A stretch of 64,000 nucleotides of DNA from Deltaproteobacteria bacterium (GTDB lineage Bacteria > Desulfobacterota > Binatia > Binatales > Binataceae), in NCBI GenBank assembly GCA_021780225.1, contig JAJXZF010000065.1, forward strand, positions 1 to 64,000, read 5' to 3'. The notes beneath the pieces were generated by a model. The model was not told the DNA's origin. It worked only from the letters and a program-made list of their open reading frames with translations, and did not search any database. The translations under genes and the position numbers were made by a program. Each line of letters starts with the position of its first letter. The first letter of the stretch is position 1. Below, in pieces: positions 1 to 64,000 of the stretch.

Positions 1-777
1 CCGTATGTCGAGGTCCATCTGGATAGCCGCGGCGCCGAAACCTTCGGCTCGCTGACCGCCAACAACGTCGGACGGCGCCTGGCGATTATCCTCGACGACA
101 CCGTCTATTCGGCGCCGGTGATCAAGGAGCCGATTCCGGGCGGCGACGTTCAAATCACCGGCAACTTCACGTTCGAGGAGGCGCACGAACTGGCGATCGT
201 GTTGCGCTCGGGCGCATTGCCGGCGCCGGTCGAGATTATCGAGGAGCGCACCGTCGGTCCGTCGCTCGGGCGTGATTCGATTCATCAGGGCGAGCTTTCG
301 TTTATCGTTGGCGCGGCGGCCGTGCTGATTTTCATGGCGATCTATTACAGCGGCGCCGGATTGCTCGCGGATTTCGGCCTGACGCTCAATATTCTCCTGC
401 TGGTCTGCGTGATGGCCGCCCTCCAGGCCACGCTCACGCTGCCCGGAATCGCGGGTATCGTGCTAACGCTGGGCATGTCGGTCGACGCCAACGTGCTGGT
501 GAACGAGCGGATGCGAGAGGAGTTGCGGGCGGGAAAATCGCCCCGCGAGGCGGTCAAGGTCGCCTATGAGCGGGCGTGGTCGGCGATCCGCGACTCGAAT
601 ATTTCGACCTTCGTCGCCGGCCTGATTCTGTTTCAATTCGGCACCGGGCCGGTCAAGGGGTTCGCTGTTACGCTCTGCGTCGGCGTGGCGACGGGTATCT
701 TTTCCTGCTTCGTGGTGACGCGCGCATGGTATGACTTTAAGATCCAGGCGCGGCGTTTGGCCAAAATCAGCGTTTAA
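1..777 (+). CDS. secD: Protein translocase subunit SecD, C-terminal part (5' truncated by window edge)
   Basis: The open frame runs in from the window edge and ends at a TAA, giving about 258 residues of the SecD C-terminal half. The end of the periplasmic P1 region is visible (SRGAETFGSLT and VYSAPVI, both typical of SecD). It is followed by hydrophobic segments and the conserved intramembrane stretch GMSVDANVLVNERMREE, which carries the Asp-Ala-Asn signature of the SecD/SecF RND-like family. SecD works with SecF in the inner membrane, using the proton gradient to help complete export through SecYEG. The frame is intact, so the truncation is only the window boundary. SecF usually follows SecD directly, but here a non-coding gap and an unrelated HTH gene follow. 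Confidence 0.95.
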   Translation, partial: PYVEVHLDSRGAETFGSLTANNVGRRLAIILDDTVYSAPVIKEPIPGGDVQITGNFTFEEAHELAIVLRSGALPAPVEIIEERTVGPSLGRDSIHQGELSFIVGAAAVLIFMAIYYSGAGLLADFGLTLNILLLVCVMAALQATLTLPGIAGIVLTLGMSVDANVLVNERMREELRAGKSPREAVKVAYERAWSAIRDSNISTFVAGLILFQFGTGPVKGFAVTLCVGVATGIFSCFVVTRAWYDFKIQARRLAKISV

Positions 778-881
778 AATGCTAAAATGTGCTGTAAAAT
801 CAGCAAACAGATAAATTAACGAATTTATAGACCGCAATAGAATATCATTGGTTCAGCGGTGGAAAGTCCTGAGACGCGGCG

Positions 882-896
882 ATGGTCTTTGACCAT
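882..896. promoter_or_regulatory. Inverted repeat, possible operator of the HTH gene
   Basis: ATGGTC and GACCAT are separated by TTT, a perfect 6-3-6 dyad. It lies about 20 bases before a possible -35 element (TTGACT at 915-920) and about 85 bases before the small HTH gene. An autoregulatory operator is an inference from position only. Confidence 0.3.
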
Positions 897-914
897 TGGA
901 TTTGGCAGAATACC

Positions 915-943
915 TTGACTTCGCTTTACGGAACGTACTAGAA
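915..943 (+). promoter_or_regulatory. Possible sigma-70-type promoter for the HTH gene
   Basis: TTGACT (915-920) matches the -35 consensus in five of six bases. A 17-base spacer leads to a weak -10 (CTAGAA, 938-943). The flanking 778-977 gap is clearly AT-richer than the coding DNA around it, as expected for a promoter region. No terminator hairpin is obvious after secD. Confidence 0.35.
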
Positions 944-977
944 AAACGCGCGTTCCCAATGGCAGCTAAAACCTACG

Positions 978-1175
978 ATGATGGCCGATAAGGACGATAT
1001 CCTTCTGAATTCCCGTGAGGTCGCCTTCCTGCTCGACCTCAGCCCCGATACGGTCAATGAGTTCGCGCGGCGCAATATCCTGCCGGCCTTCAAAAAAGGG
1101 CGGCAGTGGCGTTTCCGCAAGCGCGATATCGCCTCCTTCAAGCGCCATCTGCGCGGCGTCAACGTGGCGGCCTGA
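978..1175 (+). CDS. Excisionase/MerR-type helix-turn-helix DNA-binding protein
   Basis: This 65-residue protein is essentially one winged helix-turn-helix of the HTH_17 (excisionase-like) family. It has LNSREVAFLLDLSPDTVNEF as the HTH, then a wing with KGRQWRFRKRDIASF, the typical run in which a small domain recognises DNA and ends in a helix. Two adjacent ATG codons (978, 981) are possible starts. No integrase, phage or plasmid gene is near, so excision of an element is not supported. Such stand-alone domains in chromosomes often act as small transcription regulators, but the target here is unknown. It is followed 105 bases later by a methyltransferase gene on the same strand. Confidence 0.8.
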   Translation: MMADKDDILLNSREVAFLLDLSPDTVNEFARRNILPAFKKGRQWRFRKRDIASFKRHLRGVNVAA

Positions 1176-1280
1176 GCCGGTCGGCGGGATGCGACTGGCG
1201 GAAGAAGCCGCTCGACGGCAGGCGCGGCGTGAAACAGATGGCGCGTTCCAAAACGATCGCAGCTGCGAGGTACGCTTCTA

Positions 1281-1919
1281 ATGGCGGAGCCGCACGAGAG
1301 CCGCGTTTACTCCGATCTGGCTCATTTTTACGACAAGGTTTTCGGCCGCGCGTTCGTCGATCACGAGCATGAAGTAATTGAATCGCTGCCGTTTCGTCCG
1401 GGCCAGCGCGCGCTGGAAGTCGGCGTCGGCACCGGGATTTCGCTCGATGCCTATCCTCCCTATCTTCACATCGTGGGCGTCGATCCGTCCGACAAGATGC
1501 TTGCGCAGGCCGTCGCCAAGACGCGCGAAAACCATTGGGGCCATATCGAGCTCCAGCACGGCGACGCGCAGCAGCTCGAATTTCCCGACAACAGCTTCGA
1601 TTGGGTGTTGAGCTTCCACGTGATGACCGTGGTGCCGGACCCGCGGCGGATGATGGCCGAGATGGTCCGGGTCTGCCGGCCGGGCGGCAAGATCGTCGTA
1701 ATCAGCCATTTTGCCAGCCCGAATGCGCTGCTCTATCTGCTCGGCCGGGTCGTCAATCCGTTAACCAAGCTGCTTGGATGGACGACCCGCCTGCGCGCGC
1801 GCGACGTACTCGAGGGGCAGCCGATCGAAGTCGAGCGCCACGACCGCTTCTCGGCGATATCGGTGCATTACTGCATAATCGCGCGGAAGTCGGAGATGGC
1901 TGCGCGGAGGGCGTCATAA
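1281..1919 (+). CDS. Class I SAM-dependent methyltransferase, PmtA-like (phospholipid N-methyltransferase candidate)
   Basis: This 212-residue Rossmann-type methyltransferase has the SAM-binding motif LEVGVGTGISL near residues 45-55. An acidic loop (VGVDPSDKML) and the post-II region FDWVLSFHVMTVVPDP follow. The N-terminal YSDLAHFYDKVFGRAF and the GVGTG variant of motif I resemble the Rhodobacter-type phosphatidylethanolamine N-methyltransferases, which turn PE into phosphatidylcholine via mono- and dimethyl forms. Family membership is clear. The lipid substrate is an inference from similarity, and a UbiE-like small-molecule methyltransferase is the alternative. The next gene starts 68 bases downstream on the same strand. 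Confidence 0.75.
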   Translation: MAEPHESRVYSDLAHFYDKVFGRAFVDHEHEVIESLPFRPGQRALEVGVGTGISLDAYPPYLHIVGVDPSDKMLAQAVAKTRENHWGHIELQHGDAQQLEFPDNSFDWVLSFHVMTVVPDPRRMMAEMVRVCRPGGKIVVISHFASPNALLYLLGRVVNPLTKLLGWTTRLRARDVLEGQPIEVERHDRFSAISVHYCIIARKSEMAARRAS

Positions 1920-1987
1920 CCCGCGAGACCGCGGCGGCGGCGATCTCTGGCCGCATTTCGGAAGTTCTTCGAGTCTGGTTCGATCAA

Positions 1988-2722
1988 ATGTTCGAGCGGT
2001 TCAGGAAGCGATTGACCGGCGCGGCGATCGCGCTGGCGATGGTCGCGGTCGCGAGCGGCGCGGCTGGCGCGTACCAAGGCGGTGCGGTCGCCAACGGCGG
2101 CGCGATCGATGGCGTGGTCGTTTACGACGGAACGCCGCCGCCTATGAAACGGCTCGAAATCAGCAAGGACCGCGACGTTTGCGGCGCACATCCGCTCTAC
2201 GACCAGTCGCTGATGGTCGCGCCTGACGGCGGAATCGCCAACGCCGTCGTCACCCTTCCCGATCTTCAAAAGGGCGAGCCGATCAAGCTGCTTGAAGGCG
2301 TCGTGTTCGATCAGAAGGGCTGCCAATATGCGCCGCATCTGATTGCCTTTCCCGCCGGCAGCACGATTAAAATCATCAACTCCGACGGCATCCTGCACAG
2401 TATCCACACCGAATCCACGATCAATCCGGTGGTCGATATGGCGCAGCCGGGATTCAAGAAGACGATCTCGGTGACGGTGGCCAAGCCCGAGGCGATCAAG
2501 GTGACCTGCGACGCGCACAACTGGATGGAAGGTTGGTGGTACGCGGCGCCGAATCCGTACTACGCCGTGACGGACGCGCATGGCCGTTTTTCCATTCGCA
2601 ATGTGCCGCCGGGAACTTACATGATCGAAGTCTGGCAGGAAAAACTCGGCACGGCGCGCGAACAGGTCGTCGTGCCGGCCGCAGGCGTAGCGAACGTCAA
2701 ATTCACGCTCAAACCCAGGTGA
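1988..2722 (+). CDS. Exported cupredoxin-like protein with carboxypeptidase-regulatory-like domain
   Basis: The frame is open far upstream into the methyltransferase gene, but the ATG at 1988 gives a clean Sec signal peptide: MFERFRKR, then a hydrophobic stretch ending ASGAAGA. The mature part has a cupredoxin-like beta-sandwich with possible metal ligands in GILHSIH and in CDAHNWMEGW, a Cys-x2-His-x2-Met arrangement. Next comes YYAVTDAHGRFSIRNVPPGTY, typical of a CarboxypepD_reg-like beta-sandwich. The 244-residue protein is probably periplasmic. Electron transfer or copper binding is plausible but unproven, because the Cys-to-Met spacing differs from that of plastocyanins. No ribosome-binding site stands out. 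Confidence 0.75.
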   Translation: MFERFRKRLTGAAIALAMVAVASGAAGAYQGGAVANGGAIDGVVVYDGTPPPMKRLEISKDRDVCGAHPLYDQSLMVAPDGGIANAVVTLPDLQKGEPIKLLEGVVFDQKGCQYAPHLIAFPAGSTIKIINSDGILHSIHTESTINPVVDMAQPGFKKTISVTVAKPEAIKVTCDAHNWMEGWWYAAPNPYYAVTDAHGRFSIRNVPPGTYMIEVWQEKLGTAREQVVVPAAGVANVKFTLKPR

Positions 2723-2791
2723 TGCGAAGTTCTGACGCTCGCCGCGCGCTTCGCGGCCAGCTCGTTTTCGAGACCCGCGCCAGGCGCTAAA

Positions 2792-3169
2792 ATGACGCCG
2801 ATGATCAAACGGTTTGAACGGCTCGAAATCGCCGCCGGCGACCTCGACGACGCCGCGCGCGTCTATCAATCGAACTTCGGATTCACCGTGCGGCGTCCGG
2901 CTGGTTCGGATGAGGCGGTAATCGCAATCGGCGACGCCGAAATCCGGCTGCGCGCGGGCGCGGAGGTCGCGCCGCGGATCGCGGCGAACGGCGAGGGCAT
3001 GATCGCGGTCTGGCTGGAGGCCGACGACGTCGATACGGTCGCGGCGGCGCTCGATCGCGCCGGCCTTGAGCGCCGGCCGGTGCGGCGCGAGGGCGGATGG
3101 CGCGTGCTCGAAGTCGATCCGAAATCGGCGAACATGACGCCGCTCTACATCTTCGATCGCCGGCAATAA
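2792..3169 (+). CDS. VOC (glyoxalase/dioxygenase-fold) family protein
   Basis: This 125-residue single-module VOC protein begins IKRFERLEIAAGDLDDAARVYQSNFGF, the usual first beta-alpha unit. It continues with a beta strand containing GDAEIRLR and the second half AVWLEADDVDTVAAALDRAG. The C-terminal PKSANMTPLYIFDRR lacks the usual Glu of WE.Y-type metal sites, and the N-terminal His ligand is replaced by Glu in RLEIA, so the metal site is uncertain. A second ATG at 2801 may be the real start. The function is not recognisable. A perfect hairpin begins one base after the stop codon. Confidence 0.7.
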   Translation: MTPMIKRFERLEIAAGDLDDAARVYQSNFGFTVRRPAGSDEAVIAIGDAEIRLRAGAEVAPRIAANGEGMIAVWLEADDVDTVAAALDRAGLERRPVRREGGWRVLEVDPKSANMTPLYIFDRRQ

Positions 3170-3198
3170 GCCCGCTCGCCACAATTTTGCGAGCGGGC
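3170..3198 (+). terminator. Stem-loop directly after the VOC gene
   Basis: GCCCGCTCGC (3170-3179) and GCGAGCGGGC (3189-3198) form a perfect 10-bp stem with a 9-base AT-rich loop, starting right after the TAA. The following sequence has only scattered T residues, so this is a weak intrinsic terminator or an mRNA-stabilising hairpin. Confidence 0.5.
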
Positions 3199-3288
3199 GC
3201 GATTCTCATTTCAGGCGCATCCAGCGCCGGACCTCTGGTCTCCAAATCGCGCGTTGTGGAGAACTTCCGGCAGGATTAGATTGAAATC

Positions 3289-3831
3289 ATGGATGGGCGA
3301 TCGCGGCTCATGCAGTGTGGTCCGCGCTCGAACGAGACTTTCGGCCGTTCAATCCGGAAGTATCAAGGACGACCACGGCTTTTCATTACGATCGTTGCAA
3401 GCATGCTGGCCGCGACGCTGGTTGGATGCTTCAACCGCACGCAACCGGCCGGCCCGGTTCCGTACGGCGGCGTCGCGGATTACATGTCCTACGCCAACAC
3501 CGACAATTACGGTCCGCTTCCGTACTATTCGCCGATTGATTGGCTCTGGTACCCGGAGCCGTTTGGAATCTACCAGAATTACGGTTGGTATCCGTATTTT
3601 CGCGGCGATGGCGACCGCGACTGCGATGACGGTTACTGCGGCGGCGGCCGTCGCGCGCCAAACCCGATGGGCAATCCGCCGCCCGCGCCAACCTCGCCGC
3701 TGCGTTTTGAAATGGCCGGTCATGGGAGCGGGTCGATCGGCGAAGAACACGCCTCGATGGGCGGGGTTCACCTTGGCGGATTCGGCGGAATGCATGATTT
3801 CGGCGGCTTCCACGGCGGCGGCCATCGTTAG
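3289..3831 (+). CDS. Putative lipoprotein with Tyr-rich middle and His/Gly-rich tail
   Basis: The predicted product has 180 residues. A hydrophobic segment LFITIVASMLAATLVGC ends in a lipobox-like LVGC (Cys47), suggesting lipidation and anchoring at the cell envelope. The n-region is unusually long, and the Met at residue 8 is an alternative start. The mature part is rich in Tyr, Pro and Trp (YYSPIDWLWYPEPFGIYQNY) and then in Asp/Gly. The tail is Gly/His-rich (GGFGGMHDFGGFHGGGHR). No family is recognised. The His-rich tail could bind metal, and the FTR1 iron permease lies 1 kb away on the other strand, but the link is speculative. It is convergent with the acyltransferase gene. Confidence 0.6.
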   Translation: MDGRSRLMQCGPRSNETFGRSIRKYQGRPRLFITIVASMLAATLVGCFNRTQPAGPVPYGGVADYMSYANTDNYGPLPYYSPIDWLWYPEPFGIYQNYGWYPYFRGDGDRDCDDGYCGGGRRAPNPMGNPPPAPTSPLRFEMAGHGSGSIGEEHASMGGVHLGGFGGMHDFGGFHGGGHR

Positions 3832-3881
3832 CCCCGCGCAACCTCAATGGCCGGGCGGCGCGTCCGGAGCAGGCGGCGTAT

Positions 3882-4640
3882 TCAGACGAAATCGGGATCG
3901 AATGCGGCGCGAACCGCCGCTTCCATTCGGCGGGTCAAGTCGGCGCGGTCGGCGCTTTTCATTTCCGCGGTCGGAATCGGAGTCCCCAAACGGATTTTCA
4001 TCCGGCGCCCCGGCACGACGAACCGGGCGCCGCGCGGCATGATTCCGCAGGTGCCGGAGATCGCCATCGGGACGCACGGCAGCCCGGTGAGAATCGCAAG
4101 CCATGCCGCGCCGTCGCTGAATTCGTGCACCTGGTTGTCGCTGTAGCGATGGCCCTCGGCGAAGACGCAGATGCGGTAGCCGTGGCGCGCGACCTCGCGT
4201 GCGCGCCGGATCGCTTTGCCGCCGGCTTCGCGATCGATCACGATATTTTCGGATTTATGCAGGATAAAGCCGAGAATCGGCAGTTTTTGAATCTCTTTTT
4301 TCGCGACGAAGCGGACTTCGCCCGGGATATGGCAAATCACCGCGAGAATGTCGAAAAGGCTCTGATGGTTGGCGACGAACACGCATCCGTCAAGCCCGGC
4401 GAGATTTTCCAGCCCTTCGAGCTCCACGCGGATGCCGCAGGTGCGCAGGATGCACCAGCTCCAGGCGCGGATTATCGGAGTCGCCGCGTGGCCGTTGTCA
4501 AAGAACGACGCGAGCGCCGAGGGGAAAGAGAAGATTACCGTATAGAGGACCGAAAGCACCGTCGCGATTACGCCGTAAATCACGCGCAGGCGGCGGAATT
4601 TCGAGACCGCGGGGAGGATTGCGGAGGCTTCAGGCGTCAT
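3882..4640 (-). CDS. plsC: 1-acyl-sn-glycerol-3-phosphate acyltransferase family protein
   Basis: This 252-residue protein has one hydrophobic N-terminal segment (residues 20-47) and the PlsC catalytic motif NHQSLFD, with His92 and Asp97 in the H-x4-D arrangement. The second block is FAEGHR (160-165), where most family members have FPEGTR. The third block, LPCVPMAISG, is clear. The family transfers an acyl group to lysophosphatidic acid at the inner face of the inner membrane to make phosphatidic acid. The motif II change (Pro to Ala, Thr to His) hints at an unusual acyl donor or acceptor. It is not in an obvious operon. Confidence 0.85.
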   Translation of the reverse strand: MTPEASAILPAVSKFRRLRVIYGVIATVLSVLYTVIFSFPSALASFFDNGHAATPIIRAWSWCILRTCGIRVELEGLENLAGLDGCVFVANHQSLFDILAVICHIPGEVRFVAKKEIQKLPILGFILHKSENIVIDREAGGKAIRRAREVARHGYRICVFAEGHRYSDNQVHEFSDGAAWLAILTGLPCVPMAISGTCGIMPRGARFVVPGRRMKIRLGTPIPTAEMKSADRADLTRRMEAAVRAAFDPDFV

Positions 4641-4775
4641 CGCGGGATTGCGCGGCGCGGCGTGCTCGACGACGCGGCCGAGAGAGATTAGCTAATCGTT
4701 CAAACGTCGCCACGCAAGCGGAGCGAGGCCAACCATAAGCGCCGCATTCACGCGCCGCCGATCGGGAAAATCCGT

Positions 4776-5618
4776 TCAGGCCGAACGAGGTTGCGGGGTT
4801 TGCGCGGCCGCGATTGCGCGTGGCTGACGAATGCGCGGCGCCACCAGCGCGGCGGCCGCCAGCAACAGCAGCAAGAGTTGCGCCGCCAGCGTCTCGACCG
4901 TCGGATACAGGCCAAGCATCGCGATGGTCGGCACGTGATTGACGAAATTTGCCGCCAGCACGCCCGATTCCTGGAAGCTTGCGATTCCCTGTCCGGCGAA
5001 GATCACCGCCAGCGCGTAAAGCATCACCGAGGTGGCCGAGAAAAACGCGCCGATCGGGATGCGCTGAATCATCTTGCGCGCCATGATGAAGACGATTGCG
5101 AGCGCGATTGCGCCCGCGATTACGCCGAGGAAAATTGCGTGACGCTCAATACGTTCGGTGGCGCCGGAAACCAGCGCCTGAAAGAAAACAATGGTCTCGG
5201 CGCCTTCGCGCATCACTGCAAGAAACGCCGTCACTCCCAGAGCGATCGATGCGCCGGCATTGCCGCTGGCGTTCTCGACCTGCGCTTTGATGAAATTCTT
5301 CCAGCGTTCGGCCTGGCCGCGAGCGGTCAGCCATGAACTGACGTAAAAGAGGGTCGCGGCGGCGGTGAGCTGAAAGAGGCCTTCGAGCGTATCGCTGGTA
5401 TTGTCGCCGAGAATATGGTTGACGGCCCATGCCAGCGCGAGGCTCACGCCGATCGCCAGCAATCCTCCGCCGTAAACGATCCGGGCGCGGCGGTCCTGTC
5501 CGGCTTCATGGACGCCAGCGACCAACGCCAGGATCACGAGCAGCGCTTCGAGTCCTTCACGAAACAAAATTCCCGAAGAATACAGGAAATACGGAACGGC
5601 GGTTGACGTGCTGAGCAT
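4776..5618 (-). CDS. FTR1 family high-affinity iron permease
   Basis: The frame is open to 5984, but the ATG at 5618 gives the expected 280-residue FTR1/EfeU-type permease. It also leaves the Fur-type palindrome and promoter upstream. About seven hydrophobic segments are seen. The two iron-relay motifs are present: REGLE at residues 20-24 and REGAE at 137-141. The family imports Fe3+ through the inner membrane, normally coupled to oxidation of Fe2+ by a partner (EfeO/EfeB, or P19 in periplasmic systems). No such partner is adjacent, although the His-rich lipoprotein and a cupredoxin-like protein lie within 4 kb. The palindrome at 5628-5646 predicts iron repression. Confidence 0.92.
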   Translation of the reverse strand: MLSTSTAVPYFLYSSGILFREGLEALLVILALVAGVHEAGQDRRARIVYGGGLLAIGVSLALAWAVNHILGDNTSDTLEGLFQLTAAATLFYVSSWLTARGQAERWKNFIKAQVENASGNAGASIALGVTAFLAVMREGAETIVFFQALVSGATERIERHAIFLGVIAGAIALAIVFIMARKMIQRIPIGAFFSATSVMLYALAVIFAGQGIASFQESGVLAANFVNHVPTIAMLGLYPTVETLAAQLLLLLLAAAALVAPRIRQPRAIAAAQTPQPRSA

Positions 5619-5627
5619 ACGTACCTG

Positions 5628-5646
5628 ATTGATAATGATTATCAAT
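5628..5646. promoter_or_regulatory. Fur box (perfect 9-1-9 palindrome)
   Basis: ATTGATAATGATTATCAAT is a perfect inverted repeat of nine bases around a central G. It contains the TGATAAT-N-ATTATCA (7-1-7) core of Fur binding sites. It ends 10 bases upstream of the FTR1 start codon and would cover the transcription start of the promoter at 5651-5680. The site and its gene fit each other well. Confidence 0.92.
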
Positions 5647-5650
5647 TTGA

Positions 5651-5680
5651 AAATTAGCCCTCCGCAGCCGATCTTGTCAA
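5651..5680 (-). promoter_or_regulatory. Promoter of the FTR1 gene
   Basis: On the minus strand a perfect TTGACA (-35, plus-strand positions 5675-5680) is followed after 18 bases by TAATTT (-10, 5651-5656). The Fur box begins about five bases downstream, so a bound repressor would block initiation. The -10 is weak (three of six matches). Confidence 0.6.
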
Positions 5681-5736
5681 GCTCATCGAGGCGCCGGCGG
5701 ATTAGCTTGCCGCTTCCGCCCAGCCGGTGTAGTTTC

Positions 5737-5787
5737 AAACGAGAAGCGAGGCGGAGGAGCGTAAGCTCCCGCTTCGTCGTTTTTTTT
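5737..5787 (+). terminator. Intrinsic terminator pointing right, without an obvious upstream gene
   Basis: AAACGAGAAGCG pairs with CGCTTCGTCGTTT (one bulged G). A nested GGAGC-GTAA-GCTCC hairpin sits inside, and eight T residues follow on the plus strand. No plus-strand gene precedes it within 1.9 kb. It may end a short unannotated RNA starting near the Fur box, or shield hbd from read-through. Confidence 0.6.
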
Positions 5788-6045
5788 CTGGCGGCGATGA
5801 TCAGGAAGAGAACCCTTGCCGGCGGCCGTTGAATTGAGCCGATGCGATTGAACGGATCGTTTTCGCGTCCGCGACGGCTGGCTCGGACGGCGGTCGCAAG
5901 CGCGCTTGCCGGCTGGCGCGACCGGCGCGGAGAGCGACCTTCGTGCGGCTTGACTGCGGGAGCCGCAATCGACAGTTTCAACATAAATGCGGACCATGAA
6001 CGCCGCTAAGGCGGCGGACGGCGGCAAGTTATCGGGAGGAGTTGG
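5788..6045. other. Non-coding stretch before hbd
   Basis: Together with the Fur-box region this makes about 430 bases without a convincing gene. Past the terminator I see only GC-rich DNA without a supported reading frame, and a good ribosome-binding site (GGGAGGAG) for the next gene at about 6035. Confidence 0.5.
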
Positions 6046-6936
6046 ATGAGCGTAACCACGGTTGGGGTGATTGGCGCGGGGCAGATGGGCGGCGGGGTCG
6101 CGCAGGTGGCTGCGCAGGCGGGCGTCAATGTCCTCCTCAACGACGTTTCGGACGATTTCGTCAAGCGCGGTTTCAGCGCGATCGAGCGCAATCTGGATCG
6201 GATGATTCAGCGCGGACGTTTCAAACCGGACGAGCGCGATCGGATTCTGAAGCGCATCGACGTTACCTCGAAGCTCGACGATCTCCGGCATGCCGATTTC
6301 GTGATCGAAGCGGTGGTGGAGAACGAGGACGCCAAAATCTCGCTGTTCCAGAAGCTCGATCAGGTCTGTCCGCCGCATGTGATTTTCGCCTCGAACACGT
6401 CGTCGATTTCGATTACGCGGATGGGCGCGCGGACGACTCGCGCGGACCGGTTCATCGGGATGCACTTCATGAATCCGGCGCCGGCGATGCGGCTGGTGGA
6501 GATTATCCGCGGACTGGCCACCTCGCAGGAAACCTACGAAGCGACGCGCACGCTGGCGGAGCGGCTCGGCAAGAACACGATGACGGCGGAGGATTTCCCC
6601 GGGTTTATCGTGAACCGGATTCTGCTGCCGATGATCAATGAAGGCATTTACACGCTGTACGAGGGCGTCGGCGGAGTGATCGATATCGACACCGCGATGA
6701 AGCTCGGCACGAATCAGCCGATGGGGCCGCTTGAGCTGGCGGATTTGATTGGCCTCGATACCTGCCTTGCTATCATGGAGGTGATGCATCGCGTGTTCGG
6801 CGACGACAAGTACCGTCCGTGCCCGCTGCTGAAGAAGTACGTCGATGCGGGCTACCTTGGCCGGAAAGCCGGACGCGGCTTTTACACCTATGATCCTCAG
6901 GGCAATCCAATTGCGCCGACGGCGCAGAGCCGCTGA
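6046..6936 (+). CDS. hbd: 3-hydroxybutyryl-CoA dehydrogenase (3-hydroxyacyl-CoA dehydrogenase family)
   Basis: The 296-residue enzyme starts with the NAD-binding Rossmann motif GVIGAGQMGGGVAQ (residues 7-20). It has FASNTSS (114-120) and FIGMHFMNPAP with the catalytic His140. The C-terminal helical domain contains EDFPGFIVNRILLPMINE and ends GRKAGRGFYTYD, the standard family end. It oxidises (S)-3-hydroxyacyl-CoA to 3-oxoacyl-CoA in beta-oxidation, or the reverse in butanoate/PHB metabolism, in the cytoplasm. The short single-domain form (no crotonase fusion) is of the Hbd/FadB-like type. GGGAGGAG lies six bases before the ATG. The small RAM gene follows after 39 bases and may be cotranscribed. 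Confidence 0.93.
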   Translation: MSVTTVGVIGAGQMGGGVAQVAAQAGVNVLLNDVSDDFVKRGFSAIERNLDRMIQRGRFKPDERDRILKRIDVTSKLDDLRHADFVIEAVVENEDAKISLFQKLDQVCPPHVIFASNTSSISITRMGARTTRADRFIGMHFMNPAPAMRLVEIIRGLATSQETYEATRTLAERLGKNTMTAEDFPGFIVNRILLPMINEGIYTLYEGVGGVIDIDTAMKLGTNQPMGPLELADLIGLDTCLAIMEVMHRVFGDDKYRPCPLLKKYVDAGYLGRKAGRGFYTYDPQGNPIAPTAQSR

Positions 6937-6975
6937 CCCTGGCGGCCGGACGGCGGCGCGAAGGAGGGCGGCGAA

Positions 6976-7209
6976 ATGGCGGTAAAAGCGTTCATCCTGA
7001 TCGACACCTCGCCCGGCAAAGCGCGCGACGTGGCGGAGAAACTGCGGCAGGCCCCGGAAGTATCGGCGGCGCACGCCGTCACCGGCCCGCATGATATCGT
7101 CGCAATTATCGAGGCGGCGGACGTGTCGGCGCTCGGCGAACTGATCGTGCAGCGGATCCAGAGCGTCGCGGGTGTGAACCGCACGCTTACGTCGATCGTC
7201 GCCGACTAA
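6976..7209 (+). CDS. Stand-alone Lrp/AsnC ligand-binding (RAM) domain protein
   Basis: This 77-residue protein equals the C-terminal RAM domain of Lrp/AsnC regulators: beta-alpha-beta-beta-alpha-beta with AVKAFILIDTSPGK, VTGPHDIVAIIEAAD and INRTLTSIVAD-like final strand (VNRTLTSIVAD). It has no HTH. Stand-alone RAM proteins form amino-acid-binding oligomers, and their targets are rarely known. GGAGGGCGG precedes the ATG. It lies directly after hbd on the same strand. Confidence 0.85.
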   Translation: MAVKAFILIDTSPGKARDVAEKLRQAPEVSAAHAVTGPHDIVAIIEAADVSALGELIVQRIQSVAGVNRTLTSIVAD

Positions 7210-7211
7210 AA

Positions 7212-7240
7212 GTCCGGCGCGGCCTGTTCGCCGGCCGGAC
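7212..7240 (+). terminator. GC-rich hairpin after the RAM gene
   Basis: GTCCGGC (7212-7218) and GCCGGAC (7234-7240) can pair just after the stop codon. No T-run follows, so terminator activity is uncertain. Confidence 0.35.
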
Positions 7241-7330
7241 AAATTGTCGCCGGGAAATTTCGGCGCCGCGCGCGAATTGGTTCAGCCGGCGCGCCGGCGT
7301 GAACGACAACGAGCAAGGAACCTGTGAGCG

Positions 7331-7831
7331 ATGGCTGAGTTACCCGTAGTCAAGCGGTTGCGCAAAGAGATGGATACGCTCAAGCGGGAGCTTAATGTCG
7401 AGCTGCCCAAGGAGCTTGAACGCGCGCGTGCGCACGGCGATTTGTCGGAGAACGCCGAATGGGCGATGGCCAAGCAGCGGCAGGAGTTCCTGCGCGCGCG
7501 CCTGAACAACCTGGAAGCGCGCGTCGCCGAACTCGCGATGATCAATATCGAATCGATTCCGCGCGATACGGTCGGGCTGGGCAGCAAGGTGGAACTCGAG
7601 GATTTGGACGAGGGCGGCACTTTCGAATACGAAATCGTGGTGCCGGAGGAAGTGGACGGCGCGCAGAACCGCATCTCGCTTTCATCGCCGCTCGGCCACG
7701 CCTTGATCGGCAAGTCTTCGGACGACGATATTGAAGTGCACACGCCAAAGGGCAAGCGCGCCTATCTGGTGCGGCGGCTGATCACCATCCACGAGATAAT
7801 CGCGCGCGACGCTGAAGCCGGCGGAGAGTAG
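7331..7831 (+). CDS. greA: Transcript cleavage factor GreA
   Basis: The 166-residue product has the N-terminal antiparallel coiled coil followed by the FKBP-like C-terminal domain. The coiled-coil tip reads ARAHGDLSENAEW, with Asp37 and Glu40 in the positions of the Asp/Glu pair that GreA inserts into the RNA polymerase secondary channel to stimulate cleavage of backtracked transcripts. The C-terminal part has SPLGHALIGKSSDDDIEVHTPKG, close to the family signature. GreB is excluded less by sequence than by the typical GreA wording of the tip. The next gene starts 14 bases downstream, suggesting cotranscription. Confidence 0.93.
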   Translation: MAELPVVKRLRKEMDTLKRELNVELPKELERARAHGDLSENAEWAMAKQRQEFLRARLNNLEARVAELAMINIESIPRDTVGLGSKVELEDLDEGGTFEYEIVVPEEVDGAQNRISLSSPLGHALIGKSSDDDIEVHTPKGKRAYLVRRLITIHEIIARDAEAGGE

Positions 7832-7845
7832 GAGCGAACCGGCCG

Positions 7846-8604
7846 ATGGCGCAGGAGAAATCCGGGGTTCCGTTGACGGCGGCGCTCGTGATGGGCGCTT
7901 TGATCGGCTTGGGCGCCGCGACGGGCGGCTACTTTATCAGCAACGGCTTCTATCGCGCGCGCAGCGAACGCTACGTGACCGTCAAAGGTTTGGTCGAGCG
8001 CGATGTTCGCGCGGACCTGGCGCTGTGGACGATCAGCTACAGCGCGGTCGGGCCTGATCTCGCGACCGCAAGCCGCGAACTGGCGCAGGAAACGCGAATC
8101 GCCGCCGATTTCGCGCGTGCGCACGGATTTTCCGCCGGCGAAATCGAAATGCTGCCGACCACCGTCAACGACACTTGGGCGATTCAGTATCCGACCGCGC
8201 ATCCGGCGGCGGATCAGCGCTTTATCGTGAAGGGCGGCGTGCGCATCAGGACTACGAAGGTGGACGCGTTGCGCACGGCCAGCGAAGATTCCAGCGCGCT
8301 GGTGAACGCCGGAGTTGCGTTGGTCGATAACTATCCGCAGGCGCCGCAATATTTTTTCACCCATCTGAACGATATCCGTCCAACGATGCTGGCGCAGGCG
8401 ACGCTCAGCGCGCGCCGGGTTGCGGAGCAATTCGCCGGAGACTCGCACAGCCGGCTTGGACCGATTCGGAGGGCGAATCAGGGCGTGTTCCAGATCACCG
8501 GCCGCGACTCGTCGGGAGAGGGCGACGGCGGCGCCGCGGATCAAGGCTCGATCGAAAAGAAGGTCCGCCTGGTTACGACGGTCGAGTACTACCTGATCGA
8601 TTGA
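7846..8604 (+). CDS. SIMPL domain (DUF541) protein with N-terminal membrane anchor
   Basis: The 252-residue protein has one hydrophobic segment at residues 9-32 (ALVMGALIGLGAATGGYFIS), then a SIMPL/DUF541 domain. Domain hallmarks are ERYVTVKGLVERDVRADLALW, the AQYFFTHLNDIRPTMLAQAT-like block (PQYFFTHLNDIRPTMLAQAT) and a helix with ARRVAEQFA. It probably faces the periplasm as an oligomer. SIMPL proteins (BP26, YggE) are linked to stress and envelope functions but have no defined reaction. It follows greA closely. The downstream 361 bases are non-coding. Confidence 0.85.
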   Translation: MAQEKSGVPLTAALVMGALIGLGAATGGYFISNGFYRARSERYVTVKGLVERDVRADLALWTISYSAVGPDLATASRELAQETRIAADFARAHGFSAGEIEMLPTTVNDTWAIQYPTAHPAADQRFIVKGGVRIRTTKVDALRTASEDSSALVNAGVALVDNYPQAPQYFFTHLNDIRPTMLAQATLSARRVAEQFAGDSHSRLGPIRRANQGVFQITGRDSSGEGDGGAADQGSIEKKVRLVTTVEYYLID

Positions 8605-8965
8605 ATCGCGCCGGGGCGCGGCGATTAGAGATACGAAACGTCACGCGCGTGAGTCTGGCGTTTATCAAGCTTAATCACGCGAGCTGGCGCAGTCGCGGTG
8701 ATAGCGCCTTTCGGCCGGGCGCGCGTTAGGCCGAAAAGTTCAAGGAATTAGCGCATTTTCTGTGGCGCAGATGTCCCACGTGGGAAGGCTGCGCCACATC
8801 GAACGTCGCCCGATGACGCCGTTCCGGCTCTCGCCGAAGATGCGAAACTTGTCAAATTCTCTTTATTTATTAAGCAGATGCCGTTCGCGGCGAAAAACGG
8901 CACGTTCAATGCGTGTACTCCATTTCGAGCGAGGGTTGTGAGTACGGCCAGCCCGGAAAAGGAGT
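8605..8965. other. 361-base non-coding region with several dyad symmetries
   Basis: No supported gene is visible. The stretch contains a perfect 12-bp palindrome TCACGCGCGTGA (8641-8652). It also holds a hairpin TTTCGGCC/GGCCGAAA (8709-8716 and 8729-8736) and the nested palindrome at 8761-8798. The part after 8820 is AT-richer (TTCTCTTTATTTATTAAGC), as expected for a promoter region of the gene at 8966. Confidence 0.6.
8761..8798. promoter_or_regulatory. Nested, co-centred palindrome (candidate operator or RNA hairpin)
   Basis: Outer arms TGTGGCGCAG (8761-8770) and CTGCGCCACA (8789-8798) are perfect 10-bp inverted repeats. Inside, TCCCACGTGGGA (8774-8785) is a perfect 12-bp palindrome. Both share the same centre between 8779 and 8780, with three unpaired bases on each side. 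Co-centred symmetry at two radii suggests binding of two dimers, or a cruciform/hairpin structure. Confidence 0.5.
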
Positions 8966-9424
8966 ATGGCGTTCATGGTGAATCAGGTTGAATCGGAGGG
9001 TGAAGATTTCGGCGGGACGCTGCTGCCGGCGCAATACTACCAGCTCATCAGGCGGCATTCGCCGCTGGGCGGCGAGATGCGGTTACTCTACGCTGTCCTC
9101 GAAGACGCGATGCGCTGCTATCTGGCGACGCGCAACGCCCGCTCACGGCATCAGCGGATTCGATTCATCGAAGTTCAGAACTGGTTCGGGCCGCGGCCGC
9201 CATGGGCGCCGCCGGCGACCGGACTGTTCGCCTTCGAGCCGCTATGCGATGCGCTTGGGATCAACCCCGACGCCGTGCGCAATTGCCTGCAAACCATGAC
9301 GCTGTCGGATGTGCCTACACGACGTCATCGGCGAACCGCGCCGTCCACGGTCGGGACGCGCCGGCGGCGTCAGCGCATGCGGCGTCAAGGCGTTGCAAAT
9401 CACGACGCTTTGATCGCGGTCTGA
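8966..9424 (+). CDS. Hypothetical protein, basic C-terminus
   Basis: I do not recognise a family in this product of up to 152 residues. The first part is ordered-looking: LLPAQYYQLIRRHSPLGGEMRLLYAVLEDAMRCYLAT, then FIEVQNWFGPRPPWAP and FEPLCDALGINPDAVRNCLQ, a short helix-turn-helix-like segment. The last 40 residues are Arg-rich (RRHRRTAPSTVGTRRRRQRMRRQ). GGAG at 8961 sits too close to the ATG at 8966. The in-frame ATG at 8975 (spacing 10) is the likelier start. It ends two bases before the histidine-kinase start, so it probably belongs to that operon. Confidence 0.6.
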   Translation: MAFMVNQVESEGEDFGGTLLPAQYYQLIRRHSPLGGEMRLLYAVLEDAMRCYLATRNARSRHQRIRFIEVQNWFGPRPPWAPPATGLFAFEPLCDALGINPDAVRNCLQTMTLSDVPTRRHRRTAPSTVGTRRRRQRMRRQGVANHDALIAV

Positions 9425-9426
9425 TC

Positions 9427-10827
9427 ATGCAGGATGGGCGCAGTCGGGAGATTTTGACCACTGTGGCTCACAAATTGAGATCGCAGCTCGCATTCGCCGC
9501 GATTCCAGGAAGCGTGGCTTTCTACTACCTGTTCATCGGTACGATATGGGTTGTTGCCTCTGAAATACTGCTGCCGTCCGAATTATATTGGATGGGAGTA
9601 ATTAATCGCGCCGCGTTCGTCATCATCACCGGAGTGGTTTTCTACGCCGGTCTCGCGATCTGGGGCCGGCGGATGAATCAAATCGAAGAAAAATTGCGCG
9701 AAGCGCTCACCCGCGCCAACGCTTATTTCGAGTCCGCCCAATGGGGAATTATCAGCGTGGATCGCGGAGGCTTGATTCGCAGCGTCAATCCTAAAGCGCA
9801 GGAACTATTTGGGTACGCCAGCGGCGAGTTGGTAGGCCAATCGATAGATCTGCTCGTGCCCGAACGGATTCGCGCGCTTCACGCCGGCCATCGCGAGGCT
9901 TTTTTCGCGGCGCCTCGCAACCGGCCAATGGGCATCGGAATCGATCTGATCGCCCGGCGCAAGGACGGCTCGGAATTTCCGGTCGAGGTTAGTCTCCATC
10001 TGATCAAGACCGAGACGGGCGGCGTCGTCAGCGCTTTTGTTTCGGACATCGGCGAGAGACTCAAGCTCGAGCGTGAGGCGCGGCGCGGCGAGACGCTGAC
10101 CGCGCTGGGCGCCGTTGCGGCCGGCGTGGCGCATGAATTGAACAATCCGCTCGCGGTGGTCTCGTCGCGAATCGAATTGATGATGCAGACAGGCGCCGGC
10201 GATCTGTCGCCGCAGATGCGCGAAGACCTGGAAGTGGTTAGACGCAACGCCGGACGAGCTAGCAAGATCGCGTCCGAACTCCTCAATTCCGCGCGCCAGC
10301 GCCGCCTCGAACGGCAGCCGGTGAAACTGAACGATCTGATTAACGAGACCGTGCTTTTGTTTCGCGAGCAGTTTCGGCGCGACGCGATCGCGCTGACCGT
10401 TGCGATAGCCGAGTCGCTACCTCCTGTAAAGGGCGATCGCAGCGCGCTTGGACAGGTGCTGATTAATCTTTTGAGCAACGCGCGCGACGCGATTGGCTCC
10501 AATGGAGAAGTTCGGATTAAAGCCGCGGAAGCCCCCGAGCGGCCGGGGTATGTACAGTTTCGCGTCGAGGACAGCGGTCCGGGAATTTCAGCGGAGGCCA
10601 AAGCCCGGATTTTTGACGTTTTCTATACGACGAAGCAAAACGGCACGGGACTTGGCTTGTGGTTGTCGCGCAGAATCGTGCTCGAACATCAGGGAAATAT
10701 AGAAGTCGAGTCGGGGCCGGACAGAGGTACGGCATTTACAATCACGCTCCCTATCGCGGCGAATGACGACCGGACGGCGAGGCAGGAAGTGGCGCATGGC
10801 AACGCGGCAGGCGCGCCTTCGACCTGA
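9427..10827 (+). CDS. PAS-domain sensor histidine kinase
   Basis: The ATG at 9427 gives 466 residues. Two membrane segments (about 21-49 and 62-79) form a short hairpin. A PAS domain follows (about 96-208, beginning AYFESAQWGIISVDRGG). Then comes the dimerisation domain with GVAHELNNP, where His236 is the phosphorylation site. The C-terminal ATPase domain has the N box INLLSNARDAIG, G1 DSGPGIS and G2 GTGLGLWLSRRIV. The HELNNPL H-box is of the NtrB-like class often paired with sigma-54 activators. A receiver-only gene follows on the same strand, and an NtrC-type regulator is convergent with both. The signal is unknown. Confidence 0.92.
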   Translation: MQDGRSREILTTVAHKLRSQLAFAAIPGSVAFYYLFIGTIWVVASEILLPSELYWMGVINRAAFVIITGVVFYAGLAIWGRRMNQIEEKLREALTRANAYFESAQWGIISVDRGGLIRSVNPKAQELFGYASGELVGQSIDLLVPERIRALHAGHREAFFAAPRNRPMGIGIDLIARRKDGSEFPVEVSLHLIKTETGGVVSAFVSDIGERLKLEREARRGETLTALGAVAAGVAHELNNPLAVVSSRIELMMQTGAGDLSPQMREDLEVVRRNAGRASKIASELLNSARQRRLERQPVKLNDLINETVLLFREQFRRDAIALTVAIAESLPPVKGDRSALGQVLINLLSNARDAIGSNGEVRIKAAEAPERPGYVQFRVEDSGPGISAEAKARIFDVFYTTKQNGTGLGLWLSRRIVLEHQGNIEVESGPDRGTAFTITLPIAANDDRTARQEVAHGNAAGAPST

Positions 10828-10858
10828 CGTATCGGTTTTGTGTAACGAGAGAAAAGAC

Positions 10859-11248
10859 GTGGAAGCGCCAAGAAAGATACTGATCGTCGATGACGAGCGC
10901 GATCTGGTCGAAACCTGCGCACGGTTTCTTGGACTTTCACGTTACGAATGCGCGCGGGCGTTCAACAAGTCCGAGGCGATTCGCAGCATCGACGAATTCA
11001 AACCCCATCTGGTGCTGACTGATTTGCATCTGCCGGACGGTACCGGGTTCGAAATCGTCAGATACGCGCGATCAAAAAATCCACAATCGCTGGCGATTAT
11101 GATCACGGCATATCATTCGCCCGACGCGGAGAAAGCTGTCGTCGAAGCAGGCGCGAACGCCTATTTGCCCAAACCGTTCGCGATGTCCGAACTTGGCAGA
11201 ACGGTCGCGATGACGTTTGACGAAATCTTTCTGAGCGCTCCGCTTTGA
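10859..11248 (+). CDS. Single-domain response regulator (receiver only)
   Basis: Starting at the GTG at 10859, the 129-residue product is just a CheY-like receiver. Asp11/Asp12 bind metal, Asp55 (in LVLTDLHLPD) accepts the phosphate, and Thr83 and Lys105 (LPKPF) complete the site. There is no output domain. An ATG at 10796 that overlaps the kinase 3' end would add 21 residues, but the GTG fits the receiver boundary. It could relay phosphate between the kinase and the convergent NtrC-type regulator, compete for phosphate, or act by protein contact. The stop codon lies 16 bases from the stop of the convergent gene. Confidence 0.85.
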   Translation: MEAPRKILIVDDERDLVETCARFLGLSRYECARAFNKSEAIRSIDEFKPHLVLTDLHLPDGTGFEIVRYARSKNPQSLAIMITAYHSPDAEKAVVEAGANAYLPKPFAMSELGRTVAMTFDEIFLSAPL

Positions 11249-11264
11249 TTGGCGGGAGCGGCGA

Positions 11265-12659
11265 TTAGCGGACGCGATGTTTGTTCAACAGGCGATGCAG
11301 AGTTTTGCGATCGACCCCGGCCGCGCGCGCGGCTTGCGAGACGTTGCCGCCTTCCCGGCGTAATACTTCGGAGACGTACGACGCTTCAAGCTGGCCGATC
11401 CATCGTTCTTTCGCTTCCTTCAGAGTCAGCTTCAGCGTTTCGTCGTTGGCGACGGGCAGGGCCGGATCGGCGGGTTCAGCCGCATCCGTCGATTGGGCCT
11501 GCAGATGCGTGGGCAGGTCGGCGGGCGAAATCATTTCGGTGTCGGCAAGGGCGCAGGCGCGCTCCACGATGTTGCGCAGTTCGCGGATATTTCCCGGCCA
11601 ATGGTATGTCTCCAGCAGCGCAAGCACTTCAGCCGTGAAGCCGCGCGGTCCCTGGCGTCCCTCCGTAAATTTGCGCAGGAACGTGTACGCGAGCAGAGTG
11701 ATATCGCCTTTGCGATCGCGCATGGGCGGCAGCACGATGTCGATCACGTTGATGCGATAAAAGAGATCCTCGCGAAATTCGCCGTGCGCGGCCAGCTCGC
11801 GCAGGTTGCGGTTGGTCGCCGAGACCACGCGCAAATCGATCGCGATCTCGCGTGTGCCGCCGACCCTGCGAATCCGCCGTTCCTGAATCGCGCGGAGCAA
11901 TTTCGCCTGCAGACCCTGCGGCAATTCGCCGATTTCATCGAGGAACAAAGTGCCGCGGTCGGCGGTTTCCATGAGCCCCAGCTTGGACGCGGCGGCGCCG
12001 GTAAACGCGCCTTTTTCGTGACCGAAGAGTTCGGACTCAAGCAGATTTTCCGGCAGCGACGCGCAATCGACGGGTACGAACGGATATTTCGCGCGCGGGC
12101 TGTTGGCGTGAATCGCGCGCGCGATCAACTCTTTCCCGGTTCCGGATTCGCCAAGCACCAAAACGTTCGCATCGGAACGCGCGGCCTTGCGCACGAGTTC
12201 GAGCGAGCGATGCAATGCGGCGCTGCGGCCGACGATATTCTCGAAGCCAAAAGTCTGCTGAAGTTGATCGCGCAGATTCTTGTTTTCAAGCGTAAGCCGC
12301 CGCTGCGCCAGCGCCCGTTCAACCGACACCACCAACTGATCGAGCGTGAACGGCTTGGACAGGTAATCGAAAGCGCCTTCGCGCACGGCCGCGACGGCGG
12401 ATTCGATGGTCGCGTACGCCGTCAGCATAATGACCGGAAGCGACGGATCGATTTCGTGCGCGTGGTGCAGCAAATCGATGCCGTCCATCGCGGGCATCCG
12501 CAAATCCGTCAAGAGCACGTCGGGGCGTTCCGTCTCGAGCAATTCGAGCGCCCGTCGCGGATCGGTCGAGGCGATGCATTCATGACCCGCGGTCGCCAGA
12601 ATCCGGCGACAGGTTTCGATCATGTCCGCTTCGTCGTCGAGAATCAGAATTCGTTCCAT
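11265..12659 (-). CDS. Sigma-54-dependent response regulator, NtrC family
   Basis: The 464-residue protein has three domains. The receiver (1-115) has Asp52 in LLTDLRMPAMDG. The AAA+ domain (about 142-380) contains Walker A GESGTGKE (170-177), the sigma-54 contact loop GAFTGA (217-222), Walker B GTLFLDEIGEL and the sensor region RVGGTREIAIDLRVV. A Fis-type helix-turn-helix lies at the end (VSQAARAAGVDRKTLHRLLNKH). All catalytic features for ATP-driven opening of sigma-54 promoters are present. It is convergent with the kinase/receiver pair, so the three genes probably form one signalling unit. I did not find a clear -24/-12 sequence that would identify its target in this window. Confidence 0.93.
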   Translation of the reverse strand: MERILILDDEADMIETCRRILATAGHECIASTDPRRALELLETERPDVLLTDLRMPAMDGIDLLHHAHEIDPSLPVIMLTAYATIESAVAAVREGAFDYLSKPFTLDQLVVSVERALAQRRLTLENKNLRDQLQQTFGFENIVGRSAALHRSLELVRKAARSDANVLVLGESGTGKELIARAIHANSPRAKYPFVPVDCASLPENLLESELFGHEKGAFTGAAASKLGLMETADRGTLFLDEIGELPQGLQAKLLRAIQERRIRRVGGTREIAIDLRVVSATNRNLRELAAHGEFREDLFYRINVIDIVLPPMRDRKGDITLLAYTFLRKFTEGRQGPRGFTAEVLALLETYHWPGNIRELRNIVERACALADTEMISPADLPTHLQAQSTDAAEPADPALPVANDETLKLTLKEAKERWIGQLEASYVSEVLRREGGNVSQAARAAGVDRKTLHRLLNKHRVR

Positions 12660-12796
12660 CGCATGCGGCCGTTCGTGCGTAGCTCGCGTTCGGGCGGCTA
12701 TTTATGCTCTATCGTCTAAAATAGGTCTGGTGCGCAAGCGTTTTTTAGCGGGTGACCGGGATCGGTTATCGCTACAGCGCCGTCAAGAGTAAAATT

Positions 12797-14503
12797 TTAG
12801 CGGCGGGAGAGCAGTGCGTCCACCGGCAGGGTGTTAAAGACGTCTCCGGGCTCGATCCATCCGCGGCGCGCCTGCAGCACGCCTCCGGAGAGGCCGTCAA
12901 AGTCGCGCGGACTATGCGCGTCGCTGGTGATGACCAGTTTCACACCGGCGTGTTTCGCGGCCAGACAATCCGTATCGGTCAAATCGAGCCGGTCGGGCTG
13001 GCTGTTCACCTCGAGCGCGCAGCCCTCGTCCCGCGCCGCCTTCAATACCTCCGCCAGATCGAAATGGCTCGGTTCACGCTTCCCGATCGAGCGGTTGCTG
13101 GGATGGCCGATCGAATCGACGTTGGGATTTTTAATCGCGCGAACAATCCGGCGCGTCATCGCTTTCTCGTCTTCGCCCAGCCTGGAATGGACGGAGGCGA
13201 CGACCCATTCCAGTTCAGCCAGAGCGCGGTCCGGCAAATCGAGCGCGCCGTCGTCGAGGATATCCACTTCGATGCCGCGCAGAATGCGGACTCCGACCCG
13301 ATCGGCGACCCGCTCGATCTCTTTGCGCTGCTCACGGAGGCGGGCGGGATCGAGTCCATGCGCCATCGCAAGCCGCCGTGAATGATCGGTGAGCGCGAAG
13401 TATTCGAGGCCCCGTGCGCGCGCGCCGCGAGCCATTTCCTCGATGGTCGCGCGGCCGTCGGTCCAATTCGAATGCGCATGCAGGTCGCCGCGCAGATCGC
13501 CGGCGGAAATCAGATGCGGCAGATGGCCGCGTCCCGACGCGGCCTCGATTTCGCCGCGATCCTCGCGCAGTTCCGGGGGAATAAAATGCAGTCCCAGCGC
13601 CTTGTAAACGCCGTCTTCGTCCGCGCCGGCGAGGCGCCGCTTGCCGCGAAAGAGGCCGTATTCATTGAGCAGCAGACCGGCGCCTTGCGCGATTTTGCGC
13701 AAATGCACGCTGTGGGCCTTCGAGCCGGTGAAATAGACCAGCGCGGCGCCCCAGCTTTCGGAATCGATCACGCGCAAGTCAACTTGCGGACCGCCGCGCA
13801 ACACCACGCTCGCCTTGGTTTCGCCCGCGCCGAGTCGGCGTTCGACCGCTTCGAAAGAGAGAAACCGCTTCATCACCGCCGCCGCGTCGGTCGCGGCCGC
13901 CAGCAAATCGATATCGCCAACGGTTTCGCGGCCGCGCCGCAAACTGCCCGCGATCGCGACGTTCTCGACGCCGCGCGCGGCCTTTATCCATTCGAGCAAT
14001 TCATGCGCGACCGCGGCCGCCTCGTGACGCGGCCAACGTTTTTCAGCCGGCTCGGCGCCGCGGGCTTCCAGAGCTTTCAGCAGCCGTTCTTCGCTTTTGG
14101 GGCCGAAGCCGCCGATCGCGCCGAGCTGGCCCGCGGCAAGCGCGCGGCGCAGATCGGCGAGGCCGGAGATTTTGAGCCGGTCATGAAGCAGCTTGATGCG
14201 TTTCGGCCCGAGTCCCGGCAGCGAACGCAGTTCCAGCAGTCCGGCCGGGAAAGTCTTTTTAAGCCGGGCGTGCAGCGGCACTTCGCCGCCCGCCGCGAGA
14301 GTCGCGATTTTTTCGGCGAGGTCCGCGCCGATTCCGGGTAATGCGTCGATCTGCTCGCGCGACAATCCCGACAGCGCCGCCGGGTAATCCTGAACCGTCC
14401 GCGCCGCGTTGCGATAGGCGCGCACGCGGAAGAAATTTTCGCCGGTCATCTCGAGCATGTCGGCGATTTCTTGCAGCACGCGGGCAATTTCGTCGTTCCG
14501 CAT
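12797..14503 (-). CDS. polX: DNA polymerase/3'-5' exonuclease PolX
   Basis: The 568-residue protein has the bacterial PolX layout. An N-terminal 8-kDa-like domain begins MRNDEIARVLQEIADMLEM, with helix-hairpin-helix segments (ALPGIGADLAEKI, LPGLGPKRIKLL). A polymerase-beta palm follows with the nucleotidyltransferase motif GSLRRGRETVGDIDLL, and a C-terminal PHP domain with DLHAHSNWTDG, HSRRLAMAHG, GIEVDIL and DAHSPRD. The GS..G and D.D residues in the palm and the His/Asp ligands in the PHP domain all look intact. PolX fills short gaps in base-excision-type repair, and PHP supplies Mn-dependent nuclease activity. Its length is normal and it is probably monocistronic. Confidence 0.94.
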   Translation of the reverse strand: MRNDEIARVLQEIADMLEMTGENFFRVRAYRNAARTVQDYPAALSGLSREQIDALPGIGADLAEKIATLAAGGEVPLHARLKKTFPAGLLELRSLPGLGPKRIKLLHDRLKISGLADLRRALAAGQLGAIGGFGPKSEERLLKALEARGAEPAEKRWPRHEAAAVAHELLEWIKAARGVENVAIAGSLRRGRETVGDIDLLAAATDAAAVMKRFLSFEAVERRLGAGETKASVVLRGGPQVDLRVIDSESWGAALVYFTGSKAHSVHLRKIAQGAGLLLNEYGLFRGKRRLAGADEDGVYKALGLHFIPPELREDRGEIEAASGRGHLPHLISAGDLRGDLHAHSNWTDGRATIEEMARGARARGLEYFALTDHSRRLAMAHGLDPARLREQRKEIERVADRVGVRILRGIEVDILDDGALDLPDRALAELEWVVASVHSRLGEDEKAMTRRIVRAIKNPNVDSIGHPSNRSIGKREPSHFDLAEVLKAARDEGCALEVNSQPDRLDLTDTDCLAAKHAGVKLVITSDAHSPRDFDGLSGGVLQARRGWIEPGDVFNTLPVDALLSRR

Positions 14504-14608
14504 TGCAAGCTCGCGGCGCCAGGCGGCGCGCTTGAATTTTACGATGGCGCCGCCGGCGTTGTCATCGAGTTTAAGCCGGCCGGCCAGCCGCCGGATCGCG
14601 GCGGATAA

Positions 14609-16072
14609 TCAGTCGTCATGGAGCATCCGCGCGACCGCATCCTCGATCGCCGTATCCGCGAAGAAGCGCGGATTCATCGACGCCCACATCCGCACCGGAT
14701 TGCGGAAGACGAAATCGCGAAAATCCCGCTCCGTGATCAAGCCGTGCTCGACCAATTCATAAGCCTCTTCGGTCACCTCGGTCATGTCGGGCACGTCCCA
14801 ATGGCCGATGTCGGAGCTGAAGAGGACATTATGCCGCGCGCCGAGCGGGTTCACGCGATCGTTGAACGCCCAGGCGTTGATTGGATCGTCCGCTTCACAT
14901 CCGAAGAAAAAGCTGCGCGCAAAGATCTCGCGAATATCTTCAGCGCGCTCGATTCCACATGCCGCGAACTCGTCCAGCATCGCAGGGTCTTCGTTGGCGC
15001 CGCTGAATCTTTCTCCGGCCGCGGCGAGCCGTTCGATTTTGTCCTGCACGGCGGCTGTTCCGTACTGCCGGCACAGATCGTAAAACATCCGCCGGTCGAG
15101 ATTGGCGGGATTATAATCTTCGACCGCCTGCCGATTGCGTTTGCGCCAGTGCGCGATCAGGTCCGAATAAAGCGTGCAGGCCCATCCGGCGCCGCCTTCG
15201 AGAAAAGCGAACTTGAGCGCGGGAAAACGTTTCGGCACGCCGCCCATGAAGAGCGCTTTGCACACCGCTTCGCCGGCGGCCGCGAAATTGCCGATATGGT
15301 TGTAGACGTAATTGTTGACCGAGTTCCGGCTGCCCCATCCCATGCTGCTCGAATGGAACGTCGCGGGCACGCCCAGCTCGACGCATTTGGCCCACACCGG
15401 GTCGTAATCGTGAAGGCTGTCGAGCGCGAGGTTGTCGACCCAAAACGCCCAGCGCACGGCTTCAGGGGCGCGTTTGAGCACTGTCGCGATCGGACGGCGG
15501 ACGTTGCCCGGCATCATCACGGCTTTGAAACCGAGCTTTCGGACGGCGAATTCCAGCTCGTCGATCGCTTCCTCCGGCGTATGCATCGGCACGACCGCCA
15601 CCGGCGCGATGCGGTCGGCGAATTCGCGAAACAGGTCCGCGTGGTACATGTTGTAGGCGCGGCTGGCGCCGCGGCGCAGTTCCTCGTCTTCGAGATGCGC
15701 CGCGAACATCGCGAGCGTTGGATAGAGCACCGTGAAATCGAGGCCGAACTGGTCCATCCGCTCATATAGCAGCTTCGGGAGGGTCGCGGTCGCGCGATCG
15801 AGCGTGTTGCGGGTCGGGAAGGCCCACCACGGCGGCCGCGTCGCCCGGCGCTCCATCCGTTCCTCCGGCGTCAACCGATGCCATCCGCCGCCAGCGCCGC
15901 GGCCGTTGCCGTTTTTGAAACGATCGGCCAGAGCCGGTCCGCCGACCTGCTTCAAATAATCGGAAATCGCGGGGGCGAATTCGATCGTGTGGCCGTCGGA
16001 ATCGATCACCGGATGGTTCAGGCGGGCGCGCACGGCGGCCGATTTCGATGCGCCGGAATGGATAGCGGCCAT
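14609..16072 (-). CDS. Amidohydrolase family protein (Amidohydro_2, ACMSD-like)
   Basis: The 487-residue product starts with HPVIDSDGHTIEF, equivalent to the first metal motif of the ACMSD-type amidohydrolases but with DGH in place of HxH. It continues with a TIM-barrel pattern including VAVVPMHTPEEAIDELEFA, GVPATFHSSSMG, PALKFAFLEGGAGW and FSSDIGHWD, where metal-binding His and Asp residues are expected. Proteins of this type are common in soil bacteria and cleave or decarboxylate organic acids, but the substrate cannot be read from sequence. GGGAG sits about ten bases before the ATG. It lies 45 bases upstream of the CoA-transferase genes' downstream end on the same strand, and may share their catabolic pathway. 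Confidence 0.8.
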   Translation of the reverse strand: MAAIHSGASKSAAVRARLNHPVIDSDGHTIEFAPAISDYLKQVGGPALADRFKNGNGRGAGGGWHRLTPEERMERRATRPPWWAFPTRNTLDRATATLPKLLYERMDQFGLDFTVLYPTLAMFAAHLEDEELRRGASRAYNMYHADLFREFADRIAPVAVVPMHTPEEAIDELEFAVRKLGFKAVMMPGNVRRPIATVLKRAPEAVRWAFWVDNLALDSLHDYDPVWAKCVELGVPATFHSSSMGWGSRNSVNNYVYNHIGNFAAAGEAVCKALFMGGVPKRFPALKFAFLEGGAGWACTLYSDLIAHWRKRNRQAVEDYNPANLDRRMFYDLCRQYGTAAVQDKIERLAAAGERFSGANEDPAMLDEFAACGIERAEDIREIFARSFFFGCEADDPINAWAFNDRVNPLGARHNVLFSSDIGHWDVPDMTEVTEEAYELVEHGLITERDFRDFVFRNPVRMWASMNPRFFADTAIEDAVARMLHDD

Positions 16073-16117
16073 GATTCGGTTAACTCCCTTGAATGATTCG
16101 GACGGAACGGATCGGGG

Positions 16118-17311
16118 TCAAATCACTTTTTGTTCGCGCAGCAAGGCGATTTCGTCAGGCTTCAAGCCGAGTTCGGCGGCGTAGAATTCGTCATTGTCGG
16201 CGCCTAGCTCGGGACTCAGCGACTTTATCCGCGGGCGATCGCCGTCCAGCCGAATCGGCGACGTGAAAATAGTGGTCGGGCCAAGCTCCGGATGGTCCAC
16301 GGTCTGCAACAAGCCGCGCTCAAGCAGATGCGAATCGGCCATGACCTCATGCAGCTCCTGCACGATTCCGCAGAAGACTCCGGCGCGGCCCAGCTCGTCA
16401 AACAGTGCGCGGCGGGTTTTCGTCGCCGTCCACGCGCCGACGATGCGATCGACTTCGTGGCGGTTTTTCGCTCTTTTGCCCGGCGTCGCGAAGCGCGGAT
16501 CGCCGGCCAAATCCGCATGTCCCATCAACTCGCACAGCCGCCGCCAGCGGGAGGCGTCGCCCGCGAGAATCATCACGTGGCCGTCGCTGGCGGGATATGA
16601 ATTGTAGGGAGCGATCGCGCCGCCTGACGCGCGATTGCCGTCGCGCAGATCCTTCAGGCCCATTCCGTAGGCGCCAAGGAACGAGGTCAGCGACGGCACG
16701 ATCGAATCGTACAGGCACGACTCGACCATCAGGCCCCGGCCGGTGCGATCGCGCTCGCGGATCGCGGCGAGCAAGCCCGCGCACAGATGGGCGCCGCCGA
16801 GAATATCGGCGATCGCGGCGCCGGTCTTGAGCGGCGGGCCGTCCGCCTCGCCGGTGATCGCCATCACGCCGCCCATCGCCTGAACGATCGGATCGAACGC
16901 CGCGAGGTCGCGGTACGGTCCGCTCAGGCCGAAGCCCGTGTTGGTCGCATAAATCAGCCGCGGATTCCGCGCCCGCAGCGTCTCATAATCGAGACCCATC
17001 GCATCCATTGCGCCGGCGGCGAAATTCTCGACCACGAGATCGGCCGTTTCAACCAGGTTGAGAAACAACTCGCGGCCGCGCGCGCCCTTCAGATTGAGCG
17101 TGATCGAGCGCTTGTTGTTATTGAGCAGCGCGAACGGATAGCCGTAGGCGCGTTCGCGTTTGCGAAAAAGGCCGCGCGCGCCGTCGCCAACCCCCGGCGC
17201 CTCGATTTTGACGACGTCCGCGCCAAGAAAACTGAGCAGCATCGTGGCGTATGGACCTGCGTAGTAGTGCGTCAGGTCGAGAATCCGAAGATCGGCGAGC
17301 GGCTGATGCAT
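16118..17311 (-). CDS. CaiB/BaiF family III CoA-transferase (copy A)
   Basis: The open frame extends upstream, but the ATG at 17311 has GGGAG 12 bases before it and gives a typical 397-residue product beginning LADLRILDLTHYYAGPYATM. Family features are GADVVKIEAPG, NNNKRSITLNLK, NFAAGAMDAMGLDY, GFGLSGPYRD and the catalytic region IADILGGAHLCAGLLAA, where the Asp corresponds to the residue that forms the aspartyl-CoA anhydride. It moves CoA between carboxylic acids in the cytoplasm; the acids are unknown. It is the last of three paralogous genes in the same direction, 29 bases after the previous one. Confidence 0.88.
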   Translation of the reverse strand: MHQPLADLRILDLTHYYAGPYATMLLSFLGADVVKIEAPGVGDGARGLFRKRERAYGYPFALLNNNKRSITLNLKGARGRELFLNLVETADLVVENFAAGAMDAMGLDYETLRARNPRLIYATNTGFGLSGPYRDLAAFDPIVQAMGGVMAITGEADGPPLKTGAAIADILGGAHLCAGLLAAIRERDRTGRGLMVESCLYDSIVPSLTSFLGAYGMGLKDLRDGNRASGGAIAPYNSYPASDGHVMILAGDASRWRRLCELMGHADLAGDPRFATPGKRAKNRHEVDRIVGAWTATKTRRALFDELGRAGVFCGIVQELHEVMADSHLLERGLLQTVDHPELGPTTIFTSPIRLDGDRPRIKSLSPELGADNDEFYAAELGLKPDEIALLREQKVI

Positions 17312-17340
17312 CGGCGTCACTCCCGCGCGCGGCGCTCCAG

Positions 17341-18567
17341 TTAAATCAGAACGCCCGATTTGCGCAGATGCTCGATCTGATCGAGCGTCATTCCGAGCAG
17401 CGACTTGAGCACCGCTTCGGTGTCGGCGCCGCGCAGTGGAGCGGGGCTGCGGACCTCGCACGGCGTGCCGGACATCTTCCACGGGATGCCTGCGTGCTGG
17501 CGCTTGCCAACCTCCGGATGCTCGAGCATCGTGAAGTAGCCGCGCGCGTTCAGATGCGGGTCTTCCGCCAGATCCTTGTTGCTCATCGACGGAAACGCGG
17601 CGACTCCGGCGGCCTGCAGAGCTTTGGTGGTTTCCCAGCGGTCGCGAGTCCGCGTCCACGCGGTGACGATTTCGTCCAGCGCGGCTTCGTGCCGCTTGCG
17701 CAATGCCGCCGTCTTGAAACGCGGATCGTCGGCCAAGCCGGGATTGCCCATCGCGCGGCAGAGCGCCCGCCATTCGTCTTCGCCGCCGACGGCGATCGAA
17801 ACCCATTTTTCGTCGTCGCCGGCGGCTTTGTAGCATTCGTGCGGCGCCATTACCGGGTCGTGATTGCCGTGCCGTCCCGGTTCGCGATGGTTCAGCTCGT
17901 ATTCGAGCATCCCTTCCGGCATCAACGCCAGCGCGGTTTCAAACTGCGACTGATCGATATACTGCCCCTCGCCGGTGAGCGCGCGATGCGTCAACGCGGC
18001 CATCAGCGCGAATGCGCCGAAGATTCCGGCGTTCGGGTCGGGGTAGGAGACGCCGATTTCGCCCGGTTCGCCGCCTTCGTAACCGGTCGTGAAAAACATT
18101 CCCGACGCGGCGGAGGCTGGAGGTCCGTAGCCGACGAAGCCTTTGAACGGGCCGGTCTGACCGTACCCGGACATCGAGATCATAATGATGTCGTGCTTGA
18201 TCGTTCGCAGCTTGGCGTAGCCAAGGCCGAGTTTGTCCATCACGCCTGCGGCGAAATTGTCGGCGACGACATCGCAATGCTTGACCAGCCGGCAGGCGAC
18301 GTCGATCGCTTCGGGCCGCGTCAAGTTGAGCGAAATCGACTTCTTGCCCTGATTGTATTGATTGAAGTATCCGGCGCGGTTGGGGCCGGGAACGTCGTCG
18401 GCGAACGGCGGAATCACGCGCGTCACGCACGCCGGACGCGCCGTCGTTTCAACGCGAATCACTTCGGCGCCGAGATGCGCCAGTTGCATCGTGCAGAATG
18501 GTCCCGCCCATGCCCAGGTGAAATCGAGCACGCGGACTCCGGAAAGCGGAAGATTAGCCATTTCCAA
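17341..18567 (-). CDS. CaiB/BaiF family III CoA-transferase (copy B)
   Basis: The 408-residue product begins LPLSGVRVLDFTWAWAGPFC and keeps the family order: HLGAEVIRVE, NQGKKSISLNL, NFAAGVMDKLGLGY, SGYGQTGPFK. The probable catalytic Asp is in VSYPDPNAGIFGAF. The C-terminal half has NPGLADDPRFKT and the usual closing LRGADTEAVLKSLLGM. It sits between two further CoA-transferase genes with gaps of 13 and 29 bases, so all three are probably one transcript. Some family III enzymes (for example BbsEF in toluene degradation) are heteromers of two paralogues, a possible explanation for the tandem arrangement. Confidence 0.88.
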   Translation of the reverse strand: MEMANLPLSGVRVLDFTWAWAGPFCTMQLAHLGAEVIRVETTARPACVTRVIPPFADDVPGPNRAGYFNQYNQGKKSISLNLTRPEAIDVACRLVKHCDVVADNFAAGVMDKLGLGYAKLRTIKHDIIMISMSGYGQTGPFKGFVGYGPPASAASGMFFTTGYEGGEPGEIGVSYPDPNAGIFGAFALMAALTHRALTGEGQYIDQSQFETALALMPEGMLEYELNHREPGRHGNHDPVMAPHECYKAAGDDEKWVSIAVGGEDEWRALCRAMGNPGLADDPRFKTAALRKRHEAALDEIVTAWTRTRDRWETTKALQAAGVAAFPSMSNKDLAEDPHLNARGYFTMLEHPEVGKRQHAGIPWKMSGTPCEVRSPAPLRGADTEAVLKSLLGMTLDQIEHLRKSGVLI

Positions 18568-18580
18568 TATCCTCGCGGCG

Positions 18581-19798
18581 TCAGGCGACGCCGGCTTTGC
18601 GCAAATCGTTCAGGCGCTCGCGCGCGATTCCCAGTTCTCCGCAGAACACCTCTTCGGCATGCTCGCCCAATTTCGGCGCCGGCCGTCTGAGCGCCCACGG
18701 CGTCGCGCCGTATTTCGACGGCATCCCCGGCAATTTGACCGCGCCGATTCCCGACTGTTCGAGCGTCGCGAAGAATTGGCGCTCCGCGAGGTGGTCGCTC
18801 TCGTAGAGGTCGCGCATCGTGTTGATCGGGGCGAACGGCACTCGCTTGTTCTGCGCCTCGCGATACAATTCTTGCGTCTTCCACCGGCTGAGCCATTCGC
18901 CCATCAGCGCTTTCAGAGCGTCCTGATTCTGGCCGCGCGCGATTCGATCCTTGAACAGTTCGTCGTTGGCCCATTCAGGATTGCCCATCAGCTCGACCAG
19001 CCGTTTCCACTGATCTTCTTCGACCGCCAACGCGAAAATCTTTCCGTCCGCCGTGTCGCTGATAAACCACGGGCCGAGCAGGCGCGAACCGAGCCGCGAG
19101 GTTTCGCGATGCGCGTAGGTCCAGTGCATGAAGTTCATCTCCAGCATCGCGGCGACCGCTTCCTGCTCGGAAATGTCGATCGACTGGCCCTGGCCGGTCT
19201 TCAGCCGATGCATGTATGCGGCCAGCGCGACCATCGCGGCGTGGATGCCGCCCTGGAATTCGCACTGCGAGCCGAAACATTTGAGCGGCGGAAGTTCAGG
19301 GTAGGGCGATGCGCCAGGGCTCAAGGTCGCCCATCCGGCGGCGTTCGATAGCGTAAGCTCATAGCCGCGCCAATTGGCATACGGACCGGTTTCGCCGAAC
19401 GGCGAAATCGCGGCGATGATCAATTTCGGAAACGCCGCGCGCAGGGCCGCGCTGTCGAGACCTTGGGCGGCGCGATCGCCGGGCGCGACGTTATGAATCA
19501 GAATGTCCGCGCCGGCGAGCAGTTTGTGCAACAGCTCGCGGCCTTCGGGACGTTTCAAATCGGCGACGACGCTCCGCTTGTTCGCGTTCAGATAGATGAA
19601 GATGCCGCTTTTGTCGAGATCGGCCTTGTCGTCCGGAAAAGGTCCGCGCCGGCGCGTCAGATCGCCTCCCGGCGGCTCGACCTTGATCACTTCGGCGCCT
19701 AAATCGGCGATCATCTTGGCCCCGAACGCGGCGGAGATGCCTTCGCCGCATTCGACTATCTTTATCGCTCCGAAGGGCGACGCTGATTGACTTCCCAC
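18581..19798 (-). CDS. CaiB/BaiF family III CoA-transferase (copy C, Glu at the catalytic Asp position)
   Basis: The 405-residue product starts SPFGAIKIVECGEGISAAFG and has the CoA-transferase landmarks DLGAEVIKVEPPGGD, NANKRSVVADLK and GLDSAALRAAFPKL. Where the other two copies have an Asp in the active-site segment, this one reads GSQCEFQGGIHAAMVA, with Glu at the aligned place by eye. That could make it a non-catalytic or altered subunit. It is the first gene of the three-gene run. The neighbouring acyl-CoA ligase and amidohydrolase point to degradation or activation of an organic acid. The substrate is not predictable. Confidence 0.85.
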   Translation of the reverse strand: MGSQSASPFGAIKIVECGEGISAAFGAKMIADLGAEVIKVEPPGGDLTRRRGPFPDDKADLDKSGIFIYLNANKRSVVADLKRPEGRELLHKLLAGADILIHNVAPGDRAAQGLDSAALRAAFPKLIIAAISPFGETGPYANWRGYELTLSNAAGWATLSPGASPYPELPPLKCFGSQCEFQGGIHAAMVALAAYMHRLKTGQGQSIDISEQEAVAAMLEMNFMHWTYAHRETSRLGSRLLGPWFISDTADGKIFALAVEEDQWKRLVELMGNPEWANDELFKDRIARGQNQDALKALMGEWLSRWKTQELYREAQNKRVPFAPINTMRDLYESDHLAERQFFATLEQSGIGAVKLPGMPSKYGATPWALRRPAPKLGEHAEEVFCGELGIARERLNDLRKAGVA

Positions 19799-20102
19799 TT
19801 CGATTCAATCCTCTTCGCGTGTTCTGGCCGGATGGCCCATCGGTTTCCATAGCGCTTTCGCGCGGAAAAACGCAAATTCGCCGCCGCTTCGCCCTAGTGT
19901 GGTGTCCCGCAAATAACTTCCACCTGAGGCCTTATCAGCTTGGCGCGCAGGTCGCCCACTGTCGGGCGTCAAGGGATGGATTGCCGGGTCCGGGCTCGGC
20001 AATGACGCACAGCGCTGGTCATGCCCGGACTTGATCCGGGCATCCACGCGGAGCGCAAGGTAGATGCGGAGCGCGAACTTATTTAGGGGACGCCACACTG
20101 GG
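19799..20102. other. 304-base gap holding a dispersed repeat
   Basis: No gene is supported here. The right half holds the composite palindromic repeat described at 19976-20046. The left half (about 19800-19970) shows no feature I can name. Confidence 0.5.
19976..20046. repeat. Dispersed composite palindromic repeat, copy 1
   Basis: Two stem-loops lie in tandem: ATTGCCG/CGGCAAT with a 10-base loop, then TGCCCGGA-CTTGA-TCCGGGCA. The second, with its flanks (20018-20046, 29 bases), is identical to the second copy at 25990-26018. It resembles the REP-like repeats often seen between genes in alpha- and other proteobacteria. Confidence 0.8.
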
Positions 20103-21767
20103 TTAAATTTTCCCTGCGGCCTTCAATTTTTCGATCTCCTTTTCGCGCAGGTCTCTCCGGCGGATTTTCCCGGTTACAGTCATCGGAAATTCGTCGATAA
20201 ATTCGAATTCGCGCGGCGATTCGTGAAGCGCGAGCCGCTTTTTCACGTGTTCCTGAATCTCCGCGATCATCGCGGGCGAGGCCTGATGGCCCGGCAGGAG
20301 TTTGATAAATGCCTTTATCGCCTGACCGCGTTTCTCATCGGGAATTCCGACCACGGCGCAGGAAGCGACCGCGGGATGCTCGATGATCTTCGCTTCGACT
20401 TCGGCCGGACCGACTCGATATCCGGAAGTTTTGATTACGTCGTCGTTGCGGCCCTGAAAATAGATGTAGCCTTCGTCGTCCATGTGGCCCATGTCGCCGG
20501 TGAGGCACCATTCGCCGGCGAACTTTTCGGCCATCGCGGCCGGGTTCTTCCAGTATTCCTTCATCACCACCGGACTGCTCCGCCTGATTGCGATTTCGCC
20601 GGTGACGCCGGGCGTGGCCGGTACGCCGTTGGCGATAATCGTGACGTCATGACCCGGATAAGCCTTGCCGAGCGGCTCCAGCAGCGGCTTTTCAAGCGCG
20701 GAGCAGTTGCCGATGAAATAGTTGGCTTCGGTCTGGCCAAAGGCCTGATTGAACTGCACCCGTAACTGCTCATCGACCCATCGGGCAAGCTCCGGGCTGA
20801 CCGGTTCGGCGCCGCTGACGATGCATCGCAGGCGCAAATTTTTGTATTTCTCGCGCGGATTTTTGACCTCACGCAGACCTTTCAACACGGTCGGCGGATA
20901 GAGTCCGACGGTCGCGCCGTATTTCTCCACCAGCGCCAGCATTATGTCCGGATCGAAACGCGCTTTGCTGCGATAGGCGAGCACTGGAATTCCGTAGGGC
21001 CAGATCGCCAGCAGTCCGTCCAGCAGGCCGCCCGCCCACGCCCAATCGGCGGGGCTGTAATAAAGATCGCCGTCGCGCAGGAAGTTGTAGGAATAATCGA
21101 TGCCGTTGTGGCCGAGCACGTAGCGCGCCGCGTGCAGCACGCCCTTGGGATCGCCGGTCGTGCCGGAGGTGTACATCAGCAGGATTGGGTCTTCGGCTTT
21201 GCCCGGTTCCATCGTGAAGGAGTCCGACGCTTTGGCGATCAGATCGTCGAAGCCGAGGCCGCCTTCCTTGCCGCCGGCGATAATCACGTGCCGCAGGTCG
21301 GGCAATTCCGAGCGAATCGGATCCAGCTTGGCGACGCTTTCCGGCTCCAGCATGATCGCGCGCGCCGTGCTGTTGGTCAGCCGGTAGCGCAGGGCGTCGG
21401 TCCCGAATAATTTCGAGATTGGCAGCGCGATCGCTCCCAGCCGGTACAGCGCCATGTGCGCGATCGCCGTCTCGGGACGTTGCGGCAGATGGATCGCGAC
21501 GACGTCGCCACGTTTGACGCCTAGTCCTTTGAGCGCGTTGGCGAAGCGCCGGCTCAGTTCGCCGATCTGTCCGAACGTGTAGCGTTCCTCGCGCCCTTCG
21601 TCGTCTTCGTAGAAAAGCGCCGGCTTGTCGCGCAAATCGGCGTGCCGGTCGATACAATCGATCGCGACGTTGTAATCGCCGGGAATTCTCCACTGATGGC
21701 GCGCGCGGGCGTCCGCGATCGATTTCGCGTCCTTCACCGTCTGTTCCCGAAGTCCAATCAGGGCCAT
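20103..21767 (-). CDS. AMP-forming acyl-CoA synthetase/ligase
   Basis: The 554-residue enzyme shows the ANL superfamily motifs: LLMYTSGTTGDPKGVLHAAR (P-loop), FNQAFGQTEAN, LTGDMGHMDDEGYIYFQGRNDD and the C-terminal hinge region with SGYRVGPAEVEAKI. The catalytic Lys is in VTGKIRRRDLR. It activates a carboxylic acid with ATP to an acyl-AMP and then an acyl-CoA. The overall wording (PADWAWAGGLLDGLLAIWPYG) is like medium-chain or acetyl/propionyl-type synthetases, but chain length cannot be fixed by eye. It lies upstream of the three CoA-transferase genes on the same strand, separated by the repeat-containing gap, so a shared transcript is uncertain. Confidence 0.9.
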   Translation of the reverse strand: MALIGLREQTVKDAKSIADARARHQWRIPGDYNVAIDCIDRHADLRDKPALFYEDDEGREERYTFGQIGELSRRFANALKGLGVKRGDVVAIHLPQRPETAIAHMALYRLGAIALPISKLFGTDALRYRLTNSTARAIMLEPESVAKLDPIRSELPDLRHVIIAGGKEGGLGFDDLIAKASDSFTMEPGKAEDPILLMYTSGTTGDPKGVLHAARYVLGHNGIDYSYNFLRDGDLYYSPADWAWAGGLLDGLLAIWPYGIPVLAYRSKARFDPDIMLALVEKYGATVGLYPPTVLKGLREVKNPREKYKNLRLRCIVSGAEPVSPELARWVDEQLRVQFNQAFGQTEANYFIGNCSALEKPLLEPLGKAYPGHDVTIIANGVPATPGVTGEIAIRRSSPVVMKEYWKNPAAMAEKFAGEWCLTGDMGHMDDEGYIYFQGRNDDVIKTSGYRVGPAEVEAKIIEHPAVASCAVVGIPDEKRGQAIKAFIKLLPGHQASPAMIAEIQEHVKKRLALHESPREFEFIDEFPMTVTGKIRRRDLREKEIEKLKAAGKI

Positions 21768-21942
21768 AACGCCTCCGTTCCACGCGTCGTTCGGTCTATA
21801 ATCGGCGCGCGTTCACATTCACGTGGCAATCCGGCTCTTTCATTGAGGCCGGAGCGCTGATTAATTTCTCGCCCATAGGATTCGATTGGGCAAGAGGCGC
21901 GCGGCGGCGGATTGCCGCCGTTTGGCCGCTTCGGAGTCGATC

Positions 21943-22650
21943 ATGGCTAAGATTCTCGTCCTGCAGCATCATCCGGCGGAAAACCTTGGCGCTATCGCGG
22001 ACGCGCTCGAAGAGGCCGCTTTGGCCTGGCAATACGTTCGCGTCTTCGACGGCGCCTCTATTCCAAAAGAAATGCGCGGGGCGGGAGGGTTGATCGTGAT
22101 GGGCGGGCCGGAAAGCGTCTATCAACTCGATCGATTTCCCTATCTGCGCGACGAAATCGCGTTGATCGAGAATGCCCTGTCGGCGGGCAAACCGATTCTC
22201 GGCGTGTGTCTCGGCAGCCAGTTGCTGGCGGCCGCGCTTGGCGCCGAAGTGCGGCGCGGAGAGCAGCGCGAGATCGGATGGTTTCCCGTGCGGCTTGGCG
22301 ACGCCGCCGGCGAAGACCGGCTGTTGCGCGATTTGCCGCGCGAATTTGTGGCCGCGCACTGGCATAGCGACGTTTTCGATCTGCCGCGCGGCGCGGTCGC
22401 GCTCGCGTCGTCGGAACGCACGCCGGTGCAGGCCTATCGCCACGGCGACAAGGCCTACGGACTGCTGTTCCACGCCGAGATGACCCGGGAAATTCTTGGC
22501 GCGCTGATCGCCGAGTTCGGCGAAGGATTGAAGCGAATTGGTCTCGACGGCGGCGCGATCATGCTCGAAGCCGAGCGGCATCTGCCCGCGCTCGGCCGGG
22601 TCGGTTCAACGATCTTCTCGCGATGGGCCGGGCCGATTCAGGGAACCTGA
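21943..22650 (+). CDS. Class I glutamine amidotransferase (GMP synthase-like) protein
   Basis: The frame is open to 21886, but the ATG at 21943 fits the domain start MAKILVLQHHPAENLG. The 235-residue protein is a single GATase1 domain. GLIVMGGPESVY and the nucleophile elbow KPILGVCLGSQLLA (Cys in VCLG) are clear. The His/Glu pair follows in YGLLFHAEMT, with His and Glu two residues apart. Such free-standing amidotransferases release ammonia from glutamine for an unidentified synthase, or hydrolyse gamma-glutamyl bonds. No partner synthetase is adjacent. It is divergent from the acyl-CoA ligase. Confidence 0.85.
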   Translation: MAKILVLQHHPAENLGAIADALEEAALAWQYVRVFDGASIPKEMRGAGGLIVMGGPESVYQLDRFPYLRDEIALIENALSAGKPILGVCLGSQLLAAALGAEVRRGEQREIGWFPVRLGDAAGEDRLLRDLPREFVAAHWHSDVFDLPRGAVALASSERTPVQAYRHGDKAYGLLFHAEMTREILGALIAEFGEGLKRIGLDGGAIMLEAERHLPALGRVGSTIFSRWAGPIQGT

Positions 22651-22729
22651 TCGCAATGCTCGCATTCAGCCGCGTGGCGCGTGACAATATTAAGCGCGCC
22701 GCCGGGCGCGGCTGCGATGGAGGCTCACG

Positions 22730-23218
22730 ATGGGCGCGCGTATCCATGTTCATCTGAAGGTCGGCGATCTGGCGGCGAGCGGAGAGTTCTACCGAAAGTT
22801 TTTCGGCGCCGCTCCCGTCAAGGAAAAATCCGACCAGATTAAATTCACGCCGGATTTCGCGCCGATCAATCTGGCGCTTTCGCCCGCGCGCGATTCGGCC
22901 GCCGGGCGGAACGCGGTCAATCATCTTGGCGTCGAAGTGGAATCATCGGCCGAAGTGACCGGCCATCTGGCGCGAGTGAAAGCCGCCGGGCTCGCCGTGC
23001 GCGAGGAGCTCAACGTCAACTGTTGCTATGCGAATCAGACCAAGTTCTGGGTGAAAGACCCCGACGGCGTCGAATGGGAAATCTACCATCTGAATTATGA
23101 TCTGGCGGAGCGGCACGGCGGCGCTATCGATACCGGCGCGCCGGACGCCGGCCGCAAGCCGATTCCGATTGCGGTCGTGAACGCGGAACCCTGCTGCGCC
23201 GGGCGCTCGCGAGTGTAA
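22730..23218 (+). CDS. ArsI/CadI-like VOC dioxygenase with vicinal cysteine pair
   Basis: The 162-residue product is a VOC protein of the ArsI/CadI group. Metal ligand positions His8 (HVHLKV), His65 (NHLGVEV) and Glu117 (VEWEIYH) are present. The vicinal pair Cys98-Cys99 in NVNCCYANQTKFW matches the cysteines that bind trivalent organoarsenicals in ArsI, the C-As lyase that removes methyl or aryl groups from As(III). CadI, a cadmium-induced protein, is the alternative reading. A further Cys pair (EPCCAG) lies in the tail. No arsR, arsB, arsC or arsM is nearby, so this is an orphan. A GGAGG-like site precedes the ATG. Confidence 0.82.
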   Translation: MGARIHVHLKVGDLAASGEFYRKFFGAAPVKEKSDQIKFTPDFAPINLALSPARDSAAGRNAVNHLGVEVESSAEVTGHLARVKAAGLAVREELNVNCCYANQTKFWVKDPDGVEWEIYHLNYDLAERHGGAIDTGAPDAGRKPIPIAVVNAEPCCAGRSRV

Positions 23219-23251
23219 CCGCCTGCGGGCGTCTTCGGGAAGCGCCGCGAT

Positions 23252-23449
23252 CTATTTCTCTTCGATCAGCGAGATCGCGTGTTTGGGGCAGATTTTGATC
23301 GCGCGCAGCACGCGTTCGCGCGCCGACTCGGGCGGATGTTCGTTGAGGACGTACAGATTGTCGTCGTCGCGCACTTCAAATATATCCGGCGCCACTTCCA
23401 TGCAGCGCGCGTTGCTCTCGCAAAGATCGTAATCGACGACAATTTTCAT
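23252..23449 (-). CDS. Single-cluster ferredoxin, P450-type [3Fe-4S] candidate
   Basis: The 65-residue protein begins MKIVVDYDLCESNARCMEVA. Its cysteines are Cys10, Cys16 (C-x5-C) and Cys54 followed by Pro (KICPKHAI). Three ligands rather than four indicate a [3Fe-4S] cluster, as in the small ferredoxins that feed electrons to bacterial cytochromes P450. The middle acidic strand (FEVRDDDNLYVL) fits. No P450 or ferredoxin reductase gene is in the window. It could also serve another oxygenase. GGGAGAG lies before the ATG on the minus strand. Confidence 0.88.
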   Translation of the reverse strand: MKIVVDYDLCESNARCMEVAPDIFEVRDDDNLYVLNEHPPESARERVLRAIKICPKHAISLIEEK

Positions 23450-23503
23450 CGCGCTCTCTCCCGCAATCGAGGCTCGATCGAATTTTAGGCGATACCGTTC
23501 GCG

Positions 23504-24154
23504 TCATCCAGCGCCGATCGCGCCGCTGAGGATCAAACGCGGGCGCGCCTGCGCCTGCTCATGCGCCAGGAGCCGTCGCTTGATTTCGACGCCCCATCGA
23601 TAGCCCGTCAGCGCGCCGCCGGCGCCGATCGCACGATGGCACGGGATCAGCAGCGCGAGCGGATTCGATCCGTTGGCGTGGCCCACCGCGCGCGCCGCGT
23701 TCGGGTTGCCGATTCGCTGCGCAATCTCGCCGTATGAACGGGTCTGCCCGCGCGGTATCGAGCAGAGTTCGCGCCATACCGCGAGCTGAAACGGCGTCGC
23801 CCGGATGTCCAGCGCGAATTCCAAGGATTCTCCGCCATTGCGAACGAAGTCGGCCACGCGATGCGCCGTGCCGGCCGCGGCGGAATTTTCGGCGATCGCT
23901 TCGGTCTTCGGCAAATCGGCCCGCAGTTCGCGCAGCAGCCGTTCCGCGGATTCCGCGATACCGACCCAGCAGAGTCCATGCTCGGTTTCCGCCGCGAGGA
24001 TTGCGCCACAATCCGTGGCTGCGAGTCCGTAACCGATCCGCGCTCCGGCTCCCGATGCGCCGCCGGTTGCACCGGCAATTTCCAGCGCCGCGGTCCCATC
24101 CGAACGAAAGCGCAGGCGCCCCATGTCGATTTCTCCAATCGCGGTTGCGTTCAT
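23504..24154 (-). CDS. ogt: Methylated-DNA--protein-cysteine S-methyltransferase (Ogt/AGT)
   Basis: The 216-residue protein carries the active-site motif LIPCHRAIG with the acceptor Cys172. The HTH region SYGEIAQRIGNPNAARAVG and the Asn hinge HANGSNPLALL precede it. The N-terminal half contains the AGT-type module GLAATDCGAILAAETEHGLCWVG. It removes O6-alkyl groups from guanine in DNA by irreversible transfer to its own cysteine. A GTG/ATG further upstream (to 24199) could extend the protein, but adds only a basic segment. The first 40 residues are Gly/Ala-rich and not part of the normal fold. It is followed by the ferredoxin gene on the same strand. Confidence 0.9.
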   Translation of the reverse strand: MNATAIGEIDMGRLRFRSDGTAALEIAGATGGASGAGARIGYGLAATDCGAILAAETEHGLCWVGIAESAERLLRELRADLPKTEAIAENSAAAGTAHRVADFVRNGGESLEFALDIRATPFQLAVWRELCSIPRGQTRSYGEIAQRIGNPNAARAVGHANGSNPLALLIPCHRAIGAGGALTGYRWGVEIKRRLLAHEQAQARPRLILSGAIGAG

Positions 24155-24232
24155 GACCAGGACAACCCCGCGAGTCGCGCGGCGTGAAATTCCGGCCAAG
24201 CTGATCGCGGTGCGGTCTCGATCGGTTCGAAA

Positions 24233-24385
24233 TCAGCCCTTGTAGCCCTGACGCCAGATTTCTTCGCCGGTCGGCATCTTTGGCAGATAGCGTTCTTTCT
24301 GCGCCGGCGTGCCTATGAACATCAGCGTCGGACCGATTCGGTCGATCGCCAGTTGATTGCATCCGTAAAGCGGCAAGCCGAAGCT
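24233..24385 (-). pseudogene. Remnant of an acyl-CoA dehydrogenase gene
   Basis: On the minus strand a 50-codon frame reads GCNQLAIDRIGPTLMFIGTP, then AQKERYLPKMPTGEEIWRQG, and stops at TGA. This is the N-terminal to middle junction of acyl-CoA dehydrogenases (typical: IGPTL...GT..QK.R.LP.I..GEEIWCQGYSEP), including the segment just before the FAD/substrate site. There is no start codon, a TAG lies directly upstream in frame, and the protein stops where the catalytic domain should begin. Only about an eighth of a normal gene remains. It lies in the gap between ogt and icd. It is probably a decayed copy of a lipid-catabolism gene. Confidence 0.75.
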
Positions 24386-24513
24386 CTACACTTCGTCCTG
24401 TATAGATCGCCTGTTCGATCAGAGGCTTGCCGCCGCCAACTGCGGTTTCGATAACATCGCCGCGCGGCGCGGCGCAAGCGCGGACGCGCGACCGTCGCGA
24501 GCGCCGTTACGCT

Positions 24514-24543
24514 TTGCTGGTAGGCGCGGACGTTTGCTATATG
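24514..24543 (+). promoter_or_regulatory. Possible promoter of icd
   Basis: TTGCTG (24514-24519), an 18-base spacer and TATATG (24538-24543) lie about 85 bases upstream of icd. Both boxes are partial matches. Confidence 0.3.
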
Positions 24544-24627
24544 ATTGGCTCGCTCTTGGTCGCGCCGGAAATTATCGCGAATCGGCGCGGCGCCTATTTT
24601 TTGCGGCAAACGACGGGTTAGAGGCAG

Positions 24628-25872
24628 ATGGCGTTCAAAAATATCCAGGTTCCCAAAGACGGCGAGAAAATCCGGCTGGCCGACGGCAAGCTACACGTGC
24701 CCGACCGGCCGATCATTCCCTTTATCGAGGGCGACGGCACCGGCCCCGATATCTGGCGCGCGTCGCAGTATGTTTTCGACAACGCCGTCGCCAAAGTTTA
24801 CGGCGGCAAACGCAAAATCGCATGGATGGAAGTCTTCGCTGGCGAGAAGCCGTTCAAACTTTGGAATAGCTGGCTGCCCGATGAAACCGTCGAAGCGTTC
24901 AGCGAATACCTAGTCGGCATCAAGGGGCCGCTGACGACCCCGGTCGGCGGCGGCATCCGTTCGCTCAACGTCGCGCTGCGCCAGATGCTCGATCTCTATG
25001 TCTGCCTGCGGCCGGTGCGCTACTTCAGCGGCGTTCCCAGTCCGGTCAAGCATCCCGAGAAGCTCGACGTCGTCATCTTCCGCGAAAACACCGAAGACAT
25101 CTACGCGGGCGTCGAATGGCCGGCCGAGTCGCCCGAAGCCAAGAAGCTCATCAAATTCCTGCAGGACGAGATGGGCGTGACCAAGATTCGCTTTCCCAAC
25201 ACCTCCGGCATCGGCATCAAGCCGGTCTCGCGCGAAGGCTCGGAGCGGTTGATTCGAGCGGCGATCAATTACGCGATCGCGCACAAGCGCAAGAGCGTGA
25301 CCTTTGTCCACAAGGGCAACATCATGAAGTTCACCGAGGGCGCCTTCCGCGATTGGGGTTACGAACTCACCCGGCGCGAGTATCAGGGCAAGGCGGTCGG
25401 ATGGGACGATTGCGGCGGCAATCCGCCGGCCGGACAGATTCTGGTCAAGGATGCGATCGCCGATATCACCCTGCAACAGGTGCTGACGCGGCCCGACGAA
25501 TTCGATGTGGTCGCGACCATGAACCTGAACGGCGACTATTTGTCCGACGCGCTCGCGGCGCAGGTCGGCGGCATCGGCATCGCGCCCGGCGCCAATATCA
25601 ACTACGTCACCGGCCACGCGATCTTCGAGGCGACCCACGGCACGGCGCCCAAGTACGCCGGTCAGGACAAGGTGAATCCGGGTTCGGTGATCCTCTCGGG
25701 CGTCCTGATGTTCGAGTACATGGGATGGCAGGAGGTCGCCGACGCGATTATCCGCGGGATCGAAAAGACGATCGCGAACAAGACCGTCACCTACGATTTC
25801 GAGCGTCTGATGTCGGGCGCGAAGCTGCTCAAGTGCTCGGAATTCGGCAAGGCGATTGTCGAGAATATCTAG
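24628..25872 (+). CDS. icd: NADP-dependent isocitrate dehydrogenase
   Basis: The 414-residue protein matches the E. coli-type homodimeric enzyme in length and order: [68 protein letters not shown] and [17 protein letters not shown]. The [12 protein letters not shown] segment is the NADP-type signature. The Ser in GGGIRSLNV corresponds to the residue that AceK phosphorylates in enterics, so this type of control is possible. It oxidises isocitrate to 2-oxoglutarate in the TCA cycle. It ends in a strong terminator shared with the convergent SnoaL-like gene. The TCA genes mdh and sucCD follow 3-5 kb downstream. Confidence 0.97.
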
Positions 25873-25902
25873 CGCCACGTCACGCAAGTTTATTTCACGG
25901 TC

Positions 25903-26018
25903 AGGGATTGCCGGGTCTATGCACGGCAATGACGAAAAGGGCGTTAGCCTCTCTTTCGGGAGCAGAACTGGGCGATAACGAAGCGGAACGTCATGCCCGG
26001 ACTTGATCCGGGCATCCA
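25903..26018. repeat. Dispersed composite palindromic repeat, copy 2
   Basis: It has the same two stem-loops as copy 1. ATTGCCG/CGGCAAT again has a 10-base loop (25907-25930). The 29-base second palindrome (25990-26018) is identical to copy 1. Here the two halves are 60 bases apart rather than about 11, so the unit tolerates internal expansion. It lies between icd and its terminator. Confidence 0.8.
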
Positions 26019-26055
26019 TACCGTGCGCGAGACGGACTGACGATCGGTCGAAATG

Positions 26056-26092
26056 AAAACGGCCGGGGCGATATCTCGTCCCGGCCGTTTTT
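26056..26092. terminator. Strong bidirectional intrinsic terminator
   Basis: AAAACGGCCGGG (26056-26067) and CCCGGCCGTTTT (26080-26091) form a perfect 12-bp stem with a 12-base loop, with A-run and T-run on opposite sides. It serves icd on the plus strand and the SnoaL-like gene on the minus strand. Confidence 0.9.
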
Positions 26093-26143
26093 GATTTTAA
26101 CTTCTGCTTGCCTTGGAATCGCGGAGCGCCGCCTGATGCGGTT

Positions 26144-26662
26144 TCAATGCGTGCGCATCTTCAGCCGATCCGGTTGCGCCCATCCTTCTTTGAGCGGCAC
26201 CATGAAGTACGGAACCAGATCCATCCGTTTGAATTTCCACTGGCCGTTTTGCCGCACGTATTCGTCGTTGTAACGGGCGGCCACTAAAAACGCTTCGCCG
26301 TTATAGATCGGTTTGGCTTCGAGATAGGCGAAGCCCGAGCCGTTGTCGCCGTGCAGATCGATCGTGTGGTTGTGGATGAACTGTTTCACCCACGTGATAC
26401 GCGGCCGGTCCTCGCTAACGCCCGCCGGCCGTTCGCCCAATCCACCAAAGAAGCGCGCGATCTCGGCGCGGCCTTTGGCCTTGCCCAGATGGGCGAAGTC
26501 GAGTTCGCCGTCGGCGGTGAACAAGTCGGGAATGTCCGCGAATTTTCCTTCGTTTACGTATTCATGATACTTATACCGCAAGTCGCGAATCGCCTCGCGA
26601 TCGGTAAGTTCTCGCACCTTCGCTTCGAGTTCCTTGACGCGCGTTTCGAGGTCGGCCGCCAT
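26144..26662 (-). CDS. SnoaL-like (NTF2-fold) protein
   Basis: The 172-residue protein begins with a short coiled coil (LETRVKELEAKVRELTDREAI). It continues as a SnoaL_4-type domain: IRDLRYKYHEYVNEGKFADI, LFTADGELDF, a long central beta sheet with HNHTIDLHGDNGSGFAYLEA, and FLVAARYNDEYVRQNGQWKF. Members are polyketide cyclases, dehydratases or uncharacterised proteins of soil bacteria. A catalytic reading is not possible from motifs alone. It is convergent with icd and ends at the shared terminator. Confidence 0.8.
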   Translation of the reverse strand: MAADLETRVKELEAKVRELTDREAIRDLRYKYHEYVNEGKFADIPDLFTADGELDFAHLGKAKGRAEIARFFGGLGERPAGVSEDRPRITWVKQFIHNHTIDLHGDNGSGFAYLEAKPIYNGEAFLVAARYNDEYVRQNGQWKFKRMDLVPYFMVPLKEGWAQPDRLKMRTH

Positions 26663-26811
26663 CTCCGCTTTGCCTCCTTTGTCTGCGATTCGCCCTAACT
26701 ATCACGCCCGCCGCCGATCGCCAAAACGCGCATCGCGGCCAATTGCGAATTGACGCTTTGCGGTCCGACGATGCAAGCTTGGCCGCAATCCCATCGCCGG
26801 GCGAGGTCGCG

Positions 26812-28572
26812 ATGAACACGCTGGTTCCCACCGATGCTGAACAGAAGTTGATCGAGGCGGCGCGCAACGGCCTGCCCGCCGATCTGGGATCGGCTAACGA
26901 AGCTGAAAACGATCCCGCCAACGGCGACGGTTGGGGCCCTGCGCGCACAATTCGCGCGGAAATCATCTATGCGCTCGCGACGGGTGCGCGCGCCGATTGG
27001 CCGGTCCATCCGAAAGGAATTCAGTTGTATGGCGCGCGGATCGAAGGCCAATTTGATTTCAGCGACGCGGAGCTTCGATGTCGTTTGATACTCAAACATT
27101 GCAGCATTGAAAAGCAAATAATTTTCGATGACTCCACAACTCGCTCAATTGAATTAACCGGCAGCGTCATTGCGGGAATCGTGGCGAATCGGATGGCTGT
27201 GCGCGGTTCCTTCGTTCTTCAAAAGGTTAGGGCGGTCGGCGAGGTCAAAATTTTAGGCGCGAAAATCTCTGGCCAGTTTGATTGTGCGCAGGCTCGATTC
27301 AGCAACCGAAATGGCCCTGCGCTTATCGCGGACGGCACCAGCATTGAAGGCGGAGCGTTCCTTAACGAAGGATTCGCCGCGATTGGCATGGTCAGGTTTG
27401 GAGGGGCACGGATCGCCAATCAACTGAACTGTCGCGACGGACATTTCCGCTCCAATGCTGAGCGTGCTCCCGCACTGGCGTTGGATGGTTTGAAAGCGGA
27501 TCGGCTTCTTCTTGATCTAGGATTTAAAGCAATCGGCGAAGTCAGATTGCTAGGCGCCGAGATCCGGAGTCAATTGAGTTGCCGATGCGGTTCCTTCCAG
27601 AATCCAACGGGGTTCGCGCTATCCGCTGACGGCGCGACCATCAATGGCCATGTTTTTCTTGACGAAAAATTCGAGTCCGTTGGCGAGGTGAGATTTATCG
27701 GGGCAAGAATGTTGAAAGATATATCTTGTGAGGGCGGAAAATTTGACCATCTGAATCTCCAACGAGCTCAGGTTTCCGGAATCCTGTTCATGCGCGGGTT
27801 AACGGACGCCGCGCAGAGCCGGATCGATCTTACGCATGCACGGATTGGTCAACTGGCCGACGACCAAGCCAGTTGGCCAGCCAAGGGAAACTTCCATATC
27901 GACGGGTTTGAATACGACGCGATTGTTGAAGGTTCGCCGCGAGACGCGAAGTCACGGCTGGAATGGCTTGACCGGGCGCCAGAAAAAGGCTTTTCAACGC
28001 AACCCTACGAGCAACTCGAAAAGGTATTGCGCGCTTCCGGCGACGAACGCGGCGCGGTCGAAGTTTACATCGCGAAACGTCGCGCGATTCGGGAAAAAGG
28101 CCAGATGAGTCGGCCGGCGCGCGCATGGGATCGAACTCTCGATTGCGCCGTTGGCTACGGCTACAGGGTAGGGCGCATCTGCCTTCCGGCATCGGTCATT
28201 GTCCTTTTGGGCTCCGTTCTTTTTTGGTTGTGGTTCTATAGCGGTCAACCACCATCCGTGATCACGCCAACCGTCGTTTCGTCTTTCCAAAATGCCACAA
28301 CGGCGCATGCGGGCGATGTCATTCACACGAAACCGCCCGCGCATCCGGTTCGAGAATGCGCCAACCATGCGTTACATTCATTTTTCTATTCGCTCGAAGT
28401 TTTCCTGCCCTTCGACGGAACGCCGTGGCGGTCCAGCCCGCCGCTCTACTCACGCCATCCCGACGATTTGTGGTTTTACGCGATCGAGGCATGGTGCGTA
28501 ATCGAAGAGCTGCTCGGCTGGCTGGCCGCAGGCTTGATTGCCGCCGCCGCCGCGGGCGTGATCCAGAAATAA
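26812..28572 (+). CDS. Repeat-built membrane-anchored protein (family often labelled membrane-associated oxidoreductase; function unknown)
   Basis: The ATG at 26812 (preceded by GCGAGG) gives 586 residues. A periodic region has units starting GEVKILGA (143), GMVRFGGA (192), GEVRLLGA (242) and GEVRFIGA (291), so the period is 49-50 residues. Each unit ends with a FL-x-EGF/DEKF-like turn, and Cys recurs in QFDC, QLNC, QLSC and DISC. This suggests stacked beta-solenoid coils. Two membrane segments lie near the C-terminus (about 458-480 and 556-584). A linker of about 75 residues between them is probably outside. Base composition is lower in GC than the neighbours, hinting at transfer. Homologues are known in actinobacteria, but the name reflects no proven reaction. 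Confidence 0.75.
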   Translation: MNTLVPTDAEQKLIEAARNGLPADLGSANEAENDPANGDGWGPARTIRAEIIYALATGARADWPVHPKGIQLYGARIEGQFDFSDAELRCRLILKHCSIEKQIIFDDSTTRSIELTGSVIAGIVANRMAVRGSFVLQKVRAVGEVKILGAKISGQFDCAQARFSNRNGPALIADGTSIEGGAFLNEGFAAIGMVRFGGARIANQLNCRDGHFRSNAERAPALALDGLKADRLLLDLGFKAIGEVRLLGAEIRSQLSCRCGSFQNPTGFALSADGATINGHVFLDEKFESVGEVRFIGARMLKDISCEGGKFDHLNLQRAQVSGILFMRGLTDAAQSRIDLTHARIGQLADDQASWPAKGNFHIDGFEYDAIVEGSPRDAKSRLEWLDRAPEKGFSTQPYEQLEKVLRASGDERGAVEVYIAKRRAIREKGQMSRPARAWDRTLDCAVGYGYRVGRICLPASVIVLLGSVLFWLWFYSGQPPSVITPTVVSSFQNATTAHAGDVIHTKPPAHPVRECANHALHSFFYSLEVFLPFDGTPWRSSPPLYSRHPDDLWFYAIEAWCVIEELLGWLAAGLIAAAAAGVIQK

Positions 28573-28767
28573 CGGCGCGACGCTCTGGGGGTCGGCTTCA
28601 CATCGCGGCGCGGGGTTGCTATTAAAACGTGGCCCTGCGCGAGATCGCGTTCGCTTGCGAAAAAGCGGGCGCAATGAAATGTTCGGGTATCAGCAAGAGC
28701 GAAATCATTCAGGCGCGAATATAAGCGCGGCTCACGTCGCGCGGCGCCGGAAAATCCGGTTGGAACA

Positions 28768-29709
28768 GTGGCGAAGCGAAGAAAAATAGCCTTTATCGGC
28801 GCCGGCAACGTCGGCGCGACCTGCGCCCATCTGTGCTTTTTGCGCAGCCTCGGCGACATCCTGCTCTACGACATTATCGACGGCCTGCCGCAGGGCAAGG
28901 CGCTCGACATGCTCGAATCGGCGCCCGTGCTCGGCGTCGACGTGAACGTCGGCGGCTCGACCGATATCAAAGATATCGCTGGCGCGGACTGCATCGTCGT
29001 GACCTCCGGCTCGCCGCGCAAGCCCGGGATGAGCCGCGACGATCTGCTCAAGATCAACGCCGGCGTGATGAACACGGTCGGCAAGGCGATCAAGGAGCAT
29101 GCGCCCGGCGCGTTCGTGATCGTCGTGACCAATCCGCTCGACGCGATGGTCACGCAGATCAAGCGCGTCACCGGACTGCCCAAGAATCGCATCGTCGGCC
29201 AGGCCGGCGTGCTCGATTCGGCGCGCTACCGCACCTTCCTCGCGGCGGAGCTGAACGTTTCGGTCGGCAGCGTGAGCGCGATGGTCCTCGGCGGGCATGG
29301 CGACGACATGGTGCCGATCCGCAGCTACACCACCGTCGGCGGCCAGCCGGTCGATCGGCTGATCGCCGCGAAGCGCCTTGAGGAAATCGAGGTTCGCACG
29401 CGCAACGGCGGCGCCGAGATCGTCAATCTGATGAAGACCTCGTCGTATTACGCCGCGGGTTCGGCGGTTTATCGGATGGTCGAGGCGTACATGCTCGATC
29501 GCAAGGAAGTCCTGCCGGCCGCCGCGTATCTCGAAGGCGAATACGGCGTCAACGGCCTGTTCGCGGGCGTGCCGGTCGTGATCGGCGGCGGCGGCGTCGA
29601 GCGAATCGTGCAGATCGACCTGACTCCGGCGGAGAAGCAGGCCTTTGATTCATCGGTCGCGCACGTGCGCGAATTGGTCGAGGCGATGGACAAGGCGATC
29701 GCCGGCTGA
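28768..29709 (+). CDS. mdh: Malate dehydrogenase (LDH-like type)
   Basis: The GTG at 28768 starts a 313-residue protein. It has the Rossmann motif FIGAGNVGATCAH, NAD-binding VTSGSPRKPGMSRDDLL, catalytic region VVTNPLDAMV, QAGVLDSARYRTF and GGHGDDMVP with the active-site His. The Arg-rich coenzyme loop SRDDLL and the GHGDDMVPIRSYTTVGG stretch are typical of LDH-like malate dehydrogenases. It oxidises malate to oxaloacetate in the TCA cycle. It lies upstream of a beta-helix gene and sucCD on the same strand. Confidence 0.95.
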   Translation: MAKRRKIAFIGAGNVGATCAHLCFLRSLGDILLYDIIDGLPQGKALDMLESAPVLGVDVNVGGSTDIKDIAGADCIVVTSGSPRKPGMSRDDLLKINAGVMNTVGKAIKEHAPGAFVIVVTNPLDAMVTQIKRVTGLPKNRIVGQAGVLDSARYRTFLAAELNVSVGSVSAMVLGGHGDDMVPIRSYTTVGGQPVDRLIAAKRLEEIEVRTRNGGAEIVNLMKTSSYYAAGSAVYRMVEAYMLDRKEVLPAAAYLEGEYGVNGLFAGVPVVIGGGGVERIVQIDLTPAEKQAFDSSVAHVRELVEAMDKAIAG

Positions 29710-29817
29710 AGCCGCGCTTGGATGGTTCGATAGCACTAATGCGCCGCGAGCGCGGAATCCGGCGTTACTTGGCAGCGCCGGTCGATGCGTTCGCCGGGAA
29801 ATCGGAGGGGGAGTCGA

Positions 29818-31098
29818 ATGGTTCGTAAGATGTTGGCGGCGACCGCGATCGCCGCGGTTGGGGTCATGTTCGCCTGTGCGGAAGTTTTTGCGAGCACGCT
29901 CTGCGTGAATCCCGCCGGGTCGGGCAGATGTTTGAAAACGATTGGACAGGCCGTCAGCAGCGCATCGCCCGGCGACACGATCAACGTGGCCGCGGGAACA
30001 TACGCCGAGCAGGTGACGATTACTGAATCGCTGTCGTTGGTCGGGGTGAACGCGAAGAAGGTGATTATCGACGCGAGCAACTTGCCCAACGGCGTCACGA
30101 TCGGCGCTTTCCCCGGCGAGCCGACCACCGGCGTAACGGTGAGCGGTTTCACGGTCGAAAACGCGCAATTTGAAGGAATCCTGGCGCAGAACGCCAGCGA
30201 AATTACGATCGCGAACAATATCGTGACAGGCAACAATCTGGCGCTCTCCAACGGCGCATGTCCCGATTTGCCATCGCAGGAAACGAACGAAAGTTTCGAC
30301 TGCGGCGAGGGCATCCATCTGATGGGCGTGTATCATTCGAACGTCATCGGCAATGTTTCAAACAACAACGCGGGCGGCATTCTTCTCAGCGATGACGCGG
30401 TCGGTCCAACCCATGACAACCTGCTCATGAACAATCGCGTTTTCGACAATGCGTCGGATTGCGGCATCACCCTCGCGTCGCATGTGACTTGCGCGACGCC
30501 GCCTTGTACCGTTGATCCTTTCGGCGTGCATCACAACACCATCTCCAACAACGTATCGAACCACAACGGAACAGGCCCGCACGGCGATGGCGCCGGAGTG
30601 GGCATCTTCGCATCGGCCCCTGGAACCGCGGCGTACGGCAACGTTGTCACCGGCAATATCCTGACCGACAACAATTTGCCGGGCGTGGCGATGCACAGCC
30701 ATGCGCCTTTCCAGAATCTGGACGGCAATGTGATCATCAACAATACGATCGCGGGCAACGGCGCCGACACTGCGGACACGAAGACCACCGGTACGACCGG
30801 AATCAATCTCTTTTCCTCCGGCGGTACGGCGGTTAACGGCACGATTATCGCCGGCAACACCATCAAGCGCGAAAAGGTCGCCGTGTTCGTCCATGATGAG
30901 GCCGATACCAGCGTCGAAGTTCATTCTAACAATTTGCAAACCGGGCCTCATTCGACCGGAATTGCCAACGACGGCGACGGCAACGTCAACGGCTCGGTCA
31001 ATTGGTGGGGATGCGCGAAGGGTCCGGGGCAGCACGGCTGCGCCGACGTGAACGGTACGGTTACGACCGATCCGGCATTGCGTCAGCCGGTTAAATAA
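29818..31098 (+). CDS. Secreted right-handed beta-helix protein
   Basis: The ATG at 29818 has a strong site (GGAGGGGGAG) and gives a 426-residue protein with a Sec signal peptide (cleavage near residue 25, VFA). The mature part has parallel beta-helix (Pbh1/NosD-like) repeats rich in Asn and Gly. Examples are SEITIANNIVTGNNLAL, NVVTGNILTDNNLPGVAM and NGTIIAGNTIKREKVAVFV. Several Cys-containing loops could form disulfides. Such proteins are often polysaccharide lyases, epimerases or adhesins, but no catalytic motif is visible. It interrupts the mdh-sucCD run and ends just before sucC. Function unknown. Confidence 0.8.
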   Translation: MVRKMLAATAIAAVGVMFACAEVFASTLCVNPAGSGRCLKTIGQAVSSASPGDTINVAAGTYAEQVTITESLSLVGVNAKKVIIDASNLPNGVTIGAFPGEPTTGVTVSGFTVENAQFEGILAQNASEITIANNIVTGNNLALSNGACPDLPSQETNESFDCGEGIHLMGVYHSNVIGNVSNNNAGGILLSDDAVGPTHDNLLMNNRVFDNASDCGITLASHVTCATPPCTVDPFGVHHNTISNNVSNHNGTGPHGDGAGVGIFASAPGTAAYGNVVTGNILTDNNLPGVAMHSHAPFQNLDGNVIINNTIAGNGADTADTKTTGTTGINLFSSGGTAVNGTIIAGNTIKREKVAVFVHDEADTSVEVHSNNLQTGPHSTGIANDGDGNVNGSVNWWGCAKGPGQHGCADVNGTVTTDPALRQPVK

Positions 31099-31153
31099 TG
31101 CGGCCCGCGCAAAGGCCGCGCGAGCGTGACGTTGGGCTAAGTTAGGGTAAAGC

Positions 31154-32329
31154 ATGAATATTCACGAATTTCAGGCCAAACAGGTGCTCGCGCGTTTCGG
31201 CGCGCCAGTCCCCAAAGGACATCCCGCATCGACGCCCGAGGAGGCCGCCAAGGCGTTCGAGTTGCTGAGCCAGCCCAAGGCCGTCGTCAAGGCGCAAATC
31301 CACGCCGGCGGACGCGGCAAAGCGGGCGGCGTCAAGCTGATTTCCAGCGCGGCGGAAGCGCGCGATTTCGCCGCCAAGCTGCTCGGCAAGCCTCTGGTGA
31401 CGCATCAGACCGGTCCGCAGGGCCGGGTGGTGCGGCGCGTCTATGTCGAGCAGGCGAGCGAGGTCGCGCGCGAGTTGTACCTTGGGATGGTCGTCGATCG
31501 GAAGGCGCAGAGCGTCGCCGTGATCGCCAGCACCGAGGGCGGGATGGAAATCGAGGAGGTCGCGGCGAAAACGCCCGATCGCATCCTGACCGAGCCGATC
31601 GACCCGGTAATCGGCCTGGGTGGTTTCCAGGCGCGAAAAATCGCGTTTGCGCTCGGTCTGCGCGACAAACAGGTGGGACAGTTCGGCGCGTTGCTCGGAG
31701 CGCTCTACAAGGCGTTTCTCGAAACCGACGCTTCGCTGATCGAAATCAATCCGCTGGTCGTGACCAGGGACGGCTCGGTGATCTGTCTGGACGCCAAGAT
31801 GTCGTTCGACGACAACGGACTCTTCCGTCACGCCGACATCCGCGAATTGCGCGATCCAAATGAAGAGGATCCGGCCGAGACCGAGGCGTCGAAATTCGAT
31901 CTCAGCTACGTCCATCTGGACGGCAACATCGGATGCATGGTCAACGGCGCGGGCCTCGCGATGGCGACGATGGATATCGTCAAGTATTACGGCGCCGAAC
32001 CGGCCAATTTCCTCGACGTTGGCGGCGGCGCCAGCTCGCAAAAGGTCGCTGCGGCCTTCCGTATCCTGCTCTCCGACGACCGCGTCAAGGCCGTCCTCAT
32101 CAACATCTTCGGCGGCATCATGCTGTGCGACGTGCTGGCGCAGGGCGTCGTTGACGCGGCGCGCGAGGTCAAGCTGAGCGTGCCGCTGGTGGTGCGGATG
32201 GAAGGCACGAACGTCGCCAAGGGCAAGCAAATTCTCAAGGACTCGGGCATCAAGGTGATCGCCGCCAGCGACATGGCCGACGCCGCCCGGCGCGTGGTCG
32301 AAGCGATCGGCCGGCGCGCCCAGGCCTGA
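31154..32329 (+). CDS. sucC: Succinyl-CoA synthetase (ADP-forming), beta subunit
   Basis: The 391-residue protein begins [20 protein letters not shown]. It has the ATP-grasp part with [19 protein letters not shown] and [11 protein letters not shown], then the CoA-ligase-type domain with [19 protein letters not shown] and [17 protein letters not shown]. With SucD it converts succinyl-CoA, ADP and phosphate to succinate, CoA and ATP in the TCA cycle. sucD starts 15 bases after its stop codon, as usual. Confidence 0.97.
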
Positions 32330-32344
32330 AAGAGCGACATTGCG

Positions 32345-33226
32345 ATGAGCATTCTGGTTAACAAGAACACTCGCGTTCTGACTCAGGGAATCACCGGCGC
32401 CACGGGCCAGATTCATACCCGGGCGTGCAAAGAATACGGCACGCAGATGGTCGGCGGCGTCGTCCCCGGCAAGGGCGGCACGGATTTCGAGGGCATCCCG
32501 ATTTTCGATACGGTCGAGCAGGCGCGCAAGGCGACCGGCGCCAACGCGACGGTTATCTATGTGCCGCCGCCATTCGCGGCCGACGCGATCCTTGAAGCGG
32601 TCGCCGCCGGCATCGAGCTGGTCATCTGCATCACCGAGGGCGTGCCGGTGCTCGATATGGTCAAGGTCAGCCGCTACATGCGCGGCTCGAAAAGCCGGCT
32701 GATCGGCCCCAACTGTCCTGGCGTGATCACGCCTGGCGAATGCAAAATCGGCATCATGCCCGGTTATATCCACAAGCCGGGCGATATCGGCGTGGTTTCG
32801 CGCTCCGGCACGCTCACCTATGAAGCGGTCTATCAGCTTACCCAGCTCGGCATCGGGCAATCGAGTTGCGTCGGAATCGGCGGCGATCCGATCGTCGGCA
32901 GCGGCCATATCGACATCCTGAAGCTTTTCAATGAAGATCCCGGCACCCGCGCCGTGATTATGATCGGCGAGATCGGCGGCACGGCCGAAGAAGAGTCCGC
33001 GCAATATATCAAGGAAAACTTCAAGAAACCGGTGGTGGCGTTTATCGCCGGCCAGACCGCGCCGAAAGGGCGCCGGATGGGCCACGCGGGCGCGATCATT
33101 TCGGGCGGACGCGGAACGGCCGCCGACAAAATCGCCGCGCTCAAAGCGGCAGGCATCGCGGTCGCGATGAGTCCGGCGGAACTCGGCGTCACGATGAAGT
33201 CGCTGCTTGACGGCAAAGCCGCCTGA
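32345..33226 (+). CDS. sucD: Succinyl-CoA synthetase (ADP-forming), alpha subunit
   Basis: The 293-residue alpha subunit has the CoA-binding N-terminus [16 protein letters not shown], the middle [20 protein letters not shown] and the phosphohistidine segment [17 protein letters not shown] (His about residue 246), which carries the phosphate during catalysis. It forms the tight sucCD pair with the preceding gene, followed by ndk 40 bases later. ndk can use the ATP made here for nucleotide balancing, a recurrent arrangement. Confidence 0.97.
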
Positions 33227-33266
33227 AACAACCCCTAAAAATTAAAGCAATACTTTAGATTTTTCA

Positions 33267-33683
33267 ATGGAACGAACCTTCGCGATAATCAAGCCCGACG
33301 CGGTCGCCCGTCATCTGATTGGCGATATCGTCAAACGGATCGAGGCGAGCGGCCTCAAAATTGTCGGGATGCGGCTGGTGCGCCTCGCGCGCGCCGAAGC
33401 CGAAACTTTCTACGACGTCCACAAAGCACGCCCCTTCTATGGTTCACTCTGCGACTACATGACCTCCGGGCCGGTCGTCGTGATGGCGCTGGAGGGCGAC
33501 GGCGCGATCAAGCGCTGGCGCGACCTGATGGGCGCGACGGATCCGGCCAAGGCCGATCCGGGCACGATCCGGCGCGATTTTGGCCAGAACGTGGAGCAAA
33601 ACGCGACGCACGGCTCCGACGCGCCCGAGACCGCGGCCCGCGAGTTGGCTTTCTTCTTCCGCACCTCGGAATTGACCGTGTGA
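33267..33683 (+). CDS. ndk: Nucleoside diphosphate kinase
   Basis: The 138-residue protein starts [19 protein letters not shown] and has NATHGSD with the phosphorylated His115, plus [15 protein letters not shown] and [11 protein letters not shown]. It transfers the gamma phosphate of ATP to nucleoside diphosphates in the cytoplasm. The C-terminus ([13 protein letters not shown]) is normal. It is the last gene of the sucCD-ndk run and is convergent with the accessory genes on the minus strand, with only 19 bases between stop codons. Confidence 0.96.
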
Positions 33684-33702
33684 ACGGAGATCGGATGGTT
33701 AT

Positions 33703-34116
33703 TCAGGCGTTTTCGAGGGCCGATCCGCCACGTTTCGCCTGTAACAGGGCCGTGTTTTCGAGTATTTTCCGATTGACCGGTTCGGTTATATCCAGCGGAA
33801 ATGCGCAGCCGTCAACTTCGATGCGAGCTTGCGTTATGAGCTTGAGCGTGACGCGGCCTCGGCTTGCGAAATGAGCAAGCATCCGTTTGTTGAGGCGGAT
33901 ATGCGTCCGCTGAGACGGTCCTGGATTTCTGTAATGAGCAGCGCGCCGCCGTAGATTGTCGGTTTCGCCGATATAGTTCGATTCGGTTGGCCCTCCCAAA
34001 AACTGAAAACAGTAAACCGCCGGCCGCGCGTCAAGATCCGGAAAGAGCAATTTTCCGGATGAATCCTGCAAAATTTCACCAACCTCTATCCATTCATAAT
34101 CAATAACCAGCTTCAT
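33703..34116 (-). CDS. GIY-YIG nuclease domain protein
   Basis: The 137-residue protein has AVY at residues 33-35 and YIG at 48-50 in ESNYIGETDNLRRRAAHYR, which also supplies the Arg (56-58) and His61 of the GIY-YIG core. The likely metal-binding Glu is Glu120 in NRKILENTALL. The first 30 residues are an extra beta-strand segment. The family cuts DNA, as in restriction enzymes, UvrC or homing nucleases. It overlaps the upstream YaaA-like/HEPN gene by four bases (ATGA), so both are translated as a unit. The DNA is visibly lower in GC than the flanking ndk and rlmN, a sign of acquisition. Confidence 0.78.
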   Translation of the reverse strand: MKLVIDYEWIEVGEILQDSSGKLLFPDLDARPAVYCFQFLGGPTESNYIGETDNLRRRAAHYRNPGPSQRTHIRLNKRMLAHFASRGRVTLKLITQARIEVDGCAFPLDITEPVNRKILENTALLQAKRGGSALENA

Positions 34117-35342
34117 CTATCCGCGAACCTCTTAATTATTTCGAACGCGATTTTGCGCGCGTCCTCCGCCTCCTCACGGGTTAATTCTCTACCGTCGCGA
34201 TGCGCGGCCCGGTTTCGAAGCTCGCACAATTGATTCAAGCGATCAGCGACTGAACTGGAGATGTCTAATTTATCCTTGCAACGAATCATACTTCCGAGCG
34301 TTTCCTTCGCGCGCCGATGATCGGTAAGTCGAAGATATCCTTCGACGGCGGTTACATAGGCGATGACGAGCGAGCGGGACGGGATATTTTTCGCACGACG
34401 CAGTTTTCTCGACAGTACCTCGGCCAGGGCCAAATCACTGCGCGTTTCTTCCGGCGTGTTTCTCAACCATTCATGCGATTCGATCAACTCGCGATTTATT
34501 ATCTCCAATTCTCCGGGAATTTCGTTCTCAAAGCGTATCTCGTCCTTAACGCCCAAATCGTACCATTGCTGCGTGGTGAATTCTTCCTCAGCGTCCGGAG
34601 CGAATCGCGCCCAATTCTTGGCCACGAGTCCGCCGAGGCCCGCAAGGAGGTCGGGTCCGTTGGTATGACGGAACACCCGATGGCGGATTTCCACATCCGT
34701 ATCTTTAAAAGCCTGCCATCTAATCGCTTTCTGGTATTCTTCTTCGGACAGCAAATCGTAGATGGTGGTAATCGGAGCCGATACCTCGTCAGCCTTCACC
34801 AGATCCTTCAGCGATTTGGTCAGAACGTCGCGCCATTTTTCGGATAGCGTGCGCTCTTTATTACCTTCCTGCAATTGCACCAAATCGCTGAAATGACAAT
34901 CGTAGTTTTGGATTAGCTCGTCCCAGAATAGCAGGCCGTATAGTGCGGACAGGAATACAATTTCGATACGACCGCCGCGTAGATGGCTCCAGAAAGTCGG
35001 CGAATCGCTAGTAAGGCGAGCGAAAAATCGACCGTTATATCGCTGGTATGCAGGCAGATAGCTTCCGTCGGCGCTGTTGGCAAAATCGGGACCCTGCGCA
35101 ATGTCGGCGTTGCATGTTCTCTCGTCGCGAAAGCCGCCCTTTTGGTCTTCGTTGTAAAGGCGTCCACCCTCTCCGCGCAAAAGCGAAAGCACCCGGTTTC
35201 GCTGATTGTGTAGAGCGTTGCGTGTCTCTCCGCTCAGCGAGTCGGAGATTTTTCGAGTTGACGGATCGAACGGCCGTCCGCCTTCGCGTTTGGCGTTGCT
35301 GCACGACAGGAGCAGTAGACTGCGTGTCTGCTTTGAGTCCAT
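34113..35342 (-). CDS. YaaA-like (DUF6884-type) domain fused to a C-terminal HEPN-like domain
   Basis: The 409-residue product has two parts. The first (about 8-245) resembles the YaaA/DUF6884 fold: LLLLSCSNAK (10-18), AYQRYNG (98-104), IVFLSALYGLLFWDELIQNYD (IVFLSALYGLL 128-138) and TIYDLLSEEEYQKAI (193-207). YaaA is a DNA-binding, peroxide-stress protein. The second (about 280-409) is all-helical and has ELRNRAAH with Arg376 and His381 in an R-x4-H motif, followed by REEAEDARKIAFEII, as in HEPN RNases or DUF4145-like domains. The gene overlaps the GIY-YIG nuclease gene. I cannot name a described system with this pair, so the assignment to defence is an inference. Confidence 0.72.
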   Translation of the reverse strand: MDSKQTRSLLLLSCSNAKREGGRPFDPSTRKISDSLSGETRNALHNQRNRVLSLLRGEGGRLYNEDQKGGFRDERTCNADIAQGPDFANSADGSYLPAYQRYNGRFFARLTSDSPTFWSHLRGGRIEIVFLSALYGLLFWDELIQNYDCHFSDLVQLQEGNKERTLSEKWRDVLTKSLKDLVKADEVSAPITTIYDLLSEEEYQKAIRWQAFKDTDVEIRHRVFRHTNGPDLLAGLGGLVAKNWARFAPDAEEEFTTQQWYDLGVKDEIRFENEIPGELEIINRELIESHEWLRNTPEETRSDLALAEVLSRKLRRAKNIPSRSLVIAYVTAVEGYLRLTDHRRAKETLGSMIRCKDKLDISSSVADRLNQLCELRNRAAHRDGRELTREEAEDARKIAFEIIKRFADR

Positions 35343-35610
35343 GATATGAAATAGTTACCACAAGAGAATATTGGCTCAAGCTTGGGACGTATGCGATTGA
35401 TCGTCGTCTGGCGGGCGGGCAGAATCCGGTGCGTAAGCTCCGACGCGCATGCGCACGTGCGCAGATCTCTATCCCTCGCCGTCCGCGCGAATCGCCCGAT
35501 CCGGACTGGCGGTCGCGCTTGCCGGATGCAACCCGGTATCAATATCGCGGGCGCGAATCGCGCATCGCCGCGCGCAAAGACGCTGCCAGCGGCTGCGCTT
35601 TTCCTCTAAA
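35343..35610. other. 268-base intergenic region before rlmN
   Basis: This is the divergent region between the accessory operon and rlmN. Near 35360-35390 the sequence is AT-rich (AATATTGGCTCAAGC), consistent with a minus-strand promoter for the YaaA-like gene, but no clear boxes stand out. The rest is GC-rich without a supported gene. Confidence 0.4.
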
Positions 35611-36735
35611 ATGGATGCGATGAACTCGGCGGCGGAAGATTTTTCAATGACGCCCGAAGCCGGAGCGCCATCGGCCGCGCGGCCCGATCTCCGCGACCTC
35701 GCGCTGGACGAACTTGAATCCGCCCTGCGCGAGTTGGGCGAGCGCTCGTATCGCGCCCGCCAAATCATGGCGTGGTTGTGGAAACGCGGCGCGGATTCCT
35801 TTGCCGCGATGCACGATCTGCCGGCCGCCCTGCGCGCGGCGCTCGCGGAGCGATTCGCGCTCGCCGCGCCGAATCCGGCCTTCGTGGCCCGCGCGGCCGA
35901 CGGCACGCGCAAGCTCCTGCTCGGCCTCGCCGACGGCGAACGGATCGAAAGCGTGATCATTCCCGCCCGCGATCGCGTCACGCTGTGCGTGTCGAGCCAG
36001 GCGGGATGTGCGATGGGCTGCGAATTCTGCGCGACCGCGCGGATGGGGCTTAGACGAAATCTCTCTGCCGGCGAAATCCTCGGCCAGATAGTCGCCGCCC
36101 GCCGCCATCTGGACCCCGAAGAGACGCTCACCAACTACGTGTTCATGGGGATGGGCGAGCCGCTCGCGAATTATCCGCGCCTGGCGCGCGCGCTCGCCGC
36201 GATGACCGCGGAGTGGGGGATGGGAATCTCGCCGCGGCGCATCACCGTCTCGACCGTCGGCCTGATTCCGGGAATGGAGCGGTTGCTGGCCGATTTCGAC
36301 GTCCACCTCGCGGTTTCGCTCCACGCCACGACCGACGAAGTGCGCGATCGCATCGCGCCGATCAACCGCCGCTTTCCGCTCGCCGATTTGATTGCGGCGT
36401 GCGCGAATCTGCCGCTCAAGCGCCGCAGCCGAATCACCTTCGAGTACGTGATGCTCGATGGCGTGAACGATTCCGACGCCGACGCCCGGCGGCTGGCGCG
36501 GATGTTGGCGCCGCTGCGCGCGAAGGTTAATTTGATCATCTTCAATCCGTTCGCGGGAGCGCCATTTCAACCTTCGCCGCGCGCGCGGGTGGAGGGCTTT
36601 CAAGCGATTCTTCATCAGGGTAACTTGACCGCAACCATCCGCGAGAGCCGCGGACGCGATATCGCGGCCGCCTGCGGCCAGCTCCGTGCGGAACGGCTGG
36701 CGGACGAGGCGGACGGGCGGTGCGCGCGGGCGTGA
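35611..36735 (+). CDS. rlmN: 23S rRNA (adenine2503-C2)-methyltransferase RlmN
   Basis: The frame is open to 35449, but the ATG at 35611 gives the usual 374 residues. It is a radical-SAM enzyme with the CxxxCxxC cluster motif AGCAMGCEFC (Cys133, 137, 140). Cys126 lies in the VTLCVSS segment, corresponding to the second conserved Cys (E. coli C118). The C-terminal AACGQL has the methyl-carrier Cys355. YVFMGMGEPLANY and VSLHATTDEVRDRI are also family signatures. It methylates C2 of A2503 in 23S rRNA and of A37 in some tRNAs. mtnP follows 10 bases later. Confidence 0.95.
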   Translation: MDAMNSAAEDFSMTPEAGAPSAARPDLRDLALDELESALRELGERSYRARQIMAWLWKRGADSFAAMHDLPAALRAALAERFALAAPNPAFVARAADGTRKLLLGLADGERIESVIIPARDRVTLCVSSQAGCAMGCEFCATARMGLRRNLSAGEILGQIVAARRHLDPEETLTNYVFMGMGEPLANYPRLARALAAMTAEWGMGISPRRITVSTVGLIPGMERLLADFDVHLAVSLHATTDEVRDRIAPINRRFPLADLIAACANLPLKRRSRITFEYVMLDGVNDSDADARRLARMLAPLRAKVNLIIFNPFAGAPFQPSPRARVEGFQAILHQGNLTATIRESRGRDIAAACGQLRAERLADEADGRCARA

Positions 36736-36745
36736 AAGTTCAGGC

Positions 36746-37624
36746 ATGGCGAAGACGGTACTGGGCATAATCGGCGGCAGCGGTTTTTATCAGATCGAAG
36801 GTCTCGACCGGGTCGAACGGATCGAGTTGGATACGCCCTTCGGCGCGCCGTCGGACGCGTACTATCGCGGCGCGGCCGGCGAAGTGGATATCATCTTTTT
36901 GTCGCGCCACGGCGCCGGCCATCGGATTTTGCCCTCGGAACTGAACTACCGGGCGAATGTCTGGGGGATGAAAAAGCTCGGCGCCGAGCATCTGGTGTCG
37001 GTCAGCAGCGCCGGCAGCATGAAGGAAAATATCGCGCCCGGCGAGTTGGTCGCTCCCGATCAATTTATCGATCACACTTACGCGCGCCGGCCGAGCTTTT
37101 TCGGCGACGGCGTCGTCGGCCACGTTTCGCTCGCCGATCCGGTATGCGCCGACCTGCGGCGCGATCTGGCGGGCGCGGCGGCAACGGCCGGCGCCAAGGT
37201 CCATGACGGAGGCGTCTATTTCTGTATCGAGGGGCCGCAGTTCTCCACCCGCGCCGAGTCGAATCTCTACCGGAGCTGGGGCGTCGATGTGATCAGCATG
37301 ACCGCGATGCAGGAGGCGCGGCTCGCGCGCGAGGCCGAGCTCTGCTACGCCGTGCTCGCGCTGGTCACCGATTACGACTGTTGGCATCAGAGCGTCGCCG
37401 CGGTCGATATCGCCGAGATCCTGCGGGTGATGCGGCTTAACGTCGCGCTGGCGCAGCGCGCGGTGCTCAAGCTGGCGGCGGCGCTGGCGCGGCGGGAGCG
37501 GCGGGAGCGGCGATGCGCCTGCGGCAGTTCCCTGAAGGACGCGATTATCACCGATCGCGCCGCGATTCCCGCGGCCGCGGCGGCGCGGCTCGAACCGATC
37601 GCGGGCAAGTACCTCAAAGGATGA
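36746..37624 (+). CDS. mtnP: S-methyl-5'-thioadenosine phosphorylase
   Basis: The ATG at 36746 gives 292 residues starting MAKTVLGIIGGSGFYQIEGL. The PNP-fold features are LSRHGAGHRILPSELNYRAN, VSSAGSMKE, CIEGPQFSTRAESN and VISMTAMQEARLARE. It splits methylthioadenosine with phosphate into adenine and methylthioribose-1-phosphate, the first step of methionine salvage after polyamine or AHL synthesis. A short basic insertion (RRERRERRCACG) lies near the C-terminus. The PfkB kinase gene that follows may act on a related metabolite. Confidence 0.92.
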   Translation: MAKTVLGIIGGSGFYQIEGLDRVERIELDTPFGAPSDAYYRGAAGEVDIIFLSRHGAGHRILPSELNYRANVWGMKKLGAEHLVSVSSAGSMKENIAPGELVAPDQFIDHTYARRPSFFGDGVVGHVSLADPVCADLRRDLAGAAATAGAKVHDGGVYFCIEGPQFSTRAESNLYRSWGVDVISMTAMQEARLAREAELCYAVLALVTDYDCWHQSVAAVDIAEILRVMRLNVALAQRAVLKLAAALARRERRERRCACGSSLKDAIITDRAAIPAAAAARLEPIAGKYLKG

Positions 37625-37683
37625 GGCCGAATGCGCGCGATTCCACGGCTTGAATGCGACTCGGCGGCGATTGACTAATTGAT

Positions 37684-38607
37684 ATGAGTATTCTGGCGGT
37701 AGGCAGTATCGGATACGACACGGTTGAGACGCGCAACGGCTCGGTCGAGGCGGCGCTGGGCGGATCGGTCAGCTATTTCGCGCTGGCGGCGCGCTACTTC
37801 GCGCCGGTCAGCGTGGTGGCGGTGGTCGGCGCGGATTTCCGCGAAAACGACCGCAAGCTGTTCGCCGAGCGCGCGATCGACATGCGCGGATTGGTCACGC
37901 GCGACGGCGCCACTTTCCGCTGGCACGGCCGCTATCACGAGGACATGAACGTGCGCGACACGGTAAGCCTCGCGCTGAACGTGTTCGCGGATTTCTCGCC
38001 CGAGTTGCTGCCCGACCAGCGCCGCTCCGATTTCGTTTTTCTCGCCAATATTTCGCCCGACCTGCAGCAGCACGTGCTCGGCCAGGTGGCGAGTCCGAAA
38101 GTGGTCGCGGCCGACACCATGAATCATTGGATCGCGAACGACCGCCCCGCGCTGCTCCGCCTGCTGCCGCGAATCGACATCCTGACGCTCAACGACGAGG
38201 AGGCGCGGATGCTGAGCGGCGAGCACAACCTGATCAAGGCCGGCCGCGCGATTCTCAAGATGGGACCCGACACTGTGCTGGTGAAGCGCGGCGAGTACGG
38301 CGTGCTCCAGTTCAGCCGCGAGGGGCTGTTCGCGACGCCCGCCTATCCGCTCGAAGAGGTGATCGATCCGACCGGCGCGGGCGACACTTTCGCCGGCGCC
38401 TTCATGGGCTATATCGCGCGCAAGGGCGGCGTCAGCGAGTCGGCGCTGCGCACCGGCGTCGTTTACGGCTGCGTGCTCGGCTCCTTCGTGGTCGAGGAAT
38501 TCTCGGTCAACCGGGTGGCGATGCTGACGTGGGACGATATCGAGCGGCGCTACCGCAGCTACCTTGAGCTCACGGATTCGCATCATTCCCGATGGACCTC
38601 TCAATAG
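37684..38607 (+). CDS. PfkB family carbohydrate/nucleoside kinase
   Basis: The 307-residue protein has the PfkB C-terminal signature DPTGAGDTFAGAF with the catalytic Asp. The N-terminal GGSVSYFALAARYFA and a central TLNDEEARML also fit. It phosphorylates a hydroxyl group of a sugar or nucleoside with ATP. The adjacent mtnP suggests a sugar of methionine salvage, but that is speculative. Its last 16 bases overlap the next gene, which starts at 38592, so the two are translationally coupled. Confidence 0.85.
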   Translation: MSILAVGSIGYDTVETRNGSVEAALGGSVSYFALAARYFAPVSVVAVVGADFRENDRKLFAERAIDMRGLVTRDGATFRWHGRYHEDMNVRDTVSLALNVFADFSPELLPDQRRSDFVFLANISPDLQQHVLGQVASPKVVAADTMNHWIANDRPALLRLLPRIDILTLNDEEARMLSGEHNLIKAGRAILKMGPDTVLVKRGEYGVLQFSREGLFATPAYPLEEVIDPTGAGDTFAGAFMGYIARKGGVSESALRTGVVYGCVLGSFVVEEFSVNRVAMLTWDDIERRYRSYLELTDSHHSRWTSQ

Positions 38608-39530
38608 TTGTTCCGCTCTATAACGAGCGGGACAATCTCGCGCCCCTGCACGAGGAATTGAATCGCGCGCTGGGCGCGCTCGGCCGCGATTACGAATTGA
38701 TCTTCGTCGATGACGGCAGCGACGACGGCGGCGACAGGGTCTTGCGCGAAATCAAGGCGGCCGATCCGCGCGTCCGCGTAATCCGCCTCGCGCGGAACTC
38801 CGGGCAGACGGCGGCGCTCGCGTGCGGCCTGCAGAATTCGCGCGGCGCGGTCGTGGTCGCGATCGACGCGGACGGCGAAAACGATCCCGCCGACATTCCG
38901 CGCCTGCTCGAGCGGCTGGACGCGGGTTACGATTTGATCAGCGGATGGCGGACCGAACGCTGGCGCGGGGCCGCGGTCACCCGCAGGCTGCCCTCGATCG
39001 CCGCCAACGCCCTCATTTCGCGCATCACGGGCGTCGCCCTGCACGACTACGGATGCACGCTCAAGGCCTATCGGGGAGATTTGGCGCGCCGACTGATGCT
39101 GTACGGCGAGATGCATCGCTTCGTGCCCGCGATCGCGGCGGAGCAGGGCGCCAAAATCTCGGAAATTCCGGTCAATTTCCGGCCGCGGCGCGCCGGGCAA
39201 TCGAAATATGGTCCGGGCCGGATCATCCGCACGGTGCTCGATCTGCTCACGGTGCGGTTTCTTTCGGGATACTCGACGCGCCCGATTCAGGTCTTCGGCG
39301 CGATCGGCGTGCTGTTGGGCGCGCTGGGCGCTTTATGGACCGGCGTGCTGGTTTTCGAGAAAGTCGTGCTCGGCCATCCGCTGAGCAACCGGCCGGCGCT
39401 GTTGCTGGCGGTGCTGCTGGTCGTGGTCGGCGTGCAATTCGTCAGCCTCGGCCTGATCGGCGAGATGATCGCGCGCACCTATCATGAATCGCAAGGCAAA
39501 CCGATTTACGTGATCAAGGAGGAGTTCTGA
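38592..39530 (+). CDS. GT2 family glycosyltransferase with C-terminal membrane segments
   Basis: The 312-residue protein begins MDLSIVVPLYNERDN. It has the nucleotide-sugar motif VVAIDADGEND (DxD-type) and the ISGWRTER and DYGCTLKAY segments of DPM1/ArnC-like polyprenyl-phosphate glycosyltransferases. The last third has two hydrophobic segments (about residues 232-255 and 268-290). It probably transfers a sugar from a nucleotide to a polyprenyl phosphate at the inner face of the inner membrane. The following ugd and epimerase genes make nucleotide sugars, so the three may belong to one glycan pathway. Confidence 0.88.
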   Translation: MDLSIVVPLYNERDNLAPLHEELNRALGALGRDYELIFVDDGSDDGGDRVLREIKAADPRVRVIRLARNSGQTAALACGLQNSRGAVVVAIDADGENDPADIPRLLERLDAGYDLISGWRTERWRGAAVTRRLPSIAANALISRITGVALHDYGCTLKAYRGDLARRLMLYGEMHRFVPAIAAEQGAKISEIPVNFRPRRAGQSKYGPGRIIRTVLDLLTVRFLSGYSTRPIQVFGAIGVLLGALGALWTGVLVFEKVVLGHPLSNRPALLLAVLLVVVGVQFVSLGLIGEMIARTYHESQGKPIYVIKEEF

Positions 39531-39537
39531 AACCGCG

Positions 39538-40845
39538 ATGAATATCGCCGTCATCGGAACCGGCTACGTTGGCCTGGTAAGCGGCACCTGCTTCGCCGAA
39601 AGCGGCAATGAAGTGGTGTGCGTGGATATCGATCGCGGACGGGTCGACGCGCTCAAGAACGGCCGGATTCCAATCTACGAGCCGGGGCTGGAAGAGCTGG
39701 TGCGGCGCAATCTGAAAGAGAAGCGCATCAGCTTCACCACCGATCTCGCGGCGGCGGTCGGGCAATCGATGGTCTCGTTTATCGCGGTCGGCACGCCGAT
39801 GGGCGGAGACGGCGCGGCCGACCTGAGCGGCGTGCTCGCGGCGTCCGAGAGCGTCGCGCGCGCGGCGAACGGCTATCACATTATCGCGATTAAAAGCACC
39901 GTGCCGGTCGGGACCAACGATCGCGTGCGGGAAATCATGGCGCGATCGGCGGGACCGCGGATCGACGTCTGCTCGGTGCCGGAATTCCTCAAGGAAGGCT
40001 CGGCGATCGAGGACTTCATGCGGCCCGACCGCGTCGTCATCGGCAGCACCTCCGAACAGGCGACCGCGATTCTGCGCGAGATCCATTCGCCCTTCCTGCG
40101 CACGGACAATCCCATTCTGGTGATGCATCCGCGGTCGGCGGAGCTGACCAAGTACGCCTCCAACGCGATGCTCGCGATGCGCATCTCGTTCATCAACCAG
40201 ATGGCGAACTTGTGCGAGGCGGTCGGCGCGGAAATCAACGACGTGCGGCGCGGGATGGGCAGCGACAGGAGGATTGGTTCGCAGTTTCTGTTTCCGGGCG
40301 TGGGTTACGGCGGCTCCTGTTTTCCCAAGGACGTGCAGGCGCTGATTCACAGCGCGGCGGCCAGAAATATCGATTTCACGATCCTGCGCGCCACCGACGA
40401 GGTCAATGCGCGGCAGAAGCGGATGCTGGTCGATCGCGTGCGCGAGCATTTCGGCGGCGAGGTCAAAGATCGCGCGTTCGCGATCTGGGGGCTTGCGTTC
40501 AAGCCGCGCACCGACGATATGCGCGAGGCGCCGGCGCTGGTGGTGATCGAGGAGCTGTTGCGGATGGGCGCGAAGGTCAGCGCGCACGATCCCGAGGCGA
40601 TCGCTTCCGCGCGAAACATTTTCGGCGGCCGGATCACGCTGCACGAAACCAACTACGACGCTTTGGCCGGCGCCGACGCGCTGATTATCCTCACCGAGTG
40701 GAACGAGTTTCGCCATCCGAATTTCCATCGAATTAAAGCGCTGCTCAAAAATCCGGTGATTTTCGACGGGCGCAATCTTTACGATCCGGCGCTGATGAAG
40801 GCGCTCGAATTCCGCTACTACTCGATTGGCCGCCAGCCGGTCTGA
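39538..40845 (+). CDS. ugd: UDP-glucose 6-dehydrogenase
   Basis: The 435-residue enzyme starts MNIAVIGTGYVGLVSGTCFA. It has VIKSTVPVGT-like residues (AIKSTVPVGTNDRVRE), SVPEFLKEGSAI and the catalytic LFPGVGYGGSCFPKDV with Cys261. The C-terminal domain has AIWGLAFKPRTDDMREAPA. It oxidises UDP-glucose twice to UDP-glucuronate, with the Cys as the thioester nucleophile, and provides precursors for acidic glycans and lipid A modification. It starts 7 bases after the GT2 gene and is followed 24 bases later by an epimerase. Confidence 0.95.
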   Translation: MNIAVIGTGYVGLVSGTCFAESGNEVVCVDIDRGRVDALKNGRIPIYEPGLEELVRRNLKEKRISFTTDLAAAVGQSMVSFIAVGTPMGGDGAADLSGVLAASESVARAANGYHIIAIKSTVPVGTNDRVREIMARSAGPRIDVCSVPEFLKEGSAIEDFMRPDRVVIGSTSEQATAILREIHSPFLRTDNPILVMHPRSAELTKYASNAMLAMRISFINQMANLCEAVGAEINDVRRGMGSDRRIGSQFLFPGVGYGGSCFPKDVQALIHSAAARNIDFTILRATDEVNARQKRMLVDRVREHFGGEVKDRAFAIWGLAFKPRTDDMREAPALVVIEELLRMGAKVSAHDPEAIASARNIFGGRITLHETNYDALAGADALIILTEWNEFRHPNFHRIKALLKNPVIFDGRNLYDPALMKALEFRYYSIGRQPV

Positions 40846-40869
40846 GCGGGCGCGGCAGGGGATTTCGCA

Positions 40870-41808
40870 ATGCGGATACTCGTTACCGGCGGCGCCGGCT
40901 TTATCGGTTCGCATACTGTGGATGCGCTGCTCGCCGCCAGCGGCCATCAGGTGGCCGTAATCGACAATCTCGCCGCGGGCAAGCGCGAACAACTGAACCC
41001 GGGCGCGCGGTTTTACGAAGCCGATCTGCGCGACGCGGAGCGCGTGCGCGAGGCCGCGGCGGCGCATCGGCCGGAAGCGATCGTCCATTTCGCGGCGCAG
41101 ATGGACGTGCGGCGTTCAGTCGCCGATCCCGCGTTCGACGCGCAGGTGAATCTGGTCGGCTTTCTCAATTTGATCGAGGCGGCGCGGCCGCACGGCCTCA
41201 GGCGCGTCGTCTTCGCCTCGACCGGCGGCGCGATCTATGGCGAGCAGGACGTTTTCCCGGCCGACGAGAGCCATCCGTGCCGTCCGGTCAGTCCTTACGG
41301 CGTGGCCAAATTGGCCACCGAATCGTATCTCTCTTTTTATAAAACCCAATATGGGATTGAATACGCGGCGATGCGCTACGCCAACGTTTATGGGCCGCGG
41401 CAGGATCCGCACGGCGAGGCCGGCGTGGTCGCGATCTTCTGCGCGCGCCTGCTCGAGGGACGCCCGGCGACAATCTTTGGCGACGGCGAGCAGACCCGTG
41501 ACTACGTCTATGTCGGCGACGTGGTGCGCGCGAACCTCGCGGCGCTGGCGGCGACGGCCGGCGGCCCGATAAATATCGGAACCGGCGTCGAGACCAGCGT
41601 GAACCGGTTGTACCGGCGGCTCGCGGACATCGCGGGCGTGTCCGCGGCGCCGGATTACGCGCCGGCGCGTCCGGGCGAGCAGATGCGCTCGGCGATCTCG
41701 GCGGCGCGCGCCAGCCGGGAACTCGGATGGCGGCCCGAAGTCGCGCTCGACGACGGTCTTGGCCGTACCTATGCGTACTTCAGGGAACGCTTCGCGCAGA
41801 TCCGCTGA
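40870..41808 (+). CDS. NAD-dependent epimerase (GalE-like SDR)
   Basis: The 312-residue extended SDR has the NAD motif GGAGFIGSHTVDALL, HFAAQMDVRRSVADP, the STGGAIYGE strand and SPYGVAKLATE with the catalytic Tyr-x3-Lys pair. RYANVYGPRQDPHGEAGVVAIFC and EQTRDYVYVGDVVRANL fit GalE-like UDP-sugar epimerases. It could act on UDP-glucose or, given the neighbouring ugd, UDP-glucuronate. lepA starts 57 bases downstream and is probably separately regulated. Confidence 0.88.
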   Translation: MRILVTGGAGFIGSHTVDALLAASGHQVAVIDNLAAGKREQLNPGARFYEADLRDAERVREAAAAHRPEAIVHFAAQMDVRRSVADPAFDAQVNLVGFLNLIEAARPHGLRRVVFASTGGAIYGEQDVFPADESHPCRPVSPYGVAKLATESYLSFYKTQYGIEYAAMRYANVYGPRQDPHGEAGVVAIFCARLLEGRPATIFGDGEQTRDYVYVGDVVRANLAALAATAGGPINIGTGVETSVNRLYRRLADIAGVSAAPDYAPARPGEQMRSAISAARASRELGWRPEVALDDGLGRTYAYFRERFAQIR

Positions 41809-41865
41809 CGCCATGCTATTATCAAGGATTCGGAGCGCCAATCGCGCCCGCCCAAGCCTATTTTC

Positions 41866-43668
<1,803 letters not shown>

Positions 43669-43674
43669 GCGTCC

Positions 43675-44397
43675 GTGGCCGGCCAATCGATGCAGGCTTC
43701 GCGCGCGTCCGCGCCGGATCGCTCCGTAACTCAGCCGCCCCATCCCGAGAAATCGGCATTACGCGAATACGTCGAGGCGTTTGCCGTTGCGATCGTTCTC
43801 GCGCTGATCCTGCGCACCTTCTTTATTCAGGCCTATAAAATTCCCTCAGGCTCGATGGAGCCGACGCTGCTGGTCGGCGATCATATTATCGTCAACAAGC
43901 TGATTTACGGGTTTCGCCTGCCGGACTCGATTTTAGGGCTTACGCCGATGGCCGCGGAAATTCCCTACGGCCACTATCTGTTCAAGCTGGAGCCAATCCA
44001 TCGCGGCGACGTGGTCGTTTTCGTCTTTCCGCCCGATCCGACCAAGGATTTCATCAAGCGCGTAATCGGGATCGGCGGCGACACGATCGAAGTTCGCAAC
44101 GGCGTGCTTTATCGCAACGGCAAGCCCGCTGACGATCCGCACGCCCATTTCGAGCTGACTCCGGACGAGCGCGAGGCCGATTCGCCGCGCGACAATTTCG
44201 GTCCGGTCACGGTGCCCCAGGGACAGTTCTTCATGATGGGCGACAATCGCGACCGCAGCTACGACAGCCGCTTTTGGGGGATGGTCGATCGGAATGAAGT
44301 CGAAGGGCGGGCGATGTTCATCTACTGGTCGTGGGACAGCGACAGCTCCGCGTCCGTGCCAATCCGCTGGAGCAGGTTCGGCAAAGTGATACATTAG
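43675..44397 (+). CDS. lepB: Signal peptidase I
   Basis: The GTG at 43675 starts a 240-residue protein. A membrane segment (about 33-55) leads into the catalytic IPSGSMEPTLLVGDHI, with Ser60. The general base is Lys128 in KDFIKRVIGIGGD. The C-terminal end has MMGDNRDRSYDSRFWG. It removes signal peptides of exported proteins at the outer face of the inner membrane. A cytoplasmic start of about 30 Pro/Ser-rich residues precedes the membrane segment. It overlaps functionally with lepA in an operon. Confidence 0.95.
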   Translation: MAGQSMQASRASAPDRSVTQPPHPEKSALREYVEAFAVAIVLALILRTFFIQAYKIPSGSMEPTLLVGDHIIVNKLIYGFRLPDSILGLTPMAAEIPYGHYLFKLEPIHRGDVVVFVFPPDPTKDFIKRVIGIGGDTIEVRNGVLYRNGKPADDPHAHFELTPDEREADSPRDNFGPVTVPQGQFFMMGDNRDRSYDSRFWGMVDRNEVEGRAMFIYWSWDSDSSASVPIRWSRFGKVIH

Positions 44398-44452
44398 CCG
44401 CCGTACCTGAGCCGCCGTGCCTGCTTGGGTCATCGAGGTGGGGGAGAGAGCC

Positions 44453-45172
44453 GTGGCCGAAGACGAGTCGAGAAAGATTGGAACGCTGCTCGAGCAGCTT
44501 GGCGCTCGATTTGACATCGTAATTGAAGCCGTCACGGGCTTCGGCGGGCGTCTCGAGGCGCTGCGCGAAGAGGTGATGGGCCAGTTCGGCGAAGTCGGCC
44601 GCCAGATTCGCTTCCTTGCCGACCGGATCGCGGAGAATCGCGAGGCGGTCGCGCTGACGCGGGCCGATCTGGGTGCGGAAATGATCCGGATCGGCGAAAA
44701 CCTTGGCGCCACTCGCGTCGAAACGCGCGAGAATTTCCTCAATGCGCGAATTGAAAGACGCGAGGAAATCGTCACGATTCGCGAGGAATTCCGCAATGCG
44801 ATAGCCGCCGACGCCGATAGCGCGCGAGTGCGCAACGCCAGCGAAATCGCGCGCGCGGCCGAAGCGCTTGAGAACCGGCTCGAAGACCGGCTTGCGGCGC
44901 TGGGCGAGGAGTTGCGCCGTCAAATTGTCGCAGGAAATTCGTCGGCAAGCGAAGGACTTCCCGCGGCCGCGTCCGCCGAAATCCGCGCCGGCCTGGCGTC
45001 CTCGACCGACGCGATCGTGAAGAAAATCGATCACGATCTGAAAACCGCCACCAAGGCGCTGACCAGCCTGATGCGCAAATTCGAGCGTTTCGACGACCGG
45101 ATCACCGTGCAGACCAAAGATCAGGACCAGCGGCTCAAAAAGCTCGAACGCAAGACCGCCTCGCGCGGCTGA
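44453..45172 (+). CDS. Hypothetical long coiled-coil protein
   Basis: The GTG at 44453 has GGGGGAGAG eight bases before it and gives 239 residues, so it is preferred to the GTG at 44417. The sequence is almost entirely helical and charged. RQIRFLADRIAENREAVALT, NFLNARIERREEIVTIREEF and EALENRLEDRLAALGEELRR have heptad-type spacing. There is no membrane segment, no signal peptide and no catalytic motif. It may act as a cytoplasmic structural or polymer-associated protein. It lies 55 bases after lepB on the same strand. Confidence 0.7.
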   Translation: MAEDESRKIGTLLEQLGARFDIVIEAVTGFGGRLEALREEVMGQFGEVGRQIRFLADRIAENREAVALTRADLGAEMIRIGENLGATRVETRENFLNARIERREEIVTIREEFRNAIAADADSARVRNASEIARAAEALENRLEDRLAALGEELRRQIVAGNSSASEGLPAAASAEIRAGLASSTDAIVKKIDHDLKTATKALTSLMRKFERFDDRITVQTKDQDQRLKKLERKTASRG

Positions 45173-45181
45173 CGCGGCGAC

Positions 45182-45235
45182 GAAACCGGGCGCCGCGCGG
45201 TTTCAAAACGCTGCCGGCCGGTCCCGGCCGGCAGC
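45182..45235. terminator. Double hairpin between the convergent coiled-coil and SDR genes
   Basis: The right hairpin GCTGCCGGCC/GGCCGGCAGC (45210-45219 and 45226-45235) has a 6-base loop, and TTTT follows on the minus strand. The left hairpin GAAACCG/CGGTTTC (45182-45188 and 45198-45204) is weaker. It probably ends the SDR transcript. Confidence 0.6.
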
Positions 45236-45267
45236 ATTCAATTCCTGCAAATCGGACGCGAGGCGAA

Positions 45268-46110
45268 TCAATCCTTTTCGAACGAGGGGCCGGACCACTT
45301 GGCGGCAGTCTGGAACGCCGGTTGCGGGGCGCCTCCGCCAAACAGGTTGCCGCCCGCCATCAGGCCGCCGTCCACGACCATCGCCGTTCCTGAGACCCAT
45401 TCCGAATCGTCGCTGGCGAGGTAGAGCGCCGCTCCCGCGATATCCTCGCCCGTGCCGGCGCGCGGAATCGGCTGGATATGGTCCAGTATCTGGCGCACCA
45501 CCGGATCGCCGCCCGGAAGGTGTTGGTGAATCAGGGGCGTGTTGATGCCGCCCGGACAGATGCAGTTGACCCGGATGCGATCCTTGCCGAGTTCGAGCGC
45601 CGCGCATTTCGTGAGATGGATTACGCCGGCCTTGGCCACGCTGTAGGCCAGCGGCCCGGCGCCGCCGCGCAGCCCGGCGACGGAGGCGGTCGAGATAATC
45701 GATCCGCCTCCGGCTTTGCGCATCTCGGGCGCCGCGTGCTTGATGCCGAGGAAGACGCCGCGCAGCAGAATCGCGAAAGTGCGGTCCCAGTTTTCGACGC
45801 TCGTCTCTTCGAGCGAACCGAGCGCGCCCGCCAGCCCCGCGTTGTTGAACATCACGTCGAGCCGGCCGAACTCTTTGACCGCGCGATCGATTGCGCCCTT
45901 GATTTCCGCCTCCGCCGTGACGTCGGTCTTTTGGAACACCGCGTTCGCGCCGTTTTCGCGGCATTCGCGAACGGCAGCTTCGCCCCCTTCGGCGTTCAGG
46001 TCGGCGATTACGACGCTGGCGCCCTCGGCCGCGAAGCGCGCCGCCGTCGCGCGGCCCATCCCGCTTGCGGCGCCGGTTATAACCGCGACTTTTCCTTCCA
46101 ATTTGCGCAT
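45268..46110 (-). CDS. SDR family oxidoreductase
   Basis: The 280-residue classical SDR has VAVITGAASGMGRATAARFA (cofactor), NNAG in VMFNNAGLAG, the catalytic Ser in IISTASVAGLRG and YSVAK with the Tyr/Lys pair. The C-terminal VNCICPGGINTPL is typical. The wording resembles 2,5-dichloro-2,5-cyclohexadiene-diol-type and steroid dehydrogenase-like enzymes of soil bacteria, but the substrate is unknown. It is divergent from uvrC with 154 bases between them. Confidence 0.88.
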   Translation of the reverse strand: MRKLEGKVAVITGAASGMGRATAARFAAEGASVVIADLNAEGGEAAVRECRENGANAVFQKTDVTAEAEIKGAIDRAVKEFGRLDVMFNNAGLAGALGSLEETSVENWDRTFAILLRGVFLGIKHAAPEMRKAGGGSIISTASVAGLRGGAGPLAYSVAKAGVIHLTKCAALELGKDRIRVNCICPGGINTPLIHQHLPGGDPVVRQILDHIQPIPRAGTGEDIAGAALYLASDDSEWVSGTAMVVDGGLMAGGNLFGGGAPQPAFQTAAKWSGPSFEKD

Positions 46111-46264
46111 GATCGATTCCCCTTGTCTCCTTTGCGATGGCCCCGCGCCGCGCGCGTTTGGCGCCGGGCGCGCAGGCGCGTCAATCCTGCCCGATACGGT
46201 CCCGAAGCGCTATCGCGAACCGGCGGACGATCGGATTGGTCCGGTGTATAATCGCGAGGCGAAG

Positions 46265-48577
46265 ATGGCCAAATCGACAACATCGGGTCGGCGTGCGGCA
46301 GCGATGGCGGTACGGGCGGAGAGCAGCTTGCGCCGCGACCCCACGGGGAGCGAGCCGGGCCGACCGTCTGATCGCGCCGACGAAGCGGCAGATGCGGCCG
46401 GCGCGTCGTCCGTAGTAGCGGAAAGCGGCGCGGAAAATCAAACCGCGCGAGCGATCGTTCCGCCCCGGCCCGAGGAGCTTGGCCCGCGCTACGACTCGCT
46501 GGTCGCATATGATTCAGATGCCGGCGGACGCGAGGCGTTGACGCTCGCCGCCGAAGACGGCGCGCTCGACGACGCTGAACTGGAACGCCGGCTCGAGGCG
46601 ATCCCCGCCGATCCGGGGGTCTATTTGCTGCGCGATCGCGCGGGCAAGGTGCTCTACGTCGGCAAGGCTAAATCGCTGCGCTCGCGAGTGCGATCGTATT
46701 TCCGGCCGGGCGGCGACGGGCGTTTTCAGGTGCGCTTCCTGATGCGCAAGGTGCGCGACTTCGAAACTCTGGTCGTGCGCAGCGAAAAAGAGGCGCTGAT
46801 CCTCGAAAACAATCTAATCAAGCAATACAAGCCGCGCTACAATATCCGGCTCAAGGACGACAAGTCATACCTGAGCGCCAAGGTGACGAACCATCCGTGG
46901 CCGCGCATCACGGTCACGCGGCGGATCGTCAAGGACGGCGGCCGCTACTTCGGGCCGTTCGGATCGGCCGACGGCCTGCGCGAAACGATCGACGTTATCC
47001 GCAAGGTCTTTCCGCTGCGCACCTGCTCGGACGCGGTGTTCCGCAACCGCGCCCGCCCCTGTATCGAATATCAAATCAAGCGCTGCCTTGGACCGTGCTG
47101 TCTGCCGGTGGATCGCGATGAATACGGACGTCATCTGCACGCGGCCGAGATGCTTCTGGAGGGCAAGAACCTCGAATTGTTGCGGGAGCTGCGCGAGCGG
47201 ATGCGGGCCCACGCCGAGCGGCTCGAATTCGAGGCGGCGGCGCGCCTGCGCGATCGCGTGCGGGCGATCGAAAAGACGGTCGAAAAGCAGACCGTGCTGC
47301 ATCACTGGGGCGGCGATCAGGACGTGTTCGGATTGTATCGCGAGGGCGGTTTTATCGAGGCGATCGTCCTGATGGTGCGCAATGGAAAGCTCAACCGCAC
47401 CCGCAGTTGGAGTTTCCAGGATCTCGAATTTTCCGACGAGGAGCTGCTGGCCGACCTGCTGACGCAGTATTACGCGGGCGCGCTGACTCCGCCTGACGAA
47501 GTGATCGCGCCGGTCGTGCTCGAAGACGCGGACGCCCGCGCCGAGCTGCTTTCGGAACGGCGTGGCCGCAAAGTCGAATTCATCGTGCCGCGGCGCGGCG
47601 AAAAGCTGCGCCTGCTGGAGATGGCGATGGAAAACGCGCGGCAGAGCTTCGCCGCGCGGCGCGACAATGAAAATACGCGCGAAAAGATGCTCGCCGAGTT
47701 GCGCGCCCGGCTGCATCTGCGCAACACGCCCAAGCGGATCGAATGCTACGACATCTCGAACCTGCAAGGCTCGATGGCGGTCGGGTCGCAGGCGACTTTC
47801 GACGAGGGCGAACCGTGCAAAGCTTTTTACCGCCGCTATCGGATTCGCACCGTCGCCGGACAGGACGACTTCGCCAGCCTCTACGAGGTCCTGAGCCGCC
47901 GGCTCAAGCGCGCGAAGGAGGAAAACGAGTATCCCGATTTGTGGGTGATCGACGGCGGCAAGGGCCAATTGAACGTGGCCGTGCAGGCGCTCAAGGACGC
48001 CGGCGCATCGGCGCAAATCGAGGTGGTGTCGCTGGCCAAGCAACACGTGCTGAACGACGGGCGCGAGCGCAACGTGGTCAAATCCGAGGAACGGGTCTTC
48101 CTGCCGAATCGCAAGGACCCGATCGTGCTGCCGCGCAACTCGAACGCATTGTTCCTGCTGGTGCGCATCCGCGACGAGGCGCATCGCTTCGCAATCACCT
48201 ATAACCGTGAATTGCGCCGGCGCGCGCGATTGAAATCGGTCCTTGACGATATTGAAGGAATCGGACCGGTGCGCCGGCGCGACCTGTTGAGACATTTCGG
48301 CAGCCTGCGGCGGATTCGCGCGGCGTCGCTTGCGGAGCTGCAGGCGGTCAAGGGCGTCAATGCGGAATTGGCGGCGCAAATCCGCCGGCATCTCGACGCG
48401 ATGGCCGCGCTGCTCGACGAGCAGGAGCGGGCCGAGCGCGAAGAGTACGGCGCGGAATATCTCGACGCGGGCCAGGGCCAGCTTGAGCTGCTCGCCCGCA
48501 AAGCCCGCCCCGCCATGGCGGCGTCAAGCGAGGCGGAAACGTCATTGGCTGATTCGGTCGAACCCGCCGACGGTTAG
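46265..48577 (+). CDS. uvrC: Excinuclease ABC subunit C with N-terminal extension
   Basis: Taking the ATG at 46265 (preceded by GCGAGGCG) gives 770 residues. The first 104 are Ala/Ser/Arg/Glu-rich and disordered-looking, and the UvrC core begins ELERRLEAIPADPGVY. The core has the GIY-YIG nuclease (VLYVGKAKSLRSRVRSYF), the UVR motif, the RNase H-like nuclease domain (ECYDISNLQG, VIDGGKGQLNVA) and a C-terminal helix-hairpin-helix (DIEGIGPVRRRDLLRHFG). UvrC makes both incisions in nucleotide excision repair. Without the extension the length is normal, so either the tail is genuine or the real start is later. comEC follows after 94 bases. Confidence 0.93.
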   Translation: MAKSTTSGRRAAAMAVRAESSLRRDPTGSEPGRPSDRADEAADAAGASSVVAESGAENQTARAIVPPRPEELGPRYDSLVAYDSDAGGREALTLAAEDGALDDAELERRLEAIPADPGVYLLRDRAGKVLYVGKAKSLRSRVRSYFRPGGDGRFQVRFLMRKVRDFETLVVRSEKEALILENNLIKQYKPRYNIRLKDDKSYLSAKVTNHPWPRITVTRRIVKDGGRYFGPFGSADGLRETIDVIRKVFPLRTCSDAVFRNRARPCIEYQIKRCLGPCCLPVDRDEYGRHLHAAEMLLEGKNLELLRELRERMRAHAERLEFEAAARLRDRVRAIEKTVEKQTVLHHWGGDQDVFGLYREGGFIEAIVLMVRNGKLNRTRSWSFQDLEFSDEELLADLLTQYYAGALTPPDEVIAPVVLEDADARAELLSERRGRKVEFIVPRRGEKLRLLEMAMENARQSFAARRDNENTREKMLAELRARLHLRNTPKRIECYDISNLQGSMAVGSQATFDEGEPCKAFYRRYRIRTVAGQDDFASLYEVLSRRLKRAKEENEYPDLWVIDGGKGQLNVAVQALKDAGASAQIEVVSLAKQHVLNDGRERNVVKSEERVFLPNRKDPIVLPRNSNALFLLVRIRDEAHRFAITYNRELRRRARLKSVLDDIEGIGPVRRRDLLRHFGSLRRIRAASLAELQAVKGVNAELAAQIRRHLDAMAALLDEQERAEREEYGAEYLDAGQGQLELLARKARPAMAASSEAETSLADSVEPADG

Positions 48578-48671
48578 CAAGCGGCGGAGCGGCGACAAAC
48601 CGCGTTGGCATCGGGCGGCCGGTTCACTATACCGAAATCATCTGGACTGAAATTGACGGCGTGAGCCGGGG

Positions 48672-51311
48672 GTGGGGGAAATCGCGGCGGCGAAGCAAAT
48701 CGGCGCTGTCGGAGCGCGCGGCGCGGGCTCCGAGACGAACCGGAATCCCGCTCTCGCAGGGCGCGCCTGGATCGTCGCGCTGCCTCCTTTGTACGGCGTC
48801 ACGGCCGCGATCATTATCGGCGACGGCGCCGGCAATCTCGGATTGGCGATACCTCTCTGGATCTGCGCGGCGTTCGCGGCCGGCGCGATCGCGTCGATGG
48901 CGGCGCGGCGCACGGCGGCGGGCTTGATCATCGCCTACGCGGCGATCGCGGGCGCGGCGACGGGTCCCGTGGCGCGCCTGCTCAATCCCGCGCATGGTCC
49001 GCACAGCCTTTATCGTTTCGCCGACGGATCGTCCCTTACGATCGTCGGGCGGATCGCGCAGGAGCCGGAGCGCGAACCAGGCGGCCGGACGTATCTGTTC
49101 GTCCAACTCGCGCGCGCCGGGCTGAGTCCCGGCCATCTGGAACCGTGCCGGGGCCTGGTTCGAGTGACCGCGCTTGGCGGCGCGGACCGATTCCGGCTGG
49201 GCCAGACAATCGAAGCGGCCGGCGTAATCAGGTTCCCGCGCAACGACGGCAATCCGGGGCAATTCGACTACCGCGGCTGGCTGCTGCGGCAGGGTATCGC
49301 GGCGACGATGTTCGTGCGGCCCGACAAGACGACGAAGTCTTCGCCGATTCGAATCGTGGCGTATCGGCCCGAATTTTTCAGCAGCGCTATTGAGCGGGCG
49401 AGGCGCCGGATCCGCGCTCTGATTGACGCCAATCTGCGCTATCCGGCGAACGTCGAGATGCGCGCGCTGATTATCGGCGATCGGGGCGGTATCGATGAGC
49501 GGCTGCGCCGGCGTTTCGCCTTCACCGGCATGGCGCATCTGCTGGTGATTTCCGGTCTGCACATGGGAATCGTCGCGGGCGCGACGTTCATCGTTGTGCG
49601 GCTGGCGATGAGTTTTTTCCCCGCGCTGATGGCGTATGGATACGCCAACAAAGCGGCCGCGATCGCGGGCGCGATCGCGGCGGGCGGCTACGCGGCGATC
49701 GCAGGGCATCACGTGTCCACGATCCGCGCCGTGGCGATGGTGACGGCGTACGCGCTGGCGATCGCGTTCGACCGGTCGCGCGAATTGATGGCGAGTCTGG
49801 CGATCGCGGCGCTGGTGATTTGCCTCGCGCTGCCCGGCTCGACGGCGGATATCGGCTTTCAGCTTTCTTTCGTTGCGGTCGCCGCGATCATACTGGGGAT
49901 GCGGCGGTTCGCGGCGTGGTGGCGAATTCGTTTTGCGGCGGAAGAAGGCGGCGCTGGATTGAACCTTGCCGAATCCGTGGCGGGCTATTTTGCGGTTTCT
50001 TTCTGGGCGCTGCTCGGCACGGCGCCGCTGACGGCTTTTTACTTCAACCAGTTTTCGCTCGTCGGCGTGGTCGCGAACGCGGTCGTCGTGCCGATCATGG
50101 GTTTTGGCGCGGTGGTGATGGGACTGATCGCCGCGCTGATGCTCTCAATCAATGCGGCCGCGGCGGGTTTCGCGATGCGGCTGGCGGGAGGCCTGGCCGG
50201 CCGCGGCACGGCGCTCGCCGGATGGTTCTACAGGTGGCCGCTCGGATGGAGCCGGATCTTTACCCCGACGGTCGTTGAAATTGCGATCGCATACGCGCTG
50301 CTGGCGCTGTGGCTGACGGCGCCGCGGGCGGACGCGGCGCTCGCGATTCCGCCCGAACGCGATGCCGCCGCCGGGAGATCCGAAACGCATCCGATATGGC
50401 GGCGCTGGGGTTTCGCGTTGATTTTGACCGCGCTCGCGATCGACGCCGGCTGGTGGACCTGGCGGCGCTATTTCAATCCAGAGCTTCGAATCGCCTTTCT
50501 CTCCGTGGGCGAGGGCGACGCCGCGGTGATTCGTTTTCCCGGCTCGCGCGTGATGGTTTTGGACGGCGGCGGAGGCTACCGCGACGCGTTCGATCCGGGC
50601 GAGCGGATCGTCGCGCCCTATCTTTGGGCGCGAAAGATCATGCGCGTCGATTATGTCGCGCTGAGCCATCCCGACCACGATCATTTCGGCGGCTTGACTT
50701 TTATCGCGGAGAATTTTCATCCGCGCGAGTTCTGGACCAGCGGCGTCGGCAGCGACGATTCAAGTTATGGACGGCTGCTGGCGGCTGTCCGCGCCGCCGG
50801 CGCGCGCGAATCAGTCTGCGGATCGGCGGCGCAGGCGCGCATGATCGGAGGAGCGGCGGTGCGATGTCTTTGGCCGGCGCGCGGCGTCGTCGAGCGCAAA
50901 GACAACAATTCGTCGATGGTCGTGCGGATTTCCTACGCTGGCCGATCAGTTCTGTTTACCGGCGACCTGGAGGAAAAGGGCGAGCGCGAGCTGATCGCGA
51001 CCGGAGCGCCGCTGGACGCCGGCGTGCTTAAGGTTCCGCATCACGGCAGCGCGACCTCGTCGAGTCCGGAGTTGATCGCGGCGGTGCGTCCGCGGTTGGC
51101 GGTTATCTCGGACGGTTACCTGAACCGGTTTGGATTTCCGGCGCCCGCGGTCGTCGCACGCTATCGCGCGGCGCGCGTGATCGTCCTGCGCACCGACCGG
51201 GACGGCGCCGTGCTCGTCGCGATCGGCGCAGAGGGGTTGGCCGCCAATGCCTGGCTGGACGGGCGCGCGCCCGTTGCGGTTGACGATCCGGCAAGGCGTG
51301 TGGGAAAGTGA
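48672..51311 (+). CDS. comEC: ComEC/Rec2 DNA internalisation protein
   Basis: The 879-residue membrane protein has the OB-fold-like N-terminal part (about 110-220). The competence domain has AFTGMAHLLVISGLHMG, ADIGFQLSFVAVAAI and many hydrophobic segments. The C-terminal metallo-beta-lactamase-like domain has LSHPDHDHFGG, a HxxxDH-type metal motif, then LFTGDLEEKG and VPHHGS. ComEC forms the inner membrane channel for single-stranded DNA in natural transformation, and the lactamase domain is proposed to degrade the other strand. No other com genes lie in the window. The start codon is a GTG. Confidence 0.92.
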   Translation: MGEIAAAKQIGAVGARGAGSETNRNPALAGRAWIVALPPLYGVTAAIIIGDGAGNLGLAIPLWICAAFAAGAIASMAARRTAAGLIIAYAAIAGAATGPVARLLNPAHGPHSLYRFADGSSLTIVGRIAQEPEREPGGRTYLFVQLARAGLSPGHLEPCRGLVRVTALGGADRFRLGQTIEAAGVIRFPRNDGNPGQFDYRGWLLRQGIAATMFVRPDKTTKSSPIRIVAYRPEFFSSAIERARRRIRALIDANLRYPANVEMRALIIGDRGGIDERLRRRFAFTGMAHLLVISGLHMGIVAGATFIVVRLAMSFFPALMAYGYANKAAAIAGAIAAGGYAAIAGHHVSTIRAVAMVTAYALAIAFDRSRELMASLAIAALVICLALPGSTADIGFQLSFVAVAAIILGMRRFAAWWRIRFAAEEGGAGLNLAESVAGYFAVSFWALLGTAPLTAFYFNQFSLVGVVANAVVVPIMGFGAVVMGLIAALMLSINAAAAGFAMRLAGGLAGRGTALAGWFYRWPLGWSRIFTPTVVEIAIAYALLALWLTAPRADAALAIPPERDAAAGRSETHPIWRRWGFALILTALAIDAGWWTWRRYFNPELRIAFLSVGEGDAAVIRFPGSRVMVLDGGGGYRDAFDPGERIVAPYLWARKIMRVDYVALSHPDHDHFGGLTFIAENFHPREFWTSGVGSDDSSYGRLLAAVRAAGARESVCGSAAQARMIGGAAVRCLWPARGVVERKDNNSSMVVRISYAGRSVLFTGDLEEKGERELIATGAPLDAGVLKVPHHGSATSSSPELIAAVRPRLAVISDGYLNRFGFPAPAVVARYRAARVIVLRTDRDGAVLVAIGAEGLAANAWLDGRAPVAVDDPARRVGK

Positions 51312-51395
51312 GCGATGAACCGCGGGACGTGGTTCGCCTGGTCAAGCGACCGCGGACGTCCCGGGGCAGCATCAAAGTATCGCCGGAGGATTTCC

Positions 51396-51848
51396 ATGGC
51401 TGAACAGGCCGCCGCGCAAACGGCTGAACAACCGGGCAAGAAGCCGATTCTGCCGGTTTTCAAACTCGAACCGAAGCCCCATCTGGTGGGCGTGAAATGC
51501 TCCGCCTGCGGCGCCGTATTTCTCGACACCAAACGGTTGGCGTGCTCCAAGTGCGGCGCGACCGGACCCTTTCAGGAGGTCCAGCTCTCGGACAAGGGCA
51601 AGGTCTGGGTTTTCTCGGTGATTCATCAGTCCTTCCCCGGAGTAAAAACGCCCTACGTGACGGCGATTATCGATCTGCCCGAAGGCGTCAGCGTAAAGTC
51701 CAATCTGGTTGACGTCGATCCGCTGGAGTTGCAGAAGAATCCGGGGAAGGCGTTCGGGATGCCGGTCGAGCTGGTGGCGAACGTCGTCGCGAAAGATCGG
51801 CAGGGCAACGAAGTGGTCGCGTTTCAGTTTCGGCCAAGCGCGAACTAA
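51396..51848 (+). CDS. Zn-ribbon/OB-fold protein (DUF35) partner of thiolase
   Basis: The ATG at 51396 is preceded by CGGAGGA and gives 150 residues. The Zn-ribbon has Cys35, Cys38, Cys50 and Cys53 (VKCSACGAVF and LACSKCGA). The OB-fold part has VWVFSVIHQSFPGVKTPY, typical of DUF35. In archaea and actinobacteria DUF35 proteins form complexes with acetyl-CoA acetyltransferase-type thiolases or SCP2-like lipid-transfer proteins. The thiolase-like gene begins 67 bases downstream, so the usual pair is present. Confidence 0.88.
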   Translation: MAEQAAAQTAEQPGKKPILPVFKLEPKPHLVGVKCSACGAVFLDTKRLACSKCGATGPFQEVQLSDKGKVWVFSVIHQSFPGVKTPYVTAIIDLPEGVSVKSNLVDVDPLELQKNPGKAFGMPVELVANVVAKDRQGNEVVAFQFRPSAN

Positions 51849-51915
51849 GGATAACTTCAGGCTGGCAATCAGGACGGCGCGGCCAGGCGACCGGCGTCCT
51901 CAGGAGGATTTTGAG

Positions 51916-53079
51916 ATGCGCAACGTTTACGTGCTTGGAACGGGAATGATTCGCTTTGGCCGCTATCCGGACAAGTCGGTGCCGGAACTGGGCGCGGAAG
52001 CGGCGTTGATCGCGCTGAAAGACGCCGGCGTCATGATCAAGGATGTCGAAATGTTCGCGTGCGGCAACCTCTATCAGGCCAACGCGATGGTCGGGCAGCG
52101 AATTCTGCAGCAGGTCGGCCAGACCGGCATTCCGGTCATTAACGTATCGAATGCGTGCGCGACGGGTTCGACCGCTTTCCGCGAAGCGTACCTGGCCGTC
52201 GCGTCGGGGATGTACGACGTCACGATGGCGATTGGCGTCGAGCAGATGGGCAAGCAGGGACTGCTCGGCGGCGGAGGCGGCGGCTCCGATCCGGCGTATT
52301 CGACCGAAGGACGCGTCGGCTCGGGACTGATGCCCGCGGTTTTCGGTCAGGCCGGCGTGGAGCACATGCGCAAATACGGCACGACGCTTGAGCATTTCGC
52401 GAAGATTTCAGTCAAATCGCACAAGCACGCGACCAAGAATCCGTTCTCGCAGTATCAGAATGAAGTGACGCTCGAGGACGTGCTCAACGCCCGCGTGGTC
52501 GCTTTCCCGAATACGCTTTACATGTGCTGCCCGACCGGCGACGGCGCCGCGGCCGCGATTCTGGTCTCCGAGGACAAGTTGAAGCAGTTTGCGGCCGGCC
52601 GCAAACGGGCGCGCGTGGCGGCGTCGGTGCTGACCTCCGATCCCTACACCGATCGCGACCTGACCCTGCCCGACGTGAACACGCTCACGCGGCGCGCCGC
52701 ACAGAAGGCCTACGAGACCGCCGGCATCGGACCGAAAGACGTTTCGCTGACCGAATTGCATGACTGCTTCGCCACCGCCGAGTTGGTGCATTATGAAAAC
52801 CTCGCCCTGTGCGGCGACGGCGAGGCCGGCAAGTTCATCGATGAGGGCGGCGGCAAGCATCCCGATCTCGGCGGCAAGTCTCCCGTCAATGTGTCCGGCG
52901 GCTTGCTTTCGAAGGGCCATCCGCTGGGCGCCACCGGCGTCGCCAATATCTGCGAAGTCGTGTGGCATGTGACCGGCGACGAACGCGCCAAAGCGCGCCA
53001 GGTGCCGAACGCGAAAGTCGGCATGGCGCATGTGATCGGGCTGGGCTCCGCCTGCACGATCCATTTGCTGACCGTCTGA
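51916..53079 (+). CDS. Thiolase-like protein (SCP2-thiolase/lipid-transfer family)
   Basis: The ATG at 51916 follows CAGGAGG and gives 387 residues. The nucleophilic Cys81 lies in INVSNACATGSTAFREA, and the second active-site part is in ELHDCFATAE. The final GGLLSKGHPLGATG contains the His of the thiolase HxxxG motif. The Cys of the usual GLG-C-G C-terminal motif is in GLGSACTI. The closest reading is a lipid-transfer/SCP2-type thiolase working with the preceding DUF35 protein in CoA-ester condensation or cleavage. Substrate unknown. Confidence 0.88.
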   Translation: MRNVYVLGTGMIRFGRYPDKSVPELGAEAALIALKDAGVMIKDVEMFACGNLYQANAMVGQRILQQVGQTGIPVINVSNACATGSTAFREAYLAVASGMYDVTMAIGVEQMGKQGLLGGGGGGSDPAYSTEGRVGSGLMPAVFGQAGVEHMRKYGTTLEHFAKISVKSHKHATKNPFSQYQNEVTLEDVLNARVVAFPNTLYMCCPTGDGAAAAILVSEDKLKQFAAGRKRARVAASVLTSDPYTDRDLTLPDVNTLTRRAAQKAYETAGIGPKDVSLTELHDCFATAELVHYENLALCGDGEAGKFIDEGGGKHPDLGGKSPVNVSGGLLSKGHPLGATGVANICEVVWHVTGDERAKARQVPNAKVGMAHVIGLGSACTIHLLTV

Positions 53080-53134
53080 CGGCTTGAAGATCGCGGACGA
53101 ACGGTTTCGATCGCCGGACGTCCGCGAATCATCG

Positions 53135-53166
53135 AAAAAGGGGCCGCTTGCGGGCGGCCCCTTTTT
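53135..53166 (+). terminator. Strong intrinsic terminator after the thiolase gene
   Basis: AAAAAGGGGCCGC (53135-53147) pairs with GCGGCCCCTTTTT (53154-53166), a perfect 13-bp stem with loop TTGCGG and T-run. It separates the DUF35-thiolase operon from hisS. Confidence 0.92.
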
Positions 53167-53250
53167 CTTGCCTCGCGTGCGGGATAAATTTTCGGGAAGC
53201 TTCGGGCGCTGCGGCAATTTCGATAAACCCGGAGCGATGGAATCGCCAGT

Positions 53251-54510
53251 TTGAAACTCACACGCTTAAGAGGCTTTCAGGATCATCTTGGCGCCGACGC
53301 CCGCGCTTTGAGTCTGGTCGAAGAGACGGCTCGCGCGATGGCGTACCGGCACGCGCTCAACGAAATCCGCATCCCGACCCTCGAACGAATCGAACTCTAT
53401 GAACGTTCGAGCGGGGAAACTTCGGACGTCGTGCAGAAGCAGCTTTATCGCGTGCCGCGCGCGGCGGAAGCCGCCGGCGAAGGCGATCAGGCGTTGCGTC
53501 CCGAAGGCACGCCCGGCGTGATTCGCGCCTATATCGACGCCGGTCTCGATCGCAGCGATCCCGAGCAGCGCTTTTTCTACAGCGGTTCGATGTTCCGCTA
53601 CGAACGTCCGCAAAAGGGCCGCTTGCGCCAGTTCAACCAGTTCGGAGTCGAAATCTTCGGCCGCGCCGACGCGGCCTGCGACGCCGAGCTGATCATCATG
53701 ATCGACGAATTCCGGCGCGCGCTCGGCCTCGATGTGCGCTTTGAAGTGAATTCGCTGGGCGACGGAAATTGCCGTCCCGCGTTTCGCGCCGCGCTGCTTG
53801 AATGGGGCCGGGCGCATTATTCCGAGCTGTGCGAAGATTGCCATCAGCGGCTCGAACGAAACCCGCTGCGCCTGCTTGATTGCAAGACCGACGCGGAGCT
53901 GGCCAAGAGCGCGCCGCGCAGTCTCGATTACCTGTGCGCGCCGTGCCGGACGCATTTCGCCGCGGTCGAGCGGCTGATTGGAATCGCCGGGGTTCCTTGC
54001 GAAGTGAATCCGCGGCTGGTCCGCGGTCTCGATTACTACACGCGCACGACTTTTGAAGTCACTTCGAGCGCGGTCGGAGCGCAGAGCGCGATTGTCGCCG
54101 GAGGCCGTTACGACGGCCTGGTGGAAGCGCTCGGCGGCGCCGCGATTGCGGGAACCGGTTTCGCGATCGGCGTCGAACGAACCGCGCTGGCGCTCGCTCC
54201 CGAGCGTTATGGCGCCGGAGGCGCTCCGGACGCCGCGATCGTCGCGATCGGCGCGGGCGCGGTCGATTTTGCGATCGAGCTTGCGCGGGAATTGCGCGCG
54301 CGCGGCCGCCGAGTCGAGCTGTTGTCGCCGGAGCGGGGCGTCAAGGCGCTGCTCAAGCGCGCGGACAAGCTGGGCGCCCGGTATGCGTTGATTGTCGGCG
54401 AAGACGAAATCCGAAACGGAGTCGTCCAGGTCAAAGATTTGCGGGCCGGCGTGCAAACCGCCGTGGCGCGCGCCGCCGTCGCCGCCGCTGTCGCGGGCCA
54501 GCCGGACTGA
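53251..54510 (+). CDS. hisS: Histidine--tRNA ligase
   Basis: A TTG at 53251 is the first start in frame and gives 419 residues. Class II features are the motif 1/2 region with RPEGTPGVIRAYI and SGSMFRYERPQKGRLRQFNQ, and the histidine-binding RGLDYYTRTTFEV. The C-terminal anticodon-binding domain has AIVAIGAGAVDFAIELAREL and KALLKRADKLGARYALIVGE. It charges tRNA-His in the cytoplasm. The start codon is unusual, and GGAGCG lies somewhat far upstream (about 15 bases). aspS follows 50 bases later, the typical hisS-aspS order. Confidence 0.95.
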   Translation: MKLTRLRGFQDHLGADARALSLVEETARAMAYRHALNEIRIPTLERIELYERSSGETSDVVQKQLYRVPRAAEAAGEGDQALRPEGTPGVIRAYIDAGLDRSDPEQRFFYSGSMFRYERPQKGRLRQFNQFGVEIFGRADAACDAELIIMIDEFRRALGLDVRFEVNSLGDGNCRPAFRAALLEWGRAHYSELCEDCHQRLERNPLRLLDCKTDAELAKSAPRSLDYLCAPCRTHFAAVERLIGIAGVPCEVNPRLVRGLDYYTRTTFEVTSSAVGAQSAIVAGGRYDGLVEALGGAAIAGTGFAIGVERTALALAPERYGAGGAPDAAIVAIGAGAVDFAIELARELRARGRRVELLSPERGVKALLKRADKLGARYALIVGEDEIRNGVVQVKDLRAGVQTAVARAAVAAAVAGQPD

Positions 54511-54560
54511 GCGGTTTCCAAGCTTCGTCAGGGCGGGTATTCTTTCAAGGCTGATCTCCA

Positions 54561-56357
54561 ATGCCTGAAATCAAGCAAGCGTTGATGCCGACGCCGCCGT
54601 GGCGGCGCACCGATTATTGCGGCGCGCTGCGCGCCACGGACGCGGGACGCGAGGTCGCGCTATGGGGATGGGTGGCGACGCGCCGCGACCATGGTTCGCT
54701 GATTTTTATCGATCTCCGCGACCGCGAAGGCATTATCCAGATCGTCTTCAATCCCGAGCATGACGCCGGCGCGCACGCGGTCGCCGAGGCGGCGCGCGCC
54801 GAATTCTATCTGGCCGTCAAAGGACGCGTGGTGCGGCGTTCCGAAGGCTCCGTCAATGCGGAGCTGCCGACCGGCGAAATCGAAGTGGTGGCGGCCGCGG
54901 CTGAAATTTTGAATCCTTCTTTGCCGCCGCCGTTTCCGCTTGCCGGGCCGGAAGGCGCCGCCGAGGAAATCCGGCTCAAGTACCGTTACCTCGATCTGCG
55001 CCGCCCGGAGATGCAAAACAATCTCCGGCGGCGCCATCAGTCGTTGCGCGGCGCCCGCGCCTACCTGGACGCCAACGGATTCGTCGAGGTCGAAACGCCA
55101 ATCCTGTTCAAAGCGACGCCCGAGGGCGCACGCGACTATCTGGTGCCGAGCCGCGTGAATCCGGGCCGTTTCTACGCGCTGCCCCAATCGCCGCAGTTGC
55201 TCAAGCAGATTCTGATGGTCGGCGGGTTCGATCGGTATTATCAAGTCGCCCGCTGTTTCCGCGACGAGGATTTGCGCGCCAATCGCCAGCCGGAATTCAG
55301 TCAGATCGATATTGAGATGACCGGGCCGCATCCCGAGGACATCCACGAGATGGCCGAAGGCATGATGGCGTCGATCTACCAATACGCGGCCAGCGTCGAG
55401 ATCAAACGGCCTTTCCTCAAGATGCGTTACGAAGACGCGATGGAACGCTACGGCTCGGACAAGCCGGATCTGCGTTTCGGTCTTGAGATGAAAAATCTTT
55501 CGGCGGCCTTCGCCGGGACGCAATTCAAGGTCTTCGCCGAGACGCTGGCGCGCGGCGATGAGATTTACGGTCTTGTGTTGCCGGCGGCTTGCCAGCTATC
55601 GCGCCGCGAACTCGACGAGATGGCCGAGGGTCTCAGGTCGCGCCAGGCGCTCGGACTGGCGTGGGTAAAAATCGCGGCGGACGCATGGCAAGGGCCCATC
55701 GCAAAATTCATTGCGGCCGGGGAGCGCGATCGCGTCGTACAAATCGCCACCTCCGCCGAGGGCGATACTCTGCTGATGATCGCCGGCGCGCGCGGCAAAG
55801 TACGTCCGGCCTTGGGCGATTTGCGGCTCAAGCTCGGCGCCAGATTCAACCTGATCGATCAAACTGCGCTCAAATTCCTGTGGATTGTGGACTTTCCGTT
55901 ATTCGATTTCAGCGAAGAGGAAAAACGCCTCGTTTCGGTTAACCATCCGTTCACCGCGCCGCATACGGAAGACATGGGATTGCTCGATTCGGAGCCGCTC
56001 AAGGCCCGCGCGCTGGCCTACGACATGGTTTTGAACGGGCAGGAAATGGGCGGCGGATCGATTCGTATTCACAACGCCGAATTGCAACTGCGGATTTTCG
56101 AACTGCTTGGTATCGGACGCGCGGAAGCGGCCGCGAAATTCGGATTCTTGCTCGACGCTTTGAGTTTTGGCGCGCCGCCGCACGGCGGAATCGCTTTCGG
56201 CGTCGATCGAATCGCGATGATGGTGTGCGGCGCCGATTCGCTGCGCGACGTGATGGCGTTTCCGAAAACCCAAAAGGCGGTCGATCCGATGAGCGGAGCG
56301 CCTTCAGAAGTCGACCCGCGCCAGTTGCGCGAGTTGTCGATCAAGGTGGCGCTGTGA
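54561..56357 (+). CDS. aspS: Aspartate--tRNA ligase, probably non-discriminating (Asp/Asn)
   Basis: The 598-residue bacterial-type AspRS has an N-terminal OB-fold, the catalytic core (FRDEDLRANRQPEFSQIDIE), the bacterial insertion domain and GGIAFGVDRIAMMVCG (motif 3). In the anticodon-binding domain, His44 (RRDHGSLIF) and Gly96 (SEGSVN) are 52 residues apart. They coincide with His31 and Gly83 of Pseudomonas aeruginosa AspRS, residues linked to the relaxed enzyme that also charges tRNA-Asn with Asp. Discriminating enzymes have Leu and Lys there. The following lipoprotein gene overlaps its stop codon by four bases. Confidence 0.95.
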   Translation: MPEIKQALMPTPPWRRTDYCGALRATDAGREVALWGWVATRRDHGSLIFIDLRDREGIIQIVFNPEHDAGAHAVAEAARAEFYLAVKGRVVRRSEGSVNAELPTGEIEVVAAAAEILNPSLPPPFPLAGPEGAAEEIRLKYRYLDLRRPEMQNNLRRRHQSLRGARAYLDANGFVEVETPILFKATPEGARDYLVPSRVNPGRFYALPQSPQLLKQILMVGGFDRYYQVARCFRDEDLRANRQPEFSQIDIEMTGPHPEDIHEMAEGMMASIYQYAASVEIKRPFLKMRYEDAMERYGSDKPDLRFGLEMKNLSAAFAGTQFKVFAETLARGDEIYGLVLPAACQLSRRELDEMAEGLRSRQALGLAWVKIAADAWQGPIAKFIAAGERDRVVQIATSAEGDTLLMIAGARGKVRPALGDLRLKLGARFNLIDQTALKFLWIVDFPLFDFSEEEKRLVSVNHPFTAPHTEDMGLLDSEPLKARALAYDMVLNGQEMGGGSIRIHNAELQLRIFELLGIGRAEAAAKFGFLLDALSFGAPPHGGIAFGVDRIAMMVCGADSLRDVMAFPKTQKAVDPMSGAPSEVDPRQLRELSIKVAL

Positions 56358-57079
56358 AGCAATCCGTCCTTCCGGCCGTCATGGCCGCAATTTTGTTCGC
56401 CGCCGCGGCTGGATGTTCCAAGCTAATCGATCAGCGGTTCGAGGATCAGGTCAGCGACACGGTTCATTCCCTGCCGCTGATTGGCGATCAAAGCGGCCTG
56501 AACATTCACGCGGTTCGTTCGATTAAGGAGGTCGTGATTCACAAGATCGCCGTGATGCCGCTGGTGGATGCGCCCGATCAAATCGACAAAGCCTTGCCGC
56601 CCGGTTCGTCCGAGTCGGTGACGGCGGCGCTCTATGCGCAGGCGACGGTGGTGGGCGGATGGGCGGTGGCGCCGCAGGATGACGTCGAGGACGCGATGCA
56701 GCAGTTGCCGCCGAGCAACCTTTCCAACCTCGACCAGAACGCGATCGCGCTGGGCAAGGCGGTCGCCGCCGACGGCGTGCTGTACGGGATGGTCAGCAAA
56801 TACCGTGAGCGCGTCGGCTACGATTACGCCGCGCAAACGCCGGCCGCGGTGGCGTTCACGCTCAAATTTCTCGACGAGCATTCGGGCCAGGTGGTCTGGA
56901 CCGCGAAATATGCGCGCGCGCAAAAAGCGCTGACCGAAAACGTCTTCGATCTGCCGAACTTTATCTCGAATCGCGGCCGCTGGGTGCGAGCGCACGATAT
57001 CGCGGAAGAGGGCGTGCAGGCGGCGATTTCCAACCTTTACTCCAAGCTCACGGTGCAGCCGATCGTACAGGGCAATTAG
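56354..57079 (+). CDS. Putative outer-membrane or envelope lipoprotein
   Basis: The GTG at 56354 overlaps the aspS stop (GTGA) and gives 241 residues. A lipobox-type signal peptide, ILFAAAAGC, has the lipidated Cys21. The mature part has a Pro-poor alpha/beta pattern: IHKIAVMPLVDAPDQIDK, AVAADGVLYGMVSKYRERVG and KFLDEHSGQVVWTAKYARAQ. These resemble the general fold of CsgG/LpoB-like lipoproteins, but I cannot assign one. It probably shares the hisS-aspS transcript by translational coupling, although its function has no obvious relation to tRNA charging. Confidence 0.75.
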   Translation: MKQSVLPAVMAAILFAAAAGCSKLIDQRFEDQVSDTVHSLPLIGDQSGLNIHAVRSIKEVVIHKIAVMPLVDAPDQIDKALPPGSSESVTAALYAQATVVGGWAVAPQDDVEDAMQQLPPSNLSNLDQNAIALGKAVAADGVLYGMVSKYRERVGYDYAAQTPAAVAFTLKFLDEHSGQVVWTAKYARAQKALTENVFDLPNFISNRGRWVRAHDIAEEGVQAAISNLYSKLTVQPIVQGN

Positions 57080-57097
57080 CCGCGCGACGCGCGATGC

Positions 57098-57117
57098 CGC
57101 CGAACCGCGGTTCGGCG
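57098..57117 (+). terminator. Perfect 20-bp palindrome after the lipoprotein gene
   Basis: CGCCGAACCGCGGTTCGGCG is a perfect 20-bp palindrome followed by GTTTAATT. It sits in the 39-base gap between convergent genes and abuts the ald stop codon, so it probably terminates the hisS-aspS-lipoprotein transcript. Confidence 0.7.
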
Positions 57118-57118
57118 T

Positions 57119-58225
57119 TTAATTCCAGGGCGAAGCGGCTTTCATCCTGAGCGATTCCGCGACGGCGGGATGCGCGACTTTTCCCTCATGCACATTCAGA
57201 CCGTGCCGCAACGCCCGGTTGCGTGAACCCGCTTCGAGCAAGCCGTGGTCGGCGATTTCGAGCGCATAGGAAAGCGTGGCGTTGGTGAGCGCGTAGGTCG
57301 ACGTGTGCGGCACCACGCCGGGCATGTTGGTGACGCAATAGTGAACCACGCCGCTGTGGATATAGATTGGCCGGCGATGGGTGGTCGGCCGCGAGGTTTC
57401 TGAAATGCCGCCCTGATCGATCGAAAGATCGACGATCGCGGCTCCGGGCTTCATCTTCGCCACCGTGCGCGCGTTAATCAGCCGCGGCGCTCGCGCGCCG
57501 GGCACGAGCACCGCGCCGACGACGAGGTCGGCCGCGCGGATTTCTTCCTCGAGCGTCGCCCGGTTCGACATTACGGTCGTGGCTTGGCTGCCGAGCAGAT
57601 CGCTCAGATAGCGCAGGCGCGTGGGATTCACGTCAAGGATGGTCACTTCAGCGCCGACGCCGGCGGCGACGCGGCATGCGTTCAAGCCCGCGATTCCTCC
57701 GCCCAGAATCGCGACCTTGCCGGGGCGCACGCCGGGCGCGCCGCTCAGCAGCACGCCGTCGCCGCCATTCTGCGCCTGCAGGCACCATCCGCCGACCTGC
57801 ACGGCCAGACGCCCCGCGACCTCGCTCATCGGCGCCAGCAGCGGCAGGCTGCCGTCTTCGAGTTGCACGGTTTCGTAGCCCAGCGCGCTGACGCGGCGGC
57901 GGATCAATTCGCGCGTGAGCCGGCGATCGGCGGCCAGATGGAGATAGGTGAAAAGAGTCAAGCCCGGGCGGAGAAAGCGATACTCCGATGGCTGCGGCTC
58001 TTTCACCTTCAAAACCATCGCGGCCCGGCCCCACACCGCCGCCGGAGAGTCGGCGATGCGCGCGCCCGCGGCGCGGTAGTCGCGATCGCTGAAACCGCTG
58101 CCGGCGCCGGCGCCGCTTTGCACGATCACGCTGTGGCCGTGATGCTGGAGCGCGGCGGCTCCGGCGGGCGTGAGCGCGACGCGCCGCTCGTCAGGTTTGA
58201 TTTCGGTCGGAACGCCAATCAGCAT
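57119..58225 (-). CDS. ald: Alanine dehydrogenase
   Basis: The 368-residue enzyme begins MLIGVPTEIKPDERRVALTP and has FTYLHLAADRRLT with the His of the active site. The NAD motif is KVAILGGGIAGLNACRVAAGVGAEV, then GAVLVPGARAPRLI and VDLSIDQGG. Near the end are NMPGVVPHTSTYALTNATL and the Lys/Asp residues of the catalytic site. It reversibly deaminates L-alanine to pyruvate with NAD in the cytoplasm. It is divergent from gcvH with a 270-base gap. Confidence 0.95.
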   Translation of the reverse strand: MLIGVPTEIKPDERRVALTPAGAAALQHHGHSVIVQSGAGAGSGFSDRDYRAAGARIADSPAAVWGRAAMVLKVKEPQPSEYRFLRPGLTLFTYLHLAADRRLTRELIRRRVSALGYETVQLEDGSLPLLAPMSEVAGRLAVQVGGWCLQAQNGGDGVLLSGAPGVRPGKVAILGGGIAGLNACRVAAGVGAEVTILDVNPTRLRYLSDLLGSQATTVMSNRATLEEEIRAADLVVGAVLVPGARAPRLINARTVAKMKPGAAIVDLSIDQGGISETSRPTTHRRPIYIHSGVVHYCVTNMPGVVPHTSTYALTNATLSYALEIADHGLLEAGSRNRALRHGLNVHEGKVAHPAVAESLRMKAASPWN

Positions 58226-58392
58226 AATTTGCCTTCTCCGTCGTTATCTATCGCGCGTTCGTCCATGATTTCAGCGGGATCGCCGGCGCTTTCGCGGCGA
58301 CGGAACTCTCGCTGACGGGCGCGTGCGGCGCCGCTCGCGCATCGTGCGCGATACGATCACGGATCGCATGATCACGCAAGCCTCGCGAAGCC

Positions 58393-58421
58393 TTGACATT
58401 GCAATTTCCGCCGCGCTTGAT
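58393..58421 (+). promoter_or_regulatory. Possible promoter of gcvH
   Basis: A perfect TTGACA (58393-58398) is followed after 17 bases by CTTGAT (58416-58421), a weak -10. It lies 75 bases upstream of the gcvH start. No glycine-riboswitch-like fold was recognised in the leader. Confidence 0.4.
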
Positions 58422-58495
58422 GATCCAGTGTGCTGCAAATTCAATTCGGCGTGCGCGATCGCCGCGTATCCGCGCCGATCGAAATATCCGGGGTG

Positions 58496-58891
58496 ATGAA
58501 GATGGAGGCTCCGCCAGGACTCAAGTACTCGAAGGAACATGAATGGGTGTCGACGGAAGAATCGGTCGCCACCGTCGGCATCACCGATCATGCGCAGGAG
58601 CAGCTTGGCGAAATCGTTTATATCGAATTGCCCTCGATCGGCGAGAAGGTCAGCAAGGACGATCCCTTCGGGGTGGTTGAATCGGTGAAAGCGGTGTCCG
58701 ATATCTACGCGCCGGTCAGCGGCACCGTGGTCGAGGTGAACGAGGATTTGCCCGAAAGCCCCGAGGTCGTGAACGAGGATCCTTACGGCGACGGATGGTT
58801 GATCAAGGTCAGAGTCAGCGACCCGGCCGATCTGGAGGACCTGATGGACAGCGCCGAATACGAGGAGATGGTGGCGCGCGAAAAGGAGTGA
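58496..58891 (+). CDS. gcvH: Glycine cleavage system H protein
   Basis: The ATG at 58496 gives 131 residues and starts [19 protein letters not shown]. The lipoylated Lys65 lies in [18 protein letters not shown], the standard lipoyl motif. The end ([20 protein letters not shown]) is normal. H protein carries the aminomethyl group from the P protein to T and L in glycine cleavage. gcvT, gcvP and lpd are not in the window, so this is an orphan gene here. An alternative ATG at 58502 differs by two residues. Confidence 0.95.
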
Positions 58892-58900
58892 GGGCCGCGG

Positions 58901-60163
58901 CTAGCCCGCATCCGGCGGAGCGGGCGCGGCGGCGGTCGCATTCGCCACCATCACGTCGAATCGAGCGGCGGTTGACGGAGGATCGACGAAAACGAGCACG
59001 AAGGGCGTCGTTGTCGCCGGTTCGAGCGCAAAAGACTTGGGCGGATCGAGCTTCTGGAAAAAATCGATTTCATGCGGCGTCATCTGCGCGACCATCGCGG
59101 CGGAAAGCGTGTTGCCGCAAAAGATCGATCGGCTGGCGAGCGTGTGTTGCCCGCCGTCGCGTAAATCCACCGCGATGCGGACGGCATGCAGCGGATTGTC
59201 GCCGACGTTTTCGGCAATTCCGGTAATCACCAGCGCCTGATGTCCGCCCTTGGTCCGCAGATAGTCCGCATGCACGGCACGCAACGCGACCAGACGCGCG
59301 GGGGTCATCGGCGTAACGAACCGATCGCCTATCAGCGGCAGCCTGCTCAATGCGTCGGCGGCGGCCGCGGGCGCGCTGCGCACCAGCAAGGTCAACGCTC
59401 CGTAGCCAACTCCAACTAGCAGAATCAATCCGAGCACGAAACGCGCGGAGTGCGTGACGCCGTGATTGTAAATCGGCGCGGACGCGTCATCGACGAAATC
59501 CGCATCCGCGGCCGGGTCTTTGCGCGGCTTTCGCGGGGCGCGTTTTCGTTCGACCGCCGCTGGGGCCGGCGGCGCCGGACGCGACGCGAATTGGGACGCG
59601 CGGGGATCGTCGAAGCTCGCGTCGTCGCCGACGCTCCATTGGTTGGAGTCGTCGAGAAGTTCAGGCTCTGGCTCGGCGGCGGCGTTGTCTATTTCAAGCG
59701 GCTCTTCGGTGAAGTCGAAACTGAGATTTTCGCCCGAGGGCGGATCGATCGCGGGAGCGGAATCGCGAATCGGCCGCGACATCAAATCGTCCGTCGAGGG
59801 ACGGTTCGCGGCTGGCGCGATCGGTTCCGGCGGCGTTTCGCGGGAAGCGGCGGGCGGCGCGGCTTCGACGGTTGATTTCGCCGCAGCCGGCGCGGGCGCT
59901 TCGGATCGCCGATCGGTTTCGCCGGCCCAGCGCGGCTCGGCGCCCTCAACCGCAGGCGCGGCTTCTGGATGCGGCTCCGGCGCGGGCGCGGACGGCTCGC
60001 GATGCGCGGCCGGCTCAGGCGCCGCGGGTTTGGCCGGCCGCGGCTCGAACGTGAAAACGTGGCCGCATCGCGAGCACTTGAAAGTCGGCGTGCCTTCGGG
60101 CAATACCTGCTCGTCGATACGATAGCGGGTATGGCAGCTTGTGCATTGAACTTCGATTATCAC
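58901..60163 (-). CDS. MJ0042-type Zn-ribbon and DUF3426 membrane protein
   Basis: The frame extends to 60208, but the GTG at 60163 is preceded by CCGGAGG and gives 420 residues starting MIIEVQCTSCHTRYRIDE, the common family start. The Zn-ribbon cysteines are Cys7, Cys10, Cys30 and Cys33. A long disordered stretch rich in Pro/Ala/Glu follows. A single membrane segment (SARFVLGLILLVGVGYGALT) leads to the DUF3426-like domain (ALVITGIAENVGDNPLHAV, RDGGQHTLASRSIFCGNTL). It looks like an envelope-spanning protein with a cytoplasmic Zn-ribbon. Function unknown. Confidence 0.8.
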   Translation of the reverse strand: MIIEVQCTSCHTRYRIDEQVLPEGTPTFKCSRCGHVFTFEPRPAKPAAPEPAAHREPSAPAPEPHPEAAPAVEGAEPRWAGETDRRSEAPAPAAAKSTVEAAPPAASRETPPEPIAPAANRPSTDDLMSRPIRDSAPAIDPPSGENLSFDFTEEPLEIDNAAAEPEPELLDDSNQWSVGDDASFDDPRASQFASRPAPPAPAAVERKRAPRKPRKDPAADADFVDDASAPIYNHGVTHSARFVLGLILLVGVGYGALTLLVRSAPAAAADALSRLPLIGDRFVTPMTPARLVALRAVHADYLRTKGGHQALVITGIAENVGDNPLHAVRIAVDLRDGGQHTLASRSIFCGNTLSAAMVAQMTPHEIDFFQKLDPPKSFALEPATTTPFVLVFVDPPSTAARFDVMVANATAAAPAPPDAG

Positions 60164-60240
60164 CGCGCCTCCGGATCCAAGGGTAACATAATCGCCTATT
60201 GCCAACATCGGGCCGGACGAGGCCCCCGATCGCGCCCGCG

Positions 60241-61374
60241 ATGCGTCTCGCGCTGATATCGCGCCGCTTCGATCCCGCCGGCGGAGGCACCGAGCGCGAC
60301 CTGAACGTCACCGCCGGCATCCTCTCCCGCGCGGGCCATCAGGTAACGATCTACGCCGCCGAAGTTCGCGCGCCGTCTCCAGCATGGATGGTCAAGCGCG
60401 TTGCCACTCCGCCGCTCGGCCGCGCGTTTCGCCTGCTATGGTTCGCGCGGAGCGCCGGCGCGATCGCACGCCGCGATGGCGCCGAGATCGTCCTCAGCTT
60501 CGCCCGCATCATCGACGCCGACGTATTGCGCTCGGGCGGCGGCGCCCATTCCAGTTATCTCCGCGCGGCCCGGCGATGGCGTTCCGCAGCGGGCGCGGCC
60601 GCGATGCGCCTCGCGCCGTACCATCGCGTTCAGATCGCGGTCGAAGCCGCCGGTTTCCGCAATCCACGCTTGCGCCGCGCGATCGCTGTGTCGAACCTCG
60701 TCCGCGACGATCTGAACGCGGCGTTCAAGCTCGCTCCCGGCGTCGCCGCCACAATTTACAACGGGGTCGAGCTGGATCGCTTTCATCCCGAACCCGATTC
60801 CGCCGCACGCCGCGAAATCCGCCGCCGGCTCGGCGTCGCCGACTGCGGCTTCGTCGCTCTGTTCGTCGGCAACGGTTTCGCGCGCAAGGGGCTGGGCTAT
60901 CTGATCGAGGCGTGGCCGCCGGCAAATTCCAACGCGCGGCTGGTCGTTGTCGGCGCCGATCGCAAGACGAACGACTATCGCACTCTCGCGCGGCGGCGCG
61001 GTCTTGAGCGAACGGTCGCCTTCCTCGGCCCGCGCAACGACGTCGAAATTCTGATGCGCAGCGCCGACGCGCTCGCGCTGCCGTCGTTGTTCGAGCCGTT
61101 CGGCAACGTCGCCGTTGAAGCGATGGCCTCGGGCGCGCCCGCTCTGGTCAGCGGATGGTGCGGCGCGGCGGAGGTGATGCCGCCTGAATTGCGCCGCTTC
61201 GTCGTCGGCAATCCGCTCGATTCCAGCGAGTTGGCCGCGAAGCTGCGCGGCCTGATCGAACAAGCGCCAACGCTGCGCGCCGCGGCCCGCGCAGCCGCCG
61301 AGGCGTACACCTGGAAACGTCACGGCCGCGAATTGCTCGCGCTAATCGAGGAGGCCGCGGCGATGCGGCGTTAA
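60241..61374 (+). CDS. GT4 family glycosyltransferase
   Basis: The ATG at 60241 gives 377 residues starting MRLALISRRFDPAGGGTERD, the N-terminal signature of WaaG-type hexosyltransferases of LPS core assembly. The middle has AIAVSNLVRDDLNAAFKL and IYNGVELDRFHPE, and the C-terminal half GYLIEAWPPANSNARLVVVG and ALPSLFEPFGNVAVEAMA (with the Glu-x7-Glu motif). It transfers a sugar from a nucleotide donor to a growing glycan. It is divergent from the Zn-ribbon/DUF3426 gene and overlaps the end of the convergent GT2 gene by four bases. Confidence 0.9.
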   Translation: MRLALISRRFDPAGGGTERDLNVTAGILSRAGHQVTIYAAEVRAPSPAWMVKRVATPPLGRAFRLLWFARSAGAIARRDGAEIVLSFARIIDADVLRSGGGAHSSYLRAARRWRSAAGAAAMRLAPYHRVQIAVEAAGFRNPRLRRAIAVSNLVRDDLNAAFKLAPGVAATIYNGVELDRFHPEPDSAARREIRRRLGVADCGFVALFVGNGFARKGLGYLIEAWPPANSNARLVVVGADRKTNDYRTLARRRGLERTVAFLGPRNDVEILMRSADALALPSLFEPFGNVAVEAMASGAPALVSGWCGAAEVMPPELRRFVVGNPLDSSELAAKLRGLIEQAPTLRAAARAAAEAYTWKRHGRELLALIEEAAAMRR

Positions 61375-62237
61375 TCCGATTGGCGGCGCAAGCCGTCGCG
61401 CATCCCGCGCGCGATCGCCAGCCGCCGCTCTTCGCGGGCAATCCGTTCGATCGGCGCGCCCGCGAGTTTCGCGATCATCAGCCGCGCCGCCGCGATCGCC
61501 TCTTTGATCAGCGCTTCGCCCGCCGTATGCCGTTCATGCAGCGTGCGGCAGAATCCGCGCTCGTGTGCGATGCGGATAAACCGCGCGCGGTCGGCGCGCG
61601 ACGGATCCACCTCGTGCATCACCAGCGCCTTGGGCGCGTAGCCGATTCTGTATCCCGCGCGGACCAGCCGCCGCGACATCTCGGTCTCTTCCTCGTGCCC
61701 GCACGCGCCCGGCCCCAGCCGTTCGTCGAACGGCCCCACGGCCCGCAGCGCTTCGGCGCGGAACGCCATGTTCGCGCCCAGCACGCCGCGCACTTCGACC
61801 GTCGCATCGCCGTGATCCGCGATCGGCAAATCCAGATACGGCGCCAGCGCTCCCGCCTTAACCGCCGGATCCTCCGCCGGCATGATGCGGCCCTTCATCG
61901 CGGCGTACTCGGGATAGTCGGCGAAAAACTTTTCCACCGCCGCCACGTAGCCAGGCGTGACCGCGAGATCGTCGTCAAGGCACGCGACGATCGCGCCGCG
62001 CGCTCTGGCGATCGCGCGATTCTGCACGCGGCATTTGCCCGGACGCGGATCGTGCTCGTGCATCACGTCGATTCCCGGCGCGAGCGCGCTGAAATAGGTT
62101 CGCAGAGGTTCGGGCGTGCCGTTTTCCGCGATGAAAATCTCATGCTCGCCGGCGCGCAGTTGCGGCGCGAGGCTTTGGATCAGCCGTGCGATCGATTCAG
62201 GCCGCCGATGGGTCGCGATGACGATCGAAAGTTTCAC
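61371..62237 (-). CDS. GT2 family glycosyltransferase
   Basis: The GTG at 62237 overlaps the stop of the upstream methyltransferase (GTGA) and gives 288 residues. It starts VKLSIVIATHRRPESIARLI and has the donor motifs GAIVACLDDDLAVTPG and CGHEEETEMSRRLVRAGYRI. It is an inverting GT-A enzyme like WcaA-type or rhamnosyl/galactosyl transferases; the sugar cannot be read. It forms a translationally coupled pair with the methyltransferase and faces GT4, suggesting a small surface-glycan locus. Confidence 0.88.
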   Translation of the reverse strand: MKLSIVIATHRRPESIARLIQSLAPQLRAGEHEIFIAENGTPEPLRTYFSALAPGIDVMHEHDPRPGKCRVQNRAIARARGAIVACLDDDLAVTPGYVAAVEKFFADYPEYAAMKGRIMPAEDPAVKAGALAPYLDLPIADHGDATVEVRGVLGANMAFRAEALRAVGPFDERLGPGACGHEEETEMSRRLVRAGYRIGYAPKALVMHEVDPSRADRARFIRIAHERGFCRTLHERHTAGEALIKEAIAAARLMIAKLAGAPIERIAREERRLAIARGMRDGLRRQSD

Positions 62238-62968
62238 CGGCCGGCGCCGTTCGGACCGAATTTTTCCTCCGGACTCATTCTCCGCATCCGCATGATCAGG
62301 TTCTCGTCCATCAACAGGCTCGCGCTGGTCATCAGCCGGTAGAGCTGGCGATTGATCCGCCGCTGCGCCGGATCGCGCACGCCGCGCACGTAGAGCAGGT
62401 ACGAAAACAGCTTGATCGGCCCGTAAAGCAGAGGAGCGTAGATCATCGCGCGCGGTTTTTTGCGGCTGGTTCCGAGCGCGTCGAGCCACAGCCCCTCGCC
62501 GTGCGCGATCCAGTGGAGATCGTTGAGGCCCATGATATGCCAGTTGCGGCCGTCCGCCGCGCGGTAGCGATAGGGCAGGGGCGCGCGGCGCCCCTTGTAG
62601 AACCCGCTCAGCAGGTAATGGATGCGCGAGGTCACGTTGAGCCGGTTCGGCGTCGAGAGAATCGCCGTCGCCCCCGGCTTCATGATCCGCGCGATTTCGC
62701 CCAGCGCGTGCGGAACGTCGGCCAGATGCTCGATCACTTCAAGCATCAACACCAGGTCGAATTGTTCGGAACGCAACGGAAAATCGCGATTCAGGTCCGC
62801 CGCGATCCATCCCGCCCCGCGCGGCCGGTACTCGGTCGCGAAGACCCGCCATCCGCGCTCCTGCAGCGCGCGCACGGCGCGGCCGTCGCCCGCGCTCAAA
62901 TCGATTGCAACTCCGGGTTTCAGATCCGCGGGGATGAGCCGCAGCGCGCCGCGGATTCGTTCGTCCAT
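62234..62968 (-). CDS. Class I SAM-dependent methyltransferase (glycan-associated)
   Basis: The 244-residue protein has the SAM motif AIDLSAGDGRAVRALQERG, an unusual GDG in place of GxG. Next come FDLVLMLEVIEHLADV and ILSTPNRLNVTSRIHYLLSG. The N-terminal MDERIRGALRLIPADLKPG and the C-terminal RINRQLYRLMTSASLLM are unlike the metabolic methyltransferases. The glycosyltransferase neighbours suggest a methyl group on a sugar or lipid carrier. It precedes GT2 with a four-base overlap and is the first gene of the minus-strand pair. Confidence 0.8.
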   Translation of the reverse strand: MDERIRGALRLIPADLKPGVAIDLSAGDGRAVRALQERGWRVFATEYRPRGAGWIAADLNRDFPLRSEQFDLVLMLEVIEHLADVPHALGEIARIMKPGATAILSTPNRLNVTSRIHYLLSGFYKGRRAPLPYRYRAADGRNWHIMGLNDLHWIAHGEGLWLDALGTSRKKPRAMIYAPLLYGPIKLFSYLLYVRGVRDPAQRRINRQLYRLMTSASLLMDENLIMRMRRMSPEEKFGPNGAGR

Positions 62969-63105
62969 CGCGCCCGATTTTGCGCCACCCGCCGCGCCCG
63001 CTCAAGCCTCCGCCGCGCGGCTTCGCCGCGCGCCTGTGTTATGCTGGTCGCGAGCGGGCGGCTTGAATTGCAGCCTGAGGAAGGTTAAAAAATCTGGTTC
63101 CAACC

Positions 63106-63191
63106 GCGAGAGTGGCGGAATGGCAGACGCGCAAGGCTCAGGACCTTGTGAAGGCAACTTCGTGGGGGTTCAAGTCCCCCCTCTCGCACCA
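63106..63191 (+). tRNA. tRNA-Leu (anticodon CAG)
   Basis: The acceptor stem GCGAGAG pairs with CTCTCGC, followed by the discriminator A and an encoded CCA. The anticodon stem CAAGG/CCTTG encloses loop CTCAGGA, with anticodon CAG (63139-63141) reading the CUG codon. A long variable arm (TGAAGGCAACTTCGT) and GGTTCAAGTCC in the T arm confirm tRNA-Leu. It lies 107 bases upstream of valS. Confidence 0.97.
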
Positions 63192-63298
63192 TCCAACTTC
63201 GACTTGGTAAGGTTTATGCCGCCGTGCGGAGCTTGCGTGGCGCGCCCGATGCGAGTTTTCGCGCGCCGGGCGACGCCGGCCCCGCGCGCCGCTTATTC

Positions 63299-64000
63299 AT
63301 GATGGAACTGAGCAAGACATTCGATTCCAAAGCCGCCGAAGAGCGCTGGTTTCAACTCTGGATCGACCGCGGCTATTTCACCGCCGATCCGGAACGTTCC
63401 GGCAAACCGTTTTCGATCGTCATTCCTCCCCCCAACGTCACCGGCCAGCTCCATCTGGGGCACGCGCTGAACGTCACGTTGCAGGACGTGATCGTGCGGA
63501 TGCGCCGGATGCAGGGCTTCAACACGCTCTGGATTCCCGGCACCGATCACGCCGGAATCGCCACGCAGAACGTGGTCGAACGTGAAATCGCGAAGCAGGG
63601 ACTGACGCGCCACGACCTCGGCCGCGAGAAATTCGTCGCCCGCGTCTGGGAATGGAAAGAGACCTACGGCGGCAAGATTCTGCATCAGTTGCGCCGGCTC
63701 GGCGCCTCGTGCGATTGGAGCCGCGAGCGCTTCACGCTCGATCCCGGACTTTCACGCGCGGTCGCCCGCGTCTTCGTCTCGCTCTATCGCGAGGGCCTCA
63801 TCTACCGCGGCCATCGGATGATCAACTGGTGTCCGCGATGCGAAACCGCGCTCTCGGATCTCGAAGTCGATCACAAAGACGCCAAGGGCAATCTGTGGCA
63901 TATCCGCTATCCGTTCGTTGACGGCTCCGGATCGATTTCAGTCGCAACCACGCGGCCCGAAACGATGCTCGGCGATACCGCCGTCGCGGTGAATCCCGAC
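63299..64000 (+). CDS. valS: Valine--tRNA ligase, N-terminal part (3' end beyond window)
   Basis: The ATG pair at 63299 and 63302 starts a 234-residue fragment. The class I HIGH motif is LHLGH (His52, His55) in [17 protein letters not shown]. The motifs [16 protein letters not shown] and WPCRC-like [16 protein letters not shown] (zinc-type) and the start of the editing domain [20 protein letters not shown] follow. The frame reaches the window end without a stop. It charges tRNA-Val and corrects mischarged Thr. The amino-acid-binding SHAGG-type part is still to come. Confidence 0.96.

Follow-up and report, generated by a model that had tools for sequence, protein, structure and literature searches.

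Two overlapping genes standing among housekeeping genes (sucC, sucD, ndk and rlmN-type genes) in the 64-kb stretch of DNA analysed here, hereafter the window, raise the question of whether they act together as a defence system and, if so, what such a system would recognise. The initial annotation described two minus-strand genes that overlap by four bases, and reading of the open reading frames confirms this: frames of 409 and 137 codons, for the proteins P0001 and P0002, share bases 34113-34116 (ATGA), and the residue numbers R376, H381 and E120 are correct as given. The features of the module and its flanks are the following:

33267-33683, plus strand: ndk, left flank of the module insertion
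33703-34116, minus strand: P0002, 137 aa, GIY-YIG nuclease of a T4 EndoII-like subfamily
33757-33759, minus strand: E120 of P0002, predicted catalytic glutamate
33964-33975, minus strand: YIGE of P0002, residues 48-51
34113-35342, minus strand: P0001, 409 aa, with a YaaA/DUF6884-type domain and, at the C-terminus, a HEPN-like domain
34119-34259, minus strand: HEPN-like stretch of P0001, best profile match at residues 362-408, below cut-offs
34200-34217, minus strand: RNRAAH of P0001, residues 376-381, predicted HEPN RNase motif
34686-35078, minus strand: PF03883 (YaaA) match in P0001, residues 89-219
34935-34952, minus strand: LSAxxG motif of P0001, residues 131-136
35289-35303, minus strand: CxxxK motif of P0001, residues 14-18
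35396-35558, plus strand: remnant of a ytcA-like gene, adjoining the module
35449-36735, plus strand: ORF containing rlmN, right flank, with the true rlmN start further inside the ORF

The gene on the right flank is presumably rlmN, judged by its sequence.

The composition of the module sets it apart from its surroundings. Its G+C content is 53.0% versus 62.8% for the window, and only 2 of 624 sliding windows of module length are equally low, both lying on the module. Third-position G+C is 0.59 in P0001 and 0.54 in P0002, compared with 0.79-0.83 in sucC, sucD, ndk and rlmN. Scans of the locus for promoters and terminators gave results at chance level only, no Rfam family was found there, and a search for repeats yielded nothing remarkable. 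The stretch 26800-28700 is the sole other part of the window with 1640-base windows below 56% G+C.

Comparison of the interval downstream of ndk in seven genomes of the genus places the module at a site of changing content. The module occupies it in G000, a gene for a 344-aa protein in G031, G028 and G029, and a truncated copy of that gene in G032; in G027 and G030, rlmN follows ndk after gaps of under 200 and under 100 bases, respectively (starts read by eye). Within the stretch examined, rlmN was not seen in G029 and G032. The ytcA-like gene is whole in G028, G029 and G032 and present only as a remnant in G000. This differing content indicates that the interval exchanges cargo, and the module, judged from sequence, looks like low-G+C cargo newly inserted at a variable site between housekeeping genes.

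To our knowledge, no molecular function has been established for YaaA/UPF0246 and DUF6884 proteins. P0001 scores 44.9 bits against the Pfam profile PF03883 (YaaA; cut-off 29.6) and stays far under the cut-offs of the NCBIfam YaaA equivalog models, which makes it a member of the YaaA superfamily and not YaaA itself. Its score against DUF6884 (PF21818) is 16.3 bits, below the cut-off of 30, though both motifs described for DUF6884, CxxxK and LSAxxG (PMC11701544), are present; the earlier assignment to a YaaA/DUF6884 type is thus upheld. Nine residues (C14, K18, Y102, G104, S132, A133, Y135, G136 and Y147) are common to P0001 and three YaaA-like proteins from other genomes that were picked with PF03883. 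The profile of these four sequences matched a single PDB sequence, that of E. coli YaaA (5caj, 3.8e-7), which is a standalone chromosomal stress protein, whereas P0001 adds the CxxxK motif and a HEPN-like domain. An HMM of nine DUF6884/YaaA-like domains, built without P0001 although a profile that included it had served to pick out some of these domains, gave P0001 35.3 bits, as against 6.3 for the best of 1000 shuffles.

The C-terminal HEPN-like domain with an R-x4-H motif, also proposed beforehand, is likewise upheld. One C-terminal stretch of P0001 matches HEPN_RiboL-PSP (25.9 bits, cut-off 28.4), DUF4145 (21.9, cut-off 23.1) and HEPN (14.6, cut-off 22), in each case below the cut-off. Active HEPN RNases are characterised by R-x4-6-H with a polar residue after the arginine, together with Ex3[KR] (PMC3710099), and P0001 contains R376-N377-x3-H381 and E334-x3-R338. 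The single-sequence model of P0001, of low confidence (mean pLDDT 40), has helices at residues 322-408.

P0002 alone reaches 14.0 bits against the GIY-YIG profile PF01541, below the cut-off of 22.6, so that its assignment, which agrees with the initial annotation, rests on its family and its model. Relatives were found with one degenerate pattern, consisting of the YIG motif and the following Y..PG..Q.T stretch, in genome contigs of 84,980 species; it gave 46 loci, each of which resembles P0002 with tblastn E <= 7.2e-10 when 54 loci are searched. Pfam GIY-YIG is matched at E <= 0.001 by 7 of the 46. The alignment A4 comprises P0002 and 37 relatives, the other nine being cut short, masked, overlong or poorly aligned. 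Eight residues (G50, E51, R58, Y62, P65, G66, Q69 and T71) are invariant in it because the search pattern required them; outside the pattern, Y48, R116 and N136 show no variation, and conservation is at least 90% for W9, P26, Y35 and E120. The tyrosines, arginine, glutamate and asparagine expected of a catalytic site are found as Y35, Y48, R58 (part of the search pattern), E120 and N136. The model of P0002 has a mean pLDDT of 97.3, and Foldseek ranks 1-9 are all taken by GIY-YIG nucleases, namely T4 EndoII, Hpy188I and UvrC, with E values from 4.9e-4 to 0.23, of which two are at E <= 0.001. The closest fold, in a structure mutated at E118, is that of T4 endonuclease II (DenA), which is matched by the P0002-family sequence profile as well (2e-5) and is a phage enzyme not known to have a YaaA or HEPN partner. 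Among viruses, no relative of P0002 was found in phages at E<=0.1, nor by two scans of viral sequences and a pattern search; viral contigs gave one short relative (L008, 36% over residues 29-85), and 1 of 72,556 plasmid records holds a relative. A further P0002 profile, A3, had matches in 132 of 395 genomes of the phylum, with at most ten candidates scored per genome; these reach 30.8 bits at best, compared with 144.7 for the window, and were rejected as members and read as UvrC-like since they lie mostly in frames of more than 500 codons, as UvrC would give.

A DUF7662 domain is fused in 19 of the 46 relatives and is thus a frequent N-terminal partner of the P0002 GIY-YIG subfamily (L002:5210-5905; 19 of the loci L009-L054); no paper on DUF7662 was found in the open-access full text searched.

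The exact P0001-P0002 pair was seen once. None of the 46 loci of P0002 relatives holds a relative of P0001 (0.9-8 kb examined per locus; best chance match E 0.07), and in 148 genomes of the class P0001 occurs only in the window's own. The 395 genomes of the phylum added one match, in G443 (6.2e-4, 30% over 101 residues, one internal stop), which lies opposite a 434-codon ORF and was read as chance. P0001 was not found in the 39 genomes holding P0002 relatives, nor in 385 genomes from the class to which the Thalassospira genome G534 belongs, two sets that contained no genome known to match. Relatives of P0001 were found neither in plasmids at E<=1, nor in phages at E<=1e-5, nor in viral contigs by peptide patterns, a DNA pattern or alignment. 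Because P0002 relatives occur without P0001, the pair is, within the range of these searches, not conserved as a two-gene system. The initial annotation had named separate homologues in advance as an argument against it, and this is in part what was found. Domain precedents exist in PDC-M57A and, more weakly, in DpdC.

What recurs is the link between the kinds of domain. Among 143 genomes of the class, 6 gave a match to a YaaA-type profile (A5), including the window and one genome that had supplied a profile row. Another of the 6 is G028, which alone of the seven genomes of the genus encodes a 381-aa protein in which GIY_YIG_2 (102.7 bits, residues 69-214) is followed by DUF6884 (152.9 bits, residues 232-359). 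Thirty-one bases away lies a 205-aa ORF with the motif RNQAIH and a DUF4145 score of 21.5 (below the cut-off of 23.1); as this ORF is convergent, it does not form one operon with the fusion gene (both at L119:633-2427). The three domain types of the module are therefore found together, rearranged, in a related genome. On a Rhodococcus plasmid, the 440-aa protein WP_258913978.1 (L127:3683-5005) consists of a DUF7662-like N-terminus, then DUF6884, then GIY-YIG, domains that were assigned by blastp and HMM comparisons; its DUF7662-like part resembles P0002-family members (blastp up to 2.6e-9), and 3 of 72,556 plasmid records, from Rhodococcus, contain the fusion at 97% of its length. The opposite order of GIY-YIG and DUF6884 in these two proteins suggests separate joining events. 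Both proteins resemble the module in joining GIY-YIG with a YaaA/DUF6884-type domain, in G028 next to a HEPN-like ORF, and differ from it in being single proteins with another GIY-YIG subfamily, a domain nearer to DUF6884 proper and no fused HEPN. Since P0002 and the GIY_YIG_2 domain of the fusion show no resemblance by blastp, the link is one between kinds of domain and not between orthologues. The G028 fusion matched 85 plasmid records, at least 80% of it being covered in 1, and many of the matches are to DUF6884 without GIY-YIG.

Further evidence comes from the company that DUF6884 keeps. On a Variovorax plasmid, a DUF6884 gene overlaps dpdB by four bases next to type I-E cas genes (L130:4961-6528), and dpdB lies beneath the DUF6884 match in 4 plasmid records. 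In a Tolypothrix plasmid protein (L128:3386-4804), DUF6884 follows a DpdA-like stretch resembling the solved DNA-guanine transglycosylase 7ui4 (6.9e-7); these Tolypothrix rows had at first been taken for fusions of GIY-YIG and DUF6884, a reading dropped because the N-terminus is transglycosylase-like instead. In PADLOC, the DUF6884 domain of G028 scores strongly against PDC-M57A (132.9 bits), a model that covers this domain, and weakly against DpdC (26.4 bits), the protein that completes a 7-deazaguanine in DNA. The overlap with dpdB and the transglycosylase-like fusion tie DUF6884 to altered DNA bases, and this company, PADLOC scores included, speaks for a function on unusual bases in DNA. 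The likeness of the module to the Dpd system has its limits: no dpd gene was recognised among the module's neighbours, P0001 gave no match to the PADLOC DpdC models, and its match to PDC-M57A is weak (15 bits, E 0.0058). A base-handling role would accord with the model of Pfam's authors, in which the DUF6884 protein YfjM flips a base into its pocket (PMC11701544).

The surroundings of P0002 relatives were also inspected. Of 78 listed neighbour ORFs, 76 were scanned; PADLOC AbiEii was found in 2, and one ORF each matched Pfam AbiTii, a C5 methylase and a helicase; the remaining Pfam families listed, 25 of 41, are mostly metabolic, transport or regulatory. These counts are not claimed as an enrichment. 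On two Rhizobium plasmids, Shedu and AbiGi genes adjoin a more distant, HTH-bearing relative of P0002. At L035:2953-5512, a P0002 relative adjoins a C5 DNA methylase gene, possibly as a restriction-modification pair.

We tentatively read P0001-P0002 as a mobile defence (conflict) module against foreign DNA, a reading that we hold at somewhat short of an even chance. The apparent foreign origin, the predicted active-site residues and the recurring domain link are taken from the sequence, and sensing, partnership and protection are what we infer. In such a module, the YaaA-type domain of P0001 would bind DNA and read a non-canonical base, whether of the 7-deazaguanine type, otherwise modified or damaged, and the CxxxK/LSAxxG pocket would probably take up this base once flipped out. 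Recognition would guide P0002 to make a nick or a cut in that DNA, and the HEPN domain would cut RNA, halting the cell if the attack continues, so that one sensor would serve two nucleases. More specifically, and with considerably more doubt, the module may be a defence that depends on DNA modification: a YaaA-fold sensor of the DUF6884/DpdC kind, recognising a modified base such as 7-deazaguanine in invading DNA, would direct the GIY-YIG DNase and the HEPN RNase. It would then mirror Dpd modification on the restriction side and have been put together more than once by shuffling of YaaA/DUF6884, DUF7662, GIY-YIG and HEPN parts. The links with GIY-YIG and with dpdB and the transglycosylase-like part lead to the testable idea that the YaaA fold reads or handles unusual DNA bases, which, if true, would account for PDC-M57A as a candidate defence domain and be relevant to the role of YaaA.

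The two nuclease folds have precedents in defence. PF18735 HEPN and GIY-YIG are each used by tested E. coli defence systems, namely PD-T4-3 and PD-lambda-1 (GIY-YIG) and PD-T4-2, PD-T4-5, PD-T7-3 and ApeA (HEPN), none of which is listed there with both folds (PMC10952713). The initial annotation could name no described system for the pair, and neither can we: open-access full text on YaaA with GIY-YIG, HEPN or anti-phage, on GIY-YIG with HEPN and abortive infection, and on DUF6884 yielded no such system, P0002 matches no PADLOC model, and P0001 has no PADLOC system match beyond PDC-M57A. The defence-like make-up then proposed is supported only indirectly, by the mobile context, the defence genes near some P0002 relatives and the GIY-YIG/DUF6884 fusions, and weakened by the lack of conservation of the pair. 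Also against defence are the HEPN scores below cut-offs in both P0001 and the G028 ORF, the poor P0001 model, the draft state of the genome and the finding that no defence gene flanks the module within the window.

The main rival, which we consider fairly unlikely, is a module for stress or repair: the YaaA-type domain would bind DNA that is damaged, the GIY-YIG enzyme would make the incision in the manner of UvrC, and the HEPN-like part would merely hold the parts together. YaaA has been co-purified with double-stranded DNA and reduces mutation (PMC4834066), proteins binding abasic or RNA-base lesions include B. subtilis YfjM (PMC11701544), and UvrC is among the folds closest to P0002. However, the module is sporadic and foreign, with its low G+C and variable site, the HEPN motif residues are present, DUF6884 and P0002 relatives occur on plasmids, and the window already has a separate UvrC-like GIY-YIG match of its own at 46598-46720. 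Less probable again is an orphan restriction-like endonuclease, with P0002 comparable to Hpy188I and with P0001 overlapping it by chance as a gene independent of it. The 46 relatives without P0001, the one beside a C5 DNA methylase gene and the place of Hpy188I in the top nine folds would suit this explanation, which is countered by the ATGA overlap and by single proteins elsewhere that join GIY-YIG and DUF6884; moreover, no DNA methyltransferase gene was recognised next to or near the module on reading the ORFs of 30-40 kb.

HEPN toxins are common in toxin-antitoxin pairs, and P0001 has a weak match to the HepT model (12.9 bits, E 0.077). We nonetheless find such an arrangement, with P0001 as the HEPN toxin and P0002 as antitoxin or partner, very unlikely, since P0002 retains its nuclease residues and the module has no partner of antitoxin or nucleotidyltransferase type. 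Scarcely credible is a decaying remnant without function, as suggested by the ytcA-like remnant beside the module and the truncated gene at the same site in G032, given that both frames are full length with predicted catalytic residues.

The 344-aa gene that stands beside ndk at the module's place in other genomes (L107:415-1449, minus strand; L108:1963-2997, plus strand; L104 and L106) matched nothing significantly in Pfam, PADLOC or the PDB. It contains a conserved D...EAK stretch that, by eye and without library support, reads as PD-(D/E)XK-like.
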